Source: Synechocystis sp. PCC 6714
GTDB lineage: Bacteria; Cyanobacteriota; Cyanobacteriia; Cyanobacteriales; Microcystaceae
NCBI RefSeq assembly: GCF_000478825.2
Contig: NZ_CP007542.1
Coordinates: 1,736,001-1,800,000 of the forward strand
Direction of reading: 5' to 3'
DNA: 64,000 nt
Below, piece by piece: positions 1 through 64,000 of the stretch (its first letter is position 1; each line of letters opens with the position of its first letter). Both the position numbers and the translations under genes were made by a program. The notes under the pieces were generated by a model. That model saw only the letters and a list, made by a program, of their open reading frames with translations, ran no database searches and was not told where the DNA came from.

Positions 1-2941
<2,941 letters not shown>

Positions 2942-3004
2942 GTATTCGCAAACTATCATGCCTGGTCAAGATTAAATCCAGACTAGGTTATGCCGATTAA
3001 CTTC

Positions 3005-4081
3005 TTACCACGGCAGAAGGGGATTGGGCGGAGTTAACCCCAAATGTTCGTAGGCGGCGGTGGTGGCAATGCGGCCCCGGCTAGTGCGGGCCAGGTAACC
3101 GATTTGTAGCAGATAGGGTTCGTACACTTCCTCAATGGTTTTCGCATCTTCCCCCGTGGCGGCGGCGATCGCCTCTAGACCTGTAGGGCCACCCTGGAAT
3201 TGTTCAATTAAAGTTTGTAAAACTAAGCGGTCTGTCCAATCCAAACCCCGTTTATCTACTTGGTATAAATCCAATGCCTCCGAAGCCAAGGTCGGAGTAA
3301 TTTCCAGTTGTTGTTTTACCTGGGCGTAATCCCGCACTCTTTTGAGTAAACGGTTAGCAATACGGGGGGTGCCCCTGGCCCGCATGGCGATCGCCTTAGC
3401 CCCTTCCGGGGAGATGGGGACATTCAATAAACCAGCGGTGCGGAGAATAATTTGTTGCAACTCATCTAATTCATAAAATCTTAATCTTTGAATTAAGCCA
3501 AACCGATCGCGTAGCGGAGAAGTGAGGGAACCAACCTTGGTGGTGGCCCCCACTAGGGTAAACCGGGCCAAATTTAAACTACGGACTTTGGCACTTTGCC
3601 CTTTGCCCATGGTGATGTCTAAACGAAAATCCTCCATGGCAGGGTAAAGCAATTCCTCCGTGAGGCGATTTAAACGGTGAATTTCATCGATAAACAAAAT
3701 ATCTCCCGGTTGCAGTGCTAGCAGTAGTCCCGTAATGTCCCTAGGCCGTTCCAACGCCGGAGCCGCAGTGATTTTGCAACGCACCTGCATTTCCTCCGCC
3801 AAAATTAACGCTAGGGTGGTTTTACCCAACCCCGGCGGACCGTACAACAGTAGATGGTCGATCGGCTCTTGCCTACCCTGGGCGGCCTGAATGGCAATGC
3901 GTAACACTTGTTTGAGATCCCGTTGGCCAATGTAATCCGTCAACCTTTGGGGCCGCAGGGATGCCTCTTGCTGGTCCAACTCTGGACTGAGACTGCATTC
4001 CTGGGGGATAACTTCCGGGGAAAGAAGGTCGGACTTAACGTTGGGAGAAAGATTATTGTTACCAGAACGTTTAATGGCCAT
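3005..4081 (-). CDS. ruvB: Holliday junction branch-migration ATPase RuvB
   Basis: AAA+ motor that drives branch migration of Holliday junctions with RuvA. Visible are Walker A ([11 protein letters not shown], about residue 85), Walker B ([10 protein letters not shown]), the sensor region [18 protein letters not shown] with the arginine finger, and the C-terminal winged helix ([14 protein letters not shown]). It is 358 residues, with an N-terminal extension of about 25 residues before the conserved [12 protein letters not shown], as is common in cyanobacteria. It converges with ligA, with only 63 bases between them, and is divergent from thiO-thiG. No ruvA or ruvC is nearby. Confidence 0.95.
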
Positions 4082-4283
4082 GGCGCAGGGAAAAGCAAAG
4101 GCTCAGCTCGAGTCAGTTTTAGTCAGTATCCCCCCATCCTACATTGGCGATCGCCGTCCGGTTGTTCGGAACATCCAAGCAAAAAAGCCTCCGGCCCTCG
4201 ATAATCCGCTAACCTGAAATTAGGTACTTCTCCCCCCATTTACCCAGGGCTTTAAAGCATTCAGGGGTTGATTTTTTAAGGTT

Positions 4284-6257
4284 ATGCAAACAACCAGTGA
4301 CGTTCTCATTATTGGCGGTGGCATCATCGGTTTGGCGATCGCCGTTGAACTGAAATTAAAACAGAGACAGTTACGGGTCACAGTGCTGAGTCGGGACTTT
4401 GCCCAGGCGTCTAGCCACGCGGCGGCGGGGATGTTAGCCCCCCATGCGGAACAAATTGCCCCAGGCCCCATGTTGGAACTTTGTTTAGCCTCCCGCTGGC
4501 GCTATGGGGAATGGGTAGAAAAATTAGAACAGTTAACGGGGATGGAAACGGGTTATAACCCCTGCGGCATCCTGTCCCCTGTGTTTGAAGCACCCCATGG
4601 CAATGGTTCTAGTGTCAGTGGTAGTCCTTGGTTAGACGGGGAAACTATCCGCTATTACCAACCGGGCCTGGGGGAAGAGATAATCGGCGGTTGGTGGCAC
4701 CCCGATGACGGTCAGGTGGATAACCGTAAATTAGTTAGTGCCCTCAGGCAAGCCGCCCAATCCCTGGGGGTACGCATCCAAGAAGGGGTCACTGTCCAGG
4801 CGATCGCCCAACGCCATAGCCAGGTAACGGCACTGTTGACGGATCAGGGGTCTTTCCAAGCGGATAGGTATGTGTTAGCCAATGGTTCCTGGGCCAAGGA
4901 GTTATTGCCCCTGCCGATATTCCCGGTAAAAGGACAAATGCTGGCCCTGCGGATGCCAGCGGGAACTCATCAGCCCTATCCCCTGCAACGGGTACTTTTT
5001 GGTCCCCAAACCTACCTGGTGCCCCGGCGGGATGGCCGTTTAATTGTGGGGGCTACCTCCGAGCAGGTGGACTGGGAGCCCCATAATACGCCCCAGGGCA
5101 TTCAAACTCTGTTAAGTCGGGCTATTCGACTTTTTCCCGCCCTGGCCCATTGGCCCATTGAAGATTTTTGGTGGGGATTTCGCCCCGGCACCCCCGATGA
5201 AAAGCCTTTTTTGGGCTATGGCCCCTGTGATAATCTCATTTTGGCGATCGGGCATTACCGCAACGGCATTTTACTCGCCCCCATCACCGCCGCTTTGATC
5301 AGCGATTTAATCCTTGACCAGAACGTTTCCCCCCTCATCAAAGTCTTTAATTCCCAACGTTTACTCACCCCTAACCCCCCCGCTTTACCCTGTCGCCCTA
5401 TGACTGCCGTGTTTACCTCCGTTACCAACCATTCTTTGCCCCACGCTTCCGACAAGTTAGAGGAGAGTAAGGATCTGCTGGAAATTGCCGGCCGTAAATT
5501 CCACTCCCGTTTAATGACCGGCACTGGTAAATATCCTTCTCTAACTACCATGCAGGACAGCGTAGCTAGTAGTGGTTGTCAGATTGTGACAGTGGCAGTG
5601 CGGCGGGTGCAAACCAATGCCCCAGGCCATGAGGGATTAGCGGAAGCCATTGACTGGTCTACCATTTGGATGTTACCCAATACCGCCGGTTGTCAGACTG
5701 CGGAGGAAGCCATTCGAGTGGCCCGTTTGGGGCGGGAAATGGCCAAACTATTGGGGCAGGAAGACAATAATTTCATTAAATTGGAAGTAATTCCCGATAG
5801 CCAATACCTGTTACCCGACCCCATTGGCACCCTAGAAGCGGCGGAACAGTTGGTCAAAGAAGGTTTTGCCGTACTGCCCTACATTAACGCTGACCCCCTA
5901 CTGGCTAAACGCCTAGAAGAAGTGGGCTGTGCTACGGTGATGCCCCTCGGTTCCCCCATCGGTTCCGGTCAAGGTATTCGTAACGCTGCCAACATTGCCA
6001 TCATCATTGAAAATTCCAAAGTTCCCGTGGTGGTGGATGCCGGTATTGGCACTCCTAGTGAAGCGGCCCAGGCCATGGAAATGGGGGCTGATGCGGTGTT
6101 GATCAACAGTGCGATCGCCATGGCGGCGGATCCGGTAATGATGGCTAAGGCCATGGCCATGGCAACCCAAGCGGGTCGGTTGGCCTATTTATCGGGGAGG
6201 ATGCCCATTAAAGCGAAGGCCAATGCTAGTTCTCCCCTCACTGGGCTGGTCAGCTAA
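4284..6257 (+). CDS. thiO/thiG: Bifunctional glycine oxidase / thiazole synthase (ThiO-ThiG fusion)
   Basis: A 657-residue fusion for the thiazole half of thiamine synthesis. Residues 1 to about 365 are a FAD-dependent oxidase of the ThiO/DAO type, with the dinucleotide-binding motif [11 protein letters not shown] at the N-terminus and the FAD-domain end [14 protein letters not shown]. Residues from about 395 are ThiG, starting at [19 protein letters not shown], with the Schiff-base lysine in FIKLEVI and the phosphate-binding segment [20 protein letters not shown]. ThiO makes dehydroglycine and ThiG uses it with DXP and ThiS-thiocarboxylate. A linker of about 30 residues joins them. No ThiS gene is nearby and I see no TPP riboswitch core (CTGAGA) upstream. 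The fusion is known in Synechocystis. Confidence 0.93.
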
Positions 6258-6409
6258 TTTCTCAATTGCCCTTACCCTTCCTCTGGGGTGGAAAAAACCG
6301 TTTCACCTATGGCCAACAATGGCGATCGCCAATGGGTGGGCCCCTGGTTTTGCGCTACCTTGGGGAATGGCGTTAATGCCAGAACTTTTTGCAAATTTCC
6401 CACTTTTCC

Positions 6410-7606
6410 ATGACCGTTCCTGCCCCCCACCAGAAAGCCAAAGGTCTTAAACCCGGTAGTGCGCGCCCCGCGAAAGAACTCTGTAGCGATTGTGGCCTCT
6501 GCGACACTTACTACATCCACTACGTCAAAGAAGCCTGCGCTTTCATCAACCAGCAATTTGACCACCTGGAGGAACAAACCCATGGCCGCCATCGGGATCT
6601 AGGCAAAGAAGATGAGGTGTACTTTGGGGTGCACGAAAAGATGTTCACCGCCCAAAAAAAAGAACCCATCCCCGGCGCTCAATGGACGGGCATTGTCAGC
6701 ACCATTGGCTGTGAAATGTTAAATAAAGGCCTGGTGGAAGGGGTGGTATGTGTGCAAAATACCCCGGAGGATCGTTTTCAGCCCCAGGTGGTGATCGCCA
6801 GAACTCCGGCGGAAGTACTAGCGGCTAAGGTCAATAAACCCACGTTATCCCCCAATTTGTCGGTGCTGGAGGAAGTGGAAAAGTCCGGCATGAAAAGGCT
6901 CTTGGTTATCGGTGTCGGTTGCCAAATCCAAGCTCTGCGGGCGGTGGAAAAACAATTAGGCTTAGAAAAACTCTATGTGCTGGGCACCCCCTGTGTGGAT
7001 AACGTGTCCCGGGCGGGACTACAGAAATTTTTAGAAACCACCAGCAAATCCCCCGATACAGTGGTGTATTACGAATTTATGCAGGATTTTCGGGTGCATT
7101 TCAAGCACGAAGATGGTTCGACGGAATTAGTGCCGTTCTTTGGCTTAAAAACTAATCAGTTAAAGGAAGTTTTTGCCCCTTCCTGCATGAGTTGTTTCGA
7201 TTACGTCAATGGCTTAGCGGATCTTGTGGTCGGTTATATGGGCGCTCCCTTCGGTTGGCAATGGTTAGTGGTACGCAATCAAACAGGGCAGGAAATGTTA
7301 GACCTGGTGCAGGATCAATTACATATCGGCCAAGTAAGTTCCACTGGCGATCGCCATCAGGCGGTGCAACAGGGCATCACAGCCTACGATAAAGCAGTGA
7401 CATTGCCCATGTGGGTGGCAAAAATAATGGGTTTAGTGATTGATAAGATTGGTCCCACAGGTCTGGAATATGCCCGCTTTTCCATTGATTCCCACTTCAC
7501 CCGCAATTACCTATACGTTAAACGGAACCATCCGGAAAAGTTAACGGATCACGTGCCTCCCTTTGCGAAAAAAATTGTTGAGCAGTATAAACTCCCTCAG
7601 CAATAA
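6410..7606 (+). CDS. bciB: Ferredoxin-dependent 3,8-divinyl (proto)chlorophyllide 8-vinyl reductase (BciB type)
   Basis: 398 residues of the F420-hydrogenase/dehydrogenase beta-subunit family. Near residue 25 there is an iron-sulfur cysteine set (ELCSDCGLCDTYY), followed by further conserved cysteines (GVGCQIQALR, GTPCVDN, PSCMSCFDY), which fits a [4Fe-4S]/FAD enzyme fed by ferredoxin. In cyanobacteria without BciA this family reduces the 8-vinyl group in chlorophyll synthesis. I start at the ATG at 6410 (MTVPAPHQ), because the 7 residues upstream begin with a TTG and carry no family signal. The assignment rests on length and motif order compared with the Synechocystis protein as I remember it. 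Confidence 0.85.
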   Translation: MTVPAPHQKAKGLKPGSARPAKELCSDCGLCDTYYIHYVKEACAFINQQFDHLEEQTHGRHRDLGKEDEVYFGVHEKMFTAQKKEPIPGAQWTGIVSTIGCEMLNKGLVEGVVCVQNTPEDRFQPQVVIARTPAEVLAAKVNKPTLSPNLSVLEEVEKSGMKRLLVIGVGCQIQALRAVEKQLGLEKLYVLGTPCVDNVSRAGLQKFLETTSKSPDTVVYYEFMQDFRVHFKHEDGSTELVPFFGLKTNQLKEVFAPSCMSCFDYVNGLADLVVGYMGAPFGWQWLVVRNQTGQEMLDLVQDQLHIGQVSSTGDRHQAVQQGITAYDKAVTLPMWVAKIMGLVIDKIGPTGLEYARFSIDSHFTRNYLYVKRNHPEKLTDHVPPFAKKIVEQYKLPQQ

Positions 7607-7640
7607 ATACACCTGATTAAAATAAAGTTAAAGATAAGCT

Positions 7641-8846
7641 ATGAAAAAGTCTCTGTTTCTGGGCGGTACATTGGCGTTTTTCTCCATCCTATCCACCGGC
7701 AGTGCCTGGGGAGAATCAGTAGTTGATGGTAAGGTTCAAGCTATCCTGGACAAACATTATCAAACCTACAGAAATGATGAGTTTTTTAGTGCTATTCAGT
7801 TATCTACTAAAGCAGGGGATGGGGCAATCAAAACCTATGTGGTGGGGACAAAAAGCCATGAAGCGGATAGTCCTGTCATAGATTCAGAAAGCTTATTTCA
7901 AATTGGTAGTATTACCAAATCTTTCACTTCAGTATTATTACTGCAGGCGGAAATGGAAGGAAAAGTTAGTTTAGACAATGATTTTACCTCTTACCTACCG
8001 GAATATGGACGCTGGAATGGGGTAACCATTACCCAACTATTGAATATGACTTCTGGATTACCCAACTACAGTGATAGTCCCACCATTAACTATAGCTTTG
8101 TGCAAAGTCCAGAGCGCATTTGGCAGGACAAGGAATTGGTAGATGTGGTTTATCCCCAGCCCAATTTGCCGGCTCCGCCCCTAAATACTGGGTATGGCTA
8201 CACCAACACCGCTTACACCTTGGGCGGTCTTATTTTAGAAAAGGTTTATGGTCAAAGTTATGCTGAACTAATTGATGAGAAAATTCTACAACCATTGCAA
8301 CTAGACAACACTTTTTATCCCATTCCCAGTTATCCCCCGGTCATTTTAGCTCGCATGGTGGACGGGAATAATTTTAACCCCTACACGAACCCTGAATTAA
8401 CAGGGCGATCGGTGGACAATGGCAATCTTTCATGGGCAGGAGCAGCAGGGGGTCTAGTGGCGAATACGCAAGATATTATTAGTTGGGTCAGAGCTTTGTT
8501 TGTGGAAGATAAGTTACTGTCATTGGAGCAAAAGAAACAGTTAACCCAAATAGTTTCCCTCAGCACCGGCGAACCCATTACAGGCACCACCGCGGAAGAA
8601 CCGAGGGGATTTGGTTTGGGGGTTGTCCAAGGTTACGACCAAGATTGGGGGCATTATTGGTTCTACCAGGGGGAAACCCTTGGCCATCGTTCTTTTTATC
8701 TTTATTTTCCCTGTAATGAAGTAATTATTTCTGCTTTGTTTAATAGTGCTGTTAACGACCAAAATAATAATGTTAAACCTCTCTTAACCGGCGTTTATCA
8801 AGCCCTCTTGGATGACCAACCAAATTTAGTTTGCCAGAGCAAATAA
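7641..8846 (+). CDS. Secreted serine beta-lactamase/D-Ala-D-Ala carboxypeptidase-like hydrolase
   Basis: 401 residues. A signal peptide (MKKSLFLGG ... GSAWGE) is followed by a class C beta-lactamase/DD-peptidase fold. The SxxK nucleophile motif is seen in QIGSITKSFTSVL (near residue 93) and the YxN motif in YGYTNTAYTLGG (near 190). A late HRS segment (GETLGHRSFYLYF) fits the position of the third (KTG-like) motif. The likely place of action is the periplasm, on peptidoglycan peptides or another ester or amide; the substrate cannot be told from sequence. Its TAA stop overlaps the ATG of cobD by one base (TAATG), so the two are probably translationally coupled although functionally unrelated. 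Confidence 0.8.
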   Translation: MKKSLFLGGTLAFFSILSTGSAWGESVVDGKVQAILDKHYQTYRNDEFFSAIQLSTKAGDGAIKTYVVGTKSHEADSPVIDSESLFQIGSITKSFTSVLLLQAEMEGKVSLDNDFTSYLPEYGRWNGVTITQLLNMTSGLPNYSDSPTINYSFVQSPERIWQDKELVDVVYPQPNLPAPPLNTGYGYTNTAYTLGGLILEKVYGQSYAELIDEKILQPLQLDNTFYPIPSYPPVILARMVDGNNFNPYTNPELTGRSVDNGNLSWAGAAGGLVANTQDIISWVRALFVEDKLLSLEQKKQLTQIVSLSTGEPITGTTAEEPRGFGLGVVQGYDQDWGHYWFYQGETLGHRSFYLYFPCNEVIISALFNSAVNDQNNNVKPLLTGVYQALLDDQPNLVCQSK

Positions 8847-9874
8847 TGATGGCAGAAGATCCGAGTTTTTTGCCGCTGATTGGTTTAATTATTCTAGGGG
8901 GGGCTTCGCTGTTGGATTTTCTGCTAGGGGATCCCAAATCTTGGCGACATCCAGTGGAATTTATTGGTTCAGCTATTAACTTTGGTAGCCAGTTGATTAT
9001 CCGTAAAGTTAATAATAAAAATACTCGACGTTTATGGGGTATTTTTTTAGGATTAAAAATAATTATTGGTAGTGGCTTTCTAGCCTGGTTAGTAGTTTAT
9101 TTAACCGAAAAAATCTCCCCTATTTTGGCAATATTTGTGCAAATAATTGGCATGGCAAGTTGTTTTGCTGGCCATAGTTTGGCCCAGGTGGCCCGGTCAG
9201 TACTTGATCCTTTAAAAGTAGGAGATTTAAACGCTGCTCGACAAAAATTAGCTCTATTTGTGGGCAGGGATACGGATAATTTATCAGAAACAGAAATCCT
9301 GCGGGCTACAGTGGAAAGTGTGGCGGAAAACACCGTGGATGGGGTCACTAGTCCTTTGTTTTATGCACTTTTGGGCACTCTTTTCCCTTTGATTGGTCCT
9401 TGGCCCTTGGCGATCGCCTATAAAGCGGCCAGTACACTCGATTCCATGGTGGGGTATAAACGGGAACCCTATACGGATTTAGGTTGGTTTAGTGCTCGCC
9501 TGGAGGATTATTTAACTTGGTTGCCCTGTCGTTTAACGGTGTTGATGTTGGCAATGTTATCAGGCAAACCCAAAGCAATTTTAACCATTGTGGACAGGGA
9601 TGGCCCCCTAGATCCCAGCCCCAATTCCGGGCGGAGTGAAGCGGTTTATGCCGCCATTTTAGGCGTACAACTAGGGGGTGATAACTATTACCAAGGAGTG
9701 TTGAAAAGCAAGCCCCTATTGGGGGATGCCATTGAACCTTTAAGCATAGGCAAAATTGCCCAAAGTTTGTGGTATTCCCGCACGGTTTTTCTTTGGCAAT
9801 TATTGTTGGGGTTAACAGTAATACTAGCTATCCAAGCGGGTACTATGGCGGAGATAAGCCTCAATAAAATCTGA
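8846..9874 (+). CDS. cobD: Adenosylcobinamide-phosphate synthase CobD/CbiB
   Basis: 342 residues, multi-pass membrane protein of the CbiB/CobD family, which attaches aminopropanol (phosphate) to cobyric acid in B12 or pseudo-B12 synthesis. Family signatures seen: [20 protein letters not shown] at the N-terminus, [20 protein letters not shown] and the following [18 protein letters not shown], and [14 protein letters not shown]. The ATG at 8846 overlaps the preceding stop codon, and a second ATG follows at 8849. The last 51 bases overlap the 3' end of prfB, which runs convergently. Confidence 0.93.
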
Positions 9875-10943
9875 TAATTCCCCGTCCATGACGCCGCTCA
9901 CATCGGTGGTTTCCAGATTGGTCCGTAAATCTTTAACTAACTGGTAGGGGTGAAAAACATAGTTACGAATTTGGGTGCCCCAGGCCGCTTCCACCATATC
10001 GCCCCGGATTTCGGCGATCGCCTGGGCCCGTTGCTCCTCCAGCACAATTAATAACTTAGCTTTGAGGATAGCTAGGGCCTTTTCTTTGTTTTGTAACTGG
10101 GAACGTTCCTGAGTACAACGGACAGCTAAACCTGTGGGTAGGTGAACAATGCGGACAGCGGTTTCCACTTTGTTAACATTTTGCCCTCCCTTACCCCCGG
10201 CCCTGGAGGTGGAAATATCCAAATCCTTATCAGGAATGTCCAAATTAATTGCTTCTTCCCCCAGTAAAGGCATAACTTCCACTCCGGCAAAGCTGGTTTG
10301 ACGTTTACCGTTGGCATTAAAGGGGGAAATACGCACCAAGCGATGGGTGCCCTTTTCCGATTTGAGGTAACCGTAGGCATAACGCCCTTCAATTTCCAAC
10401 GTGACGGATTTTAAGCCCGCCTCATCCCCCTCGGAAATTTCTGCTAAATGAACTTTGTAACCCTGTTTTTCGCTCCAACGGGTGTACATCCGCAACAGCA
10501 TTTCCGCCCAGTCCTGGGCATCGGTGCCCCCAGCTCCGGCATTGATGGTTAAAGTCGCCCCTTTAGCGTCGTAAGGCCCAGACAGTAATTGCTGTAATTC
10601 CCAACGGTCTAATTCTTTTTGTAATTGCTCTAGGGTAGCTTCCGCCTCTGTGAGCAGGGCTTCATCGTTTTCTAATTCTAAAAGCTCGGCGATCGCCTGA
10701 CTATCCTGCCACTTTTGCTGCCAAGTATGCCATTGATGCAACTGGGATTTGGTGTCGTTCAAAGTTTGGAGAATCTTTTGAGCTTGGTCTGTATCGTCCC
10801 AAAAGTCTGGTTGGGCGGCACACTGCTCTAGATCTTGAACTTTGGCTTTTAATCCTGCCAGGTCAAAGATAGTCCTGGGTTTGCCCCAGGCGAGAAGAGA
10901 TTAGCTCTAGGCTTCTTTTTAAGTCTGTTAATTCAGTGAGCAT
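9824..10943 (-). CDS. prfB: Peptide chain release factor 2 (with +1 programmed frameshift)
   Basis: RF2 recognises UGA/UAA and triggers peptide release. The gene is in two frames. Frame one starts at ATG 10943-10941 and codes 26 residues ([11 protein letters not shown] ... QDYL) up to an in-frame TGA at 10865-10863. A +1 shift over CTT-T continues as DLAGLKAKV to the stop at 9824, giving 372 residues, a normal RF2 length. The stop-recognition tripeptide SPF (RISPFNANG) and the catalytic GGQ ([11 protein letters not shown]) are present. Taking only the longest single-frame ORF would miss the first 60 residues. The 3' end overlaps cobD convergently by 51 bases. Confidence 0.95.
10862..10877 (-). 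other. RF2 programmed +1 frameshift site
   Basis: On the minus strand the sequence reads CAG GAC TAT CTT TGA C. The slippery CTT followed by TGA C is the classical RF2 autoregulation site: low RF2 lets the ribosome slip +1 to read GAC. The AGGA three bases before TAT can act as the internal Shine-Dalgarno-like stimulator, though it is weaker than the AGGGGG of E. coli. Confidence 0.93.
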
Positions 10944-11296
10944 TGGCAAAAACGTTCTTGATGCTCACCCAAGTATATGGCCATTGGGTTTTCCCTGCAT
11001 CGAAGGCTATCCATCAACAAAAGTTATCACTTGTGTCAAGATTTGTTAATTTTGCTTGGCGGATCAAATTATCATCCCTATCATTTTGTAAATATAGATA
11101 CAGAAATTATTCCTTTAGCTTCCAAGCTATTTAGGGAATCGTCAGCAGAGTCTTAAGGTTTGTTCCCCTCCATGGCCCCGGTTTTGGGGAATCTATTGCA
11201 AGGGTCAGGCAAATGGGTGCTAGACAAAACCCTTTAAAGGTTGGGTAGGGAAAGTTTTCTGTGCAATTTTGCTGGTTAGTAAAACGGAGAGGACTT
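10944..11296. other. Intergenic region between divergent prfB and a small gene
   Basis: 353 bases that must hold both divergent promoters. I see no convincing gene. A short GC-rich inverted repeat (CCCCGGTTTTGGGG, near 11176-11189) and AT-rich stretches near 11040-11120 are the only visible structure. An open frame from 10943 on the plus strand looks like chance. Confidence 0.4.
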
Positions 11297-11542
11297 ATGT
11301 CACCACAAACAAACCTGTTGAACGTCCAGGCCTCGATGCCGGTCAATGAAATGGCGGTGGGTTGGCATGCTTTTTGTCAGATTACGTATAACCGAGACAC
11401 CTGGGTGAAATTGCTTCGGTCCCCCGGAGATTACGCTTTCGACCAAGCTAAGTTACTTTGCCAGGATTCATCCACCACTTGGGTTGCTTGGGTGCCGGAC
11501 CACGGGCAGGTGGTTCTGGACCGCGGGGATTTTTACTGCTAA
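11297..11542 (+). CDS. Small conserved-looking hypothetical protein
   Basis: 81 residues from the ATG at 11297, preceded by a good ribosome binding site (GGAGAGG, 6 bases before the ATG); an upstream TTG frame extension has no such site. The product is soluble, without signal peptide or membrane helix, and rich in Trp (WHAFCQ, DTWVKLL, TTWVAWVPDHG). I do not recognise a family with known function. It ends 12 bases before the end of the convergent chloride-channel gene. Confidence 0.6.
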   Translation: MSPQTNLLNVQASMPVNEMAVGWHAFCQITYNRDTWVKLLRSPGDYAFDQAKLLCQDSSTTWVAWVPDHGQVVLDRGDFYC

Positions 11543-11554
11543 TTGGCATTGGTA

Positions 11555-14245
11555 TTATCCACTCAGATCCTGGGCCAGGGGAGGGACCACCTCTTGGTTA
11601 GAAGAGTCCACTGGCCCCCGAAAAATGAACACCGTAGTATTGGTTTGGCTGGCAATTTGGGTAGGTAGGTTGCCGTGGATGACATTTTTCAGTAGGCCTT
11701 CCCGGCTGGCCCCCAGCACGATCGCCGCACATTGACGCATTTCCGCCAGGTCACTGAGGGCATCGGCAACGGAAGTGGAACAAACAGGGATGGGAATAAT
11801 GGGGCGCTGCAACTGTTCTGTCCACCGTTCTGCTAAAACTTTGAGATCGTAAAAGGGGTCATATCGCTCCGATTGGCGGGGCAGATACACTTTAGAAATT
11901 AGTAGTTGGGGATTATTCTCTTCCGAGTAGAGGGAAAATAAGGCCGGCAATAGGTTTAACATCTGCTCGATATTGGGGCCCCCCGCCACGGGCATAAGCC
12001 AATGGGCGATGGGAGATAGGTAACGGGGATAGGCATGGCTGTTGGTGCCCTGTTTAACCATCAATAAAGAACAGGGGGCTTGGTCGATGAGGCGATCGGT
12101 AATTTTGCCGAAAATTTGCCCCCCAATGGGCATTTCCCCCTGCCATTCCAGAATCAATAGGTCGCTATGGCGGGTCTGGATAGTGTCAAGGATGGTGTTG
12201 CTAACACTGTAGGCAAGTTTGATTTCCGTATGGAGTAGTACCCCTTGGTGACGGGCCATGCGTTCCAGCTTTTGCATCAGTTGCCGTTGTCTTTGCCATT
12301 GCACCCTCTGCACCGATGGTGGCTGGGCCTTGGATACCTTCACCACCTGTAGGCAGTCAATTTCATAGTTCTGCTTTTTGGCGATCGCCGCCGCAATTTG
12401 AAACAAAACTAAAGCACTGGCAGGGTCTCGGATAGGTAGTAAAATGCGCCCTTCCCCCACCAATGGCGATCGAGTTTGGTACACGCTATAGGCGGGATGG
12501 GGAGGATGAATAATTTGTCCCCCCAGTTGACTCACTTCTTCCCGAATAATGTCGGTACGGGTGATAATACCCACCAATTTGTTGTCCCCTTCCACCACCG
12601 GCAGACGGGAAAGTTGATAGCGGTTGAGTAAATACAGCACATCCCCCAGGGAAGCTTCCGGGTCCACCGTGATCGGGTTGGGGGTCATAATTTGTTGCAG
12701 AGAAACATGGACCGACTCCTGGGCCGCATTGGCCAAATCCGTTTGGGTAAACACCCCCACCAGTTTGTCCCCCTGTACCACAGGAAAACCCCGGTGATGG
12801 GAATTGGACATAATTGGCAAAACCTGGGCTAAGGTCAAACTCTGCTCCAAACTTTCCACTTCCGTTTTCATTACCTGGTGGGCGCGGATATCGGCCAAAA
12901 AATCGTGGTCCGGTTTCTCCTCCGTTAAAAAAATTCCCTTAGTTTCCAGCAAATGATCGTATAAAGAGCGGGGAAAGAGACTTTCCGCCACTAGGTACGA
13001 TGTGGCACAGGCCACCATCAGGGGCAGTACCACATTAAAGTTGCCGGTCAGTTCAAAGACGATGATGATCGCCGTCACCGGTACCCGCACCACACTGGTG
13101 AAAAACGCCCCCATGCCCGCCAACGCAAAGGTGGTTTGGGTAATCTGGTCTTGCCAGTAGCTACCGAATTCCCCTACGAGGTAACCCAGGGCTGACCCCA
13201 TCACCAACGCTGGTGCAAACAATCCCCCCGGCGCATCGGTGCTGTAGGCCAAAATAGTCAAGACAAAATGGGCCACCAGGGTCAAAATCACCTGACGCCA
13301 ACTCAGTTCCCCGGAGGTGACAAATTCCCTCAGCCCCGCATTGTCCCGAAAAAAGCTAGGCAATAAGGCGATCGCCACCCCGGAAATTAACCCCACAGTA
13401 CCAATGCGGATAACCAGGGAAATATTGAGTTTCCTTTGCCAGTTTTGCAGGCTGAGGATACTGCGGTTGAGCAAAACTCCCAAAATACCGGCCAGAACCC
13501 CCAGTAATAAATAAAAGGGAATCTCTGCACTGGTGAAACGCACCTCCGGACTATTGCCCAGGCTGTGGGTAAAATTTAGGTCGCTGGACTGGAGGGCCAA
13601 GGAAGTGACAGCCCCCACAAAGGAAGCAACGATCGCCGTTTCCAGGGTTAAGCTTGACACATCCCGCATCAACTCTTCCACCACAAATAGAACCCCAGCA
13701 ATGGGGGTGGTGAACCCCGCCGCTAGCCCCGCCGCCGCTCCGGCCGCAATCATCTGCCGTCGATGTTCTGGGGAAGTGGGGAACCAACGGCTCAACTGGG
13801 CCGCCAAGGCCGCTCCGATGTGCACTGTGGGGGCCCTTCGTCCCAGGGTCATGCCCCCACCCAACACCAGCACTGTGCCCAATAGCTTCACCAGGGCCAC
13901 TTGCCAATTGAGGGGAATGGGATAGCGGGCCAGGGCCGCCTTAACTTGGGGAATGCCCCCCCCCGCCGCTGGTCGGGAAAATTGCTCAATCAATAACCCC
14001 GCTAAACTGCCAAACACCAAGCCAAAACAGGGCAATACCCAAATGGCACCGTAGGTATCTGCCAGGGTCAAACGATTGGACCCCAACCAATTGACCCCAC
14101 TTTTAATCAACAATGCCGCCAGGGCCGAGACAAATCCAATTATGCAGGCTTCGGCGATCGCATAGCGGCTATCAATGGCGGTGCGGCCATAATGTCGGGA
14201 TCGTAACCATTGTTGCCACCGTTGCCAAAGGGGGAACCAAGCCAT
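11555..14245 (-). CDS. ClC-type chloride channel/antiporter with CBS and USP domains
   Basis: 896 residues. A ClC transmembrane domain (about 1-440) is followed by two CBS repeats (about 455-580; GVFTQTDLANA and GIITRTDIIREE) and two regions resembling universal stress proteins (about 605-735 and 750-885; LVLGASREG-like end IVLGASREGLLKN). ClC motifs are recognisable but altered: GGGIPQ replaces GSGIP, and GRRAP replaces GREGP, so the external gating glutamate is Arg (codon 13837-13835). The inner EE pair (LFVVEEL) and a late LYDHLL tyrosine are kept, as is GLFAPALVMGSALG. The transported ion and mechanism are therefore uncertain. It acts in the cytoplasmic or thylakoid membrane; CBS/USP parts probably sense nucleotides. 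Confidence 0.9.
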   Translation of the reverse strand: MAWFPLWQRWQQWLRSRHYGRTAIDSRYAIAEACIIGFVSALAALLIKSGVNWLGSNRLTLADTYGAIWVLPCFGLVFGSLAGLLIEQFSRPAAGGGIPQVKAALARYPIPLNWQVALVKLLGTVLVLGGGMTLGRRAPTVHIGAALAAQLSRWFPTSPEHRRQMIAAGAAAGLAAGFTTPIAGVLFVVEELMRDVSSLTLETAIVASFVGAVTSLALQSSDLNFTHSLGNSPEVRFTSAEIPFYLLLGVLAGILGVLLNRSILSLQNWQRKLNISLVIRIGTVGLISGVAIALLPSFFRDNAGLREFVTSGELSWRQVILTLVAHFVLTILAYSTDAPGGLFAPALVMGSALGYLVGEFGSYWQDQITQTTFALAGMGAFFTSVVRVPVTAIIIVFELTGNFNVVLPLMVACATSYLVAESLFPRSLYDHLLETKGIFLTEEKPDHDFLADIRAHQVMKTEVESLEQSLTLAQVLPIMSNSHHRGFPVVQGDKLVGVFTQTDLANAAQESVHVSLQQIMTPNPITVDPEASLGDVLYLLNRYQLSRLPVVEGDNKLVGIITRTDIIREEVSQLGGQIIHPPHPAYSVYQTRSPLVGEGRILLPIRDPASALVLFQIAAAIAKKQNYEIDCLQVVKVSKAQPPSVQRVQWQRQRQLMQKLERMARHQGVLLHTEIKLAYSVSNTILDTIQTRHSDLLILEWQGEMPIGGQIFGKITDRLIDQAPCSLLMVKQGTNSHAYPRYLSPIAHWLMPVAGGPNIEQMLNLLPALFSLYSEENNPQLLISKVYLPRQSERYDPFYDLKVLAERWTEQLQRPIIPIPVCSTSVADALSDLAEMRQCAAIVLGASREGLLKNVIHGNLPTQIASQTNTTVFIFRGPVDSSNQEVVPPLAQDLSG

Positions 14246-14357
14246 GGAGAAAGAATTACTAGAACAGTTTTAGGGCAAACTTTAGGGACACCATCGCCAT
14301 CCGGCAATCAGTTTGTTACAATAACAGCGGTCACCACAGCCTTTGAAGAGAGCATCT

Positions 14358-14861
14358 TTGAGCCAAGTTGTTAATATCCCCACCCTAGATACCTTAGCGC
14401 AGGAACTGGCCGCCATTCAGCAAACTGGTTCTAAACGCATTGCCCTATTGGGGTCCCGCCATGTGCCGATCACCCACCAACAGTTGATCGAAATGATGAG
14501 CTATGCGTTAGTGCTGGGGGGTAATCACCTGGTCACCTCCGGTGCTACGGGCACTAATTCCGCCGTAATTAAGGGGGCTATGCGGGCTGACCCCAATCTG
14601 CTCACGGTGATTTTGCCCCAGAGCCTAGACCGCCAACCCAGGGAGTCCCGCAATCAATTGGGCCAGGTAGTTCACCTGGTGGAAAATACGGAAAACGATA
14701 GTCTTTCCCTGGGGGAAGCTAGCACAATTTGTAACCGGGAAATTGTCAACCGTTGTCAACAGTTGATTTGCTTTGCTTTTCACGAAAGTCATACGTTGTT
14801 GCAGACCTGTGCGGAGGCAGAGGAACAGAGAAAGCTGGTCACCCTTTTCTATTTTGATTAG
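14358..14861 (+). CDS. Rossmann-fold SLOG-like (DprA/LOG-related) protein
   Basis: About 167 residues. A central nucleotide-binding pattern (KRIALLGSRHVPITHQQL, then LVTSGATGTNSAVIKGAM, then TVILPQSLDRQP) resembles SLOG-superfamily proteins such as the DprA/LOG core. Function is not known; it is too short for full DprA. The start is uncertain: TTG at 14358 has GAAGAGAG 5 bases upstream, while another TTG at 14343 would add 5 residues. It converges with the EamA gene. Confidence 0.6.
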   Translation: MSQVVNIPTLDTLAQELAAIQQTGSKRIALLGSRHVPITHQQLIEMMSYALVLGGNHLVTSGATGTNSAVIKGAMRADPNLLTVILPQSLDRQPRESRNQLGQVVHLVENTENDSLSLGEASTICNREIVNRCQQLICFAFHESHTLLQTCAEAEEQRKLVTLFYFD

Positions 14862-14963
14862 GCTGAAACCCATACTAGCCAAAATATTTGTGACTAGAAC
14901 TAAACCAAATCTACTGGCCATTGCAAAACAAATCAAAGCAATCTGAATTTTAATCAAGCTTGT

Positions 14964-16013
14964 CTAAAGTCCTCGAAAACCCATATCCGTGTCCATTACT
15001 TGGCGAGGATTTAAAGGTGTTACTGATTGTTCCTGTTTTGATACGTGTAGATTGTCTATAAAACTAATTATTGCCCCCAATAGTAGAAGGGCGCCGCCTA
15101 AATATTGAGCTTGGGTGGGCGTTTCTTTTAAAATTAGGTAGGCAAAAATAATGGCAAGAATGGGAGTGACTAAACTTGCTGAATTAATTTGGATAAAACT
15201 TGCGGTTCTGAGACCCGCTAGCCAAGCTAGTTGACCAAGAACAACAATGATGGCGGCATAGATTAGCATCCATTGCCAAAGAATTGGCGCAAAAACGTCT
15301 GCGAAATGGTGAAAACCGTAAAGAATAACTGCCATCCAAAAAAAGACAAAAGTTCCCACTAAACTACGGTAAACAGTAAAAATACTTACGGGAATAGATT
15401 GTAGCTGTTGTTTGCTCAAAATCGTTGTGACGGCTGAAATGAAGGCGGCGATCGCCACTAAACTTTCCCCCAGTCCAAAATTAAAACCCATAACCATCTT
15501 GGTGGGTTCAGGAACTCCCAAAAAAACCGTAACACCGACTCCGAAAAAAGAAATCAAAGCTGCCACGATGCTAAGCCAATTGACGGAGGTTTTGAGCAGG
15601 AAGATACTTAAAATTAATGTAAAAATAGGTTCTAGTCTTCCAATTAAAACCACATTAGTTACATTGGTTTGCCCCAGGGCCGTAAACATTAACCCAGGGG
15701 CGATCGCCCTCGACAAAATAGCCGTAATGGTTAATAACCACCAGTCTTTTCTGATTATTTTTGTAAATTGCCGGAACTGCCAATCGGGGTAAAAAATCAA
15801 GATCATTAAACCCAAGGCGCATAAATTACCGACAAAAAGAACATTACAGAGGGAAATGGGATTACGACCATCAATTGTATAGGCTTGACCTAACTGAATA
15901 ATACGAGTAGTCACAGCATTAGCGGCCGAAAAGATAACAACGGCAAGGGCAAGATAAATCGGGCTAGGAACCTGCTTTAAAAAAGCCTGAAAGCCGGAAA
16001 AGACAGGTTTCAT
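14964..16013 (-). CDS. EamA/DMT-superfamily permease
   Basis: 349 residues with about ten hydrophobic helices in two EamA repeats (about 20-165 and 185-325), the drug/metabolite transporter layout. Substrate unknown; relatives export amino acids, metabolites or drugs. It is the last gene of a minus-strand run, 3 bases after the cupin gene, so co-transcription is very likely. The short charged C-terminus is probably cytoplasmic. Confidence 0.85.
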   Translation of the reverse strand: MKPVFSGFQAFLKQVPSPIYLALAVVIFSAANAVTTRIIQLGQAYTIDGRNPISLCNVLFVGNLCALGLMILIFYPDWQFRQFTKIIRKDWWLLTITAILSRAIAPGLMFTALGQTNVTNVVLIGRLEPIFTLILSIFLLKTSVNWLSIVAALISFFGVGVTVFLGVPEPTKMVMGFNFGLGESLVAIAAFISAVTTILSKQQLQSIPVSIFTVYRSLVGTFVFFWMAVILYGFHHFADVFAPILWQWMLIYAAIIVVLGQLAWLAGLRTASFIQINSASLVTPILAIIFAYLILKETPTQAQYLGGALLLLGAIISFIDNLHVSKQEQSVTPLNPRQVMDTDMGFRGL

Positions 16014-16016
16014 TTA

Positions 16017-16370
16017 CTATGCCGATTCCTTTTGATAACCAATGGAGGGAGCGGAATAGATAGAAACAAAAATTGCATTTTCCTGACTGTGATTAATGGC
16101 CCCATGGACTTCATTTCTTTTGGCGATCGCCACTTCCCCTTCCTGCAAAATTTGACTGTGACCATCTCCTAAATAATAGGTTAAGGTTCCTTGGAGCATT
16201 ACCCAGGTATCCTGACCATCAGGATGGGAATGGGGCTGAACCACCTGCTGGGGTCGAACTGCCCAAACAGCGATACTAGAATCCTCCGTCTCAATCACTG
16301 GGGTTACCGTTGCGGCTTGCTCAGAAAAACGAGCTATTTTTTCCAAATTAAAGATTCGTCCATTATCCAT
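16017..16370 (-). CDS. Small cupin-domain protein
   Basis: 117 residues forming a single cupin barrel. Metal-ligand motif one is seen in VVQPHSHPDGQDTWVMLQG (two His, then Asp/Gln in the usual Glu region), and the second in KRNEVHGAINHS. Such proteins bind Mn, Fe or Zn and are enzymes or small-molecule sensors; the substrate is not evident. It lies between the DUF4079 gene (18 bases) and the EamA gene (3 bases) in the same run. Confidence 0.8.
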   Translation of the reverse strand: MDNGRIFNLEKIARFSEQAATVTPVIETEDSSIAVWAVRPQQVVQPHSHPDGQDTWVMLQGTLTYYLGDGHSQILQEGEVAIAKRNEVHGAINHSQENAIFVSIYSAPSIGYQKESA

Positions 16371-16388
16371 TTTAAAAATTCCTTTTTA

Positions 16389-17093
16389 TTAAGGCTGAGG
16401 ACAGGTTTTATTGACAGAATCACACTGATAAATATAGGGCGCTTGCCAATGGAGAGGAATTTCCAGCAAATCCCTGGCTCCAGTTAGACCTTGACCGATA
16501 AAAAGTAATAAGGCAAAGCTGTTAATGATAATGTGGGCATTGCGCCAACGATTTTGACGATCTTGATAAATATCTTGGGTAGTGGCCACTGAGAAAATCA
16601 TTAAAAGTGCGGCTAAAATCCCATAATAAAAATGAGAAATCAGCCACTCATGGCCTCGACGATAAATTTCAGGCTGACACCCTAAAAGTACTATTCCCAT
16701 TCCTGTTAAAACAGAAAAGATGCCCCGCCAAAGTTTTGTTTTAGCTCGAAAAAGAAAAACAAAAGAGGCGATACTTAAGGCAAATAGGGCTATCACTAAG
16801 AAAACCCGCAAAGGCTCCTGGGAAATAACATTATTATTAATAAATTTAGAAAAAAGAGGATAGGCCAATCCTAAAAAAGTAACCCCCACCACTGCCATGC
16901 TGAGGTATCGGCCGACGGCCACGTGTTCGGTGCCAACCACCGGGGGAATTTTACTTTTTTCTCCTGCTTTGGTTGCTAAACGCCGTTGACGGGTGAGCAA
17001 AGCACGATTAAGCACAATGCCCAACAGGGGAAAAACCACAATAATGGCGATCGCGGGATGTAACAAAGCCCAGGCATCTTGAAAGTCCATCAT
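16389..17093 (-). CDS. DUF4079-like integral membrane protein
   Basis: About 234 residues from ATG 17093 (MMDFQDAW; ATG 17090 is equally possible). At least six hydrophobic helices are seen, the first in LLHPAIAIIVVFPLLGIVLNR and the later ones with GHEWLISHFYYG and HIIINSFALLLFIGQGL, where conserved His could bind heme. The DUF4079 family is typical of cyanobacteria and plastids and distantly resembles cytochrome b561-type helices; no function is established. Upstream in-frame codons lack family signal. Confidence 0.65.
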   Translation of the reverse strand: MMDFQDAWALLHPAIAIIVVFPLLGIVLNRALLTRQRRLATKAGEKSKIPPVVGTEHVAVGRYLSMAVVGVTFLGLAYPLFSKFINNNVISQEPLRVFLVIALFALSIASFVFLFRAKTKLWRGIFSVLTGMGIVLLGCQPEIYRRGHEWLISHFYYGILAALLMIFSVATTQDIYQDRQNRWRNAHIIINSFALLLFIGQGLTGARDLLEIPLHWQAPYIYQCDSVNKTCPQP

Positions 17094-17214
17094 CAGAACA
17101 ATCACCGAGTTTAGTAAACAACATTCAAGGGAGTAAAAGCGAACCGTTAAGCATTGGTTGTCCCGCAATCATCGGCCATTAATAACACGACAGTGCCATC
17201 AGTAATATCTAAGA

Positions 17215-17706
17215 TTAGCTGGGGTCTTTCAAGCGAATCATTGCCGAACCAATGGGAACGTCTCCTTCGATGCCCTGTAATTTGGTGCTGACACGATAAA
17301 GGGCCCGGCCCCCCATCCGCGACATATCTACCCCTGATAGTTGCAGTCTTACATAGGTGTCAGGGTCAACGGGTTGATTAAAATCAATGGTTATTCCCTC
17401 TGGAGATGTTTTTAGGGTGCTGGGAATTTCCATGCCCTTAGGATCAAAAGCCTTAATTTCAATGGAACGCCCCATGTCAATGGGTAAGCCAATGGTTGTG
17501 GATTCTAGGGAAAATCCTGTAACCGCTAGGGTAATGTAGTGCATATCCCCGGCGGCTCCCACAAAGCCAGAGTCCGTGACAAAGGGAGTCGTAAAACGCA
17601 TCGTCATTTGTGCTTGGGCCGGGAAATTGGCCAGGGGCAAAAAGGTTGCTGAAATGGCCAAAGCAGACAAAGAAGTGATAAGAGGACGAAGATTCATGGG
17701 GTTCAA
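17215..17706 (-). CDS. Secreted DUF2808-like protein
   Basis: 163 residues with a clear signal peptide (NLRPLITSLSALAISATFL, cleavage near AQAQ). The mature part is beta-rich (about 125 residues; SIEIKAFDPKGMEIP, VDPDTYVRLQLSGV) and resembles DUF2808 proteins, a cyanobacterial periplasmic family of unknown role. Start is ATG 17706 or the ATG three codons later. It sits 28 bases after the peroxiredoxin gene in the same run. Confidence 0.7.
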   Translation of the reverse strand: MNPMNLRPLITSLSALAISATFLPLANFPAQAQMTMRFTTPFVTDSGFVGAAGDMHYITLAVTGFSLESTTIGLPIDMGRSIEIKAFDPKGMEIPSTLKTSPEGITIDFNQPVDPDTYVRLQLSGVDMSRMGGRALYRVSTKLQGIEGDVPIGSAMIRLKDPS

Positions 17707-17734
17707 TTCCTTAAATTAAGAAAAGAAAATTGGG

Positions 17735-18391
17735 TCAATTGTCAACAAAAAGAGACAGTAAAATGGCGATCGCATCCTCTGGTTCATAGCGGATACGAAA
17801 ATCCACATTGACATAGGCCAGAGCAATATGGCCTTGGCGGTCAATTACAAATGTGGCGGGGACAGGTAGTAACCATGCGTCTATACCATTGTGCTCGGGA
17901 ATAACACAGCCTGATTGTAAATAAGCTTGTTTAACAGCATCGGGAACAGTAAAAACTAATCCATACTCCTGGGCCGTTTGCAGACCATGATCGCTGAGGA
18001 GATCGTAAGTCAAATCATGACGATCAATGGTTTTTTGAGAAGCGGCTAGGGTTTGGGGAGAAATGGCCAGAATTGTCCCTCCCAAGGCTCTAATTTTATT
18101 AACAATCTTCTGATAAGCTCGTAGTTCTAAACCACAATAGGGACACCAGTAACCCCGAAAAAACTTGAGTAGGACAGGGCCATGTTTTAGTTGTTCAGAT
18201 AGGCTCACTAATTCTCCCTGGGTATTCGGTAGGGTAAAATCAGGAGCAAAATCGCCTATCCTTAACTGCCTCCGGTTTGTAAACTCCTCACGCAAACCTT
18301 GGATGAAGGCCGAAAAAACAGCAGCCCTTTCAGAAGTTGTTTTTTGCAAAGACTCTTGGTGAAACTTATACAGTTCAATTTGTAAATTCAC
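17735..18391 (-). CDS. Peroxiredoxin-like AhpC/TSA-family protein
   Basis: 218 residues. The thioredoxin-fold core begins at LRIGDFAPDFTLPNTQGE and carries a CxxC active site in FFRGYWCPYCGLELRAYQ (near residue 83-95), as in Prx-like2/AhpC-TSA subfamilies where the peroxidatic Cys is the first. An N-terminal region of about 45 residues is helical and precedes the core. No signal peptide, so cytoplasmic. It probably reduces peroxides or disulfides; the electron donor is unknown. It is second in the minus-strand run facing the LysR gene. Confidence 0.85.
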   Translation of the reverse strand: MNLQIELYKFHQESLQKTTSERAAVFSAFIQGLREEFTNRRQLRIGDFAPDFTLPNTQGELVSLSEQLKHGPVLLKFFRGYWCPYCGLELRAYQKIVNKIRALGGTILAISPQTLAASQKTIDRHDLTYDLLSDHGLQTAQEYGLVFTVPDAVKQAYLQSGCVIPEHNGIDAWLLPVPATFVIDRQGHIALAYVNVDFRIRYEPEDAIAILLSLFVDN

Positions 18392-18474
18392 AATCTTTCT
18401 TTATGGGGAAATATGGAGGCTATAAGCTATCATATCCCGTAAAGATTGCCCTAATTGAACGGATTATCAAGGGG

Positions 18475-18882
18475 TTACTTGACTTCATCAGCGGGAAACA
18501 TGGCAACTCTACCTTTTTTTACCGCCACCACCACGTCATAGGTTGCACAGTAGGAAAAGGTAACATCATTCTTTTTGCTGTACAGATTGACAACCATACC
18601 AGCCCCTCCCGGTTGAACGCCCAGAGGTTCTAGATCCCCGTAGAAAAAGCGTCGTAATTGATCTCCACTGCCAGTTTTTCCTTTAGTAACGGTAATTAGT
18701 TCGATTTGTTCTTGGCTGGCCGAAGGAGGAGCGGCGATCGCCAGATTTTGGGCTTGGGGTAAAAAGCCAGGGAGGACTACATTGCCCGCGGTAATCACAC
18801 TGGCCAAGGCAAGGGGAGCCCAAAGAGGACTCGGAAATTTGAGTTTTAACATCGATTTTCCGATCATAGGAATCATTGACAA
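18475..18882 (-). CDS. Secreted hypothetical protein
   Basis: 135 residues from ATG 18882; ATGs at codons 4, 7 and 11 are alternatives and MLKLKFPSPLW could be the true start. A hydrophobic signal segment (WAPLALASVITAGNVVLPG) ends near AIAAPP. The mature part of about 85 residues has one Cys and a pattern of beta strands (GGAGMVVNLYSK, TYDVVVAVKKGRVAMFP). I do not recognise a family of known function. First gene of the minus-strand run divergent from the LysR regulator. Confidence 0.65.
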   Translation of the reverse strand: MSMIPMIGKSMLKLKFPSPLWAPLALASVITAGNVVLPGFLPQAQNLAIAAPPSASQEQIELITVTKGKTGSGDQLRRFFYGDLEPLGVQPGGAGMVVNLYSKKNDVTFSYCATYDVVVAVKKGRVAMFPADEVK

Positions 18883-18927
18883 AATTATCCTCCCTCATTT
18901 TTTTTTGAATGGGAAGCAGGCAAAATA

Positions 18928-18957
18928 GAATAGGTTATATGCCAAGTTGGAATAGGT
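18928..18957. promoter_or_regulatory. Direct repeat GAATAGGT in the divergent LysR promoter region
   Basis: GAATAGGT occurs at 18928-18935 and 18950-18957, exactly 22 bases apart (two helical turns), in the 81-base gap between the minus-strand run and the LysR gene. A regulator site is inferred only from place and spacing; the second copy also covers the ribosome-binding position of the LysR gene. Confidence 0.35.
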
Positions 18958-18963
18958 GCCTCC

Positions 18964-19872
18964 ATGGATCGTCTTGCTTGTATGCAAAGTTTTGTTCGGG
19001 CGATCGAAATGAATAGCTTTTCCGCCGTAGCGAGGGAACAGCACACGACACAACCAACCATTAGCAAACAAATCGCCGCCCTGGAAAAATATCTAGGGGT
19101 ACAGTTAATCACCCGTTCTACGACAAGCCTCAATCTGACGGAAGAGGGAAAGCAATATTATCAATACTGTCAGCAAATTTTAGAAACGGTTGCCGAAGCA
19201 GAAGCTAGTGTAGTTGGGAAAGAAAAAGTCACAGGCATTTTACGTTTGGGCTGTCCAGTACTATTCGGCGAGATGCAAATTGTGCCTCGTTTAAAAATCT
19301 TTATCACTCGCTATCCCCAGGTTAAAATAGATTTAATGATGGTGGATCATTTTGTGGATATGGTGCAAGAAGGGTTGGACCTTTCTATTCGCATCGGTGG
19401 TCTTCAAGATAATGCTTTAATTGGCGATCGCCTCGGCATCACCCGTCGTGTAACGGTGGCTAGCACTGGTTATTTTGAAAAATCAGGGGCACCGAAAACA
19501 CCGGAAGAATTAATCAATCATAATTGTATTGTCTATACTTCCTTGTCCACCATCAATGAATGGCACTTCCATGGAAAAAATGGAGTTATTAGGATCAATG
19601 TTGAAGGTGGTTTTCAAACCAATAGCTCCGTTGCCGTACGAGCCGCAGTTTTATCAGGTTTAGGCATTGCAATCGCCCCCATTTGGATGTTTGGAGAAGA
19701 TATTTACCGAGGAGATCTCAAAGTTGTTTTACAGGATTATCAACCAGTACCTTTTCCCATTTATGCAGTCTATCGTCGCAGTCGCTTTTATCCTGCTAAA
19801 GTTCATTGTTTTATTGATTTTTTGCGGGAAGAATTTAAGCTAGATCCTTGGGTTTCTGACTATGGTGCTTAG
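18964..19872 (+). CDS. LysR-family transcriptional regulator
   Basis: 302 residues. The N-terminal winged HTH (about 1-60; SFSAVAREQHTTQPTISKQIAALEKYLGVQL) is followed by a LysR substrate-binding domain (about 90-290; GILRLGCPVLFGEMQIVPRL, GLDLSIRIGGLQDNALIGDRLG) that resembles the AphB/DmlR-like subgroup. It is divergent from the six-gene minus-strand run beginning at 18882. By the usual LysR pattern it may control that run and itself. Effector unknown. Confidence 0.9.
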   Translation: MDRLACMQSFVRAIEMNSFSAVAREQHTTQPTISKQIAALEKYLGVQLITRSTTSLNLTEEGKQYYQYCQQILETVAEAEASVVGKEKVTGILRLGCPVLFGEMQIVPRLKIFITRYPQVKIDLMMVDHFVDMVQEGLDLSIRIGGLQDNALIGDRLGITRRVTVASTGYFEKSGAPKTPEELINHNCIVYTSLSTINEWHFHGKNGVIRINVEGGFQTNSSVAVRAAVLSGLGIAIAPIWMFGEDIYRGDLKVVLQDYQPVPFPIYAVYRRSRFYPAKVHCFIDFLREEFKLDPWVSDYGA

Positions 19873-20019
19873 TAGATCAATGGAAACTTTTAAGAATTAG
19901 CAAATAAAGATCGTTTTAACTATTAGGATCTAATTATGATTTTCAAAAATCAAGGCCCAGGGGCTTTGAATAACACAGCGCTCATTCACCGTTAGAATGT
20001 GGAAAATCGGAAGTCGAAG

Positions 20020-21198
20020 ATGGCAAATGTAAAATCTCCCCTTAACCTTACTGATTGGTTGGAAAGGCGTTGGGTTACTCCTTCCTATGCTGGTTGGTTG
20101 TTGTTTGTTCTGGCCATTTGTTTATTTGGGGCGGCCACCAACTCCATGGCCGGTTGGCTCTATGTAATCAGCGGTATTAGCTTTGCTCTGTTGATCATTG
20201 CCGCCATTCTCCCCTGGCGATCGCTCCGACAGTTGCAATTAGAACGGTTTCCGATCCAGCCGGTCAGTGCGGGGGAAGATTTGACCATTACCCTCCGGCT
20301 CCACAATAGCCATAGGGAAGCGAAGAATTTGCTCCAGGTCTGGGATGTGTTACCCGTTGGCTTGGGCAGACCCCAGGGTAAGGCGATCGAGCTGGTCGCC
20401 CCCAAGGATTTTTATCAATGGAGCTATTTCCAGCCCACCCAAAAACGGGGAGTCTACCATTGGCAAAAGTTGGAATTACGCACGGGCACTCCCCTGGGTT
20501 TATTTTGGTGTCGCCGCAGTCAAGTTGTTCCCGCTAAGGCCATTGTGTATCCCCAGGTGCTGAAACTCCAGCAATGTCCTTTGGTGGATGCCATCGGCTC
20601 CGAAGATCAAGATAAAACACAGAGCGATCGCCATTATCAGGCGGCCACAGAGGGCATAACTAAAACTTTGCGGACCTACCGTTTTGGTGACCCCACTAGG
20701 CTGATCCATTGGCGCAGTAGTGCCAGGTTTGATCAGTTTATGGTGCGGGAACTAGAAGTGGTGACAGGGGGCCAGGAGTTGGTTATCTGCTTGGACAGTG
20801 GCAGTCCTTGGTCAGAGGATGTTTTTGAGCAAGCGGTAATTGCGGTGGCTTCTTTATATTTCTATGCTGTGCGGGCCCAGTTAAATGTGCGGCTGTGGAC
20901 AGCAGGAGCTGGCTTAGTGGCCGGTGGGCGATCGGTGTTGGAAGCTTTGGCCGCAGTACAAAGGGAAGAGGCAAACCAGTATGAAATCCCCCGCAAAATT
21001 CCTTTGTTATGGATCACTAGCAGAGTTCGCAGTTTGGAAAGTTTAGCCAGTTACAGTCGTTGGCTCTATTTTGCTCCACCGGGGGCATCTTCTTCTCCCC
21101 ACTCTGCCCTTTGTGCTGGCTTGACGGTTGAGGATGGTAAAGATTTATCCCAACAACTCCAGCGGCCTCTGAATTTTTCCCCAAGGCTAGTCAACTAG
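20020..21198 (+). CDS. DUF58-domain membrane protein
   Basis: 392 residues from ATG 20020 (MANVKSPL; GTG at 19999 would add 7). Two N-terminal transmembrane helices (about 20-65) precede a soluble region with the DUF58 signature (RTYRFGDPTRLIHWRSSAR near 235-255) and a degenerate VWA-like fold (LVICLDSGSPW). DUF58 genes normally sit with a MoxR ATPase and a TgpA-type transglutaminase; here no MoxR is near and the only TgpA-like gene is 20 kb away. Its 3' end is duplicated downstream of the toxin-antitoxin pair. Confidence 0.85.
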   Translation: MANVKSPLNLTDWLERRWVTPSYAGWLLFVLAICLFGAATNSMAGWLYVISGISFALLIIAAILPWRSLRQLQLERFPIQPVSAGEDLTITLRLHNSHREAKNLLQVWDVLPVGLGRPQGKAIELVAPKDFYQWSYFQPTQKRGVYHWQKLELRTGTPLGLFWCRRSQVVPAKAIVYPQVLKLQQCPLVDAIGSEDQDKTQSDRHYQAATEGITKTLRTYRFGDPTRLIHWRSSARFDQFMVRELEVVTGGQELVICLDSGSPWSEDVFEQAVIAVASLYFYAVRAQLNVRLWTAGAGLVAGGRSVLEALAAVQREEANQYEIPRKIPLLWITSRVRSLESLASYSRWLYFAPPGASSSPHSALCAGLTVEDGKDLSQQLQRPLNFSPRLVN

Positions 21199-21205
21199 CC
21201 CCCAA
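21133..21205 (+). repeat. Direct repeat copy A (3' end of the DUF58 gene)
   Basis: This stretch, which includes the last 22 codons and stop of the DUF58 gene, is repeated at 21948-22019 with about nine differences, including a long identical block CAACAACTCCAGCGGCCT and then GAATTTTTCCCCAAGG. The copies are 815 bases apart and bracket the toxin-antitoxin genes. Confidence 0.9.
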
Positions 21206-21232
21206 GTACTAACCATTGGGCATTTTTATTAT
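21198..21232 (+). terminator. Likely intrinsic terminator of the DUF58 gene
   Basis: Directly after the stop codon the sequence can pair CCCAA (21201-21205) with TTGGG (21216-21220), extended by GC/GC around a bulge, and is followed by CATTTTTATTATT. The stem is short and the T run is interrupted. Confidence 0.5.
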
Positions 21233-21299
21233 TGTCAGGCAACTTGAACAGTTTTTTGTGGTTTAGCTATTGCGAGCGAGAAGCCCCACGCCGTAATCT

Positions 21300-21352
21300 T
21301 TGATTCAGCTATGGGTAGTTCACTCTAGTTGAAAGGCAAATTTGAGAGCTCG
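21300..21352 (+). other. Possible relic of an IS200/IS605-type right end
   Basis: The stretch near 21278-21330 reads GAGAAGCCCCACGCC, a 15-base AT-rich interval, then a G-rich arm GCTATGGGTAGTTCAC. This resembles the GAAGCCCC ... GGGTAGTTCAC hairpin found at right ends of cyanobacterial IS200/IS605 elements. The arms pair badly now and no transposase or TnpB is present. Resemblance from memory only; boundaries approximate. Confidence 0.25.
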
Positions 21353-21382
21353 ATTAAACTCTTGAAAGTTTTGATCTCCCAA

Positions 21383-21667
21383 TCAACCTAGACGTCGTTG
21401 CAACAATTTACGGTCAATGGTGACGATTTTGGTAACTCTAATTTTAGAGGCCACTTTGAGCCCAGTCTCGGAAAATTCGGGATCTTCGGGGATTAGAGCC
21501 ACTTCTTCTGGGCTAATTTGATCAATATTTCGTGAAGAAATAAAACAAACTGTCACATCCTGTCCTTGGGAATCTACCCAAAGAATGACTGCTGGTCGAA
21601 GTTTTGTCTGGCTAAGATCGCTAAAAGGAAAGGGAACTAGCACAATATCCCCCTTACTCAAAGGCAT
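21383..21667 (-). CDS. MazF/PemK-family toxin (endoribonuclease-like)
   Basis: 94 residues, the size of MazF/PemK toxins. The N-terminus KGDIVLVPFPFSDLSQTKLRPAVIL is the family signature: a basic/hydrophobic beta strand, then K-x-RPAVI. The family forms dimers that cut mRNA and ribosomes stall. The start overlaps the end of the upstream antitoxin by 10 bases, the usual coupled order antitoxin-toxin. Whether it is active cannot be seen; the Arg and Thr/Ser positions of the catalytic groove (R in KLRPAV, S in CFISSRN) are present. Confidence 0.85.
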   Translation of the reverse strand: MPLSKGDIVLVPFPFSDLSQTKLRPAVILWVDSQGQDVTVCFISSRNIDQISPEEVALIPEDPEFSETGLKVASKIRVTKIVTIDRKLLQRRLG

Positions 21668-21873
21668 AGAGCATCCTCTCCATCATCAATGTTGTAGATG
21701 TCGGGTTCATTATCAAGAAAGTCGAAACTACTACATTGCAGCGCCAGATTAGTAATTTCTGTAGAATGGGGATAGGTACCATCAACAAGGAGCCTTTCCC
21801 GCACCATAATCTGTTCCTCAGGAGACAAGGATTGAACAATCTGAACGATAGAGTTAATTAATTGTTTGTTCAT
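21658..21873 (-). CDS. Antitoxin partner of the MazF/PemK-type toxin
   Basis: 71 residues: a helical N-terminus (INSIVQIVQSLSPEEQIMVRERL) followed by an acidic C-terminus (DNEPDIYNIDDGEDAL) suited to wrap around the toxin. It overlaps the toxin gene by 10 bases. I do not recognise a standard MazE/AbrB DNA-binding domain, so this is an antitoxin by position and composition, not by family. Confidence 0.7.
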   Translation of the reverse strand: MNKQLINSIVQIVQSLSPEEQIMVRERLLVDGTYPHSTEITNLALQCSSFDFLDNEPDIYNIDDGEDALCL

Positions 21874-21947
21874 GTTTTTGCTTTCAAACTGTTCTGAGGG
21901 AAAAATTTAGGCATCGATGCGTGTCACCGATTTTAGCGGACATTGCC

Positions 21948-22019
21948 GATGTAAAGATTTGTCTCAACAACTCCAGCGGCCTCCGAATTTTTCCCCAAGG
22001 ATAGTCAATTAGGCGCCAA
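21948..22019 (+). repeat. Direct repeat copy B (duplicate of the DUF58 gene end)
   Basis: Near-copy of 21133-21205. It lacks one base of the gene frame near its start and has lost the terminator-like tail found after copy A. Together the copies frame a segment of about 740 bases carrying the toxin-antitoxin pair. Confidence 0.9.
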
Positions 22020-22157
22020 AACAATACGTGTTTATGCTGAATGTGCTTTCAGACCCTTGGCAGTGTGATCGAAATCACGCCAGAATGGATAATGTTAAAG
22101 TAGTGGTATGGGCCGTGCCGTATCTTCTTGGGCCTTTTTCCTTTGTTAGGTTTGGCT

Positions 22158-22688
22158 ATGTCTAAGGCTATTTTCCCCCAGTCTTTTGGTCACACTCGTT
22201 CGCTGCTCAGCTTGACCCGTCAGTCGGTCAGCCAAGGTTTTACGATGTTCGAGGTGCTTATTGCCTTGATGATTTCCTTTTTATTTCTAACTGGAACTCT
22301 CAATGCCATGGTGATGGCAACGATGATGCGGGTGCGGGCGGAAAGACAGGCCCAAGCCGGCTATTGGATTAAAGAAGACTTGGAAAGAGTTAGAGCATTG
22401 GCGGCAAATTTTAATCCTTCTACCAACAATGGATGTTCTACCAGCACCGTAGGGGAAGCTTTCAGAACGAATAGCACGGCAAATGTAGGGCTCGCGAGCT
22501 TAACTGCTCCCGCCAATAGACCAATTCTAGGAAGAACTGCAAGCTTGACCCGAACGGCCACCGCTGTTGGCAATGTTCTTCAGCTTACCTACACCGTTAG
22601 GAACACTGAAATTACAGACACAAATAAAAATATTCTCGCCAGTCTTTACACTGAAGTTCTTCCCGCTGCAGCCCTTACCTGTCCGTAA
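22158..22688 (+). CDS. Type IV prepilin-like protein (PilV/minor pilin type)
   Basis: 176 residues from ATG 22158 (MSKAIFPQ; an in-frame ATG at 22128 would add 10). A leader of about 27 residues ends in QG, then FTMFEVLIALMISFLFL: the G|FTxxE prepilin peptidase site with Glu5 followed by the hydrophobic spine. The body (ERQAQAGYWIKEDLERVRALAA) resembles PilV/PulI-type minor pilins. First of four prepilin genes in a row on this strand, probably one operon. Confidence 0.8.
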   Translation: MSKAIFPQSFGHTRSLLSLTRQSVSQGFTMFEVLIALMISFLFLTGTLNAMVMATMMRVRAERQAQAGYWIKEDLERVRALAANFNPSTNNGCSTSTVGEAFRTNSTANVGLASLTAPANRPILGRTASLTRTATAVGNVLQLTYTVRNTEITDTNKNILASLYTEVLPAAALTCP

Positions 22689-22728
22689 GTGGCCTGATGG
22701 TAAATACAATTTATATTTGGAGTGGTTA

Positions 22729-23280
22729 ATGATGATAAGAAACGGTAGTTCTAAGTTTCTGTTAAAACTTTTGCGCCACTCTCTTTTTACCCCTTCTAAC
22801 CGAGGGTGGACTCTGATTGAAGTGGGAGTCGTAGCCGTCATCGTTGGCATTTTGGCGTCTCTAGCTGTCCCTAGTTTTGGCAAAATGCAAGCTAGAAACC
22901 AACTCAGAGGAGCGATGGCCCAAGTACAGGGAGCATTTCAGGAAGCCCAAAGGAACGCAATCAAAAAGGGCGCTACTTGTACTGTCTCAATCGATGCTTC
23001 TAATCGCACTGTTACACAAGCAACAGGTACTCCGAACAATGGTTGTGTTCCCAATCCCGTCACCATTCCGGCGAGTCAGCGTATCACAATGACCTCTCCG
23101 TCCAGCACCACTAGTATTGCTTTTTCTTATAAAGGTAATCCCAGTACCACAACTGATCAGACGATAGTCCTAACCCACGAAATCACAAGTCTTGAGCCCC
23201 GATGTCTAGTTATTGCCGCTGGCGTTGGTATTATGCGCTCCGGTTATTATCAGGGCAGTACCTGTACCCCCGCTCCATAG
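22729..23280 (+). CDS. GspH/FimT-like prepilin
   Basis: 183 residues from ATG 22729, which has GGAG 7 bases upstream; the frame is open further 5' into the previous gene, but that part is a shadow. The prepilin site is NRG|WTLIEVGVVAVIVGIL, with Glu5 kept and Trp at +1. The body has the GspH/FimT pattern (VPSFGKMQARNQLRGAMAQV, FQEAQRNAIKKG) and a two-Cys C-terminal region. It probably assembles in or primes the type IV pilus. Confidence 0.8.
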   Translation: MMIRNGSSKFLLKLLRHSLFTPSNRGWTLIEVGVVAVIVGILASLAVPSFGKMQARNQLRGAMAQVQGAFQEAQRNAIKKGATCTVSIDASNRTVTQATGTPNNGCVPNPVTIPASQRITMTSPSSTTSIAFSYKGNPSTTTDQTIVLTHEITSLEPRCLVIAAGVGIMRSGYYQGSTCTPAP

Positions 23281-23393
23281 ACATCCAGCTTGCGGTTTCC
23301 TAAAGAATTACTGAGATATTTGCCAGATTACTACTTTTTGTCTCAGATTATAAATATACTAAAGGCTAATGATCTTGTTGGGGGTGTTGGCCT

Positions 23394-23951
23394 ATGGTTT
23401 GGCGAAGCAAATTATCTATTTTCCTAAGGCTGTTTTCCCGATCCGAGGGTTTATCATCGGGTTGGACGTTGATAGAAGTGGCGACGGTGGCAGGGATAGT
23501 GGGAATTGTGGCTAGCATAGCAATGCCCTCTTTCGTGGGGATGAAAGCCAGAATGGATACAAGAAATGGACTGACTATCCTCAAACAAACTTTACAGCAA
23601 GCCCAAAGGAATGCCATTAAAATGGGGAAAGAGTGTCGGGTGCAACTTTCCCCAAGTAGTAATCCGCCAAAGATTATTCTTGATGCTGATTCAAGGTACG
23701 CTGGTTGCCTACCCTATAGGGAAGTGACTCTGGAAAATGTGGCATTTCATCATAACTTTCCCAGCACAAATATCCGCTTTTCCTACAAAGGCAATTCAAC
23801 CAATTTGGGTACCATGGTGGTGGAGTCGGTCAGCGTGATAGGAATTCGCTATTGCCTAGTGATGTCGAATATGATTGGCATGATGCGTACAGGTAAATAT
23901 TTGGAGGAACCTCCCACTGTCCGGGCTGTCCATTGCCAGAAGGATGTTTAG
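23394..23951 (+). CDS. GspH/FimT-like prepilin, paralogue of the preceding gene
   Basis: 185 residues. Prepilin site SSG|WTLIEVATVAGIVGIVAS. It shares with the preceding protein the segments MPSF..MKAR, LQQAQRNAIKMGKECRV and IRFSYKGNS, so the two are likely tandem paralogues. Its end overlaps the frame of the next gene's upstream region; the next start is 12 bases after this stop. Confidence 0.8.
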   Translation: MVWRSKLSIFLRLFSRSEGLSSGWTLIEVATVAGIVGIVASIAMPSFVGMKARMDTRNGLTILKQTLQQAQRNAIKMGKECRVQLSPSSNPPKIILDADSRYAGCLPYREVTLENVAFHHNFPSTNIRFSYKGNSTNLGTMVVESVSVIGIRYCLVMSNMIGMMRTGKYLEEPPTVRAVHCQKDV

Positions 23952-23962
23952 GTTATTTAGCT

Positions 23963-24901
23963 ATGAAAATTCAGTTATATTTATTGGCTAAAATTGCAGG
24001 CAAATCGAAAGGTTTTACATTACTGGAGCTTTTGATGGCTTCGGTTCTGACTTTTTTGGTAGTCAGCGGCATTGGGTATGCCGTTGTACTTATGACTAAG
24101 GACAATATATCTTCCCAGGTTTCCGGCGATTTGGTCTTTAACACCACCAGAGCGGCGGATTTTATTACCGACGAAATTAGACAGGCTACTTTTCTTTCGA
24201 CAAGTTCAGCTGACATTCCCACAAGTACAGTTAGTTGTGCAATGGGGAGCGGGGAACAGTTTGTCATCGGGTTGGCCATCAATTCTTCCCTAGTCAACGT
24301 GGTTTACTACACCAAAACGCCTCCTGGTAATCCATGGTTAGGGCCAAGTTCAATTTACCGTTGTGGCCCCCCATTAAATGCGAGTGGACAGTTAGATCTC
24401 ACTCCGGCAAATAGAACAAAATCAATTCTTGTGGATTCCATCACCACCAATGCGAATGCAAGAAATGAAACGTGTGCCTCCGGAACTACTAAGTTTCCAG
24501 CTAGCCCAAGTGCAGGGTTTTTTCTCTGTGTCAATAATAGCAACCCAAACCTTGTTGAGCTAAGGCTCACTAGTCGTTCTGATAAGTTAGCCAGTGATGG
24601 CGTTGGTGCAGGAAGAAGTGCAGAAAGCTCAGCCTCAGGAAATTTTCGGGTAGTTACTACCGCTTTTACCCGTGCGGCTTCTGGAGTAGCAACTCTCAAT
24701 AGCAGTGGGACATGTTCAGGAGTTACAGTTGCCGTTGATGGCAGGCCAGCAGTCAGCTTTACGAGTGGCATGACTGTGGTGGCGACAAAAACTAGCACTA
24801 TAACTTTTAGCCCCAATCCTAGTCTATGGCTGAAAACATCACCTAGTACAAATCAAGATAGATATACCTATTTGTTGTGTACAATCAACGCAAATTTCTA
24901 G
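23963..24901 (+). CDS. PilW/GspJ-like prepilin
   Basis: 312 residues from ATG 23963 (MKIQLYLL). Prepilin site SKG|FTLLELLMASVLTFLVV; a long body with NTTRAADFITDEIRQATF resembles PilW/GspJ minor pilins, the largest of the minor pilin set. Ser/Thr/Asn-rich C-terminal half. Last of the four prepilin genes. Confidence 0.75.
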   Translation: MKIQLYLLAKIAGKSKGFTLLELLMASVLTFLVVSGIGYAVVLMTKDNISSQVSGDLVFNTTRAADFITDEIRQATFLSTSSADIPTSTVSCAMGSGEQFVIGLAINSSLVNVVYYTKTPPGNPWLGPSSIYRCGPPLNASGQLDLTPANRTKSILVDSITTNANARNETCASGTTKFPASPSAGFFLCVNNSNPNLVELRLTSRSDKLASDGVGAGRSAESSASGNFRVVTTAFTRAASGVATLNSSGTCSGVTVAVDGRPAVSFTSGMTVVATKTSTITFSPNPSLWLKTSPSTNQDRYTYLLCTINANF

Positions 24902-24927
24902 TAATAAGGCATTAAGAAAGAAGGCTA

Positions 24928-25623
24928 ATGAAACAGTCTGTTCTATTCATTCCTGGATTTGCGGCAATCTCAGCGATGTGGGATTACGAGATGAATAATC
25001 TGAGTGATCTCATTGAAGCCCAAAGTCTGATAATGGCAGGGGATTCACTCCAAGAAATGGTTGATTTCGTGGTTAACAGCAAAACACTGCCTGATAAATT
25101 TGCCCTGGTTGGCCATTCCATGGGGTCTTGGGTGGGAGCTGCCACCGCTGCACTGCATCCAGAAAGAATTACCAAGCTAGTGCTGATGGACGGTTGGGCC
25201 CGGACTAATGCTGCCAAAGCCACCGAAATGAAGGTCACGTTAAAAGCTCTGCAGGCAGGACAACACCAACAAGTCTTGGCCCAACACTGCCCCAATGTTT
25301 TTTATGCCAATAATGCCAACTTCAGTAATAACGTGAAGTTTCTGCGGAGTCTCCAGGAATCTTTGCCAGAATCCCTAATTACGCAACAGTGGCAGGCTAT
25401 GGTCAAAGATAACGATATTCGCCATTTATTACCAAAAATTCAATGTCCCACCCTGGTGATCCATGGCCGCCATGATCCATGGTTTGACTTGGACGAAAAT
25501 TTATTCCTGGTCCAATCCATTGCCCATGCCCAGTTCAGCATTGTGGAAGATGCGGCCCATGGCACTCCCATTGAACAACCCCAAGCGACAACGGCTTTAC
25601 TACGCCTTTTTTTGGGTAATTAA
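24928..25623 (+). CDS. Alpha/beta hydrolase (BioH/MhpC-like)
   Basis: 231 residues. Oxyanion/lid start VLFIPGFAAIS, nucleophile elbow GHSMGSWVG (Ser near residue 65), acid in HGRHDPWFD and catalytic His in EDAAHGTPIEQP. Substrate unknown; general esterase fold. It follows the last pilin gene by 26 bases, so may be co-transcribed with it, and ends 5 bases before the convergent HpsJ-like gene. Confidence 0.8.
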   Translation: MKQSVLFIPGFAAISAMWDYEMNNLSDLIEAQSLIMAGDSLQEMVDFVVNSKTLPDKFALVGHSMGSWVGAATAALHPERITKLVLMDGWARTNAAKATEMKVTLKALQAGQHQQVLAQHCPNVFYANNANFSNNVKFLRSLQESLPESLITQQWQAMVKDNDIRHLLPKIQCPTLVIHGRHDPWFDLDENLFLVQSIAHAQFSIVEDAAHGTPIEQPQATTALLRLFLGN

Positions 25624-25628
25624 GCTAA

Positions 25629-26447
25629 CTAAATAGTGGAACCAGCACTGGGGGGAGTCGGGGGAGCGGAAAGCAAATTCCTCAGACCTAAAGCACCAAA
25701 GGCGGCAAAACCAATGGAGAGCATTAAACTGCTCAGTCCCACCCGTAAACCTTGTTTGAGAGCTTGGTTGGAAGCTTGGCTTTCCACTTTTTGCCGTTGC
25801 TCCGCCACTTGAGTTTCTAAATTAGTCTTGATTTCTTCCATTTTTGCCTTGAGGGCGGCCGGATCCTTAGACATTTCCCGCAGACCTTTGAGTTCGTTCA
25901 CCTGACGCTCAATATTGGCCAACTGCTCTTGGTTGAGGGGATTACCATTAACTTGACCAGCGGCTAAAAGTTGTTCCCCTTCTTGAATTTGTTGTTCCAG
26001 CGCTTCTGGATTTTGGGAAAGGGCATCGAATTGTCGCAGAGCACCTTCCACCTGTTGTTGCCCTTGGCCAATTTGGCTCTCCAGTTGGGCCAACTCCGCT
26101 GTTTTGATTTGGTTCACATTGGTCAAATGCACCGGAATCAATAGTAAAAAGACTAACCCCAAGGCGATCGCCAGAATATAGATTGGCATCCTTAGGTCAA
26201 AACCACCTTTGGGAGAAGTACCGGCGGTTTTAGCCATGGTATCCACGAAGTAACCAAGGGAAATCAACCCCATGCCTAACATAGGAACAATGCCCCGGTC
26301 GACAATGCCCGTTACCGTCGCCAACTGCCACTGGGGATCAGCCATTTGCAAGGGAAAAATAAGGCTGAAAAAGTCCAGCAGGGCAATGAGGATGAAAATA
26401 ACACCAAATAACTTCAATGTCAGGGTGGTAAAGGCAGGGATGTTCAT
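25629..26447 (-). CDS. HpsJ-like membrane protein with coiled coil
   Basis: 272 residues: two or three N-terminal transmembrane helices (LFGVIFILIALLDFFSLIF; IVPMLGMGLISLGYFVD; IYILAIALGLVFLLLIPVHL), a long Gln/Glu-rich coiled coil (about 120-225), and a C-terminal helix. This layout matches HpsJ-type cyanobacterial proteins linked to secreted polysaccharide and type IV pili in hormogonia. The location beside prepilin genes fits, but function in a unicellular strain is inference. Confidence 0.6.
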   Translation of the reverse strand: MNIPAFTTLTLKLFGVIFILIALLDFFSLIFPLQMADPQWQLATVTGIVDRGIVPMLGMGLISLGYFVDTMAKTAGTSPKGGFDLRMPIYILAIALGLVFLLLIPVHLTNVNQIKTAELAQLESQIGQGQQQVEGALRQFDALSQNPEALEQQIQEGEQLLAAGQVNGNPLNQEQLANIERQVNELKGLREMSKDPAALKAKMEEIKTNLETQVAEQRQKVESQASNQALKQGLRVGLSSLMLSIGFAAFGALGLRNLLSAPPTPPSAGSTI

Positions 26448-26561
26448 AAATTTCGGAGAGCAACGAAGTATACTATACGCTATCTTTCGACGAACGAATC
26501 AACCCAGCATTGCATGGGAACAAGGAGTTTCTCCAATTCCTTTTCGTCCAGATCACTGCAA

Positions 26562-27302
26562 TTAATCTATCCAAATGCAGTCTTCCCAATCCTTCTCGGC
26601 GGTGGACTTGGTACCATTGGCTAAAACTGAGGCTAAGTCGAAATCTTCCCGATTAGCATTGGTGATTAGATTACTGTTACCGTTGGTTTGCTTCGCTTTG
26701 TGGGTTTTGGTCTTACTGCCAAAGGGGTTAAGGGTTATGCGACCATTGTGGGTAGAGCGGGAAGAAGCGGTGACCATACCCGGACTGGTGGATTTAGTGT
26801 GGCTAGGACGGCCATCCGCACCCTGGGTGGCATGGGGCGTTTCTGTTTGCAGACGAGTGTCACGATTAGGGGCTGTGTTAGCTTGGGTATTCTTCCCCTG
26901 AAAAGCCGAGGTGGTTTTTGCTTCCGGCATAAGATGTTCAAGGAAATAGTCTAGGGTCTTCTGCTTCACCCAACCCTTGAGCACCGCCACAGAGCCAAAT
27001 CTAATCCCCAATTTACGCTGTTCTTCTAGGATTAAATTGACTTGATCCTCCTGGAGCAAATAGGCCTGCTGTAGGTAGTAACCTAGGGGACGGCGATCGC
27101 GGGTTTTGACCATCCGGGGCCAGGATTCGGCAAAGAAGTCCACTGTTTCCTGTTGCAACCAACCGCGCACGACTAAAATCTCGCCAATGGGCAGGGGGGA
27201 ATACTGCTGGTCTTGGAGAGCAACTTGTATCTGGGCGTCTGTGATAAGGTCAGCTTCCCTTAAAATTTCGCCGAGCAGTTGAGAACAGGGGGACTTAGCC
27301 AT
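26562..27302 (-). CDS. Protein with tandem MshEN/GspE-N-like repeats
   Basis: 246 residues. The first 130 show four related segments: QLLGEILREADLITDAQIQV, LPIGEILVVRGWLQQETVDF, RPLGYYLQQAYLLQEDQVNL and IRFGSVAVLKGWVKQKTLDY. These resemble the paired half-motifs of MshEN domains, which bind c-di-GMP in PilB/MshE ATPases. The rest is a low-complexity Ser/Thr/Asn/Lys linker ending in the acidic, aromatic EKDWEDCIWID. No ATPase domain follows. The canonical R/K-L-G is present in none of the four exactly, so ligand binding is uncertain. Confidence 0.6.
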   Translation of the reverse strand: MAKSPCSQLLGEILREADLITDAQIQVALQDQQYSPLPIGEILVVRGWLQQETVDFFAESWPRMVKTRDRRPLGYYLQQAYLLQEDQVNLILEEQRKLGIRFGSVAVLKGWVKQKTLDYFLEHLMPEAKTTSAFQGKNTQANTAPNRDTRLQTETPHATQGADGRPSHTKSTSPGMVTASSRSTHNGRITLNPFGSKTKTHKAKQTNGNSNLITNANREDFDLASVLANGTKSTAEKDWEDCIWID

Positions 27303-27530
27303 GACGGTAAATTCACGAAAAAGGGCGGCTTATCAGCGAGGAGATACTGGCAGTTTTGGGGTGCAAGGATGGAAAAAAAGTTTCTGAAAGCCCTCTAAGC
27401 CGGAAAATCCAGCAAAATCATTGCCTGTAATGCCAAAAACTCGGATATATTGACTAAAGCCGATAGGAGCCATCATAAGCGATCTTTTCACCAATTGTCA
27501 TTACCAAAAAAATCAAAGTTTGGCTATACC

Positions 27531-29768
27531 CTAAGGACGGAATTGTTTCAATCGCAGAGCGTTGGTTACCACGGAAACGGAGCTAAAGGCCATGGCGGCT
27601 CCGGCTAGGATGGGATTGAGCAGTAAGCCAAAGAGGGGATAGAACACCCCAGCGGCCACAGGAATGCCCACAACATTGTAAATGAAAGCAAAAAAGAGAT
27701 TTTGCCTGATATTACCCATTGTGGCTCGGCTCAGCTTAATGGCGGTCAAAATTCCCTGTAAATCACCGGAAATAAGAGTGATATCACTGGCGGCGATCGC
27801 CACGTCGGTGCCGGTACCAATGGCTATGCCCACATCGGCTTGGGCTAGGGCCGGAGCATCGTTAATACCATCCCCCACCATGGCGACGATGTAACCCTTT
27901 TGCTGTAATTGTTCTACCTGTTGGGCTTTATCCCCTGGGCGCACTTGGGCCAATACATGGCGAATACCCACCATGTCAGCAATGGCCTGGGCAGTGGCCT
28001 GATTATCCCCCGTCAGCATATAAACGGATAAACCCAGTTTTTTCAGGGCTTGCACCACCTGGGGGGAGGAGGGCTTGAGGGCATCGGCGATCGCCAATAG
28101 AGCTTTAATTTCCGTATTGACCGCGAGCCAAATGACGGTTTTTTGCTCCGTTTCCCATTGCTGGGCTTGATTTTGCCATGGTTGATGCTCCGTACCAGTG
28201 ACCCCCAAATCTGCTAACCAGTCAGGCGTTCCCAATCGCACCCATTGCCCCCGCCATTGCCCTTCCACCCCACAACCGGCGATCGCCTGGAAATTTTCTA
28301 TCTCTAGCAAACTCACCTGTTGGGATTGGCCGTAGTTAACCACTGCTTCCGCCAGGGGATGTTCGGAATATTGCTCCACACTGGCCGCCCATTGGATTAA
28401 CTGTAAACTTTCCTCCGTGGAAGTGGGGGACAAGGTAAAAAAGTTGGTCACACTGGGTCTGCCCTGGGTTAACGTGCCGGTTTTATCCAACACAATGGCC
28501 GTTAACTTTTCGGCCATTTCCAGACTGCTAGCTTCTTTGATCAGCACTCCATACTCCGCTCCCTTACCGGTACCCACCATCACGGAAGTGGGAGTGGCCA
28601 AGCCCAACGCACAGGGACAGGCAATGATCAGCACCTCCACCAAGGTCAACACCGCCAGGGTAATATTGCCCGTGGTCAGCCACCAGATACAGAAAGCGGC
28701 GATCGCCACCACAATTACTGTGGGGACAAACCATTGGGTAATGCGGTCGACAAAATGTTGGATGGGAGCTTTGGAAGCCTGGGCTTGCTGTACCAATTGA
28801 ATGATTTGGGCTAGCACCGAATCCTGTCCCAACTTACTGACTTGAATATCTAAACTGCCGCTCTTATTTAAGGTGGCCCCAATTACTTCTGCCCCAACGG
28901 TTTTATCCACCGGAAAACTTTCCCCCGTCACCAAGGATTCATCCACGGTGGAATTGCCCGCCACTACCATGCCGTCCACTGGGATTTTTTCCCCCGGCCG
29001 TACCCGCACCACATCGTCAATTTCTAACTCGGCGATCGCCACCGTTTCCCAGGTTTCCCCCCGCTTGACCAAAGCAGTTTGGGGTTGTAGCCCCATTAAT
29101 TTACGGATCGCCGCAGAAGTCTCCCGCCGGGCCCGCTGTTCCAACGACCGTCCCAATAAAATTAGGGTGATCACCACCGCCGCCGCTTCAAAATAAACGT
29201 GGGCTTCCAACCCCTGGCTAGTTAACCATTGGGGAAAAAGGGTAATGGCCACGGAATAAAAGTAGGCCGCACTGGTGCCCAACGCCACAAGGGTGTCCAT
29301 GGTGGCACTGCGGGTTTTAACGGATTTCCAAGCTCCCCGGTAAAATTCTGCCCCGGACCAGAACTGTACTGGGGTGGCCAACAGCCATTGCAACCAAGGA
29401 TCGTGAAAAATGTGGGGAAAATGGGGAATATTCACCCCCAGCATCATTGGTAGGGAACCGAAAAATAGCACCACACTGATCCCTAAAGCCGTCAACAACT
29501 TGGCCGAAAATAGGGGCTTGGTATCCTTTGCTTCTCCAAGGGATAATGCCTCTGGCTTCAGTACCTTCGCTTGGTAACCGGCCCGGGCCACCGCGTCTGT
29601 GAGAATTTTGGGATCAATTTCTCCTTGATAGCTGACCGCCGCCTGTTCCAGGGCAAAATTCACCTGGCAAGACTGCACCGCCGGCACCTTGGCGATCGCC
29701 CGTTCAATGCTGGAAGCACAGGCCACACAGCGCATCCCCTCCAGTTGCAGATTGATGGTTTGGGCCAT
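27531..29768 (-). CDS. pacS: Copper-transporting P1B-type ATPase PacS
   Basis: 745 residues. One N-terminal HMA domain with [12 protein letters not shown] (CxxC), the intramembrane metal motif CPC in [14 protein letters not shown], the phosphorylation site DKTGTLTQG and the hinge [20 protein letters not shown]. Length and motifs match PacS, which moves Cu(I) into the thylakoid to supply plastocyanin and cytochrome oxidase. The sister pump CtaA cannot be excluded by sequence alone. Divergent from fabD. Confidence 0.88.
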
Positions 29769-29956
29769 GGTTAATTGGTAATACTCAGTACAAAGAAAAG
29801 CTTACCTTCAATTTTAGCCACCGCATATTGGGAAGCTAAGGAACAGCCCCGGGCCTCACCTTGGTATAATTGCCTAGCTAAAGACGGACGGTATCAGCAG
29901 TTGAACTCTTTGGCAGTGACCAAATTTTTAACTTTTTAATTTACCGAGATAAGTAC

Positions 29957-30838
29957 ATGAAAACTGCATGGGTATTTCCCGGCCAAGGTTCCCAGGCTGT
30001 GGGCATGGGGGTAGATCTGCTCCCAACGGCGATCGCCAAGGAAAAATATCAGCAAGCCGAGGAAATTCTGGGCTGGTCAGTGGTGGAAAAATGCCAGGGG
30101 GATGAAGCTAGCCTGGCCCTGACCCAAAATACCCAGCCCTGTTTGTATGTTATCGAAGCAATTTTGGCTGATTTGCTCAAGGATAAAGGTTTTCAGCCGG
30201 ATTATGTGGCAGGTCATAGCTTGGGGGAATATTCCGCCCTCTACGCCGCTGGAGTATTCGACTTTGCCACGGGTTTGCAATTGGTTAAGGAACGCTCGGA
30301 AGTTATGGCCGGAGTTTCCGGGGGCATGATGGCCGCCCTCATGAAATTTGATCAAAATCACTTACAAACAGCCCTGGCAAATAATCCGGAAGTGGTGCTA
30401 GCCAACGATAACAGCCCCGAACAGGTGGTTGTTTCCGGTACCGTAGGTGGGGTAGAAACCATTTTAGCCAGCGTTAAAGCCCGCCGGGCCGTCCCCCTGA
30501 AAGTATCCGGAGCCTTCCACTCCAGTTTTATGGCCCAGCCGTCCCGAGCCTTTGCCCAAACCCTAGAAGCTTGCCGGTTTAACGACGCTACGGTGCCCGT
30601 CCTCTCCAATGTTGACCCCAACCCCAGCCAAAACGGCGATCGCCTGAAGGAAAAACTAATTCAACAAATGACCAGCTCCGTGCGCTGGCGGGAAACCATG
30701 GTGACCCTAGAAGAAATTGGTGTAACGGATTATTGGGAAGTGGGCCCCGGTAAAGTACTGACTGGTTTATGTAAACGCACCTGCCCCGATCTGAACCTGA
30801 AAAATATCGGCCAATTAGAGGATTTGAATTCCCTGTAG
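29957..30838 (+). CDS. fabD: Malonyl-CoA:ACP transacylase FabD
   Basis: 293 residues. Starts FPGQGSQAVGMGVDLL, nucleophile GHSLGEYSALYAAGV (Ser near residue 92), conserved Arg in VKERSEVM and catalytic His in GAFHSSFM. It loads malonyl onto ACP for fatty acid synthesis. No other fab gene is nearby. A weak hairpin (CCCCA-ATAC-TGGGG, near 30869) follows the stop. Confidence 0.95.
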   Translation: MKTAWVFPGQGSQAVGMGVDLLPTAIAKEKYQQAEEILGWSVVEKCQGDEASLALTQNTQPCLYVIEAILADLLKDKGFQPDYVAGHSLGEYSALYAAGVFDFATGLQLVKERSEVMAGVSGGMMAALMKFDQNHLQTALANNPEVVLANDNSPEQVVVSGTVGGVETILASVKARRAVPLKVSGAFHSSFMAQPSRAFAQTLEACRFNDATVPVLSNVDPNPSQNGDRLKEKLIQQMTSSVRWRETMVTLEEIGVTDYWEVGPGKVLTGLCKRTCPDLNLKNIGQLEDLNSL

Positions 30839-31117
30839 GATTACTGAAAAGTATGGATTTTTCCCTAAAGTCCCCAATACTGGGGGAGTTTCAATTACAT
30901 TCTGGCCATAATTGAGGGGTCAGAGGGATTTCTCAACCATGCTCCCCGGGTTTCTGCCACCCCATCCGGGCTTGCTAACATTGGCCTTCTGGGAGTTTTT
31001 TCCCACTCCAAATTCCTCTAAGATGGACAGAGCAAGCAAGAATTTTGACGGGTTGGCAGCATCCAACAAGTCTGTCATAGCTATATTTCACCCAATTTTC
31101 TCGAAGGAGAGTCTATC

Positions 31118-31660
31118 GTGTCTGCCCACAAGATTCTGGTCATCGATGACAGCAAAGTTATCCGTATGCGAGTTAGGGATATGTTGCCCCAGGGAAATTT
31201 CGAGGTGATTGAAGCCAAGGACGGCCTCGAAGGTTTTAACCTCATCCAGAGTGAACGGCCTAACTTAATCATGTTGGACTTTCTCCTGCCGAAAATGAGT
31301 GGCTGGGAAGTGTTTCAATCGGTGCAGGAACGCCCTGAACTCAAGGCCATTCCTCTAGTGTTGATGTCCGGCCGTAAGGAAGAAGTGCTCGAAAAAATTC
31401 CCGAACCCTTTGAGTATTTTGCCTTTGTGGAAAAACCGTTCGAGCAAAGGGAATTGGTGGCCGCCATTAAAGAGGCAATGGTGAAGGCCAAAAAACACGC
31501 CCCTGTGGCCACCGTGGCCAGTGCCGCTGCCCCCGCTGGGGATTTGGCCGCCGAAGTGCGACAACTCAAACAACAGGTGGCCCAAATACACGGTGAAATT
31601 GACCAGTTGAAAAAACAGTTGGGCCAATTGGTTACTTTCATCAAGCAACGACTTTCCTAG
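31118..31660 (+). CDS. CheY-like response regulator with C-terminal coiled coil
   Basis: 180 residues. A receiver domain (1 to about 125) has the acidic pair IDDSK, phospho-acceptor Asp in LIMLDFLLP, conserved Ser in LMSGR and Lys in VEKPF. The C-terminal 50 residues are an Ala-rich linker and a heptad coiled coil (LKQQVAQIHGEIDQLKKQLG), likely a dimerisation part. It starts with GTG at 31118, supported by AAGGAG 8 bases upstream. No kinase gene is adjacent. Confidence 0.88.
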   Translation: MSAHKILVIDDSKVIRMRVRDMLPQGNFEVIEAKDGLEGFNLIQSERPNLIMLDFLLPKMSGWEVFQSVQERPELKAIPLVLMSGRKEEVLEKIPEPFEYFAFVEKPFEQRELVAAIKEAMVKAKKHAPVATVASAAAPAGDLAAEVRQLKQQVAQIHGEIDQLKKQLGQLVTFIKQRLS

Positions 31661-31724
31661 GCTATGCTTTGGGGCCTGTTCACCGCTAGACTTGGGGGGA
31701 AACCTTCGCGTTGAGAATAGGACT

Positions 31725-32180
31725 ATGGCATCCCCTGCACCAGAGTTAGCCAACCCAACCATAGATGAAATGACCCCGGCTAGTCACCACGACGTGGTGG
31801 AAACTGTTATTTCCGGCATGGCCCAGGAAAATAGCGCCTTTGTGCAAGATAACGACCAGGGCGCCATCTGGAAATTTGCCTATGGCAGTGTGGAAGTGCT
31901 AGTACAGCTCACTGGAGAAGGGGAAAATGATCTGTTTCGGGTCTGGGCCGAGGTGATGCCCTTACCCAAAGAGCCAAGCCAATTATTGGCGGAGGTGATG
32001 CAATTAAATTGGTCAGATACCTTTGAAGCTTGTTTTGCTGTGCGGGAAAATCATTTAATTGCCCTCCATCAGCGCACCGTGGCGGATCTTTCCCCGGGTG
32101 AAATTTCCAGGGCCATTACCCTGGTGGCAACTTTAGCTGACGACCATGACGATCGCCTGAAGGAAAAATACGACGTTTAA
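31725..32180 (+). CDS. YbjN-like hypothetical protein
   Basis: 151 residues from ATG 31725; an earlier in-frame start at 31692 would add 11 residues within the intergenic gap. Acidic, soluble, with the pattern of YbjN / type III secretion chaperone-like folds (GAIWKFAYGSVEVLVQL, LFRVWAEVMPLP, then LLAEVMQLNWSDTFEACF). It directly follows the CheY-like gene on the same strand (64 bases), so may work with it. No known function. Confidence 0.65.
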   Translation: MASPAPELANPTIDEMTPASHHDVVETVISGMAQENSAFVQDNDQGAIWKFAYGSVEVLVQLTGEGENDLFRVWAEVMPLPKEPSQLLAEVMQLNWSDTFEACFAVRENHLIALHQRTVADLSPGEISRAITLVATLADDHDDRLKEKYDV

Positions 32181-32218
32181 TCAAAGTTTCCTGATCACCA
32201 AAGTCAAGTATTAATTAA

Positions 32219-33436
32219 CTAATAATCTTCTTCCAAAGCCGCAAACAAAGCGCTGAGAATCTGATTAGAGTATAAAATGCCCTCCGGATCAGTGAAGCAA
32301 AACCTCTGCACCGTTTCCGTTGTGGCCCAGTTTGGGGCCAGGATTTGGTTATCCTCGCCGTAAAATTCCAGCCAATGGCGATCGCCAAAAGACTTTAAAG
32401 TATTCAGGATGATCTGCTTAGTCCCTGCACTAGTCGCAGGCAATTGACCCCAAGTTACCCCGGCAGTGAGACGCAGGCCCAGCATCAAACTTTCCAGCAA
32501 ATTTTCCAACGGAGAAACCGTTTCCCCTGGAGTCGGACACCCTTGATTGAGCCAAGATTCTAGCCATTGGTAATAGTCATTTCTGGTGCGGGGACGACCA
32601 AAACGTTTGCTGTCAATGTAACTGGTGGCCCCCATGCCAAAGCCGTAGTAGGGCAAATTACGCCAATAGATTTGGTTATGGCGACATTGGTAATCGGGGC
32701 GGCCATAGTTGGAAATTTCGTAATGCTGAAAACCAGCTTGGGTTAATACTTGTTGTCCGTGGCGGTAAAAGTCTGCACTACACTCGGACGGAGGCACAGC
32801 CAATTTTCCCCACTGTTGCCATTTGTCGAACACAGTTTGGGGTTCTAACACCAAGTCATAGCAGGAAATGTGTTTAGGCCCTGCGGCCAGAGCCAGGGTG
32901 AGGGAACTATGCCAATCTGCTGCCGTTTGCTCCGGTAGCCCGGTAATTAAATCCAAACTCCAATTTTTAATATTCTCCTGGGCGATCGCCGTGAGGGCCT
33001 GGTCAATGTCCCGGCGACGGTGGTGGCGGCCACAAAGGGTTAGTAGTTTGTCCTGAAAAGCCTGTACACCCAAGCTAAAGCGGTTAATGCCTAAATTTTT
33101 ATAGGCTTGCAATTGGCGTTGATCAAAGGTGCCAGGATCAATTTCAATGCTGATTTCAGCTTCCGTAGCAATGCCTAAATGTTTATCTATTACCGCTAAA
33201 ATTTTTTCCAAACCGGCGATGGGTAGTAAGGAAGGAGTGCCTCCACCAAAGAAAACTGTTTTTAAGGGTGCTTCTTGGTGTTGTTGCCCCGCAATTTCCC
33301 GGCAAACTGCGGCTACATATTCCCCCACCCAACCATCCATATTTAGGGACTGAAAACCTGTAACGGCAATGGGAAAATCACAATAAAAACAACGTTGGCG
33401 GCAAAAGGGAATGTGAATATAGGCGGCGGTGGGCAT
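32219..33436 (-). CDS. hemW: Radical SAM protein HemW (HemN-like)
   Basis: 405 residues. AYIHIPFCRQRCFYCDF carries the radical-SAM CxxxCxxC. The residue after the last Cys pair is Asp-Phe rather than the extra Cys of true HemN, which marks HemW, a heme chaperone rather than coproporphyrinogen oxidase. GGGTPSLL and the C-terminal HemN_C-like region (GLRLTAGVTWGQL) are also seen. Often misnamed coproporphyrinogen III oxidase. Confidence 0.85.
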   Translation of the reverse strand: MPTAAYIHIPFCRQRCFYCDFPIAVTGFQSLNMDGWVGEYVAAVCREIAGQQHQEAPLKTVFFGGGTPSLLPIAGLEKILAVIDKHLGIATEAEISIEIDPGTFDQRQLQAYKNLGINRFSLGVQAFQDKLLTLCGRHHRRRDIDQALTAIAQENIKNWSLDLITGLPEQTAADWHSSLTLALAAGPKHISCYDLVLEPQTVFDKWQQWGKLAVPPSECSADFYRHGQQVLTQAGFQHYEISNYGRPDYQCRHNQIYWRNLPYYGFGMGATSYIDSKRFGRPRTRNDYYQWLESWLNQGCPTPGETVSPLENLLESLMLGLRLTAGVTWGQLPATSAGTKQIILNTLKSFGDRHWLEFYGEDNQILAPNWATTETVQRFCFTDPEGILYSNQILSALFAALEEDY

Positions 33437-33453
33437 TAAATATTTGCCGGTAT

Positions 33454-34056
33454 TTACTGGCGATAAAGTTGTCTTTTTCCTATGTAGTTTTGTACCGGAT
33501 CTGGAATTAGATCATCGTCCTTAATTTGTCGGTAAATGCTGGAGGAAATGGGGGGAGTGATGGCTTGATCGTTGTCTTGACCTACCAAGTGGTAGCGCCC
33601 TCCTAACTGTTCCAATTTATCCAAATCAGAGGGGTCAATGCTGTAGCCTGGTCGGGGAAAAATCACTAGCTTGACGGCGGGCAATAATTCTTTCACTGCA
33701 TACCATTGGGGAATTTGGACAATCAAATCAGCCCCCACCACCAAAGCATAATCAGGGTCTAAACCCCACCTTTGTTGGGCCCGTCGCAGGCTAATTAAAC
33801 TGCGGCGATCGCTTAAATCTTCCCAAATTTGCACCGTCGCATAATCCTTCTGTATCTCCTCCACCAACAGCTTCAACATTGCCTGGCGATCGCCTAGGCT
33901 GGCCCAGTGGCCCGTTTGGGGACTGGGACCTTGCTTGAAGGGGTTATCGGCCGCCCATACCGCCACTTGGTCAAAATGCTGGGCTAACCAAACGAGAATG
34001 GCCCGATGGGCCAGGGTGGGGGGATCAGCACTAGTGCCAAAAAGGGCTATTTTCAC
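33454..34056 (-). CDS. nadD: Nicotinate-nucleotide adenylyltransferase (NadD)
   Basis: 200 residues of the nucleotidyltransferase fold. IALFGTSADPPTLAHRAIL contains the GTxDPxxxxH-type motif (here GTSADPPTLAH), and ISSSIYRQIKDDD is the C-terminal SSTxxR-like signature with Ser/Ile changes. It makes deamido-NAD from NaMN and ATP. It follows hemW by 17 bases in transcription order upstream. Confidence 0.85.
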   Translation of the reverse strand: MKIALFGTSADPPTLAHRAILVWLAQHFDQVAVWAADNPFKQGPSPQTGHWASLGDRQAMLKLLVEEIQKDYATVQIWEDLSDRRSLISLRRAQQRWGLDPDYALVVGADLIVQIPQWYAVKELLPAVKLVIFPRPGYSIDPSDLDKLEQLGGRYHLVGQDNDQAITPPISSSIYRQIKDDDLIPDPVQNYIGKRQLYRQ

Positions 34057-34095
34057 AGGGGAGTTTCAATCCAGATTGCTTGGGTCTCCGAACAA

Positions 34096-34647
34096 CTAAT
34101 TTTTGGCTTCCGTTAGTTCAATAACCCGTTCATCGTAATCCTTGACCAAAAAATTCAGGGGCTTGCGACTGCGTACTTTATAGCGGAGACGACGGGACTG
34201 CACCCGCAGGAAAATTTGCTCTAAACAATCGTGGTCAAAGCAGACATGGCGTTGGCGATTGTTACTACCAAAGCTAGCTCCACCGATGATGTGCAGTTGG
34301 GTATTTTTTTTCAACTGATACCAAAGCCCATCCTGGGCACTATAGCGGGTATCCGGAGCGATTTGGGGATTGGCCGCCATGGAAAAAGAATCCCAGCCGG
34401 CCGTGCCTAGGGTTTGCTCATAGTTGTAGTAGTAATGCAGGGGCACATCTGCCACGTTTAAGTCCAGCAAGCCTTCATAAAACGCTTTGGCGATCGCCAG
34501 GTCGGACACCATTACCGTATAAACCTTGGGGGCACTGGTGAGAAATAACCACATGGCCAAAGCATAGGCCCCCAACAGCATCACCATAATGCCTTGGGTG
34601 GAAAACAGACTGTCAATAGGAATCAAGGCGGCGAAATGCAGGGGCAT
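34096..34647 (-). CDS. Glyoxalase/VOC-like protein with N-terminal membrane helix
   Basis: 183 residues. A hydrophobic helix near residues 20-38 (MVMLLGAYALAMWLFLTS) is followed by a VOC-like beta-alpha-beta pattern (VYTVMVSDLAIAKAFYEGLLDLNV, QRHVCFDHDCLEQIFLRV, PLNFLVKDYDERVIEL). No clear metal ligand triad is visible. Function unknown. Upstream of nadD and hemW on the same strand; gaps are short. Confidence 0.6.
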   Translation of the reverse strand: MPLHFAALIPIDSLFSTQGIMVMLLGAYALAMWLFLTSAPKVYTVMVSDLAIAKAFYEGLLDLNVADVPLHYYYNYEQTLGTAGWDSFSMAANPQIAPDTRYSAQDGLWYQLKKNTQLHIIGGASFGSNNRQRHVCFDHDCLEQIFLRVQSRRLRYKVRSRKPLNFLVKDYDERVIELTEAKN

Positions 34648-34812
34648 AGCTTAGGCAACTGGGGTATAGAACCCGAAAAATCGGCAAAAATTGTTAGGAT
34701 CATTGGGCTTAGCCCGTTCTAGGGTTAGCAGACGCTGTCGAACTAGAATTGCCCTTGGGGTACATTCTACCAAGACCCCTCCCAGTGCTCCAACCTTACG
34801 TCCCCCTAGCCC

Positions 34813-35682
34813 ATGGATCAGTTGGATCAATTCAGTGATTATTTTGTCCCTCCCCTACAGGTGGGCCAAACCCATTTTAATTGGGGGAAATGCACCTATG
34901 TGATGGGAATTTTAAACACCACTCCGGACAGTTTCAGTGATGGGGGCGAGTTTAATTCCCTACCAACGGCCATTGACCGTGCCCAAGCCATGGTGCAAGG
35001 GGGTGCCCATATCATTGACATTGGTGGCCAGTCCACCCGACCGGGGGCAGAAACCATTAGTTTACAAGAGGAATTGGCACGGACTATTCCCATCATCAGA
35101 GCCATACGGCAGCAATTAACCGTACCCATTTCCATCGATACCACCAGAGCTGAGGTGGCCCGACAAGCCCTCGAGGCCGGAGCGGATATGATCAACGATA
35201 TTTCCGGGGCGACCTTTGAACCGGAAATTTTGGCGATCGCCGCCCAGCATAAAACCCCAATTATTTTGATGCACATACGGGGCACCCCCCAAACCATGCA
35301 AAATTTGACAGATTACGGGGATTTAATCGGGGAAATGAAGCAATTTTTTGGCCAACAAATTGACTTGGCCCGCCATTACGGGGTGCTCCCCCAACAAATT
35401 ATCCTTGACCCCGGCATTGGCTTTGCTAAAACCGCCGAGCAAAATATCACCCTACTGCGGCAGTTACCGGAGCTTAAAAAACTTGGTTTCCCCCTGTTGC
35501 TTGGGCCATCCCGTAAAAGCTTCATTGGTAAAATCCTTGACCAACCGGATCCCAAAGAAAGAGTTTGGGGCACTGGGGCGGCCTGTTGTCGGGCGATCGC
35601 CGGTGGCGCGGATATAGTCAGAGTCCACGATGTAGAAGCCATGGCCCAGGTCTGTACAGTGGCGGATGCCCTATGGCGATGA
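34813..35682 (+). CDS. folP: Dihydropteroate synthase FolP
   Basis: 289 residues, TIM-barrel enzyme that joins p-aminobenzoate to pterin pyrophosphate in folate synthesis. Signatures: MGILNTTPDSFSDGG, DIGGQSTRPGAE, ISIDTTRAEVA, MINDISGATFE, ILDPGIGFAKT and GPSRKSFIG. An N-terminal extension of about 30 residues precedes the barrel. The stop TGA overlaps the ATG of the next gene (ATGA at 35679-35682). Confidence 0.95.
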   Translation: MDQLDQFSDYFVPPLQVGQTHFNWGKCTYVMGILNTTPDSFSDGGEFNSLPTAIDRAQAMVQGGAHIIDIGGQSTRPGAETISLQEELARTIPIIRAIRQQLTVPISIDTTRAEVARQALEAGADMINDISGATFEPEILAIAAQHKTPIILMHIRGTPQTMQNLTDYGDLIGEMKQFFGQQIDLARHYGVLPQQIILDPGIGFAKTAEQNITLLRQLPELKKLGFPLLLGPSRKSFIGKILDQPDPKERVWGTGAACCRAIAGGADIVRVHDVEAMAQVCTVADALWR

Positions 35683-37028
35683 GTAAGCTCAACCTCAACA
35701 AATTGCTCAGAAATTGGGGGCAAAAACTCCAGCGTTGGCCCCTAGGAGAATGGTTCGGATTAGCGCTCGTGATGCTACCCATAGCTTTATTGTTCTGTTG
35801 GGGTTTAGATATTCATGAATTACGCCCGGGCCAAGAAAAGAATTTAGTCCAAGCAGCCCAATATTGGTTAACCACCCAGCAAAATCAAGGTTTTTCCGCC
35901 GCCAGTTTTTTCAATGATGTCGGGCGATCACCGTTACCGATTTGGCTAATTGGTTTCAGTCAATCCCTTTTTGGTCAAGGACTCTGGGGCGATCGTTTAT
36001 TGGTAGCCTTGCTCAGTGGAGCTAGTTTACCCCTGTTGTATTGGTTGGCCAAAGAACTCTATGGTCGCAGTTTACCAGCCCTGCTGACGGTGGTGGTCTA
36101 CGGCACTGCCCCCACTGTGGTTTATTGGGCCAGGGTGGCCAGCATTAACGGTTTTTTATTACCCCTCACCATTACCTTCTTCGCCAGTGTGCTATTTTGT
36201 CGTCGAGATTTAAGGGGAGGCCTGCCCTTGGGATTGAGCCTAACCGCACTTAGTTTGACCGATGGCCCCACTGCCATTTTGCTCCTGGGCACCGCTTTAT
36301 TTTTTCTCCATTGGGACACCCCCCGTTTAAAGTTTTCTCCCTTTTTCTGGCTTGGTTTTACCCTAGGTTTATTACCGGCGATCGCCTGGTGGTTAGGCTA
36401 TGGTTTCCTACTGCACGGGGAAATTGTGGACTCGATAATGGTCATCGGTGGCTCTCCCTGGCCCATAAAATTAAGGGGTTGGCTATGGCTGCTGGCCAGT
36501 TCCCCTGGGCTAATTTTTGCCATCAATACTTTTCCCCAAGCCCAACAAGCTTTGCCCTGGAGTTGGGCCCGTTTTCTCATCTGCCAGGGGGGAATGTACG
36601 CCATGTTGGTAATTATCTCCCCTTGGCCCAGCGCACCTTTGACCATGGCCCTATTGGTGGTTATGGCATTGGCGGCGGGATTGACTTTAGCTGAAATACG
36701 GCAAGGAGCTAGTACCTTGGCTTATCCTCCCTGGTGGCGTCGATTTTTCCTAACCCTAGCCGGTTTGACTTCCTTGGGGGCCATGGCTATTTATTTCTCC
36801 TACCGCCGGGGAAATTTGCCCAATTGGACTGCCCAGGACGGGGTAATCAGCGTATTAGTGCTAGTGTTACTGGCCTTAACCTTGGGGATGACGTCCCTGT
36901 TGTTGGATCGTCAGAGATCTGAGTTCATCAACGTACTTTTTTGGGGTCTGTTTGTCTGTTTATTTTTGGCAATTTACAGCCCCCTGAGCCATCTGCCACC
37001 AATGTCTTTGCCCAATGTGATTGCTTGA
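35679..37028 (+). CDS. Membrane glycosyltransferase-like protein (GT39/ArnT type)
   Basis: 449 residues from ATG 35679 (MSKLNLNK), which overlaps the folP stop; ATG 35673 two codons earlier is possible. About twelve hydrophobic helices. The first loop has the GT-C pattern DIHELRPGQEKNLVQAAQYW, resembling the D-E region of PMT/ArnT enzymes, which use polyprenyl-phosphate sugars. Acceptor unknown. Translational coupling to folP is likely. Confidence 0.7.
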   Translation: MSKLNLNKLLRNWGQKLQRWPLGEWFGLALVMLPIALLFCWGLDIHELRPGQEKNLVQAAQYWLTTQQNQGFSAASFFNDVGRSPLPIWLIGFSQSLFGQGLWGDRLLVALLSGASLPLLYWLAKELYGRSLPALLTVVVYGTAPTVVYWARVASINGFLLPLTITFFASVLFCRRDLRGGLPLGLSLTALSLTDGPTAILLLGTALFFLHWDTPRLKFSPFFWLGFTLGLLPAIAWWLGYGFLLHGEIVDSIMVIGGSPWPIKLRGWLWLLASSPGLIFAINTFPQAQQALPWSWARFLICQGGMYAMLVIISPWPSAPLTMALLVVMALAAGLTLAEIRQGASTLAYPPWWRRFFLTLAGLTSLGAMAIYFSYRRGNLPNWTAQDGVISVLVLVLLALTLGMTSLLLDRQRSEFINVLFWGLFVCLFLAIYSPLSHLPPMSLPNVIA

Positions 37029-37489
37029 ATGAGTAAATTTTAGGATCAAATATGCTTGTTAATCTGTCAAAAGGCGGACTTGGTCCCTACTCTCCAGTAA
37101 AGCTAGTAAAGATTGTTAGCCCTCTTCCGACATCAAGGTAAAGTTTTCTCATAATTGAGCTGAAAAAATTCCCTGACCAGATTAACCGGGGGTTTTGGAC
37201 TTAAAATCCTTGTCATTGAGGGTTTTATAACATCTGTCTTCCTTGTTTGCTGAGTAAATACTTCACAAAAAACTTTACAAAACTTAAAGAATTGCTTAGT
37301 ATTATTAGTGGATTGATCCCAGTCATTCCCAAACTATTCTTCAGTTTCCAGTTGGCCCAAACGCCCCCATCGGACAGGCATTATGCGTCATTAACCTAGC
37401 CCAGTCCGTTTCGAATCTTACTAACGTGGCGTTCCCTGGGTTTATTTGGTCTCCCACTGCGATTCCCCCACTGAAATCACTAATCCAAG
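37029..37489 (+). other. Long intergenic leader before the sigma factor
   Basis: 461 bases without a credible gene. It holds a promoter-like pair at 37274-37302 (listed separately) and long AT-rich tracts at 37200-37310. A long 5' untranslated region of about 180 bases would follow from that promoter. Confidence 0.45.
37274..37302 (+). promoter_or_regulatory. Candidate sigma-70 type promoter for the sigma factor gene
   Basis: TTTACA at 37274-37279 and TAGTAT at 37297-37302 are 17 bases apart, a good -35/-10 pair. Transcription would start near 37309, about 180 bases before the ATG at 37490. Only sequence resemblance supports it. Confidence 0.45.
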
Positions 37490-38446
37490 ATGACTGCCAG
37501 AACCAGCCCCGATTCCGTCCGTGCCTATCTCAGAGAAATTGGTCGTGTGCCCCTGCTCACTCACGAAGAAGAGATTGTTTACGCCAAGCAAATTCAGCAG
37601 GTAGTCAGTCTCAACGAGATTAAAAAGTCTTTGGCCGAGGGTAAAAATGGCGAAGCGGTTTCCCCCAGCGAGTGGGCCAAGGCCGCTGATTTGTCCATCC
37701 AGGAGTTAGAGAAGACAATTAAAGAGGGGGAACGGGCCAAGCGCAAAATGGTGGAGGCCAATCTCCGGTTGGTGGTTTCCGTTGCAAAGAAATATCTCAA
37801 GCGCAATCTAGATTTACTAGATCTGATCCAGGAGGGCACCATTGGTATGCAACGGGGGGTGGAAAAGTTTGACCCCACCAAAGGTTATCGGTTTTCCACC
37901 TACGCCTACTGGTGGATTCGCCAGGCTATCACCCGGGCGATCGCCGAAAAAAGCCGCACTATTCGTTTACCGATCCACATCACAGAAAAGTTAAACAAGA
38001 TTAAGAAAGCCCAGCGGCAACTATCCCAGGAAAAAGGTCGGGCCGCATCAATTGCCGAATTGGCAGAACATTTGGAACTGACCCCAAAGCAGGTGCGGGA
38101 ATACTTAGAGCGCTCCCGCCACCCCCTTTCCTTGGATTTACGGGTGGGAGATAACCAGGACACCGAGTTGGGGGATTTATTGGAGGACGATGGTCCCCTG
38201 CCGGAGGATTTTGCCACCTATGCTTCCCTGCAGTTGGATTTAGATGGTTTGATGGCGGAGTTAACCCCCCAACAACGGGAAGTTTTAATTCTTCGTTTTG
38301 GCTTAAATGACGGTCAACCCCTGACCCTAGCCAGCATTGGTTCTATGTTGAGCATCAGTCGGGAGCGGGTGCGGCAGATTGAACGGGAAGCTTTAAATAA
38401 ACTACGTAAGCGCAAGTCCATGATTCAAGAATATTTAGCTAGCTAA
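37490..38446 (+). CDS. sigD: Group 2 RNA polymerase sigma factor (SigD-like)
   Basis: 318 residues. Region 1.2 ([20 protein letters not shown]), 2.1-2.4 ([40 protein letters not shown]), 3 and 4.2 ([20 protein letters not shown]) are complete. It lacks the long region 1.1 and acidic N-terminus of the principal sigma, so it is a non-essential group 2 factor. The length equals that of Synechocystis SigD as I recall it; SigB/C/E are longer. Such factors retune transcription to light, redox and stress. Confidence 0.8.
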
Positions 38447-38596
38447 AGAAAAGCTAACTTTCGTTACATTCTTTTGTCTTTTGCATAGATTAATACCCCA
38501 AAAACCGTATAATCCCTAGCAGTATTTTTAAGAAATGTAACAATTTTTAAAGATTCCCAATTGCCCCACACCTCACCTTTGGAATAAAAAGATATT

Positions 38597-39184
38597 ATGC
38601 GAGTCACTTTTTCCGCCACCGAACAATTAAGCCTCCAGCAGTCTGACCCGTTGCCGAGCTTGCAACATTATCTCCGGCAACCCCAACGTTTGGTGCGGGC
38701 GATCGCCGACCCTAAATTAATGGAAGTACTACCTGGCGATCGTTTTAGATTAAAGATGCGACCGCTCAACTTTTTAGACATATATCATTTTCAGCCCACA
38801 GTAGTCCTGAAGCTATGGTCTAACCCGACGGGCACTGTGTTTCTAGAATCAGAAAGCTGTGAAATTCGTGGTATTGATTATATTAACCATCGTTTTAGTT
38901 TGCGGTTAAAAGGTCGTTTGGCTCCCTACCACCAGGGGGGACATACATTACTCCAAGGCAAGGCAGATTTACAGGTGGCGGTGGATCTACCCCAGGCCCT
39001 CTGGTTAACCCCAAAACCTTTACTAGAAATGGCGGCTAACGGTTTATTGCGGGGGGTTTTGGCTCGCATTAAACAACGACTCCAAGGACAACTTTTAGCA
39101 GATTACGAGCAGTGGTTAGCCCAGCAAAATGAGAATTCACCACTCCAAAGTTCTCCCGCTGTTGAAGCTTTAGAACCAATTTAA
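38597..39184 (+). CDS. DUF1997-family protein
   Basis: 195 residues, soluble. The body resembles DUF1997 proteins, a cyanobacterial/plastid family of START-like or polyketide-cyclase-like beta folds (RFRLKMRPLNFLDIYHFQPT, FLESESCEIRGIDYINHRFS, LQVAVDLPQALWLTPKPLLE). No function is known. It lies between the sigma gene and sfsA; all are on the same strand. Confidence 0.7.
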   Translation: MRVTFSATEQLSLQQSDPLPSLQHYLRQPQRLVRAIADPKLMEVLPGDRFRLKMRPLNFLDIYHFQPTVVLKLWSNPTGTVFLESESCEIRGIDYINHRFSLRLKGRLAPYHQGGHTLLQGKADLQVAVDLPQALWLTPKPLLEMAANGLLRGVLARIKQRLQGQLLADYEQWLAQQNENSPLQSSPAVEALEPI

Positions 39185-39242
39185 CTAGATAGCTTAAGTA
39201 TTTAAATTGTCCTTAAAACTGGACCATAGCCAAACAAAATTG

Positions 39243-39956
39243 ATGGATTTTTTCTATTCCTATCCACCCCTAATTGCTGGTACTTTAGTCAAACGTTATA
39301 AACGCTTTTTGGCCGATGTTGAGTTAGATAGCGGTGAAGTAATTACAGCCCATTGTCCCAACACTGGTCCCATGACTGGAGTTTGTCAGATAGGGGCAAA
39401 GGTCTACCTTTCCCAGAGTGATAATCCTAAGCGGAAATTAGCCTATACGTGGGAAATGATTGAAGTAGATAATACCTGGGTAGGAGTGAATACTGGCTTA
39501 CCTAATCGAGCCATTAAACAAGCTTTAAATGAAAGGATTTTTCCCAATCTAAGGGAAGATTATGACAATATCAAGCCGGAAGTTGTTTATGGTAAAGACA
39601 AAAAAAGTCGCATTGATTTTTTGTTGACTAAGCCAGCGCAAAAGCCAGTTTATGTGGAGGTGAAAAATACGACTTTAGCCAAGGAAAATTTAGCTTTATT
39701 TCCCGATACAGAAACCACTAGGGGACAAAAACATCTCCAAGAACTGATGGATATTTTGCCAGAAGCTCAGGCGGTGATGCTTTACTTTATCAATCGGGGT
39801 GACTGTACTCATTTTTCACCAGGAGATGCCTATGATCGCCGTTATGGAGAACTACTGCGCCAGGCGATCGGTGCTGGGGTAGAGGTGATGCCCTGCCGTT
39901 TTGAGGTTAGTCCAGAGGGGGTAAAATTTCTCGGTATGGCGGAATTAGTCCTTTGA
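39243..39956 (+). CDS. sfsA: SfsA-family DNA-binding/nuclease-fold protein
   Basis: 237 residues from ATG 39243 (MDFFYSYPPL); a TTG 12 codons earlier is less likely. Strong family match: GTLVKRYKRFLADVELDSGE, AHCPNTGPMTG, SDNPKRKLAYTWEM, RIDFLLTKP with YVEVKNTTL (D...E-x-K nuclease-like core), and the C-terminal GDAYDRRYGELLRQA. E. coli SfsA affects sugar metabolism genes; the biochemical role is unresolved. Confidence 0.9.
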   Translation: MDFFYSYPPLIAGTLVKRYKRFLADVELDSGEVITAHCPNTGPMTGVCQIGAKVYLSQSDNPKRKLAYTWEMIEVDNTWVGVNTGLPNRAIKQALNERIFPNLREDYDNIKPEVVYGKDKKSRIDFLLTKPAQKPVYVEVKNTTLAKENLALFPDTETTRGQKHLQELMDILPEAQAVMLYFINRGDCTHFSPGDAYDRRYGELLRQAIGAGVEVMPCRFEVSPEGVKFLGMAELVL

Positions 39957-40269
39957 GATAGATTAGGTTTTATTACCCTTCTATCAAAAAAGGGGAAATA
40001 GAATAAGGAAATGGCGACAACATAGTGATGAATGTGTATTTGTTGGCCAATCTTCAGATAGAAAACTTAGACCAAAGAAATAATTGTTCGAGTGAATTAA
40101 AATATAGGAAATAGAAGTTTCACCAGGATAGACAAAAACATCCATGGTGCAATAAGGAATGGGAGGCAGTTAGCTATAAGTTCGACCCGAGCGCTTTCTC
40201 CCAGCATTTCTATGGGTAACCATTGGCGAACCGCTTAGCGGATCTCTACAAGATCCCCAACTTCTAGGG
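39957..40269. other. Intergenic, probably decayed sequence
   Basis: No intact gene. The part next to 40270 may be the continuation of the Uma2-type pseudogene on the minus strand (an open stretch reading RQWLPIEMLGESARVELI, broken by stops), but I cannot align it to the family. The rest shows nothing I recognise. Confidence 0.4.
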
Positions 40270-40523
40270 CTAATAAAGCGACTCAAATTGAAGGTTCAGC
40301 AATTATGGTTTGCAGAAGCCCCGGCTATGGGAATAATTTCTCCTTGGATAAATTCGCTTTTTTCCGTTGCCCGTTCTTCTTTTTGCAGATATAGTTGATT
40401 TAATTGAAAGTAAGACACTGAACGGAGCTAAAAGCCTCTTTGGTAAAGACCTTAGCTATCTCAATCTTACTTTGATTGACTATATTAATCCACCGCGAAG
40501 GGTTTAGTTGCGGCAACGACCAT
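40270..40523 (-). pseudogene. Uma2-family (DUF820) endonuclease pseudogene, split by a 95-bp element
   Basis: On the minus strand, AGGAGG at 40535-40530 precedes ATG 40523 and codes MVVAATKPFAVD, then a TAA. The 95-bp element (40390-40484) follows. Directly after it the frame reads YLQKEERATEKSEFIQGEII and then PIAGASANHNC before a TGA. Removing the element and one TA restores one continuous frame except for a single TAA where the family has Glu (DEYL). YL..EE....SE...GEI..MAG.S..H is the Uma2 N-terminal signature. Homology fades after about residue 60; the 3' limit is approximate. Confidence 0.75.
40390..40484 (-). mobile_element. 95-bp MITE-like element, subfamily 2, inserted in a Uma2 pseudogene
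   Basis: On the minus strand it begins TATAGTCAATCAAAGTAAGA and ends with AAATCAACTATA. The termini are inverted repeats, imperfect over about 25 bases. It has no coding capacity. About 90 percent identical to 51000-51094. The interrupted frame on both sides shows insertion at a TA with TA duplicated, as in IS630/Tc1-mariner elements. Confidence 0.85.
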
Positions 40524-40575
40524 TATCGACCTCCTGTTTTATCCGGCTTGTTTGAATTTAGCCTCAACTTTTTGT

Positions 40576-40670
40576 TATAGTCGTTTTTAGTAAGATTGAG
40601 GCAGTCAAACTCACCGAAAAGCTTGTCAATAAAGACTTAAGCAGTCCCGAAACTATTTGAAATGACTATA
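40576..40670 (-). mobile_element. 95-bp MITE-like element, subfamily 1
   Basis: On the minus strand it begins TATAGTCATTTCAAATAGTT and ends AAAAACGACTATA. Clearly homologous with 59342-59436 and 59484-59578. It lies just upstream of the Uma2 pseudogene start, 91 bases from the subfamily 2 copy, in the convergent gap between sfsA and the transglutaminase-like gene. Confidence 0.85.
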
Positions 40671-40716
40671 GTGTTTAACCTTACCAAGATGGTCAACTTG
40701 AGCAAAAGGCGATCGC

Positions 40717-43029
40717 CTAGGGGGACTTCATTTTTGCTTTGCTTCGCCAACTGCGTTCTAGAAGTTTGAATTGTTGACCCAAATAATCCAAATTGGGTGG
40801 TTGTTCTCCATAACGCCAAGCTACATAGGCAGTAGAAATTTCCACAATTATTTCTACCTGTTCGGAGATTAAATGTTCCCGCAGGGACTGGGCAAATTCC
40901 CCGGGGGTTTGGGCTCGACTTCTGTGAAAACCCCGTTGTTCTAGATCGTAGAGCAAAGTTTGATAAAGCCTAGCCATGGGATGGAGCCGGGTCAAGCGAC
41001 GATACTGCAACCAACGTTTAGCCTGCATCCAGCCAAGCCAACCCACAAAACCAGCGGCGATCGCCAAAATTAGTCCTAGTAAAGCACCGCCTAAACTGGT
41101 GGAAATCAAATTCCAGAACCAGCGCAGAATAGTAATGAGGAATCCGGTGACAGCGGCCCAGACATTAGCCAGGAAACCACTCACCGGGGAAGGCAACCAA
41201 CCCGCTACCCAACGCCAAATTTGTTGGAGCACGCTAAAGGTTTCGCTATCTTCAATGGAAGGGGGATAAAGTTCGTGGCCGGGAATGGGGTCGAACATAA
41301 ACCAGCCCAGCCGAGGGAAAAGCACTTCTGTCAAAGCATAGGCATCGGTGTTATGGACTAAGTGATAACCGGTGAAGGGATTAAATTGTCCTGGAGCAAA
41401 GCCCACCGTCAGCCGGGCGGGAATATCTAAACTCCTCAGCATGATGGTTAGCACCGTGGCAAAGTGATCCGGTAGGCCCCCCTCGTATTCAAATAAAAAC
41501 GCTGTGACCAGGTCTTCATCTTTGTCGAAAAATGGTAAATCTGTGCGAATGCGGTAATTTTGCTTGAGAGCCTGGGTCAAATACAGGGAAATTTCATAGG
41601 GGGTTTCCAGGGGGCGTTCCGATTTGGCTAACAATTCCTCGGCTTTGGCCCGCACCGCTGATTTGATATCCGGGGGAACCTGTAGCAATTCGGGCTTAAT
41701 TTTTACTTCCGGGGGAATACGATACTTTTGCAACATGGTCCGGTCCCGCACCGGTACTTCCGAAATGACTGTGTAGGTAATGCCTTCCATTAAGCCCACT
41801 GGCGATCGTAAACTGCCATTGCGGTCTATGGCCACCTCCCTGGTGGGAAAGTATAAAAATTGGGGATGGTAAAGACTGGGAATTATATTGGGCAAATCCA
41901 TTACAGCAGTGTAGGTCTGCACCACATTTTCCGTTTCCATTAATGAGTCAATGCTATCCAGCCCAAAACGATAGGACCATGGCGATCGTTGTATGGTCGT
42001 GATTTCTGTATTGTCGGTAATTTCCCATCCTTGGCCAGTGTAACGGTCAAAGGATAACGCCTTCCAAAAACCCGGCGCCTGGGAACGGACCCGGAGCACC
42101 AATTGTTTGGTCATTTCCCCCCGTAAATTTTGATTCATACGGCTGTTAAAACCGTAGTAGAAGGTATCATCCACCTGCCCCGGTTCTGAACTATCAGCCT
42201 CCCCCCCCGTGCCAGTGCCGTCGCCTCGACCATAGCCGGGATTATTAATATCTTGATTTTGCCCTTCGAAGGTTTGTTGTTGCATTTCCCCAGGGCTGGA
42301 TACAGGAAAACTTTGCAGTCTATAGCCAGCAAAGCGGGGCATTAGGGCAAATAATAACAGCCCAAAAGCTAGGGTCACCACCAACAGGGCTAGCAATTTT
42401 TTCGGTACTAGGGGGGAATCTTCCGCCTGATTTAATTGGTTCCGTCTGCCGGCACTTTTCCAAAAGGGCAAAGAAAGGGGAATTCCTTCCAACCCTAAAC
42501 GGGAACGATAGTCCAGCACCAGGGTGGGAATGGCTACGGCTAAAAAGAGTATTAACCAGGGAGCAAAGGCCAGGGTTTGGGACAGGGTTCCCGCCACGCC
42601 CAAAAGGATTAGCCCAATCACCATGGAGTAGCCCAAATCTTTACGCTGGGGCAAGTCAAAACTGTGCAACACCTGCAATTGCACCAATAATCCCGCTAGG
42701 GCCACCTGGCTGGCATTGAGATTCTCCACCAAGTTGCCCAAAAAGACAAACAACATGGCCACCATGGCGATCGCCAGCAGAAATTTGAGGGCAATATTCT
42801 TCTTTTTCCTTTGGCGCCAACTCCACCAGGAACCGACAATGCTGAGGGGAATGGCCCATAAACTCCACGTGGTCTGGGCTGCGACATCCGTTGCCACAAT
42901 GCCCACAATCACCATCAACTGCACCAAAATGCGAAAGACAATGGATTCCTCAGTTTTAGGCTCCGGCAAGTTTTGGAATTGGGCTTGCCATCGTTCTAAC
43001 CAACGGAAGACGGGGGAGGGGGAGGTCAT
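40717..43029 (-). CDS. TgpA-like transglutaminase-fold membrane protein, probably inactive
   Basis: 770 residues. DUF3488-type N-terminal membrane domain of about six helices (1-235), a periplasmic region, a transglutaminase core (about 440-580), one more helix (about 640-665) and a cytoplasmic tail (DUF4129-like). In active relatives the core reads G-x-C-E-H-F and D-A-H-x-W. Here these are GGLPDHF (Pro520 in place of Cys) and TDAYALTEV (Tyr564 in place of His); the Asp of FDPIPG remains. The fold is kept but thiol catalysis should be lost. Usual neighbours MoxR and DUF58 are absent. Confidence 0.85.
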   Translation of the reverse strand: MTSPSPVFRWLERWQAQFQNLPEPKTEESIVFRILVQLMVIVGIVATDVAAQTTWSLWAIPLSIVGSWWSWRQRKKKNIALKFLLAIAMVAMLFVFLGNLVENLNASQVALAGLLVQLQVLHSFDLPQRKDLGYSMVIGLILLGVAGTLSQTLAFAPWLILFLAVAIPTLVLDYRSRLGLEGIPLSLPFWKSAGRRNQLNQAEDSPLVPKKLLALLVVTLAFGLLLFALMPRFAGYRLQSFPVSSPGEMQQQTFEGQNQDINNPGYGRGDGTGTGGEADSSEPGQVDDTFYYGFNSRMNQNLRGEMTKQLVLRVRSQAPGFWKALSFDRYTGQGWEITDNTEITTIQRSPWSYRFGLDSIDSLMETENVVQTYTAVMDLPNIIPSLYHPQFLYFPTREVAIDRNGSLRSPVGLMEGITYTVISEVPVRDRTMLQKYRIPPEVKIKPELLQVPPDIKSAVRAKAEELLAKSERPLETPYEISLYLTQALKQNYRIRTDLPFFDKDEDLVTAFLFEYEGGLPDHFATVLTIMLRSLDIPARLTVGFAPGQFNPFTGYHLVHNTDAYALTEVLFPRLGWFMFDPIPGHELYPPSIEDSETFSVLQQIWRWVAGWLPSPVSGFLANVWAAVTGFLITILRWFWNLISTSLGGALLGLILAIAAGFVGWLGWMQAKRWLQYRRLTRLHPMARLYQTLLYDLEQRGFHRSRAQTPGEFAQSLREHLISEQVEIIVEISTAYVAWRYGEQPPNLDYLGQQFKLLERSWRSKAKMKSP

Positions 43030-43145
43030 GGATGGAGAGGGGAGGTTTTGTTGTTAACGAAATGGGGTTTTATGCGACACAAACCAGTTTGTTGCTAATA
43101 AGTGATCCTCAAAAGGCATTGTAACCTTCTGCTAATTTGAGTAAC

Positions 43146-43730
43146 TCAGCTCAATTTGCCGAAGGGCTGTCCCCACCAGCGCCAACACTCCTTATTGAAT
43201 GGCGATCGCCATTTGAGGATTAACTCCTTTTCCCAAGCTAGGAGAGTTTTTTTATCCGGGGGCACATGGGGCCAAAAAGCTGCCACCACTTCTACCTCCA
43301 ATTCATAGCGGCGGTGCAGTTCGATATAGCTCAGAATATAGTCTTTACAGTCGTGGGTTCCCTGCCAACGTTGATCCGCTGTCAATTTGGTTTCCCCGAC
43401 ATACAGTAACAATGGCCAACGGCGATCGAGGATGAAATATAAACAGCCCTGATTTTCCCCAGCTATGTTTGCTGAATCCTTACCCTGTCGCCAAAAAAGG
43501 GAAGACTGTTGGGGCAGAGTAAATGGGTCAATTTCGTCGGCATGATGCCCATTAGTGACTGGGGTATCAAACAGAGAAGTTTGTTTGGGTTGGCCCGTTT
43601 GCCGTTGACTCTGTTGATATTGGTAAACTTTCCCTTGCCAATCTTCCAAACCCTGGCGATCGAGCAATAGTTTTGGCTCCCGTTTTACCCGGTAGCTGGA
43701 GGGAGTATCAAACAGTTTGAGCTGTTCCAA
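43146..43730 (-). CDS. GIY-YIG-like domain protein
   Basis: 194 residues. The C-terminal 110 residues have GCLYFILDRRWPLLLYVGET, the GIY...YVG pattern, then an Arg (TADQRWQGTHDCKDYI) and a Glu in LAWEKELILKW, at the spacing of GIY-YIG nucleases. The N-terminal 85 residues are polar and low in structure. It may be a nuclease or a DNA-binding relative. It lies 10 bases downstream of aroC and is probably transcribed with it. Confidence 0.65.
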   Translation of the reverse strand: MEQLKLFDTPSSYRVKREPKLLLDRQGLEDWQGKVYQYQQSQRQTGQPKQTSLFDTPVTNGHHADEIDPFTLPQQSSLFWRQGKDSANIAGENQGCLYFILDRRWPLLLYVGETKLTADQRWQGTHDCKDYILSYIELHRRYELEVEVVAAFWPHVPPDKKTLLAWEKELILKWRSPFNKECWRWWGQPFGKLS

Positions 43731-43739
43731 AATATTTGC

Positions 43740-44831
43740 CTAACCTAGGGTTTTACATTGGGCTTGGAACCGCAAAAGATGGTCACACAACACTAAAGCA
43801 GCCATGGCTTCCACCATGGGTACAGCCCTAGGTAACACACAGGGATCATGGCGACCTTTGGCGGCTAAGGTGGTTTCTTCCCCGGTATTACTCACAGTTT
43901 TTTGTTCCTGGCCAATGGTGGCGGTAGGTTTAAATGCTATCCGCATAATAATCGGTTCGCCGTTGCTGATGCCCCCCTGGACTCCCCCGGAACGATTGGT
44001 GCGGGTGCGCCATTCCCCCGCCTCGTCTAAATAATATTCATCATTATGTTGACTGCCGGTGAGTAAAGTCCCCGCAAACCCTGAGCCAAACTCAAACCCC
44101 TTGGTGGCCGGCAAGGACATCATCGCTTTGGCTAAATCTGCTTCTAACTTATCGAAAACCGGCTCTCCCAAACCCTTGGGAGCATTGCGAATTACACATT
44201 CCACCACTCCACCAATGGAATCCTTTTGCCGGAGCACTTGGTCAATGCGCTCAATCATTTTTTCGGCACATTCAGCATCGGGACAGCGGACAATGTTGCT
44301 TTCCACCCTTTCCAACATCACCGTATTGGTATCTACCGTTGCTTCAATATCCTGAATACTTTTCACGTAGGCCACAATTTCCACCCCGCTGAATTGGGCG
44401 AGAATTTTTTTGGCGATCGCCCCGGCGGCCACCCGGCCAATGGTTTCCCTAGCGGAAGAACGACCCCCTCCTTGCCAATTGCGAATGCCATATTTTGCTT
44501 CATAGGTGGCATCGGCATGGGAAGGACGATATTTCACCGCCATCTCGTTGTAATCCTGGGAACGGGCATCCTTATTCCGCACCAAAATGGCGATCGGTGT
44601 GCCTAATGTTTTCCCCTCAAATACCCCGGAGAGGATTTCACACTGGTCAGCTTCTTTACGGGGAGTGGTGATTTTGCTCTGCCCTGGCCTGCGTCGGTCT
44701 AAATCTATTTGGATTTCCTCTGGGGAAATTTCTAGGCGGGGGGGACAACCATCAATAATTACCCCCACTCCGCCCCCATGGGATTCACCGAAGGTGGTAA
44801 TGCGAAATAAACTGCCAAACGTGTTGCCCAT
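43740..44831 (-). CDS. aroC: Chorismate synthase AroC
   Basis: 363 residues, last enzyme of the shikimate pathway, FMN-dependent. Signatures: [52 protein letters not shown] and [15 protein letters not shown]. Length is normal. It lies downstream of rplL but is separated by a terminator, so it probably has its own promoter. Confidence 0.97.
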
Positions 44832-44889
44832 AAAATAACCAATGCTGACTAACCAGTCTTTTATTTTAGGTATTTTTTGGAACCAGGCA

Positions 44890-44928
44890 TAGAAAAAATA
44901 AACGGGCCGAGGAAAGATCCCAGCCCGG
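44890..44928 (-). terminator. Intrinsic terminator after rplL
   Basis: Read on the minus strand, CGGGC (44927-44923) pairs with GCCCG (44907-44903) around a 15-base loop that can pair partly (GGA/TCC), followed by TTTATTTTTT. It would end the ribosomal protein operon. Confidence 0.75.
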
Positions 44929-45031
44929 AAGACAAGTTCTTAAAAATTGGAGTCTAATAATTTAGCTTCCAAAAGAAAAGTGAACAAAAAGTAAATGACC
45001 AGCTAAATCATCAGGTGAATATACCAAACAA

Positions 45032-45418
45032 TTATTTAACAGCGGCTTTACCACCCGCTTCTTCCAATTGTTTTTTGATAGCTTCAGCATCATCTTTACC
45101 GGTGGCTTCTTTGATAGCTTTGGGGGTAGATTCCACCAATTCTTTGGCTTCTTTCAGACCCAAGCCGGTGATGGTGCGGACAACCTTAAGCACGGCAATT
45201 TTCTTGTCGGCAGGTACTTCTTCAAGGATAACGTCGAATTCAGTTTTTTCTTCAACGGCTTCGGCGGGGGCGGCGGCAGCAGCGGCCATAACCATGCCAC
45301 CAACGGGGGCAGCGGCGCTAACACCAAAAGCTTCTTCGATTTGTTTAACTAATTCGGCAGCTTCCAATAAAGAAAGGCTTTTTAACTGTTCTAAAATTTG
45401 ATCGGTTGCAGCGGACAT
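45032..45418 (-). CDS. rplL: 50S ribosomal protein L7/L12
   Basis: 128 residues: N-terminal dimerisation helices ([20 protein letters not shown]), an Ala-rich hinge ([13 protein letters not shown]) and the globular C-terminal domain ([36 protein letters not shown]). Forms the ribosome stalk that recruits translation GTPases. Follows rplJ by 89 bases. Confidence 0.97.
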
Positions 45419-45507
45419 AGAAATGACTCCTATAGATAAGTAGGTTAAATCTGACTAGAAAAACCAAAAACAAATGCCTGTGGGGTGAACAGGGCTAATG
45501 GTAGACC

Positions 45508-46029
45508 CTATTCCTTGTCCACATGGGCTTGAAGACCACGGGCCACAGAAGCCGGAACTTCTTTGATGCCCAAGGCAATCTTGGTGGCCAGAGCATTGAT
45601 GCCTCCAGCAATTTGTCCCATGAGTTGCTCTTTGGAGGGCAAATCACCGATCGCCTCCACGTCAGCTTGGGACAGACTTTTTCCTTCCAGTACCCCCCCT
45701 TTTAATTGGGTTTTTTTGGTATCTTTCTGGAATTTTTTGTAAGCCTTAATTGCGCCGCCCAGGTCTTCTTTCAAGACAAGAATGGCAGTGGTTCCCGTCA
45801 GAAATTCTTCCATGGGAGACCAGGCTTCTTGCCCTGCCAATGCCCTACGGACAAGGGTATTTTTGGCAATCTTACAGGTTCCACCCAGGGGGCGGAGCCG
45901 GTTTCTTAAATCGGTAATTTCGGCAACGGTTAACCCTTGATAATCAATGAGCACCGTCATTTGAGCGTCCTGGAATAACTCCTGAACATCACTGATTACC
46001 GTCGCTTTATTTTCTCTCGTTCTTCCCAT
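45508..46029 (-). CDS. rplJ: 50S ribosomal protein L10
   Basis: 173 residues from ATG 46029 (MGRTRENKATVI), preceded by a strong AAGGAGGTG 8 bases upstream; an in-frame upstream ATG at 46062 lies within that leader and is unlikely. LIDYQGLTVAEITDLRNRLR and KNTLVRRAL are typical. L10 anchors L7/L12 and in many bacteria represses its own mRNA through the leader seen upstream. Confidence 0.96.
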   Translation of the reverse strand: MGRTRENKATVISDVQELFQDAQMTVLIDYQGLTVAEITDLRNRLRPLGGTCKIAKNTLVRRALAGQEAWSPMEEFLTGTTAILVLKEDLGGAIKAYKKFQKDTKKTQLKGGVLEGKSLSQADVEAIGDLPSKEQLMGQIAGGINALATKIALGIKEVPASVARGLQAHVDKE

Positions 46030-46074
46030 TCGGGTTTCACCTCCTTGGGGTTGGGATAGCAAGCATTAAACACA

Positions 46075-46107
46075 CAATAAAAATGCCCCTTGGCGATCGC
46101 CGGGGCT
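46075..46107 (-). terminator. Attenuator-like hairpin between L10 leader and rplJ
   Basis: On the minus strand, GCCCC (46107-46103) pairs with GGGGC (46090-46086), followed by ATTTTTATT. The loop contains the HIP1 palindrome GGCGATCGCC, which can itself pair. It lies 46 bases before the rplJ start and could end part of the transcripts. Confidence 0.7.
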
Positions 46108-46149
46108 GAAGCAGAGGATCAAAAGCCGTCAAGGAAAAAAATCCCCAAC

Positions 46150-46240
46150 AAACTCAAATCTTGATTCAGGCTTCAACCTCGGCAGGTTAATTAAGCAACC
46201 CTAATTGCTCCTGCGGTCTTTGGCATAGCCAGTTAAATGA
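46150..46240 (-). promoter_or_regulatory. Ribosomal protein L10 leader
   Basis: On the minus strand the sequence reads GCCAAAGACCGCAGGAGC, then an interval, TTAATTAACCTGCCGAGG and TTGAAGCCTGAATC. The CCAAAGACCGCAGG ... CCTGC.GAGGT pairing is the conserved L10-binding core of rplJ leaders in many bacteria. It sits between rplA and rplJ, the right place. Limits are approximate. Confidence 0.8.
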
Positions 46241-46275
46241 ATAGTGGCTAGAAATGACTCGGAAATTGTCGTCGC

Positions 46276-46992
46276 TTAGTTATCCTCAAACTTCAGATCG
46301 CGTAAAGCATTGATGTCTACGGGGATGGAAGGACCCATGGAACTGGACACAAACACGGTGCGCCAGAAACGACCTTTTGCCCCCGAAGGACGATTGCGGT
46401 CAATGGTCTCTTGCAGCGCTTTTAAATTTGCCAACAAATCATCGGCAGAAAAAGAGGCCTTTCCAAACATAACATGAACGATGCCCGTACGATCAGCTCG
46501 GAATTCTAATTTCCCTGCCTTAAATTCATTTACCGCCGCTGCCAGATCTGCGGTTACCGTTCCCCCCTTGGGAGAAGGCATGAGACCCCGGGGCCCCAAT
46601 TGTTTACCCAACCGGGCAATTTTGGGCATCATATCAGGGGTGGCAATGAGCACGTCAAAGTCCATCATGCCCTTTTGAATTTCCTCGATCAATTCCTCGG
46701 AACCGGCAATATCCGCCCCAGCATCAGTGGCTTCTTTCACCTTTTCCCCCCGGGCTAGCACGGCCACCCGCACCGTTTGCCCCGTTCCTTTAGGCAGAGA
46801 AACGGTAGTCCGAATTTGTTGGTCGCTATATTTGGGATCAATACCCAGACGGATATGGGCTTCGGCCGTTTCATCAAATTTGGCGGTGGCGGTTTCCTTG
46901 AGCAACTCCATGGCCTCCAACGGGCTGTAAAGTTTGCTGTCATCTATCTTGGCGATCGCCGCCTGCATCCGTTTTGAAAGCTTTTTAGTCAT
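46276..46992 (-). CDS. rplA: 50S ribosomal protein L1
   Basis: 238 residues from ATG 46992 ([10 protein letters not shown]), with AAGGAG upstream; the frame is open 20 codons further but that part contains the ribosome binding site. Typical segments: [27 protein letters not shown] and the C-terminal [15 protein letters not shown]. Binds 23S rRNA at the L1 stalk and, in many bacteria, represses the rplK-rplA mRNA. Confidence 0.96.
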
Positions 46993-47093
46993 AGATTTGG
47001 TAACTCCTTGGGTAATGGCGAAGGGTCTACCTTCTCCCCGAAATAAATGCAAAAAATTAGTTGGTTTTAGTCAAATTTGACCAGCTTAAAAAC

Positions 47094-47519
47094 CTAACCG
47101 TTGACGGTGATGCCCATATTACGGGCGGTGCCTTCAATAATATTCATGGCCGCATCAATGTCGTTGGCATTGAGATCGGGCAATTTAGTTTGGGCGATTT
47201 CCCGCAGTTGATCGCGGGTAATGGAAGCCACCTTGTTTTTATTAGGTTCGCTAGATCCCTTTTCCACCCCAGCGGCTTTACGGATTAGCACCGAAGCAGG
47301 GGGAGTTTTGAGGATAAAGGTAAAACTACGGTCTTCAAACACTGAAATTTCCACGGGAATAATCATCCCGGGCTTATCAGCGGTTTTGGCATTGTACTCT
47401 TTGCAAAATGCCATGATGTTAACCCCATGCTGACCCAGGGCCGGGCCAACGGGGGGGGCGGGGTTAGCCTTGCCAGCGGGCAGGGCCAGTTTGATCAGAG
47501 CGACGACTTTCTTGGCCAT
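47094..47519 (-). CDS. rplK: 50S ribosomal protein L11
   Basis: 141 residues, full length. Typical [35 protein letters not shown], and a C-terminal GTARNMGI. Binds the GTPase-associated centre of 23S rRNA. First ribosomal gene after nusG, 107 bases apart. Confidence 0.97.
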
Positions 47520-47625
47520 TGCTTGTTATATCTAAAAAGGTAGTTAGGATGTGAACTGGGGAATGAACAAAAACTAAGTGATAGTTGAGAAATAAGTCTG
47601 ATGAAATAGATCTCAATCAAACAAT

Positions 47626-48246
47626 CTAATTCTGTTTTTCCACCTGGGTAAATTCCAATTCCACCGGGGTTTCCCGGCCAAAAATGGACAGTAAGGCTTT
47701 TAGCTTACTTCTTTCTGGACTGACTTCAATCACGTCCCCTTCAAAATCTTTAAAGGGGCCGGACAGTACCATGATGTGATCACCGATTTCCATATCGATT
47801 TTCACCACTGGTTCCTGTTCGTCTACGTGGCGGAAGATTCGTTCCACCTCCCCATGGCTAAGGGGCATGGGCAGAACGTGGCCCCGCCCTCGGCCATAGT
47901 GGCGTTTTTGCTCAGAACCGACAAAGTTAATGACATGGGGCGTATTTTTCACCACCTGCCAGGCGTCATCATCCATAATCATGCGAATAAGCACATAGCC
48001 GGGGAAAATTTTCTCTTCCCCCTGTACCCGGGCCCCATCCTTACGGATTTTGACAATGGGAGTTTTGGGGATTTCCACCTGGAGAATGCGATCGGCCACA
48101 TCAAGGGTGTGGATCCTTTGCTCTAGGTTCATTTTCACCCGCTTTTCACAGCCAGAGGCAACCTGCACGGCGAACCAGCTGCCTTCGCTGGGGGTGCCTT
48201 TTTTGTTTTGTTCCGCGACCGGAGATTGATCGTCAGTGAAGCTCAT
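47626..48246 (-). CDS. nusG: Transcription elongation/antitermination factor NusG
   Basis: 206 residues. An NGN domain (WFAVQVASGCEKRVKMNLEQ; PGYVLIRMIMDDDAWQVVKN) and a KOW domain (VLSGPFKDFEGDVIEV, VELEFTQVE). The N-terminal 20 residues are polar and extend beyond the E. coli protein. It couples RNA polymerase with ribosomes or Rho. Lies between secE and rplK in the standard order. Confidence 0.96.
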   Translation of the reverse strand: MSFTDDQSPVAEQNKKGTPSEGSWFAVQVASGCEKRVKMNLEQRIHTLDVADRILQVEIPKTPIVKIRKDGARVQGEEKIFPGYVLIRMIMDDDAWQVVKNTPHVINFVGSEQKRHYGRGRGHVLPMPLSHGEVERIFRHVDEQEPVVKIDMEIGDHIMVLSGPFKDFEGDVIEVSPERSKLKALLSIFGRETPVELEFTQVEKQN

Positions 48247-48526
48247 GACAACATGTACGAGGAATATTTACTGGGGGTATTGCCGGCAATCTAGGCTCAG
48301 GTTTGAGCAAGACTGGGCAAAGTGAATGTTGGGGATTTAGGACTTCTAAAACTTCAACAGGATCGAAAAAATAAAAAATATCGAGGGTGTAACTGAAAAA
48401 ATAAAAGTTTTATTTTATTGAAATAACGTAACAGGAGGCTTTGATTAGAAGTTTCTAGTCGGCCATTGAAAGAAAACTAGAGTCATTGGGTGGTAATTTA
48501 CCCACCGTTTTGCTCCATTGAATTCT

Positions 48527-48772
48527 TTAACCAAAAAGGAAAGGTTGTTTGGTAATCCAGCCAAAGATCTGATCAACAAAGTAGATAACCGTCGAAACCA
48601 GGATAACCATCAAAATTACGGCTACGGATTCGCTGATTAGCTGTTGACGGGAGGGCCAAACTACTTTTGCCAACTCATCTTTGGTGGCCGCAACAAAGTT
48701 GCTCCGGGCTTGGGCACCATCTACGGAGTTATCTTCGGTGCTGTCGGTTCTAACCGCTTCCTTTTTAACCAC
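48527..48772 (-). CDS. secE: Preprotein translocase subunit SecE
   Basis: 81 residues, starting with GTG at 48772; GGGAGG lies upstream. Short SecE with one transmembrane helix (SVAVILMVILVSTVIYFVDQ) preceded by the conserved amphipathic ELAKVVWPSRQQLISES. Part of SecYEG. A 280-base gap to nusG contains an AT-rich inverted repeat (AATAAAA/TTTTATT near 48398-48418) but no gene. Confidence 0.93.
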   Translation of the reverse strand: MVKKEAVRTDSTEDNSVDGAQARSNFVAATKDELAKVVWPSRQQLISESVAVILMVILVSTVIYFVDQIFGWITKQPFLFG

Positions 48773-48883
48773 AGGTTTTTCTTGCCTCCCAAATCGTTGT
48801 AACTAATGAGAAAATCTAGAACTTTACCAAGCGCAAAATTAAACAGTTGCGGGGCAATCGTTAGCTAGGTAATTGGTGGTCAA

Positions 48884-48956
48884 CGCGCCCTGGAGGACTT
48901 GAACCCCCGACATCAGGTTTTGGAGACCTGCGTTCTACCAACTGAACTAAGGACGC
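48884..48956 (-). tRNA. trnW: tRNA-Trp (anticodon CCA)
   Basis: On the minus strand GCGTCCT pairs with AGGGCGC (one G-T pair), the anticodon stem-loop is CAGGT-CTCCAAA-ACCTG with CCA, and the T arm holds GGGGGTTCAAGTCCTCC. Discriminator is G; CCA is not encoded. It lies between rplS and secE, 112 bases upstream of secE, the same arrangement as in many bacteria. Confidence 0.97.
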
Positions 48957-49061
48957 ATAGTCTGGGCTAAGTTGAGCCCTAGAGTGTGCACTCACTCTCG
49001 CACCATCATACCCTAATTTGCTACCAATTCCCATCGATGGAGACCGTCATGATTCTGGGAA

Positions 49062-49430
49062 TTAGAGAGCCCGGTCGAACCGTTGCTTGATGCGGGTGGC
49101 TTTACCAACCCGATCCCGGAGATAGTAGAGCTTGGCCCGGCGTACCTTACCACGACGCAATACTTTTATGCTAGCCACCCGGGGAGAATGGAGCAGAAAA
49201 ACCCTCTCAACGCCAACGCCTTGGAAGATTTTACGGACAGTAATGGTTTCGCTAATGCCGCCGTTGCGCTTGGCAATTACGGTACCTTCATAGGGTTGGA
49301 TCCGTTCTTTGCCACCCTCTACGATTTTGACCCCAACTTTAATGGTGTCACCGACATGGATGGTGGGCAGGTCTTCTTTGAGAAACTCTGCCTCGATGGA
49401 ATTAATTATGGCTTGGGCGTTCATGGTCAC
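49062..49430 (-). CDS. rplS: 50S ribosomal protein L19
   Basis: 122 residues from GTG 49430; the ATG two codons later (49424) is an equally good start. Typical [33 protein letters not shown] and [20 protein letters not shown]. Located near the 30S-50S interface. Transcribed toward tRNA-Trp. Confidence 0.95.
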
Positions 49431-49561
49431 AGTAAAAACTCACAATTTCTCATCATAACTGATTTATTATCTTTTGCAAAAGTTGGTTTTGCCTAGTCTT
49501 ATCCGTTGTTCGGCCCAGACTTTGAGCCGTTAGAATGCAGTTGACTGTAATTGAAAAGCCC

Positions 49562-49954
49562 ATGACCACCATTACTTCCCAGGCGATCGCCCGCTACCGT
49601 GACCAACTTGCCCAATTCCCAGAAGCGATGCTGGCCTTGGACACCATTGAGGATTGTGAAGGTAATTTGGAAGATGCGGCTTTGGCCTTGGGCATCCATG
49701 TGGGACAACAGCCTGATCGCAATGATTGGCTAGAGGGCTTGGCAAAAAGATGCCGGGTTGCCATTTGTGAGGGCAATTTTCCGGCGGCCCTAAAGGACAA
49801 TAACATCAGTGTGGTGGTCAGTCATTTAGGCGATCGCAAAGTCTGCCATCCTCTGTTGGCTCCCCTGGTGGTGGCCTATGTTTTGGAGCAAGGTATTGAT
49901 AATTTTTGTGCTCCGATCCGTTTCAAACTCCACTACGGAGAGGATAACAGTTGA
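49562..49954 (+). CDS. Conserved-looking hypothetical protein
   Basis: 130 residues from ATG 49562; an earlier ATG at 49535 would add 9. Soluble, with an N-terminal helical part (AIARYRDQLAQFPEAMLALD) and an EDCEGNLEDAALALGI segment that resembles UBA-like helical motifs, then a compact alpha/beta region. I do not know its function. Divergent from rplS, 59 bases before the hydrolase gene. Confidence 0.65.
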   Translation: MTTITSQAIARYRDQLAQFPEAMLALDTIEDCEGNLEDAALALGIHVGQQPDRNDWLEGLAKRCRVAICEGNFPAALKDNNISVVVSHLGDRKVCHPLLAPLVVAYVLEQGIDNFCAPIRFKLHYGEDNS

Positions 49955-50012
49955 TTAAAACCATTAAAACTTGAATGGGGCTTGGGCCAGTAGCAGAAAA
50001 TTCTAGGGCGAA

Positions 50013-50987
50013 ATGACGAACAGAGAAAATGGGTGGAATATTCGCATTGGTTGCCAACGGGAATGGATCTGGCGGGGTTGGCAAATTCGCTACAGTTTCT
50101 GCCATCCTTCCCAACCCATTGGCTTACCTCCTCTATTACTGATCCACGGTTTTGGAGCGGCGATCGAACATTGGCGTCACAATGTCTCATTTTTTGCCCA
50201 ACATACCAGCGTTTACGCCATTGATCTGCTAGGCTTTGGCGGTTCCCGCAAGGCAAATACCCTTTACAGCGCCTATGGCTGGGCAGAACAGGTGGAAGAT
50301 TTTTGTCAGCAGATAATTGGTTGTCCCACAGTGCTGGTGGGTAATTCCATCGGTTCCCTAGTGGCATTAACGGTGGCGGGGCAAAGTCCGGCCCTAGTAG
50401 CTGGGTTAATTATGGCTAGTTTGCCCGATGTTTCCCTACGTCAGCAAGGGGCTCCCCGCTTTTTACGTCCTTGGATTGAAAAGCTGGAAAATGCTTTTTC
50501 TCCTCCTTGGTTACTGGACAGCCTGTTTAAGTTAGTCCGTCGCCCCGCCATTATTAAACGCTGGGCCAGCCTAGCCTATGGTTCACAGACAGAACAGCTC
50601 GACTTGGATAACTTTAATCGGGAGTTAGTGCAGATTATTTGCTTGCCTCCCCAGGATTTAGGGGCAGAAATTGCTTTCCGGCAATTATTTAGCTCCGTAC
50701 GTCTGCCCCACTTTGCGCCCTCGGTCAAAGAGGTATTGCCTTCATTGAATTTGCCTATTTTATTGCTTTGGGGAGAAGGCGATCGCTTTGTTCCCTATCG
50801 CTACGGCCAAAAATTTGCCTCGTTTAACAAAAGAATTGAATTTCAACTTTGGGCTGGAGCCGGTCACTGTTTACATGATGAGTGCCCAAATAAGTTTAAT
50901 CAAACTTGCTTAACTTGGCTGAAGCAGAATTTTAGTAAATCCTTAGAAATGGTCGAGCCAGTTGTGACAACCGAGAAAAGTCATTGA
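50013..50987 (+). CDS. Alpha/beta hydrolase
   Basis: 324 residues. Oxyanion motif LLIHGFGAAIEHW, nucleophile elbow GNSIGSLVAL (Ser near residue 112), acid in LWGEGDRFVPYRYG and His in AGAGHCLHDE. The set resembles cyanobacterial/plastid hydrolases such as pheophytinase-like or chlorophyllase-like enzymes, but the substrate cannot be fixed. No signal peptide. A 95-bp mobile element lies 12 bases after the stop. Confidence 0.8.
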   Translation: MTNRENGWNIRIGCQREWIWRGWQIRYSFCHPSQPIGLPPLLLIHGFGAAIEHWRHNVSFFAQHTSVYAIDLLGFGGSRKANTLYSAYGWAEQVEDFCQQIIGCPTVLVGNSIGSLVALTVAGQSPALVAGLIMASLPDVSLRQQGAPRFLRPWIEKLENAFSPPWLLDSLFKLVRRPAIIKRWASLAYGSQTEQLDLDNFNRELVQIICLPPQDLGAEIAFRQLFSSVRLPHFAPSVKEVLPSLNLPILLLWGEGDRFVPYRYGQKFASFNKRIEFQLWAGAGHCLHDECPNKFNQTCLTWLKQNFSKSLEMVEPVVTTEKSH

Positions 50988-50999
50988 AAAATCAACACT

Positions 51000-51094
51000 T
51001 ATAATCAATCAAAGTAAGATTGAGACGACTAAGGTCTTTACCAAAGACGCTTTTAGCTCTGATCGGTGTCTTACTCTCAACTAAATCAACTATA
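51000..51094 (+). mobile_element. 95-bp MITE-like element, subfamily 2
   Basis: Begins TATAATCAATCAAAGTAAGA (one change from TATAGTC) and ends AAATCAACTATA. About 90 percent identical to the reverse complement of 40390-40484 over the whole length. It fills most of the convergent gap between the hydrolase gene and the ComFB-domain gene. Confidence 0.85.
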
Positions 51095-51131
51095 CAAAGC
51101 TTTTGAATAGATTTTTAGAATTTTTGACAAA

Positions 51132-52211
51132 CTAAAAAGTGTACCAATCACGAATGGAGTCAGCAAAGGTTTCGTCTCCATTATCTTCATCATTGTCGGC
51201 AAACTCCATAATAGAAGTCTGTTGGGCATCAAGGGTTTCTTGTCTTCGTCTTTGGATGTAGGTTGGGTCAGTTTCCATGTGGGTTGTATGCCGACCATCC
51301 CGTTGATTTTTTTCAATTTGCCTTAGTACTTTCCGCACTACCGAGGCCAAGTTTTTAGCTGTTATTTTTTCGTATGGAATGCCGTAAACATCAAGCAATT
51401 GCTCCAAGTCTAACAGGGCGGCATGGTAATCCCTTACGCCTCGACGGATTTTGCTGGAAAGTTCATCAAGGCTAACTTTATCCTGAGTTGCCCCAATGTT
51501 ACGGGCAAATTCTTCCAATTCCATCAAAATGGAGTGGGCGACGCTAAAGGAATCTACTTCATCCACATTCAAGGGAGTGGATTTTTTCAGGGGATCCCGC
51601 ATAATTGCTCCAATACCCCTCAACACAGCGGTGCGTATTTCCCCTTGCATTTGTTCAATTCGTTGCATTTGAAATGCTTTTCCCTCCTCACTGGCCACAT
51701 ACATGGGGGGGAGGCGATTGAGGGTGTAGCTAGCTACTTCGGCGATGCTAACAAATTTGGCTACGTTGACGGGAAGTTTTTGTAGTTCATTATAAATTTC
51801 GTCTTTGACCACTGCTTCGAGAATGTTAAGGCAGGTTTTGCGTTGACGTTTTTTTTCTTCTTCTTTTTCATCTAATAGGTTTTCCAAGAGGGATTGACTG
51901 ATACTGTCAGAGTCAATGCCGTAAATTGGCGCAATAATCTCTAATAAACTTTTGGCGATAGGTACATAAGCTTGCTTTCGGTTTAAACTCTCGATCAAGT
52001 TGTACATATCGGACACCAATCGTTTGATATCTGGCTGAACCTTAACCAGACTCATCAGCAGGGTATAGGTTGAGCTACCTCCCACTACTTTAGGGTCATT
52101 CTCCCAAACTTTATTAGTCAGACCATAAATGATTTTCTTGAGTCTAATTCTTTCACGGTTACTCTCAATTTTGTTGATAACATCGGGTAAACATTCCGTG
52201 TTAAATTTCAT
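51132..52211 (-). CDS. Large ComFB-domain protein (candidate cyclic-dinucleotide receptor)
   Basis: 359 residues. Residues about 125-190 match the ComFB pattern: ILEAVVKDEIYNELQKLPVN, VAKFVSIAEVASYTLNRLPP, then MYVASEEG. ComFB proteins have recently been described in cyanobacteria as cyclic di-nucleotide receptors linked to competence, motility and cell size. Most are far shorter; here helical regions lie on both sides (1-120 with the charged EKEEEKKRQRK, and 200-300), plus a polar acidic tail ending DSIRDWYTF. No signal peptide or membrane helix. The ligand is not known. AT-richer than its neighbours. Confidence 0.7.
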   Translation of the reverse strand: MKFNTECLPDVINKIESNRERIRLKKIIYGLTNKVWENDPKVVGGSSTYTLLMSLVKVQPDIKRLVSDMYNLIESLNRKQAYVPIAKSLLEIIAPIYGIDSDSISQSLLENLLDEKEEEKKRQRKTCLNILEAVVKDEIYNELQKLPVNVAKFVSIAEVASYTLNRLPPMYVASEEGKAFQMQRIEQMQGEIRTAVLRGIGAIMRDPLKKSTPLNVDEVDSFSVAHSILMELEEFARNIGATQDKVSLDELSSKIRRGVRDYHAALLDLEQLLDVYGIPYEKITAKNLASVVRKVLRQIEKNQRDGRHTTHMETDPTYIQRRRQETLDAQQTSIMEFADNDEDNGDETFADSIRDWYTF

Positions 52212-52445
52212 GATAGTTAACGCACTTTTGGGAAAACTTTACCGCTAGCCTAGCTTATCGCGGAAGATGGAGGCCATGGCCTCTAAGGGATGATGTGTGC
52301 TGATATAGACTATTTCCAACAATTATGCTGACGCTCAACAACATGATAGCAGTATGACAACATTGACATTACCTACAGGTTATTTATCAACATAATTCCC
52401 GCATTGAAAGGACAGAACGACGATCACAAAAAAGGTTCGCTTTAA

Positions 52446-53147
52446 CTAAACTGTATGAGGGTTGATGGCGGACTGCTCCAGCCATTGGCTGAGAAGCTGA
52501 CCACATTCCTCTACCGATCGCCGTTGGGCTAAAGCTTGTTGCAACTGACCGTGGGCCTGGCGGTGTTGTTCCAGCAAATTCTTTGCCTGCAGAAAAGCCC
52601 AGCTTTCCTTTTGAGGCAGGTTAATCTCCGCTAGTCCTGCTCGGCGAAAGGCCCAGCGCAATTGTTGGCGATCGCCGTTTCCCCCCTCGGCTTCCCCGTA
52701 AATCATTTTTTCGGCGGCAATGCCGGCCATCCAGACCGTAGCCCAACGCTCTAAGGCCTGGGGACGATGCCGCCACTGCTGACACTCAATTTCGAGATTA
52801 CTCGTATCGAATTGAATGCCTGCCATACCCCCTGTTCCCTGACGCAGAACTTCCCAAGGACTAAGGCTGTAATTAGCGATGGGAATTTGTAGGCAATGGG
52901 CGACGAGGAAATGTCCTGCTTCGTGGCACAAAATACGTTCCCGTTCTGCTTTGCTCTGGAACAAACCGACAAAAAAATCCGTACCCTTTCCTTGCCAACT
53001 AATTTGATCCGCTGTGATTATGCCCAAAATCACTAAAGTTGTTGCCGCTGGAATGGCCGGGGAAAGGTTGACCACTGGCCCCACCAAGGCGGACATCATC
53101 ATCAAAAAAATGGCGATCGCCACTAGGTTTAAACGGCTATCGGACAT
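52446..53147 (-). CDS. Orphan FtsH-type (M41) metalloprotease domain without AAA+ part
   Basis: 233 residues from ATG 53147 (MSDSRLNLV); an upstream ATG adds 16. Two N-terminal membrane helices (residues 5-55), then an M41-like domain with HEAGH zinc motif in ILCHEAGHFLVAHCL (near residue 90) and a helix with WMAGIAAEKMIYGEAEGG, matching the AG..AE...yG segment of FtsH peptidase domains. The AAA+ ATPase module that normally unfolds substrates is absent. May act alone or with another ATPase. Confidence 0.75.
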   Translation of the reverse strand: MSDSRLNLVAIAIFLMMMSALVGPVVNLSPAIPAATTLVILGIITADQISWQGKGTDFFVGLFQSKAERERILCHEAGHFLVAHCLQIPIANYSLSPWEVLRQGTGGMAGIQFDTSNLEIECQQWRHRPQALERWATVWMAGIAAEKMIYGEAEGGNGDRQQLRWAFRRAGLAEINLPQKESWAFLQAKNLLEQHRQAHGQLQQALAQRRSVEECGQLLSQWLEQSAINPHTV

Positions 53148-53226
53148 GGCAAAAAGGTAGTGAAAATTTATCGACTTAGTTTTGCTTAAAAGCAAAAGCT
53201 GAGCAATTCGGTTCTTAAATCAATTA

Positions 53227-53709
53227 TTAGAAACGCACCTGGGAATAGGCCGCATCGGAAATGGTGGGAATTTCTGCATAACGCCCTAAAACGGATTGAA
53301 CAATGCCAAAAAATCCGCAGGCTAAGGCACCAAGAAAAGCGAAGTTGTAGAGGGTTTCTGTTACCAATCCTTGGCCAAACACAGGCTGGATTACGTAGGC
53401 TACAATTAAACCAAATAGAGATAGTAAAATGCCAATTAAGATGGCTTGCATAGCATTAAAACGGATGAAGTGGGAAATATTGCTATTCCTAACCACCGCC
53501 ATGAAAAGAACAATAAAAATAATAAAAGGGGCAAAGGGAAATTGGTAATAGAACTGCAATAGGGGCATAATGGGTAGATAGATTATTTGCAAAATCGGAA
53601 ACTGTTGCAATAAGAAACTACCGAACATGAATGCATCAATGAGGGGAATTACATAGATTAAAGCGCTGAAAAAACGATCTTTTCCGTCCGCCGTACTATT
53701 GGATGCCAT
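53227..53709 (-). CDS. Tic20-like membrane protein
   Basis: 160 residues from ATG 53709 (MASNSTADGK); the frame is open 58 codons upstream without family signal. Four hydrophobic helices (DRFFSALIYVIPLIDAFMF, FAPFIIFIVLFMAVV, FNAMQAILIGILLSLFGLIV, LYNFAFLGALACGFFGIVQ) with the conserved SHFIRFNAMQAI, as in chloroplast Tic20. The cyanobacterial role is unclear; a channel is proposed for plants. Divergent from the ferredoxin gene, downstream neighbour of the protease-like gene. Confidence 0.8.
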   Translation of the reverse strand: MASNSTADGKDRFFSALIYVIPLIDAFMFGSFLLQQFPILQIIYLPIMPLLQFYYQFPFAPFIIFIVLFMAVVRNSNISHFIRFNAMQAILIGILLSLFGLIVAYVIQPVFGQGLVTETLYNFAFLGALACGFFGIVQSVLGRYAEIPTISDAAYSQVRF

Positions 53710-53946
53710 AGAAAATTCCTTGCCAATGAAAAAAGTTGTGGAGATATGCCCTGATTCTAACCTGGTTCGCAATGGTAAAGATTCGGTCTTCCCCCCAGGC
53801 GATCGCCAGAGAAAATTATCTCGTTGTCCATTGCCATTGATCCACCTCTGATCCTTCCTTGGGTTGGTTAACAGCCCTTCCAAAACTTGCTAGAGTGTTG
53901 ATCGCCTAAAAATCTGATTAATCCTTTCATTAATTACCGCCCCGCC

Positions 53947-54267
53947 ATGGCTAATACCTACACCGCTGAAATCCAACACCAAGGTCAGACCTATACCATC
54001 ACCGTGCCAGAGGATAAAACGGTGCTCGAGGGGGCGGACGATGCTGGGTTGCAACTACCCACTTCCTGTGGAGCTGGGGTTTGTACTACCTGTGCCGCAC
54101 TGATCGTAGAGGGAACAGTGGATCAAGCAGATGGCATGGGGGTTTCGGCGGAACTACAAGCAGAAGGATATGCCCTCCTTTGTGTTGCCTATCCCCGCTC
54201 GGATTTAAAAATTGTCACCGAAAAAGAGGACGAAGTTTACCAGCGACAGTTTGGCGGACAAGGTTGA
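53947..54267 (+). CDS. [2Fe-2S] plant-type ferredoxin
   Basis: 106 residues. Cluster cysteines at 41, 46, 49 and 79 (PTSCGAGVCTTCAAL ... YALLCVAYP), exactly the plant-type spacing. The body differs from photosynthetic ferredoxin I: after the third Cys it has DGMGVSAELQAEGYALL in place of the usual DQSFL loop, and a longer C-terminal tail (EVYQRQFGGQG). So it is probably one of the minor ferredoxin isoforms rather than the main electron carrier. Its electron partner is unknown. Confidence 0.9.
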   Translation: MANTYTAEIQHQGQTYTITVPEDKTVLEGADDAGLQLPTSCGAGVCTTCAALIVEGTVDQADGMGVSAELQAEGYALLCVAYPRSDLKIVTEKEDEVYQRQFGGQG

Positions 54268-54410
54268 TTTCGTTGATCAAGATGGGACAGGTTTGCCAAG
54301 ATCTTCCCTTCCCCCGTTAACGAACCATTATTGGGCGCTAGTTTGCTACTTTGGACAGAATAGCACTTAAAAATCTGTTTCAATCTGTTCACCGTTAATC
54401 CCCCAAGCCC

Positions 54411-54953
54411 ATGAGCCCAGCAAAAATTCGTAACGTATTGTTGGCCATAGCGGCCATTGTTCTGAGTACTGCCCTTTATCTCGGTTTTCAGACCCAAACC
54501 CAAGACACTTCCCTCAAGGCCCAAGCCCAACAGGCTATTCCCCTAGCGACAGCCTTAGACAATGGCCGTCCTACTTTGGTGGAATTCTATGCCAATTGGT
54601 GTACCAGTTGCCAAGCTATGGCCCCCGATTTGGCGCTGTTGAAGAAAAACTATGGCGGGTCGGTCAACTTTGCCATGCTCAATGTGGATAACAATAAATG
54701 GTTGCCGGAGGTGCTGCGCTACCGAGTGGATGGCATTCCCCATTTTGTTTATCTTGATGACACCGGCACGGCGATCGCCGAGAGCATCGGAGAACAACCC
54801 TTGGCGGTGTTGGAGCAAAATATCACAGCTCTTTTGGCCCATGAGCCCATTCCCCATGCCAATCTGACTGGTCAAACCTCAGTGGTGGAAAACCGTACCA
54901 TTGAAGCTGACCCCACATCCCCCCGAAGCCATGGCAATCCCCGTCCTAGCTAG
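54411..54953 (+). CDS. txlA: Membrane-anchored thioredoxin-like protein TxlA
   Basis: 180 residues. An N-terminal anchor helix (NVLLAIAAIVLSTALYLGF) is followed by a thioredoxin fold with active site YANWCTSCQAMAPDL (CTSC, near residue 65) and cis-Pro segment VDGIPHFVYLD. Relatives (TxlA, plant HCF164) pass reducing power for cytochrome b6f and c maturation; ccsA lies 3.3 kb downstream. Ends in a polar Pro-rich tail. Confidence 0.88.
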   Translation: MSPAKIRNVLLAIAAIVLSTALYLGFQTQTQDTSLKAQAQQAIPLATALDNGRPTLVEFYANWCTSCQAMAPDLALLKKNYGGSVNFAMLNVDNNKWLPEVLRYRVDGIPHFVYLDDTGTAIAESIGEQPLAVLEQNITALLAHEPIPHANLTGQTSVVENRTIEADPTSPRSHGNPRPS

Positions 54954-55058
54954 GTTATCCCTGGGCAGAAGGTATGCCAATCATTAAACTGCTACAAGTT
55001 CGGCTATCCAGCCCTTTGGCGATCGGCTAGTATTTACTTGTGTGTGAGGAGTAAGATT

Positions 55059-55121
55059 AATAAGGAAGCAGCCGGAGGGTCGAAACATGGCAAGACTCCT
55101 TGCGGACTTCCTTATTTTTTT
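55059..55121 (+). terminator. Strong intrinsic terminator or terminator-ended small RNA
   Basis: AATAAGGAAG (55059-55068) pairs perfectly with CTTCCTTATT (55107-55116), followed by TTTTT. Inside, GGAG (55074-55077) pairs with CTCC (55096-55099). It is about 105 bases after txlA and probably ends that transcript. Confidence 0.75.
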
Positions 55122-55140
55122 GCCTAATTTTCGTGGTTAA
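55087..55140 (+). CDS. Possible 17-residue ORF inside the terminator hairpin
   Basis: ATG 55087 follows GGAGGG (55074-55079) by 7 bases. The ORF codes MARLLADFLIFLPNFRG and stops with TAA. A basic start and hydrophobic centre would suit a small membrane peptide. But it runs through the stem and T run of the hairpin, so translation needs readthrough. Could be chance. Confidence 0.25.
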   Translation: MARLLADFLIFLPNFRG

Positions 55141-55350
55141 TATTGACAACTTTTCTGTTTTACAGCATTAATATCAAAAATCTTTCTTCTACTTTCTGCA
55201 AACATTGTGCCTATCCATCCATTCCCAAAGAGAAACTAAAATTGTTGGGTGGGTACTTGCTTGTTTAACAACTAAGTTTGGGTGTGCCGTCGGCTCATCG
55301 GTTCGGTTTTATAGTCTTCCGTCCCAATGGAGTGACAGGAAAATGGTCAA

Positions 55351-55407
55351 GGGTAAGCAGTCATTACCCACCAGGTGAGTTACATTGGGTAACCTAGGTA
55401 AGTAACT
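55351..55407 (+). promoter_or_regulatory. Two inverted repeats upstream of the GGDEF gene
   Basis: GGGTAA (55351-55356) / TTACCC (55364-55369) with a 7-base loop, and AGTTAC (55378-55383) / GTAACT (55402-55407) enclosing CCTAGG. Both arms are perfect. They could be operators or leader hairpins; no family is recognised. Confidence 0.4.
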
Positions 55408-55456
55408 AAACCCCCTGAATAATTTCCAGACCCCACCTCCGCCCTCACCTCCCCCT

Positions 55457-56284
55457 ATGACTACGACTGAATTAACGGCGGCCACCCTAGCCCAACTTCA
55501 GCAAGAAATTGACAGGTTACAACAGGAGAACGATGACCTCCACATCGCCCTGACTACCATTGCTGAACATGGAGATATGATCGAGTCGTTACTGAATGAG
55601 ACCAATGTCAAGCTCAGAAGTGAAATCTTGGAACGACAACGGGCAGAAGCCAAATTGCAGAATATTCTCAGCTTGATTTCGCGGGAGAAGCAAGACCTAG
55701 AAATTATCGTGGAAACCATTATGCAACATGGGGACGTGGTGGACGCCCAATGGCGGCAAAAGCTTGGGGAAACCGCGGAACTACTCAACCTCGATAGCCT
55801 TACTCAGGTCTCCAACCGCCGGCACTTTGATCTTCATCTAGGCCAACAATGGGAACGGGTCCTGAATACCCAAGAGGCGATCGCCCTGGTTTTATGCGAC
55901 ATCGATCACTTCAAAGAATTTAACGACTTTTATGGTCACCTCAGTGGTGATGACTGTTTACGGCGCATTGCCAAAACCCTTAGTGCCACCTTGCGGAACC
56001 CATTTGACCTCTTTGCCCGTTATGGGGGCGAGGAATTTGGCGTAATTCTGCCCCAGGTTTCCGCTGAAGCTGCCCAACAAATCGCCAAACGTATGCAAGC
56101 ATCCTTAGCCATGCTAGAAATTCCCCATCACCATTCCCCCACCAACGCATTCGTCACCATGTCCTTCGGCATCGGTCGCCTGTATCCCCAACCAGGGCAA
56201 TCCCCCCTAGACCTAATTGCCCAAGCCGACGAAAATCTTTACAAGGCAAAACGTCAGGGCCGCAATCGCATTGTTGGCCACTAA
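55457..56284 (+). CDS. Diguanylate cyclase with N-terminal coiled-coil stalk (SiaD-like)
   Basis: 275 residues. Residues 8 to about 110 are helical, rich in heptads (LQQEIDRLQQENDDLHIALT, NETNVKLRSEILERQRAEAK). The GGDEF domain (about 110-275) is complete: DSLTQVSNRRHFD, CDIDHFKEFNDFYGHLSGDD, and active-site RYGGEEF. The product is c-di-GMP. The inhibitory I-site RxxD, five residues upstream of GGEEF, reads NPFD, so feedback inhibition is probably weak or absent. No sensor or membrane part. A stalk of this kind in SiaD of Pseudomonas is bound by SiaC; the next two genes are SiaB-like and SiaC/STAS-like. Confidence 0.88.
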   Translation: MTTTELTAATLAQLQQEIDRLQQENDDLHIALTTIAEHGDMIESLLNETNVKLRSEILERQRAEAKLQNILSLISREKQDLEIIVETIMQHGDVVDAQWRQKLGETAELLNLDSLTQVSNRRHFDLHLGQQWERVLNTQEAIALVLCDIDHFKEFNDFYGHLSGDDCLRRIAKTLSATLRNPFDLFARYGGEEFGVILPQVSAEAAQQIAKRMQASLAMLEIPHHHSPTNAFVTMSFGIGRLYPQPGQSPLDLIAQADENLYKAKRQGRNRIVGH

Positions 56285-56320
56285 ATTCTCCATCACTCAG
56301 TCAGCCCTATAAACATAACC

Positions 56321-56920
56321 ATGACTACTGACCCAACTAGTGTTAGACATTGGGGAATGTTCCTTGAGCCTATTCCCCCCAGCGATGAATTCCTCACCCT
56401 CAACTTTTCCCTAGACCGAGCAAATCGTTTGCAACGTTGGCGCAACTATGGTCTGTCGGCGGATTTTTTGGGGGACTACTTTGCGACCTTTTTCCCTGGC
56501 AATGGGACAGATGACGGCCTTAGTCAGAGGGACACCATCAAGGGGTCGGTCAGTTATATCGCTAACGAACTGCTGGAAAACGCGGTTAAATATAGCACCA
56601 TCGACCATGACTACCCCATCACCATTACTCTGCATCTCTACGACAATAAATTGATTTTTGAGACCAGCAACATTGCTCCCCAGCAAACCATCGTCGAGTA
56701 CGAAAACTTCATCAAAGCGTTGGAGGAGAGGGACCCCATGGAATTGTATCTAGAACGGTTGGAAAAATCCGCTCTGGAAGATTGCGAGGCGTCACAAATT
56801 GGTTTATTGACCATGATCAATGATTACCAAGCCCAGTTTGGTTGGCGCTTTGTCTCGATTCCCGATGGCCAAAATTTAATTCAAGTAACGGTAATGGCCC
56901 ACTTAAGTGTAGAAATTTGA
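56321..56920 (+). CDS. SiaB-like (DUF6272) GHKL kinase-fold protein
   Basis: 199 residues. The region VSYIANELLENAVKYS (near residue 75-90) is the N-box of GHKL ATPases, like SiaB and anti-sigma kinases; a second segment ASQIGLLTMINDYQAQFGW near the C-terminus resembles the glycine-leucine lid part of SiaB (GLGLL). In Pseudomonas SiaB phosphorylates SiaC and so blocks activation of the diguanylate cyclase. It follows the GGDEF gene by 36 bases. A classical G1/G2 box is not obvious. Confidence 0.7.
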   Translation: MTTDPTSVRHWGMFLEPIPPSDEFLTLNFSLDRANRLQRWRNYGLSADFLGDYFATFFPGNGTDDGLSQRDTIKGSVSYIANELLENAVKYSTIDHDYPITITLHLYDNKLIFETSNIAPQQTIVEYENFIKALEERDPMELYLERLEKSALEDCEASQIGLLTMINDYQAQFGWRFVSIPDGQNLIQVTVMAHLSVEI

Positions 56921-56999
56921 ACGGCGGTAGCAAGAAAAAACATTAATTCATTTTCGGCTACTTCCCTAGATTTGTTGAGATTCACTGAACTTATAAAAC

Positions 57000-57341
57000 A
57001 TGGAAATAACCACCGAAGACTATCGAATTTATTTTGAAGAAGAAAATAACACCCTTTACTTTCGGGGCTTTTTAAGGCTGGAAGGCATGAAAGAATATCA
57101 GCCCTTGATGAACACCATGTTGGCAATTTTAGACAACTGTAATGAACTGACCATTAATTTGGAGGGACTAGAATTCCTCAACAGTTCTGGCATTAGTATG
57201 CTTTCAATGTTTGTCATGAAAGTACGAGGTAAAGAAGGCACCACTCTAGCTTTTAAAGGTTCCAAGAACATTCTCTGGCAGACTAAGTCTCTGAGAAATC
57301 TGCAACGATTAATGCCCAGCTTAACCTTGGAGTTCGTTTAG
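57000..57341 (+). CDS. STAS-like / SiaC-like small partner protein
   Basis: 113 residues. Beta-alpha pattern IYFEEENNTLYFRGFLRLEG, LTINLEGLEFLNSSGISMLS and a C-terminal LTLEF. The LNSSG segment (near residue 58-62) lies where STAS antagonists carry their phosphorylated Ser and where SiaC carries its Thr. It is 79 bases after the SiaB-like gene on the same strand. Substrate of the upstream kinase by inference. Confidence 0.75.
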   Translation: MEITTEDYRIYFEEENNTLYFRGFLRLEGMKEYQPLMNTMLAILDNCNELTINLEGLEFLNSSGISMLSMFVMKVRGKEGTTLAFKGSKNILWQTKSLRNLQRLMPSLTLEFV

Positions 57342-57423
57342 ACTTGTTTGGATGTGACTGATGGTATTGCCTACAGTCTAATTGAGCTTAGAGTTAATCT
57401 TAAATCTTTTTTCCTGTTTCCCT

Positions 57424-58002
57424 ATGGCCCGCAGACCCCCCCCCCGGTACACTCCTCCCCCCCGTCCTAGCTATGACCGTGATTATGGCCCCCCGTCAGG
57501 GAAACCCCCCGGCAAATTTAGCCTAGGAACGCTCAACTATGGCACGATCGCCTTATTGGCGGGAATTTTTGTTTTAGGCATCGGTGTGGGCATTGGTTTT
57601 AGTTCCACCGCCAGCTTCAGCCCGGAGAATGTTGCTTCTCGGGAAGTCATTGACCGCAGTGCTCCCAATGCCGAGGTGTGTGTACAGTTTGGTTCCAGTG
57701 CCATTGTCACCGATATGCGGGTGTTTGTGACCCTTAATCCTTTCAACGTATTTGTCACCCAACCGGTGATGCAGCCAGGCTGTGTGTTACGCCGTAATAA
57801 CTGGAGCATTTTAGAGCGGGAAAAATTGGTGGATAGCCGTCAGGTAAACGACTGCAAAAACCGCATGAATACCTTTGGTTTTACCGGGCCTTTGGAGGGA
57901 ACTCCCCGCATTGACTGTATCTATCAAAATGAAGCGGCGGGCAATTTATTTACTAATCAACCGGGGGCGGTGGGGCCAAGACCGGCCACCGATAAGTTTT
58001 AG
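57424..58002 (+). CDS. DUF3172-like membrane-anchored protein
   Basis: 192 residues from ATG 57424 (MARRPPPRYTPP); an earlier ATG adds 14. A Pro/Arg/Tyr-rich N-terminus, one transmembrane helix (TIALLAGIFVLGIGVGIGF, near 43-61) and an extracytoplasmic domain with four Cys (AEVCVQFG, PGCVLRRN, NDCKNRM, RIDCIYQ). DUF3172 is cyanobacterial and of unknown function. Codons 5-8 contain ten C in a row (57436-57445). Confidence 0.75.
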   Translation: MARRPPPRYTPPPRPSYDRDYGPPSGKPPGKFSLGTLNYGTIALLAGIFVLGIGVGIGFSSTASFSPENVASREVIDRSAPNAEVCVQFGSSAIVTDMRVFVTLNPFNVFVTQPVMQPGCVLRRNNWSILEREKLVDSRQVNDCKNRMNTFGFTGPLEGTPRIDCIYQNEAAGNLFTNQPGAVGPRPATDKF

Positions 58003-58218
58003 GGTTAGAGGGCAGAGGTACAGTGACAATTTGAACCGTTCCCAAGGAATCCGGAAGCTTTTACGTGGTTTTTAGCTAGCCTCGCATAAGTGAAATAAAG
58101 AAAACTGATCTAGGGGCAGGATAAATCCATTGAGATATTCACCCCAACCTGAAAGGCTCAAGGGTCGATAGGATATAAAGAGCTTCTTCGTTTGCTTATC
58201 CGTTTAAAGTGGGTCACC

Positions 58219-59223
58219 ATGAATTTAGTCAGCCTCGAAAATTTTTTAGACAATACTGCATTCCTGGTTCTTTTGCTGACCATGTTTTCTTACTGGGTTG
58301 CGGTGGTATTCCCTAAACCATGGTTAGTGCAGGGGGCCAGTGGGGCCATGGCGATCGCCAATTTGACCATAGCGGCTCTGTTGGGGGCCCGGTGGCTGGA
58401 AGCGGGTTATTTTCCCATTAGTAATCTATACGAATCTCTCTTTTTCCTAGCTTGGGGCATCACAGCGGTGCATTTCATTGCCGAGCGTATGAGCCAAAGC
58501 CGTTTTGTCGGAGCAGTCACTAGTCCCATCGCCTTGGGTATTGTGGCCTTTGCCGCTTTAACCTTGCCGGTGGATATGCAACAATCAGCCCCCCTTGTGC
58601 CAGCGCTGAAGTCCAACTGGTTGATGATGCACGTTAGCGTCATGATGGTCAGCTATGCCACCCTCATGGTGGGTTCTCTGTTGGCGATCGCCTTTTTGTT
58701 TGTTACCAGAGGACAAGCGGTGGAGTTACGGGGCAGTTCCGTGGGTACCGGGGGCTTCCGCCAAGGGATGGTTAAAAGCAATAATCTTAATGGAGCTAAT
58801 GATCCCAATCCTTCTTTGGAGGGAATTAGTGTTGTTTCCGGTAATGTGGCGCTACTAGAAAAAACTGCTGCTTCTGCTGCCATTAGTCTTTCCCCCCAAC
58901 GGCTCACCTTGGCAGACACCCTAGACAATATCAGTTATCGCATTATTGGTCTGGGCTTCCCCCTACTCACCATTGGCATTATTGCCGGGGCAGTATGGGC
59001 TAACGAAGCTTGGGGATCCTACTGGAGTTGGGATCCAAAGGAAACTTGGGCCCTAATTACCTGGTTGGTGTTTGCCGCCTATCTCCATGCCCGCATTACC
59101 AAGGGTTGGCAGGGCCGCAAACCTGCTATTCTCGCTGCTAGTGGTTTTATGGTGGTTTGGGTTTGTTACCTGGGAGTAAATCTGTTGGGGAAAGGTCTCC
59201 ATTCCTACGGCTGGTTTTTCTAG
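58219..59223 (+). CDS. ccsA: Cytochrome c biogenesis protein CcsA
   Basis: 334 residues from ATG 58219 ([10 protein letters not shown]). Integral membrane protein with the WWD-type heme-handling motif [18 protein letters not shown] and conserved His ([27 protein letters not shown]). With CcsB it attaches heme to cytochromes f and c6 on the p-side of thylakoids. A loop insert near residues 165-200 is Gly/Asn rich. CcsB is not in this window. Confidence 0.93.
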
Positions 59224-59341
59224 TTTTTTCCCTTTGTTCCAACACGGCGATCGGCCAGGATCGACCGCTAATTGCTCTCCACCAATGAAAGTCAACCTTT
59301 TGACTAATGGCGGAACCCATTGAGCCAGGTGACCCAGAACT

Positions 59342-59436
59342 GATAGTCATTTCAAATAATTTCGAGGCTGCTTAAGTCTTTATTGACAAGCTTTTCGATA
59401 AATTTGAATGCCTCAGTCTTACTAGAAAAGACTATA
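59342..59436 (+). mobile_element. 95-bp MITE-like element, subfamily 1 (copy with a changed left end)
   Basis: Begins GATAGTCATTTCAAATAATT (first T changed to G) and ends CTAGAAAAGACTATA. Same direction as 59484-59578 and clearly homologous with it, 47 bases away. No coding capacity. Confidence 0.85.
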
Positions 59437-59483
59437 TCCTGGAAAATGGGGCTCTAAAGAACTAGAAATGGAAGTCCAGCATA

Positions 59484-59578
59484 TATAGTCATTTCAAATA
59501 GTTTCGAGACTGCCTAAGTCTTTATTAACAAGCTTTTCGGTGAATTTGACTGCCTCAGTCTTACTAGAAACGACTATA
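59484..59578 (+). mobile_element. 95-bp MITE-like element, subfamily 1
   Basis: Begins TATAGTCATTTCAAATAGTT and ends CTAGAAACGACTATA. The flanks read GTCCAGCATA before and GTCCAG after, fitting insertion at a TA. Homologous with 59342-59436 and 40576-40670. Confidence 0.85.
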
Positions 59579-59632
59579 GTCCAGATTTTCGTTGAGTTCC
59601 TGGAAAAAACTACCGGTTAGCCATTAGCAAAT

Positions 59633-60334
59633 TTACGCTTGGGATACTTTAGCGGTTAATTCTTTGAGGGGTTGCCAATGGTGGATGTCGTCCAATAGCG
59701 CTTTGTAGCCCGCCACGTTGGGATGGAGCCCGTCGGCCATCAAATGGTTGTTAATCCATTCCGTACCCCGTTGTTGCCAAATTTCAAAAATGTCTAGGTA
59801 GGGAATTTGGCGATCACCACAGGCCCGTTGGGTAATGGTTTTAAAACGGCGTTGATCAGCGTGGTTGAAATAAAAGCAATCAAGGAAAGGCATCCTGGCT
59901 TCATTGACCGGCACCATACCGATAAATAATACCGGGCAGAGCTGACGGGCATTATCTAATAACTGCTCCACCTGTTTTTGGAAAAGAATTTCATCGGTGA
60001 AACAACGGCCATCGGGACGACCTAGCCGGGGGGAGTCATTAACACCAACGGAGAGAATTAGCAAATCAGGAACTTTGTTGCGGATTTCTCCCCGTAAACG
60101 GAATTCTTGCTCCAAGCGCTCACCCACTTGGGATACCCGATCGCCACGGATGCCGAGGTTATACAAAACCGGGCCATCTTCTTCCATCCAAAACCGCCGC
60201 AGTCTTTCTGCCCAACCACCACCAACGGGATCTCCGTAACCGTAAACAAGACTGTCCCCCATGGCCAAAACCTTGAGGGGATGGTCAAAACGGGCAGTTT
60301 GGGCAAAGCTCGACGCAGGGGAAATCGTTTGCAT
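59633..60334 (-). CDS. SGNH/GDSL-family hydrolase
   Basis: 233 residues. Block I KVLAMGDSLVYGYGD (Ser near residue 28), block III LSVGVNDSPRLG (Asn) and block V MADGLHPNVAGY (Asp and His) of the SGNH esterase family. The N-terminal 15 residues are weakly hydrophobic but not a clear signal peptide. Substrate unknown; relatives are acyl-ester hydrolases. Confidence 0.87.
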   Translation of the reverse strand: MQTISPASSFAQTARFDHPLKVLAMGDSLVYGYGDPVGGGWAERLRRFWMEEDGPVLYNLGIRGDRVSQVGERLEQEFRLRGEIRNKVPDLLILSVGVNDSPRLGRPDGRCFTDEILFQKQVEQLLDNARQLCPVLFIGMVPVNEARMPFLDCFYFNHADQRRFKTITQRACGDRQIPYLDIFEIWQQRGTEWINNHLMADGLHPNVAGYKALLDDIHHWQPLKELTAKVSQA

Positions 60335-60559
60335 GGGATGATGTCCTAGGGTCGGGAAATTAAAATCCGGCGAAATGTGATGGATTGTAACGAGATCTTA
60401 ACTGAGATTTTAGCGGTTGACGTAAGCATTTATACACATTCACCCTCCGGCGATCGCCAGATTGGGGCAAAACATTAGCTAGTGGTGGCCCATTTGCCCC
60501 CATCCTATCCCCGATAAACTAAAGGTTGCAGTAAGCAACGATACTTAAACCCATTGGTA

Positions 60560-61219
60560 ATGACCGTACCTCCCTCCATTTCTTCTCCCGACGAAAGCTT
60601 GGGCCTAGCTCTCCACAGCGCCACTGGCCAGCTAGGTTTAGCTCTGCAACGGGGTGAAACCCTTCTCCATCAGCAGGCCTGGGAGTTGGATCGGCAATTA
60701 CTCAATCAATTACATGGTTGTTTAGCGGATTTTTTTCCCTACCAGCAATGGTCACAGTTGAATTATCTTGCCGTTGCCCAAGGCCCCGGTAGTTTTACCA
60801 GTGTCCGCATTGGCATGGTTACAGCCCGTACCCTAGCCCAGCAATTACAAATTCCCCTATTCCCCATTTCCACCTTGGCTTGTTTTGCCCAATCCCTAAT
60901 TAATATCTGCAACAACGGGGAATTATTAGCGGTCACCATGTCCGCAACCAGGGGTTACCTTTATGGTGCATTGTACCGGATTGCTGAGGGTACATTAATT
61001 ACTCTGGACGGCGATCGCCTTTGGTTACCAGAAGATTGGCAACAATTTATGGAAGATAAACAGGTGGAACAGGTTCATCGTGTTCCAGATCGGCTTGGTA
61101 TCAATGCCCCCCAACTCCTCACCCTAGCTCGGCAACGGTGGCTCCTTGGCGATCGGCCCCATTGGTCAGCGGCCCAACCTTTCTATGGCATGAGTCCCAC
61201 CGATCCTGTCGTAAATTAA
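60560..61219 (+). CDS. tsaB: tRNA threonylcarbamoyladenosine biosynthesis protein TsaB
   Basis: 219 residues from ATG 60560 (MTVPPSIS). N-terminal ASKHA fold with LALHSATGQLGLALQRGE and the signature VAQGPGSFTSVRIGMVTARTL. TsaB pairs with TsaD and TsaE to make t6A37 in tRNAs reading ANN codons. It lacks the metal-binding HxxxH of TsaD. Confidence 0.9.
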   Translation: MTVPPSISSPDESLGLALHSATGQLGLALQRGETLLHQQAWELDRQLLNQLHGCLADFFPYQQWSQLNYLAVAQGPGSFTSVRIGMVTARTLAQQLQIPLFPISTLACFAQSLINICNNGELLAVTMSATRGYLYGALYRIAEGTLITLDGDRLWLPEDWQQFMEDKQVEQVHRVPDRLGINAPQLLTLARQRWLLGDRPHWSAAQPFYGMSPTDPVVN

Positions 61220-61267
61220 TCGAATTTTTGTTGAAAATTTCTTATAAATAGCTGGGAATAAATTAGA

Positions 61268-62023
61268 TTATAACGTTGATTTTTTAGTTAACCATTGCCA
61301 AGTAAATAAAATAAGAAAAGCAGGATTATTGACTAAATATCGTCGCCATAATCGCCCTGGTTCCATTAATAAACGATAAAGCCATTCCAAGCCCATGGCC
61401 ATCAGCCAGCGGGGAGCTTGGGAGACCAAACCACTGTGAAAATTAAAAGCGGCCCCCACTCCTATCATCACTAGATCTAGTTTTTGATAATGGTTAGCCA
61501 TCCAAATTTCCTGCTTAGGGCAACCCAAACCGACAAAGAGGATACGAGCGCCGGACTGCTTAATTTTCCTTAGGGCCATTCTTTCTTCCTCCGGTTCCAG
61601 GGGGCGAAAAGGTGGAGCATCAGTGCCGACAATATTAAGCTGGGGAAAACGTTTAATTAGGTTTACTTTGAGTTTAATTAAACAATCTTCTGTGCCGCCA
61701 TAGAGATAAATGCCAAGATTTTCCCCCATGGCTTGTTGGCAAATTGTTAACATCAAATCTGGGCCGTAAACCCTGGTAGCTTCTCCACGGCCAAGCAATT
61801 TTAAAGCCCACACTAAGGGCATACCATCGGGGGTGACTAGTAGCGCTTGGTTAATAATTGTTTGATAGCTTTTATTCCCATAGGCACTCATTACCACATG
61901 GACATTAGCCGCTACCACATAACTGGCGATCGCCGCTTTGGCTAAATTAATAATGGTGAGGGTGGCCTGGCTGTAGTCGGTGCAGTCAATTCTGGTGCTG
62001 ATAATGGTGCGGGAAATGGTCAC
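61268..62023 (-). CDS. WecG/TagA/CpsF-family glycosyltransferase
   Basis: 251 residues. Family motifs: LVTPDGMPLVWALKLLGRG, RVYGPDLM and ILFVGLGCPKQEIWMANHY near the C-terminal third. The family adds ManNAc-type or other sugars to lipid-linked intermediates for surface polysaccharide. The C-terminal region ends in a membrane-associating helix (PAFLILFTWQWL). It converges with tsaB. Confidence 0.88.
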   Translation of the reverse strand: MTISRTIISTRIDCTDYSQATLTIINLAKAAIASYVVAANVHVVMSAYGNKSYQTIINQALLVTPDGMPLVWALKLLGRGEATRVYGPDLMLTICQQAMGENLGIYLYGGTEDCLIKLKVNLIKRFPQLNIVGTDAPPFRPLEPEEERMALRKIKQSGARILFVGLGCPKQEIWMANHYQKLDLVMIGVGAAFNFHSGLVSQAPRWLMAMGLEWLYRLLMEPGRLWRRYLVNNPAFLILFTWQWLTKKSTL

Positions 62024-62134
62024 AGCAAAAGTAAAAGTAGATCTTTAACCTGTCTAATTTTGCCATTGCTGGAGAGATAAAATTGAGCCTGGGCAATGAT
62101 TTTTACTGCTTCATTCTTACTGCATTTCCTGGTT

Positions 62135-63790
62135 ATGTTGAGTGATCCTTTTTTGCAACTTCCCACCCCCGATAGTGTCCAAGTGGTCTGGTTTACTGAG
62201 TTTGCTGGGGATAACCATTGGGTGCAGTGGGGCCACGATCTGGAACATCGCACAAAAGCCACCACTCAACAGTTAAGCCGCACAAGGGAAGATGAATGGT
62301 CCTACACATTCAAAACCTATGACCAGCTTTCCCCCCGACCGATTTGGCGGCACCAAGCGGTGATTACTGGTTTAACAACTGGGGAGACTCTGCCCTATCA
62401 AGTTTTTAGTGAAGAGCACCAGCAAATTCAGCACAGTGAGATTTTTTCCCTCCAACCTAGTCCTCCTGCGGAAAAACCATTGAAAATTTTGCTCACCTCC
62501 GATCATCAGCTCATGCCTATGGTGGCGGCCAATATTCAACAGGCGATCGCCGTTTATGGTGACTTTGACGCGGTATTCCACGCGGGAGACATGGTTAATG
62601 TGCCGGATCGGGCTTCGGAATGGTTTGACGATCGCCGGGGTAGATCATTTTTTCCAGTGCTCCAAGGTCGAGCTTCCGTACAGTTAGGGAACAGAATTTA
62701 CCATGGCGGACAAATTTTGCAATCAACGCCGATGTTTCCCTGCCCGGGTAACCATGAAGTAATGGGACGCAATTCCCAAAGTAAAGCATTACATTTGCAG
62801 TTTAAAGACGCACGACCCCAGGCGATCGCCGAAGAAGAATATTTTGAACAGCAGGATTTTTCTGACCAGCAATACGATCCCGTTCAAGTTAACCAATGGA
62901 TTCAGGACCATTCCTTTAACTTCCAAACCTATCGAGAAATTTTTTCCTTACCCCCCACCCCAGCCCCAGAAAAACAATACTATGCAGTCAGTTTTGGCAA
63001 TATTCGTCTCGTTTCCCTCATGGTCACCAATGTTTGGCGATCCGCCCAACAGAATTTAGCTGTAGCTGGGCGCTATCAAGAAAGCGATCAACAGTTGCAC
63101 GAACCAGAAAATTGGGGCCATGGACAACATATTTTTGAACCCATTACCCCCGGTAGTAGGCAATATGAATGGTTAAAGGAGGAATTAGGCGGGGAAGCTT
63201 TTCGCCAGGCTAAATACAAAATTGTGATGTTTCACCATCCACCCCATAGTTTAGGGGGCAACGTTACCCCACCCTACACCGACCCCCAGCCCTACGAAGA
63301 ATATTCCCCCAATGGCACCATGGTGCACCGCCGTTACCATTACCCCAAAGGGGATGATCAGATTATTAAATATTTGATTCCTTTGCTGGAAAACGCGGGA
63401 GTTCAGCTAGTTTTTTACGGCCATTCCCATCTTTGGAATCGTTTTGTTAGTCCTAGGGGAACCCATTTTTTAGAAACTTCCAATGTGGGCAATAGTTACG
63501 GCGCTCATTTAGCAGATAATCCCCGTTCTTTGCCGGATTTTATCGACCCGAGCAACGATTTTCCCGTAGGCAATCCCAATGGTTTATCGCCCGTTATTCC
63601 CACCATTGCCCCTCTACTCAATGATGAGGGAGAAGCATTACCTTACATTGCCAGTAATAAAATTACAGTTTTTAGCGTGTTGGAAACCAATGACGATGGC
63701 GCAGTGGTGAAAAGCTATTATTTTGACACCATTAAAGATGATAGCGAGGTGGTTTTATTTGACCAATTTATCCTTAGGAGGGACGATTAA
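62135..63790 (+). CDS. Metallophosphoesterase (purple acid phosphatase-like)
   Basis: 551 residues from ATG 62135 (MLSDPFLQLP); an in-frame ATG at 62096 would add 13 hydrophobic residues that could be a signal peptide, so both starts are possible. An N-terminal FN3-like part (TPDSVQVVWFTEFAG ... ) precedes a calcineurin-like domain with TSDHQ, HAGDMV, PGNHEVMG, FHHPPHS and YGHSHLWN, the metal-ligand set of the family (GD-x, GNH, H, GHxH). Long insert between GNH and the His motif. Confidence 0.8.
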   Translation: MLSDPFLQLPTPDSVQVVWFTEFAGDNHWVQWGHDLEHRTKATTQQLSRTREDEWSYTFKTYDQLSPRPIWRHQAVITGLTTGETLPYQVFSEEHQQIQHSEIFSLQPSPPAEKPLKILLTSDHQLMPMVAANIQQAIAVYGDFDAVFHAGDMVNVPDRASEWFDDRRGRSFFPVLQGRASVQLGNRIYHGGQILQSTPMFPCPGNHEVMGRNSQSKALHLQFKDARPQAIAEEEYFEQQDFSDQQYDPVQVNQWIQDHSFNFQTYREIFSLPPTPAPEKQYYAVSFGNIRLVSLMVTNVWRSAQQNLAVAGRYQESDQQLHEPENWGHGQHIFEPITPGSRQYEWLKEELGGEAFRQAKYKIVMFHHPPHSLGGNVTPPYTDPQPYEEYSPNGTMVHRRYHYPKGDDQIIKYLIPLLENAGVQLVFYGHSHLWNRFVSPRGTHFLETSNVGNSYGAHLADNPRSLPDFIDPSNDFPVGNPNGLSPVIPTIAPLLNDEGEALPYIASNKITVFSVLETNDDGAVVKSYYFDTIKDDSEVVLFDQFILRRDD

Positions 63791-63943
63791 AAAAATGACC
63801 ACTAATGCTGCTAGATAGGATTAAGCCTGCTATCAAAGTGTAACTTGTCTCCAATTAATAAACCTGCAGCGGGAAGAAGAGCAATTTGGCCAAATTAGTT
63901 AAGGTGGGTAGTTGATGCAAAAAGATGTAGTTGATCAACTATT

Positions 63944-64000
63944 ATGACTATTCCTTCTCTGCTCAAATTATCTTTGCCACTGGTCAGCAGTATTGCCCTC
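63944..64000 (+). CDS. Possible start of a gene with a signal peptide (cut by window end)
   Basis: From ATG 63944 the frame is open to the window end and codes MTIPSLLKLSLPLVSSIAL, which looks like a signal peptide or first membrane helix. Too little is visible to name it. Confidence 0.35.
   Translation, partial: MTIPSLLKLSLPLVSSIAL

Follow-up and report, generated by a model that had tools for sequence, protein, structure and literature searches.

Here we report that three adjacent genes in the genome of Synechocystis sp. PCC 6714 quite probably make up three quarters of a phospho-partner switch resembling the SiaABCD pathway of Pseudomonas aeruginosa and its relatives, with the remaining quarter, the phosphatase, encoded elsewhere. 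The genes lie side by side on the plus strand at 55457-57341 of the window (the whole 64,000-nucleotide stretch of DNA that was analysed) and encode a diguanylate cyclase with a coiled-coil stalk, a GHKL-fold protein of the slr1658 family and a STAS-like protein of the slr1659 family. An earlier note on this DNA had proposed a set like SiaB, SiaC and SiaD. That proposal holds for the architecture (the folds, a stalk motif and linkage to a PP2C phosphatase) and fails for membership, because both regulators score below the curated SiaB and SiaC cut-offs and belong instead to the slr1658 and slr1659 families. The set thus looks like a distant cousin of SiaBCD rather than a member; on the evidence it seems to act like SiaABCD, and we do not file it as SiaABCD. 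Judged from sequence, what is new here would be a cyanobacterial second-messenger partner switch with a phosphatase clade of its own, extended to class III cyclases.

The gene trio and its families

The coordinates of the three same-strand open reading frames were confirmed. The first gene (55457-56284, plus strand) encodes a soluble protein of 275 amino acids, a predicted SiaD-like output, whose GGDEF catalytic domain (55787-56269; PF00990, E=5.5e-56) has a complete catalytic signature (DIDHFKEFNDFYGHLSGD and GGEEF) and stands behind an N-terminal coiled-coil stalk. At the inhibitory site, where product-inhibited diguanylate cyclases carry RxxD, this protein has NPFD, which sets it apart from SiaABCD. 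After a gap of 36 bp follows the second gene (56321-56920, plus strand), encoding a 199-residue GHKL-fold protein and predicted SiaB-like kinase with the N-box NELLENAVKYS at residues 82-92 (56564-56596) and a G2-box region, SQIGLLTMINDY, at 56792-56827. The third gene begins 79 bp further on (57000-57341, plus strand) and encodes a 113-residue STAS/SiaC-like protein with FLNSSG, the putative phospho-site region, at residues 59-64 (57174-57191). Both the N-box and the LNSSG at the phospho-site position had been picked out from the sequence beforehand, and both are borne out.

The second protein is a member of the NCBIfam family slr1658_cyano (NF052618; 234.1 bits against a cut-off of 200) and the third of slr1659_superfam (NF047705; 143.3 bits against 100). 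By these memberships this part of the window matches the slr1657-slr1658-slr1659 region of a Synechocystis-type genome, in which we infer from gene order that the cyclase corresponds to slr1657 of PCC 6803. Slr1657, Slr1658, Slr1659 and Slr1660 are listed as being of unknown function in a network paper (PMC4614683). In the literature searched, no paper tied Slr1657-Slr1660 to Sia proteins or c-di-GMP, and none of the papers found linked slr1657 or sll1365 to a Sia-like pathway.

The trio is real and not a product of chance: of the 292 cyanobacterial genomes sampled, 45 have slr1658 homologs above the cut-off, and slr1659 comes directly after slr1658 in nearly all of the 58 slr1658 neighbourhoods examined. 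The arrangement also occurs outside this genome.

Relationship of the two regulators to SiaB and SiaC

The profile check suggested in the earlier note, of the second and third proteins against DUF6272, SiaC and STAS, gave a divided answer: all three models found matches among the homologs, whereas the window proteins themselves matched weakly and below the SiaB and SiaC cut-offs. For the second protein the matches were to DUF6272 (PF19788; E=0.0017, 18.4 bits against a cut-off of 26.6) and to the SiaB family NF038262 (E=0.008, 15.7 bits against 85), and for the third to STAS (E=0.003) and SiaC (PF09345; E=0.02, 14.8 bits against 24.5); a search of the genome with PF09345 gave no match. In family-wide profile scans, DUF6272 was matched by 47 of 48 Slr1658 homologs (best 2.7e-13) and the NCBI SiaB-family model by 38 of the 48 (best 1.1e-13), while STAS was matched by 48 of 49 Slr1659 homologs and SiaC by 25 of the 49 (E<=0.01, best 1.3e-5). 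The yardstick was a genuine SiaABCD operon in the genome of a gammaproteobacterium (L204): each of its four proteins exceeds the NCBI equivalog cut-off, and its SiaB matches DUF6272 at 8e-41. Searches of PDB sequences with the two proteins, as single sequences or as profiles, returned no SiaB or SiaC match and weak STAS matches, so the link to Sia proteins becomes visible only through family-wide profile scans, profile-profile alignment and comparison of folds.

Profile-profile alignment (hhalign, with SiaB and SiaC alignments built from ten SiaABCD operons) gave a probability of 95.8% for Slr1658 against SiaB and 15.6% against the IcfG-cluster kinase of the same genome, and of 88.3% for Slr1659 against SiaC and 9.2% against a STAS protein of the IcfG cluster, a contrast that is only indicative because the IcfG-cluster proteins entered as single sequences.

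The predicted folds point the same way, and Sia structures are among the closest for both regulators. The earlier note had made its reading depend on structural similarity of the 199-residue protein to SiaB/GHKL kinases, and such similarity was found: the AlphaFold model of the Slr1658-type protein (pLDDT 89.9) aligns with SiaB (6kko_A) over 155 residues (VIA-align Z=13.1, rmsd 3.1), in a tie with the anti-sigma factor UsfX (8ih8_C; Z=13.7, 129 residues); among the Foldseek matches listed, TMq is highest for SiaB (0.54). The modelled fold of the second protein is thus of the GHKL type and near to that of SiaB. For the model of the Slr1659-type protein (pLDDT 93.7), SiaC chains rank first (6kko_D, 7e6g_D, 6kkp and 6k4f; VIA-align Z 12.1-12.7 over 109-112 residues), followed by an RsfB chain (8ih8_A, Z 11.7, a margin of about 1), with SpoIIAA/RsbV also below SiaC. 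The modelled fold of the third protein is STAS-like and closest to SiaC.

Residues expected at the catalytic and phospho-sites are conserved throughout both families. E83 and N87 are unchanged in all 48 Slr1658 homologs and align with the E...N of SiaB; a conserved N-I, found in both Slr1658 and SiaB, replaces the usual GHKL DxGxG box; and GLGLLTM of Slr1658 aligns with GLGFLTM of SiaB (in common, GLGxLTM). N61, S62 and S63 are likewise unchanged in all 49 Slr1659 homologs, with FLNSSG sitting where SiaC has YLNTSS (an xLN[TS]S loop).

The stalk of the cyclase

The coiled-coil stalk of the cyclase spans residues 6-111 (55472-55789, plus strand) and contains two repeats, HGDMIESLL (55568-55594, plus strand) and HGDVVDAQW (55727-55753, plus strand). 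Alignment, co-occurrence and comparison with SiaD motifs suggest this stalk as the docking platform for the STAS protein. The SiaD model NF038266 covers only the GGDEF part of the window cyclase, at 144 bits against an equivalog cut-off of 290, and a search of PDB sequences with the stalk alone gave only chance coiled-coil matches. In a stalk-profile search of the whole genome, the adjacent cyclase was the only carrier, one of 23 GGDEF matches. Cyclases encoded near slr1658-slr1659 in other cyanobacteria have the same N-terminal stalk, and it was found in 36 of the 45 genomes with slr1658 and in 1 of the 247 without.

The SiaD stalk of P. aeruginosa has two motifs to which SiaC binds, and T68 of SiaC contacts S82 and Q86 of SiaD (PMC8457831). 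The docking-like motif reads ISDRYQTMM, VGDLMQEEL or IGDLLQALL in SiaD-like proteins and HSDTVEAEL, HGDLIEAQL or HADLVEAQL in cyanobacterial stalks, and the two HGDx(I/V) motifs of the window stalk resemble ISDRYQ. A pattern that we picked after inspecting both sets, [GSA]Dx(hydrophobic)[EQ]xx[LM], occurs in 28 of 32 cyanobacterial stalks and 6 of 7 SiaD-like linkers, against 0 of 21 linkers of this genome's other GGDEF proteins and less than 1% of shuffles. Given this choice after the fact, and given a spacing of 53 residues between the two window motifs where those of SiaD are 32 apart, the likeness to the SiaC-docking motif is suggestive.

Neighbourhoods in other cyanobacteria

Across the 58 neighbourhoods, the slr1658-slr1659 pair adjoins a SpoIIE-type phosphatase, proteins in which the same stalk is joined to a GGDEF or class III cyclase domain, or both, and the top Pfam families among 101 same-strand neighbours are SpoIIE (27), GGDEF (13) and Guanylate_cyc (12). 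A full cassette of phosphatase, kinase, STAS protein and stalk-cyclase is present at L078, L083, L058, L033, L036, L039 and L073. The order at L078 is phosphatase, slr1658, slr1659, stalk-GGDEF; at L083, L039, L033 and L036 it is phosphatase, slr1658, slr1659, stalk-class III cyclase. In other cyanobacteria the same switch thus also adjoins cyclases of the adenylate/guanylate type, a feature in which these systems differ from SiaABCD. At L058, L066 and L069 the pair stands between genes for two stalk proteins, one with a GGDEF domain and the other with a class III cyclase domain. The linked phosphatases carry input parts of several kinds (HAMP, dCache, PAS, receiver or ammonium-transporter-like).

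A candidate phosphatase elsewhere in the genome

The earlier note had placed the missing phosphatase elsewhere, for example as an IcfG-type PP2C; the location very probably stands, and the example most probably does not. Five SpoIIE matches were found in the genome, and four of these are full-length. One of the four is a 647-residue TM-HAMP-SpoIIE protein (C1:3129420-3131363, minus strand), which scores 278 bits against a profile of slr1658-linked phosphatases, compared with 49-64 bits for the remaining full-length SpoIIE proteins (IcfG 49). Its identity to the linked phosphatases at L033 and L036 is 42% across the full length, and in a tree it falls together with all 35 linked phosphatases, with the other three proteins of this genome outside. 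SiaA (NF038263) is its best NCBIfam match (6.8e-18), yet at 64.5 bits against a cut-off of 700, and SiaA proteins form a separate clade (support 100/100); the cyanobacterial phosphatases are hence not SiaA orthologs, and the phosphatase here differs from that of SiaABCD in being unlinked and in coming from another PP2C clade.

The linked-type clade is present in 43 of the 45 genomes with slr1658 and in 0 of the 247 without (Fisher p=1.5e-49, a value that overstates the strength of the association because the species are related and the genomes are not independent samples). In one of the two exceptions (G195), the contig ends beside slr1658. In a congener or sister species (G080), the stalk-GGDEF gene has the phosphatase gene immediately before it on the same strand, with 36 bp between them, and slr1658-slr1659 lie elsewhere. 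The four genes are thus divided up differently in these two Synechocystis-type genomes. From this co-occurrence, the single unlinked gene in this genome and the placement before the stalk cyclase in G080, we conclude that the C1:3129420-3131363 protein, a predicted phosphatase, is very probably the missing counterpart of SiaA, and that the phosphatase of the set is most probably this separate TM-HAMP-SpoIIE protein and not IcfG.

Two side observations concern the distribution of these genes. The joint pattern of the phosphatase clade and slr1658 spans many families. In the sole genome with the stalk and without slr1658 (G203), a phosphatase-like N-terminal remnant, LMNRLSYPQKFTLIS, lies just upstream of the stalk cyclase, as would be expected if the other cassette genes had been deleted.

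Alternative explanations

The same folds and the same kinds of parts (a GHKL protein, a STAS phosphoprotein and a SpoIIE-type PP2C) make up the SpoIIAB/SpoIIAA and RsbW/RsbV anti-sigma switches, and Slr1658 could accordingly act as an anti-sigma factor that Slr1659 antagonises, with the cyclase a separate gene. The tie of the Slr1658 fold with UsfX/SpoIIAB and the wider matching of Slr1659 to STAS than to SiaC would agree with this, as would an effect on transcription: PMC7555055, citing Zer 2018, describes reduced recovery from iron limitation upon slr1658 disruption, with pgr5 as the top, constitutively overexpressed gene, a phenotype for which no mechanism was found in the literature searched. 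However, a c-di-GMP change can itself alter transcription, and no sigma-factor family was among the Pfam families common to at least two of the 101 same-strand neighbours, where phosphatases and cyclases lead. Neighbours and co-occurring partners are cyclases and not sigma factors, above all the stalk, which accompanies slr1658; the nearest profile matches are SiaB and SiaC and not the IcfG-cluster pair; and, in contrast to the anti-sigma kinases, the G1 box is replaced and the G2 box is of the SiaB type. We therefore consider a sigma-factor switch unlikely. A histidine-kinase-like Slr1658, as annotated in earlier papers, signalling to a response regulator is far less probable still: the GHKL fold, a weak HATPase_c match of the second protein and the label of putative two-component system gene in PMC7555055 speak for it, but Pfam scans found no HisKA or dimerisation domain in the window protein or its homologs, a STAS protein is nearly always the partner, and Slr1658 is nearer to SiaB by profile and by its G-box variant. 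The absence of HisKA and the presence of the STAS partner led us to drop the two-component reading.

The switch might also be real and its main output something other than the adjacent cyclase, with docking on the stalk serving as a scaffold or sequestering Slr1659, which would act on another target. No stalk was recognised in nine of the 45 genomes with slr1658, which implies further outputs; stalk proteins at L085, L086, L049 and L050 have no cyclase domain; and a change in pgr5 transcript is not what c-di-GMP control would obviously produce. Set against this, the single stalk of this genome belongs to the adjacent cyclase, and in G080 the stalk cyclase is paired with the phosphatase instead, so the cyclase link is not mere neighbourhood. 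This possibility strikes us as improbable, if slightly less so than the sigma-factor switch. A last alternative keeps the proposed switch and assigns its dephosphorylation to IcfG (slr1860 type), a SpoIIE-type PP2C of the same genome with kinase-like and STAS neighbours of its own. The IcfG cluster (slr1856-slr1861 type) is indeed a PP2C/kinase/STAS partner-switch set, but its kinase, STAS protein and phosphatase are of other subfamilies, and it is the linked-type clade, to which IcfG does not belong, that co-occurs with slr1658. Its profile score (49 against 278 bits) and its tree position led us to reject IcfG, whose involvement we regard as highly improbable.

Comparison with known systems

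With SiaABCD the set shares a make-up of four parts: a DUF6272 GHKL protein, a STAS-fold protein with an xLN[ST]S loop, a stalk-GGDEF cyclase with two docking-like motifs and, very probably, a HAMP-SpoIIE phosphatase. The Moorella stressosome, going by the title of PDB entry 3ztb, is a precedent for a STAS-based system adapted to second-messenger signalling; it is a multi-subunit assembly, however, and not a pair of the SiaB/SiaC type that docks on the stalk of a cyclase. The NCBIfam models for slr1658 (NF052618/NF047703) and slr1659 (NF047705) come without a mechanism, and the present analysis adds to them a stalk cyclase and a specific phosphatase.

Proposed mechanism and implications

In the SiaABCD-like switch that we propose, the unphosphorylated Slr1659-type STAS protein would use its FLNSSG loop and helices to dock on the stalk of the neighbouring cyclase and so set the activity of that enzyme. 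By analogy with SiaC-SiaD, from which the sign of control is borrowed, docking may turn the cyclase on by stabilising its active dimer. The Slr1658-type GHKL protein would phosphorylate the STAS protein at Ser62 or Ser63 and thereby block docking, and the membrane-anchored HAMP-SpoIIE PP2C phosphatase at C1:3129420-3131363 would remove the phosphate in response to a membrane signal.

A SiaB-like role, if true, gives Slr1658, already known as a regulator in Synechocystis, a mechanism in which phosphorylation of Slr1659 leads to control of a diguanylate cyclase, and the naming of a specific phosphatase by the comparative data makes the whole pathway testable. More tentatively, and with slightly less than even confidence, we suggest that one generic switch (Slr1658/Slr1659 with a dedicated SpoIIE phosphatase) may drive any enzyme bearing the common docking stalk, such that one phosphoprotein could set the synthesis of c-di-GMP, of cAMP/cGMP or of both simultaneously. 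Were the proposed switch confirmed, second-messenger partner switching would reach beyond Pseudomonas-type bacteria into many cyanobacteria and would take in class III nucleotide cyclases, and its inputs would range from dCache and receiver domains to ammonium-transporter-like modules.

Variation among stalk-bearing proteins

The window carries, upstream of its cyclase gene, a hairpin-like inverted repeat with a T run after it (55059-55118), which probably serves to terminate transcription of the gene before. In other genomes, we identified stalk-cyclases adjoining slr1659, the STAS/SiaC-like gene, in which GGEEL or GGEEI replaces GGEEF (L039_04, L042_07, L042_08, L043_06 and L045_01), with loci L042 and L043 each carrying a tandem pair of such genes; these enzymes are possibly degenerate or changed in activity. 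At L085, L086, L049 and L050, slr1659 is followed by a stalk protein without a cyclase domain, having PAS as its only other domain at L085 and being too short for a cyclase at L049 and L050 (161-163 aa). These proteins are possible competing docking partners.

At L265 (2124-4105), the stalk locus of G203, a stalk class III cyclase lies just downstream of a short phosphatase-like N-terminal remnant, and no slr1658 scored over the cut-off in this genome. The locus looks like the product of an internal deletion that removed the phosphatase-slr1658-slr1659 stretch.

Phosphatases near slr1658

Proteins of about 1770-1830 aa with a C-terminal SpoIIE phosphatase are encoded near slr1658, the SiaB-like predicted kinase gene, at L046, L054, L057, L060 and L087; the N-termini at L046 and L057 look Ser/Thr-kinase-like. 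At L040, L049 and L050, a gene for 343-349 aa, whose product at L050 is a receiver-CheB methylesterase, separates a receiver-SpoIIE phosphatase gene from slr1658.

Directly upstream of slr1658, domain calls at L035 and L038 place an ammonium-transporter-like domain, PAS and SpoIIE phosphatase in one protein, and the same fusion type was assigned at L041 and L044 from similar N-termini and a PP2C match. These fusions suggest that ammonium sensing feeds into the slr1658-slr1659 switch at these four loci.
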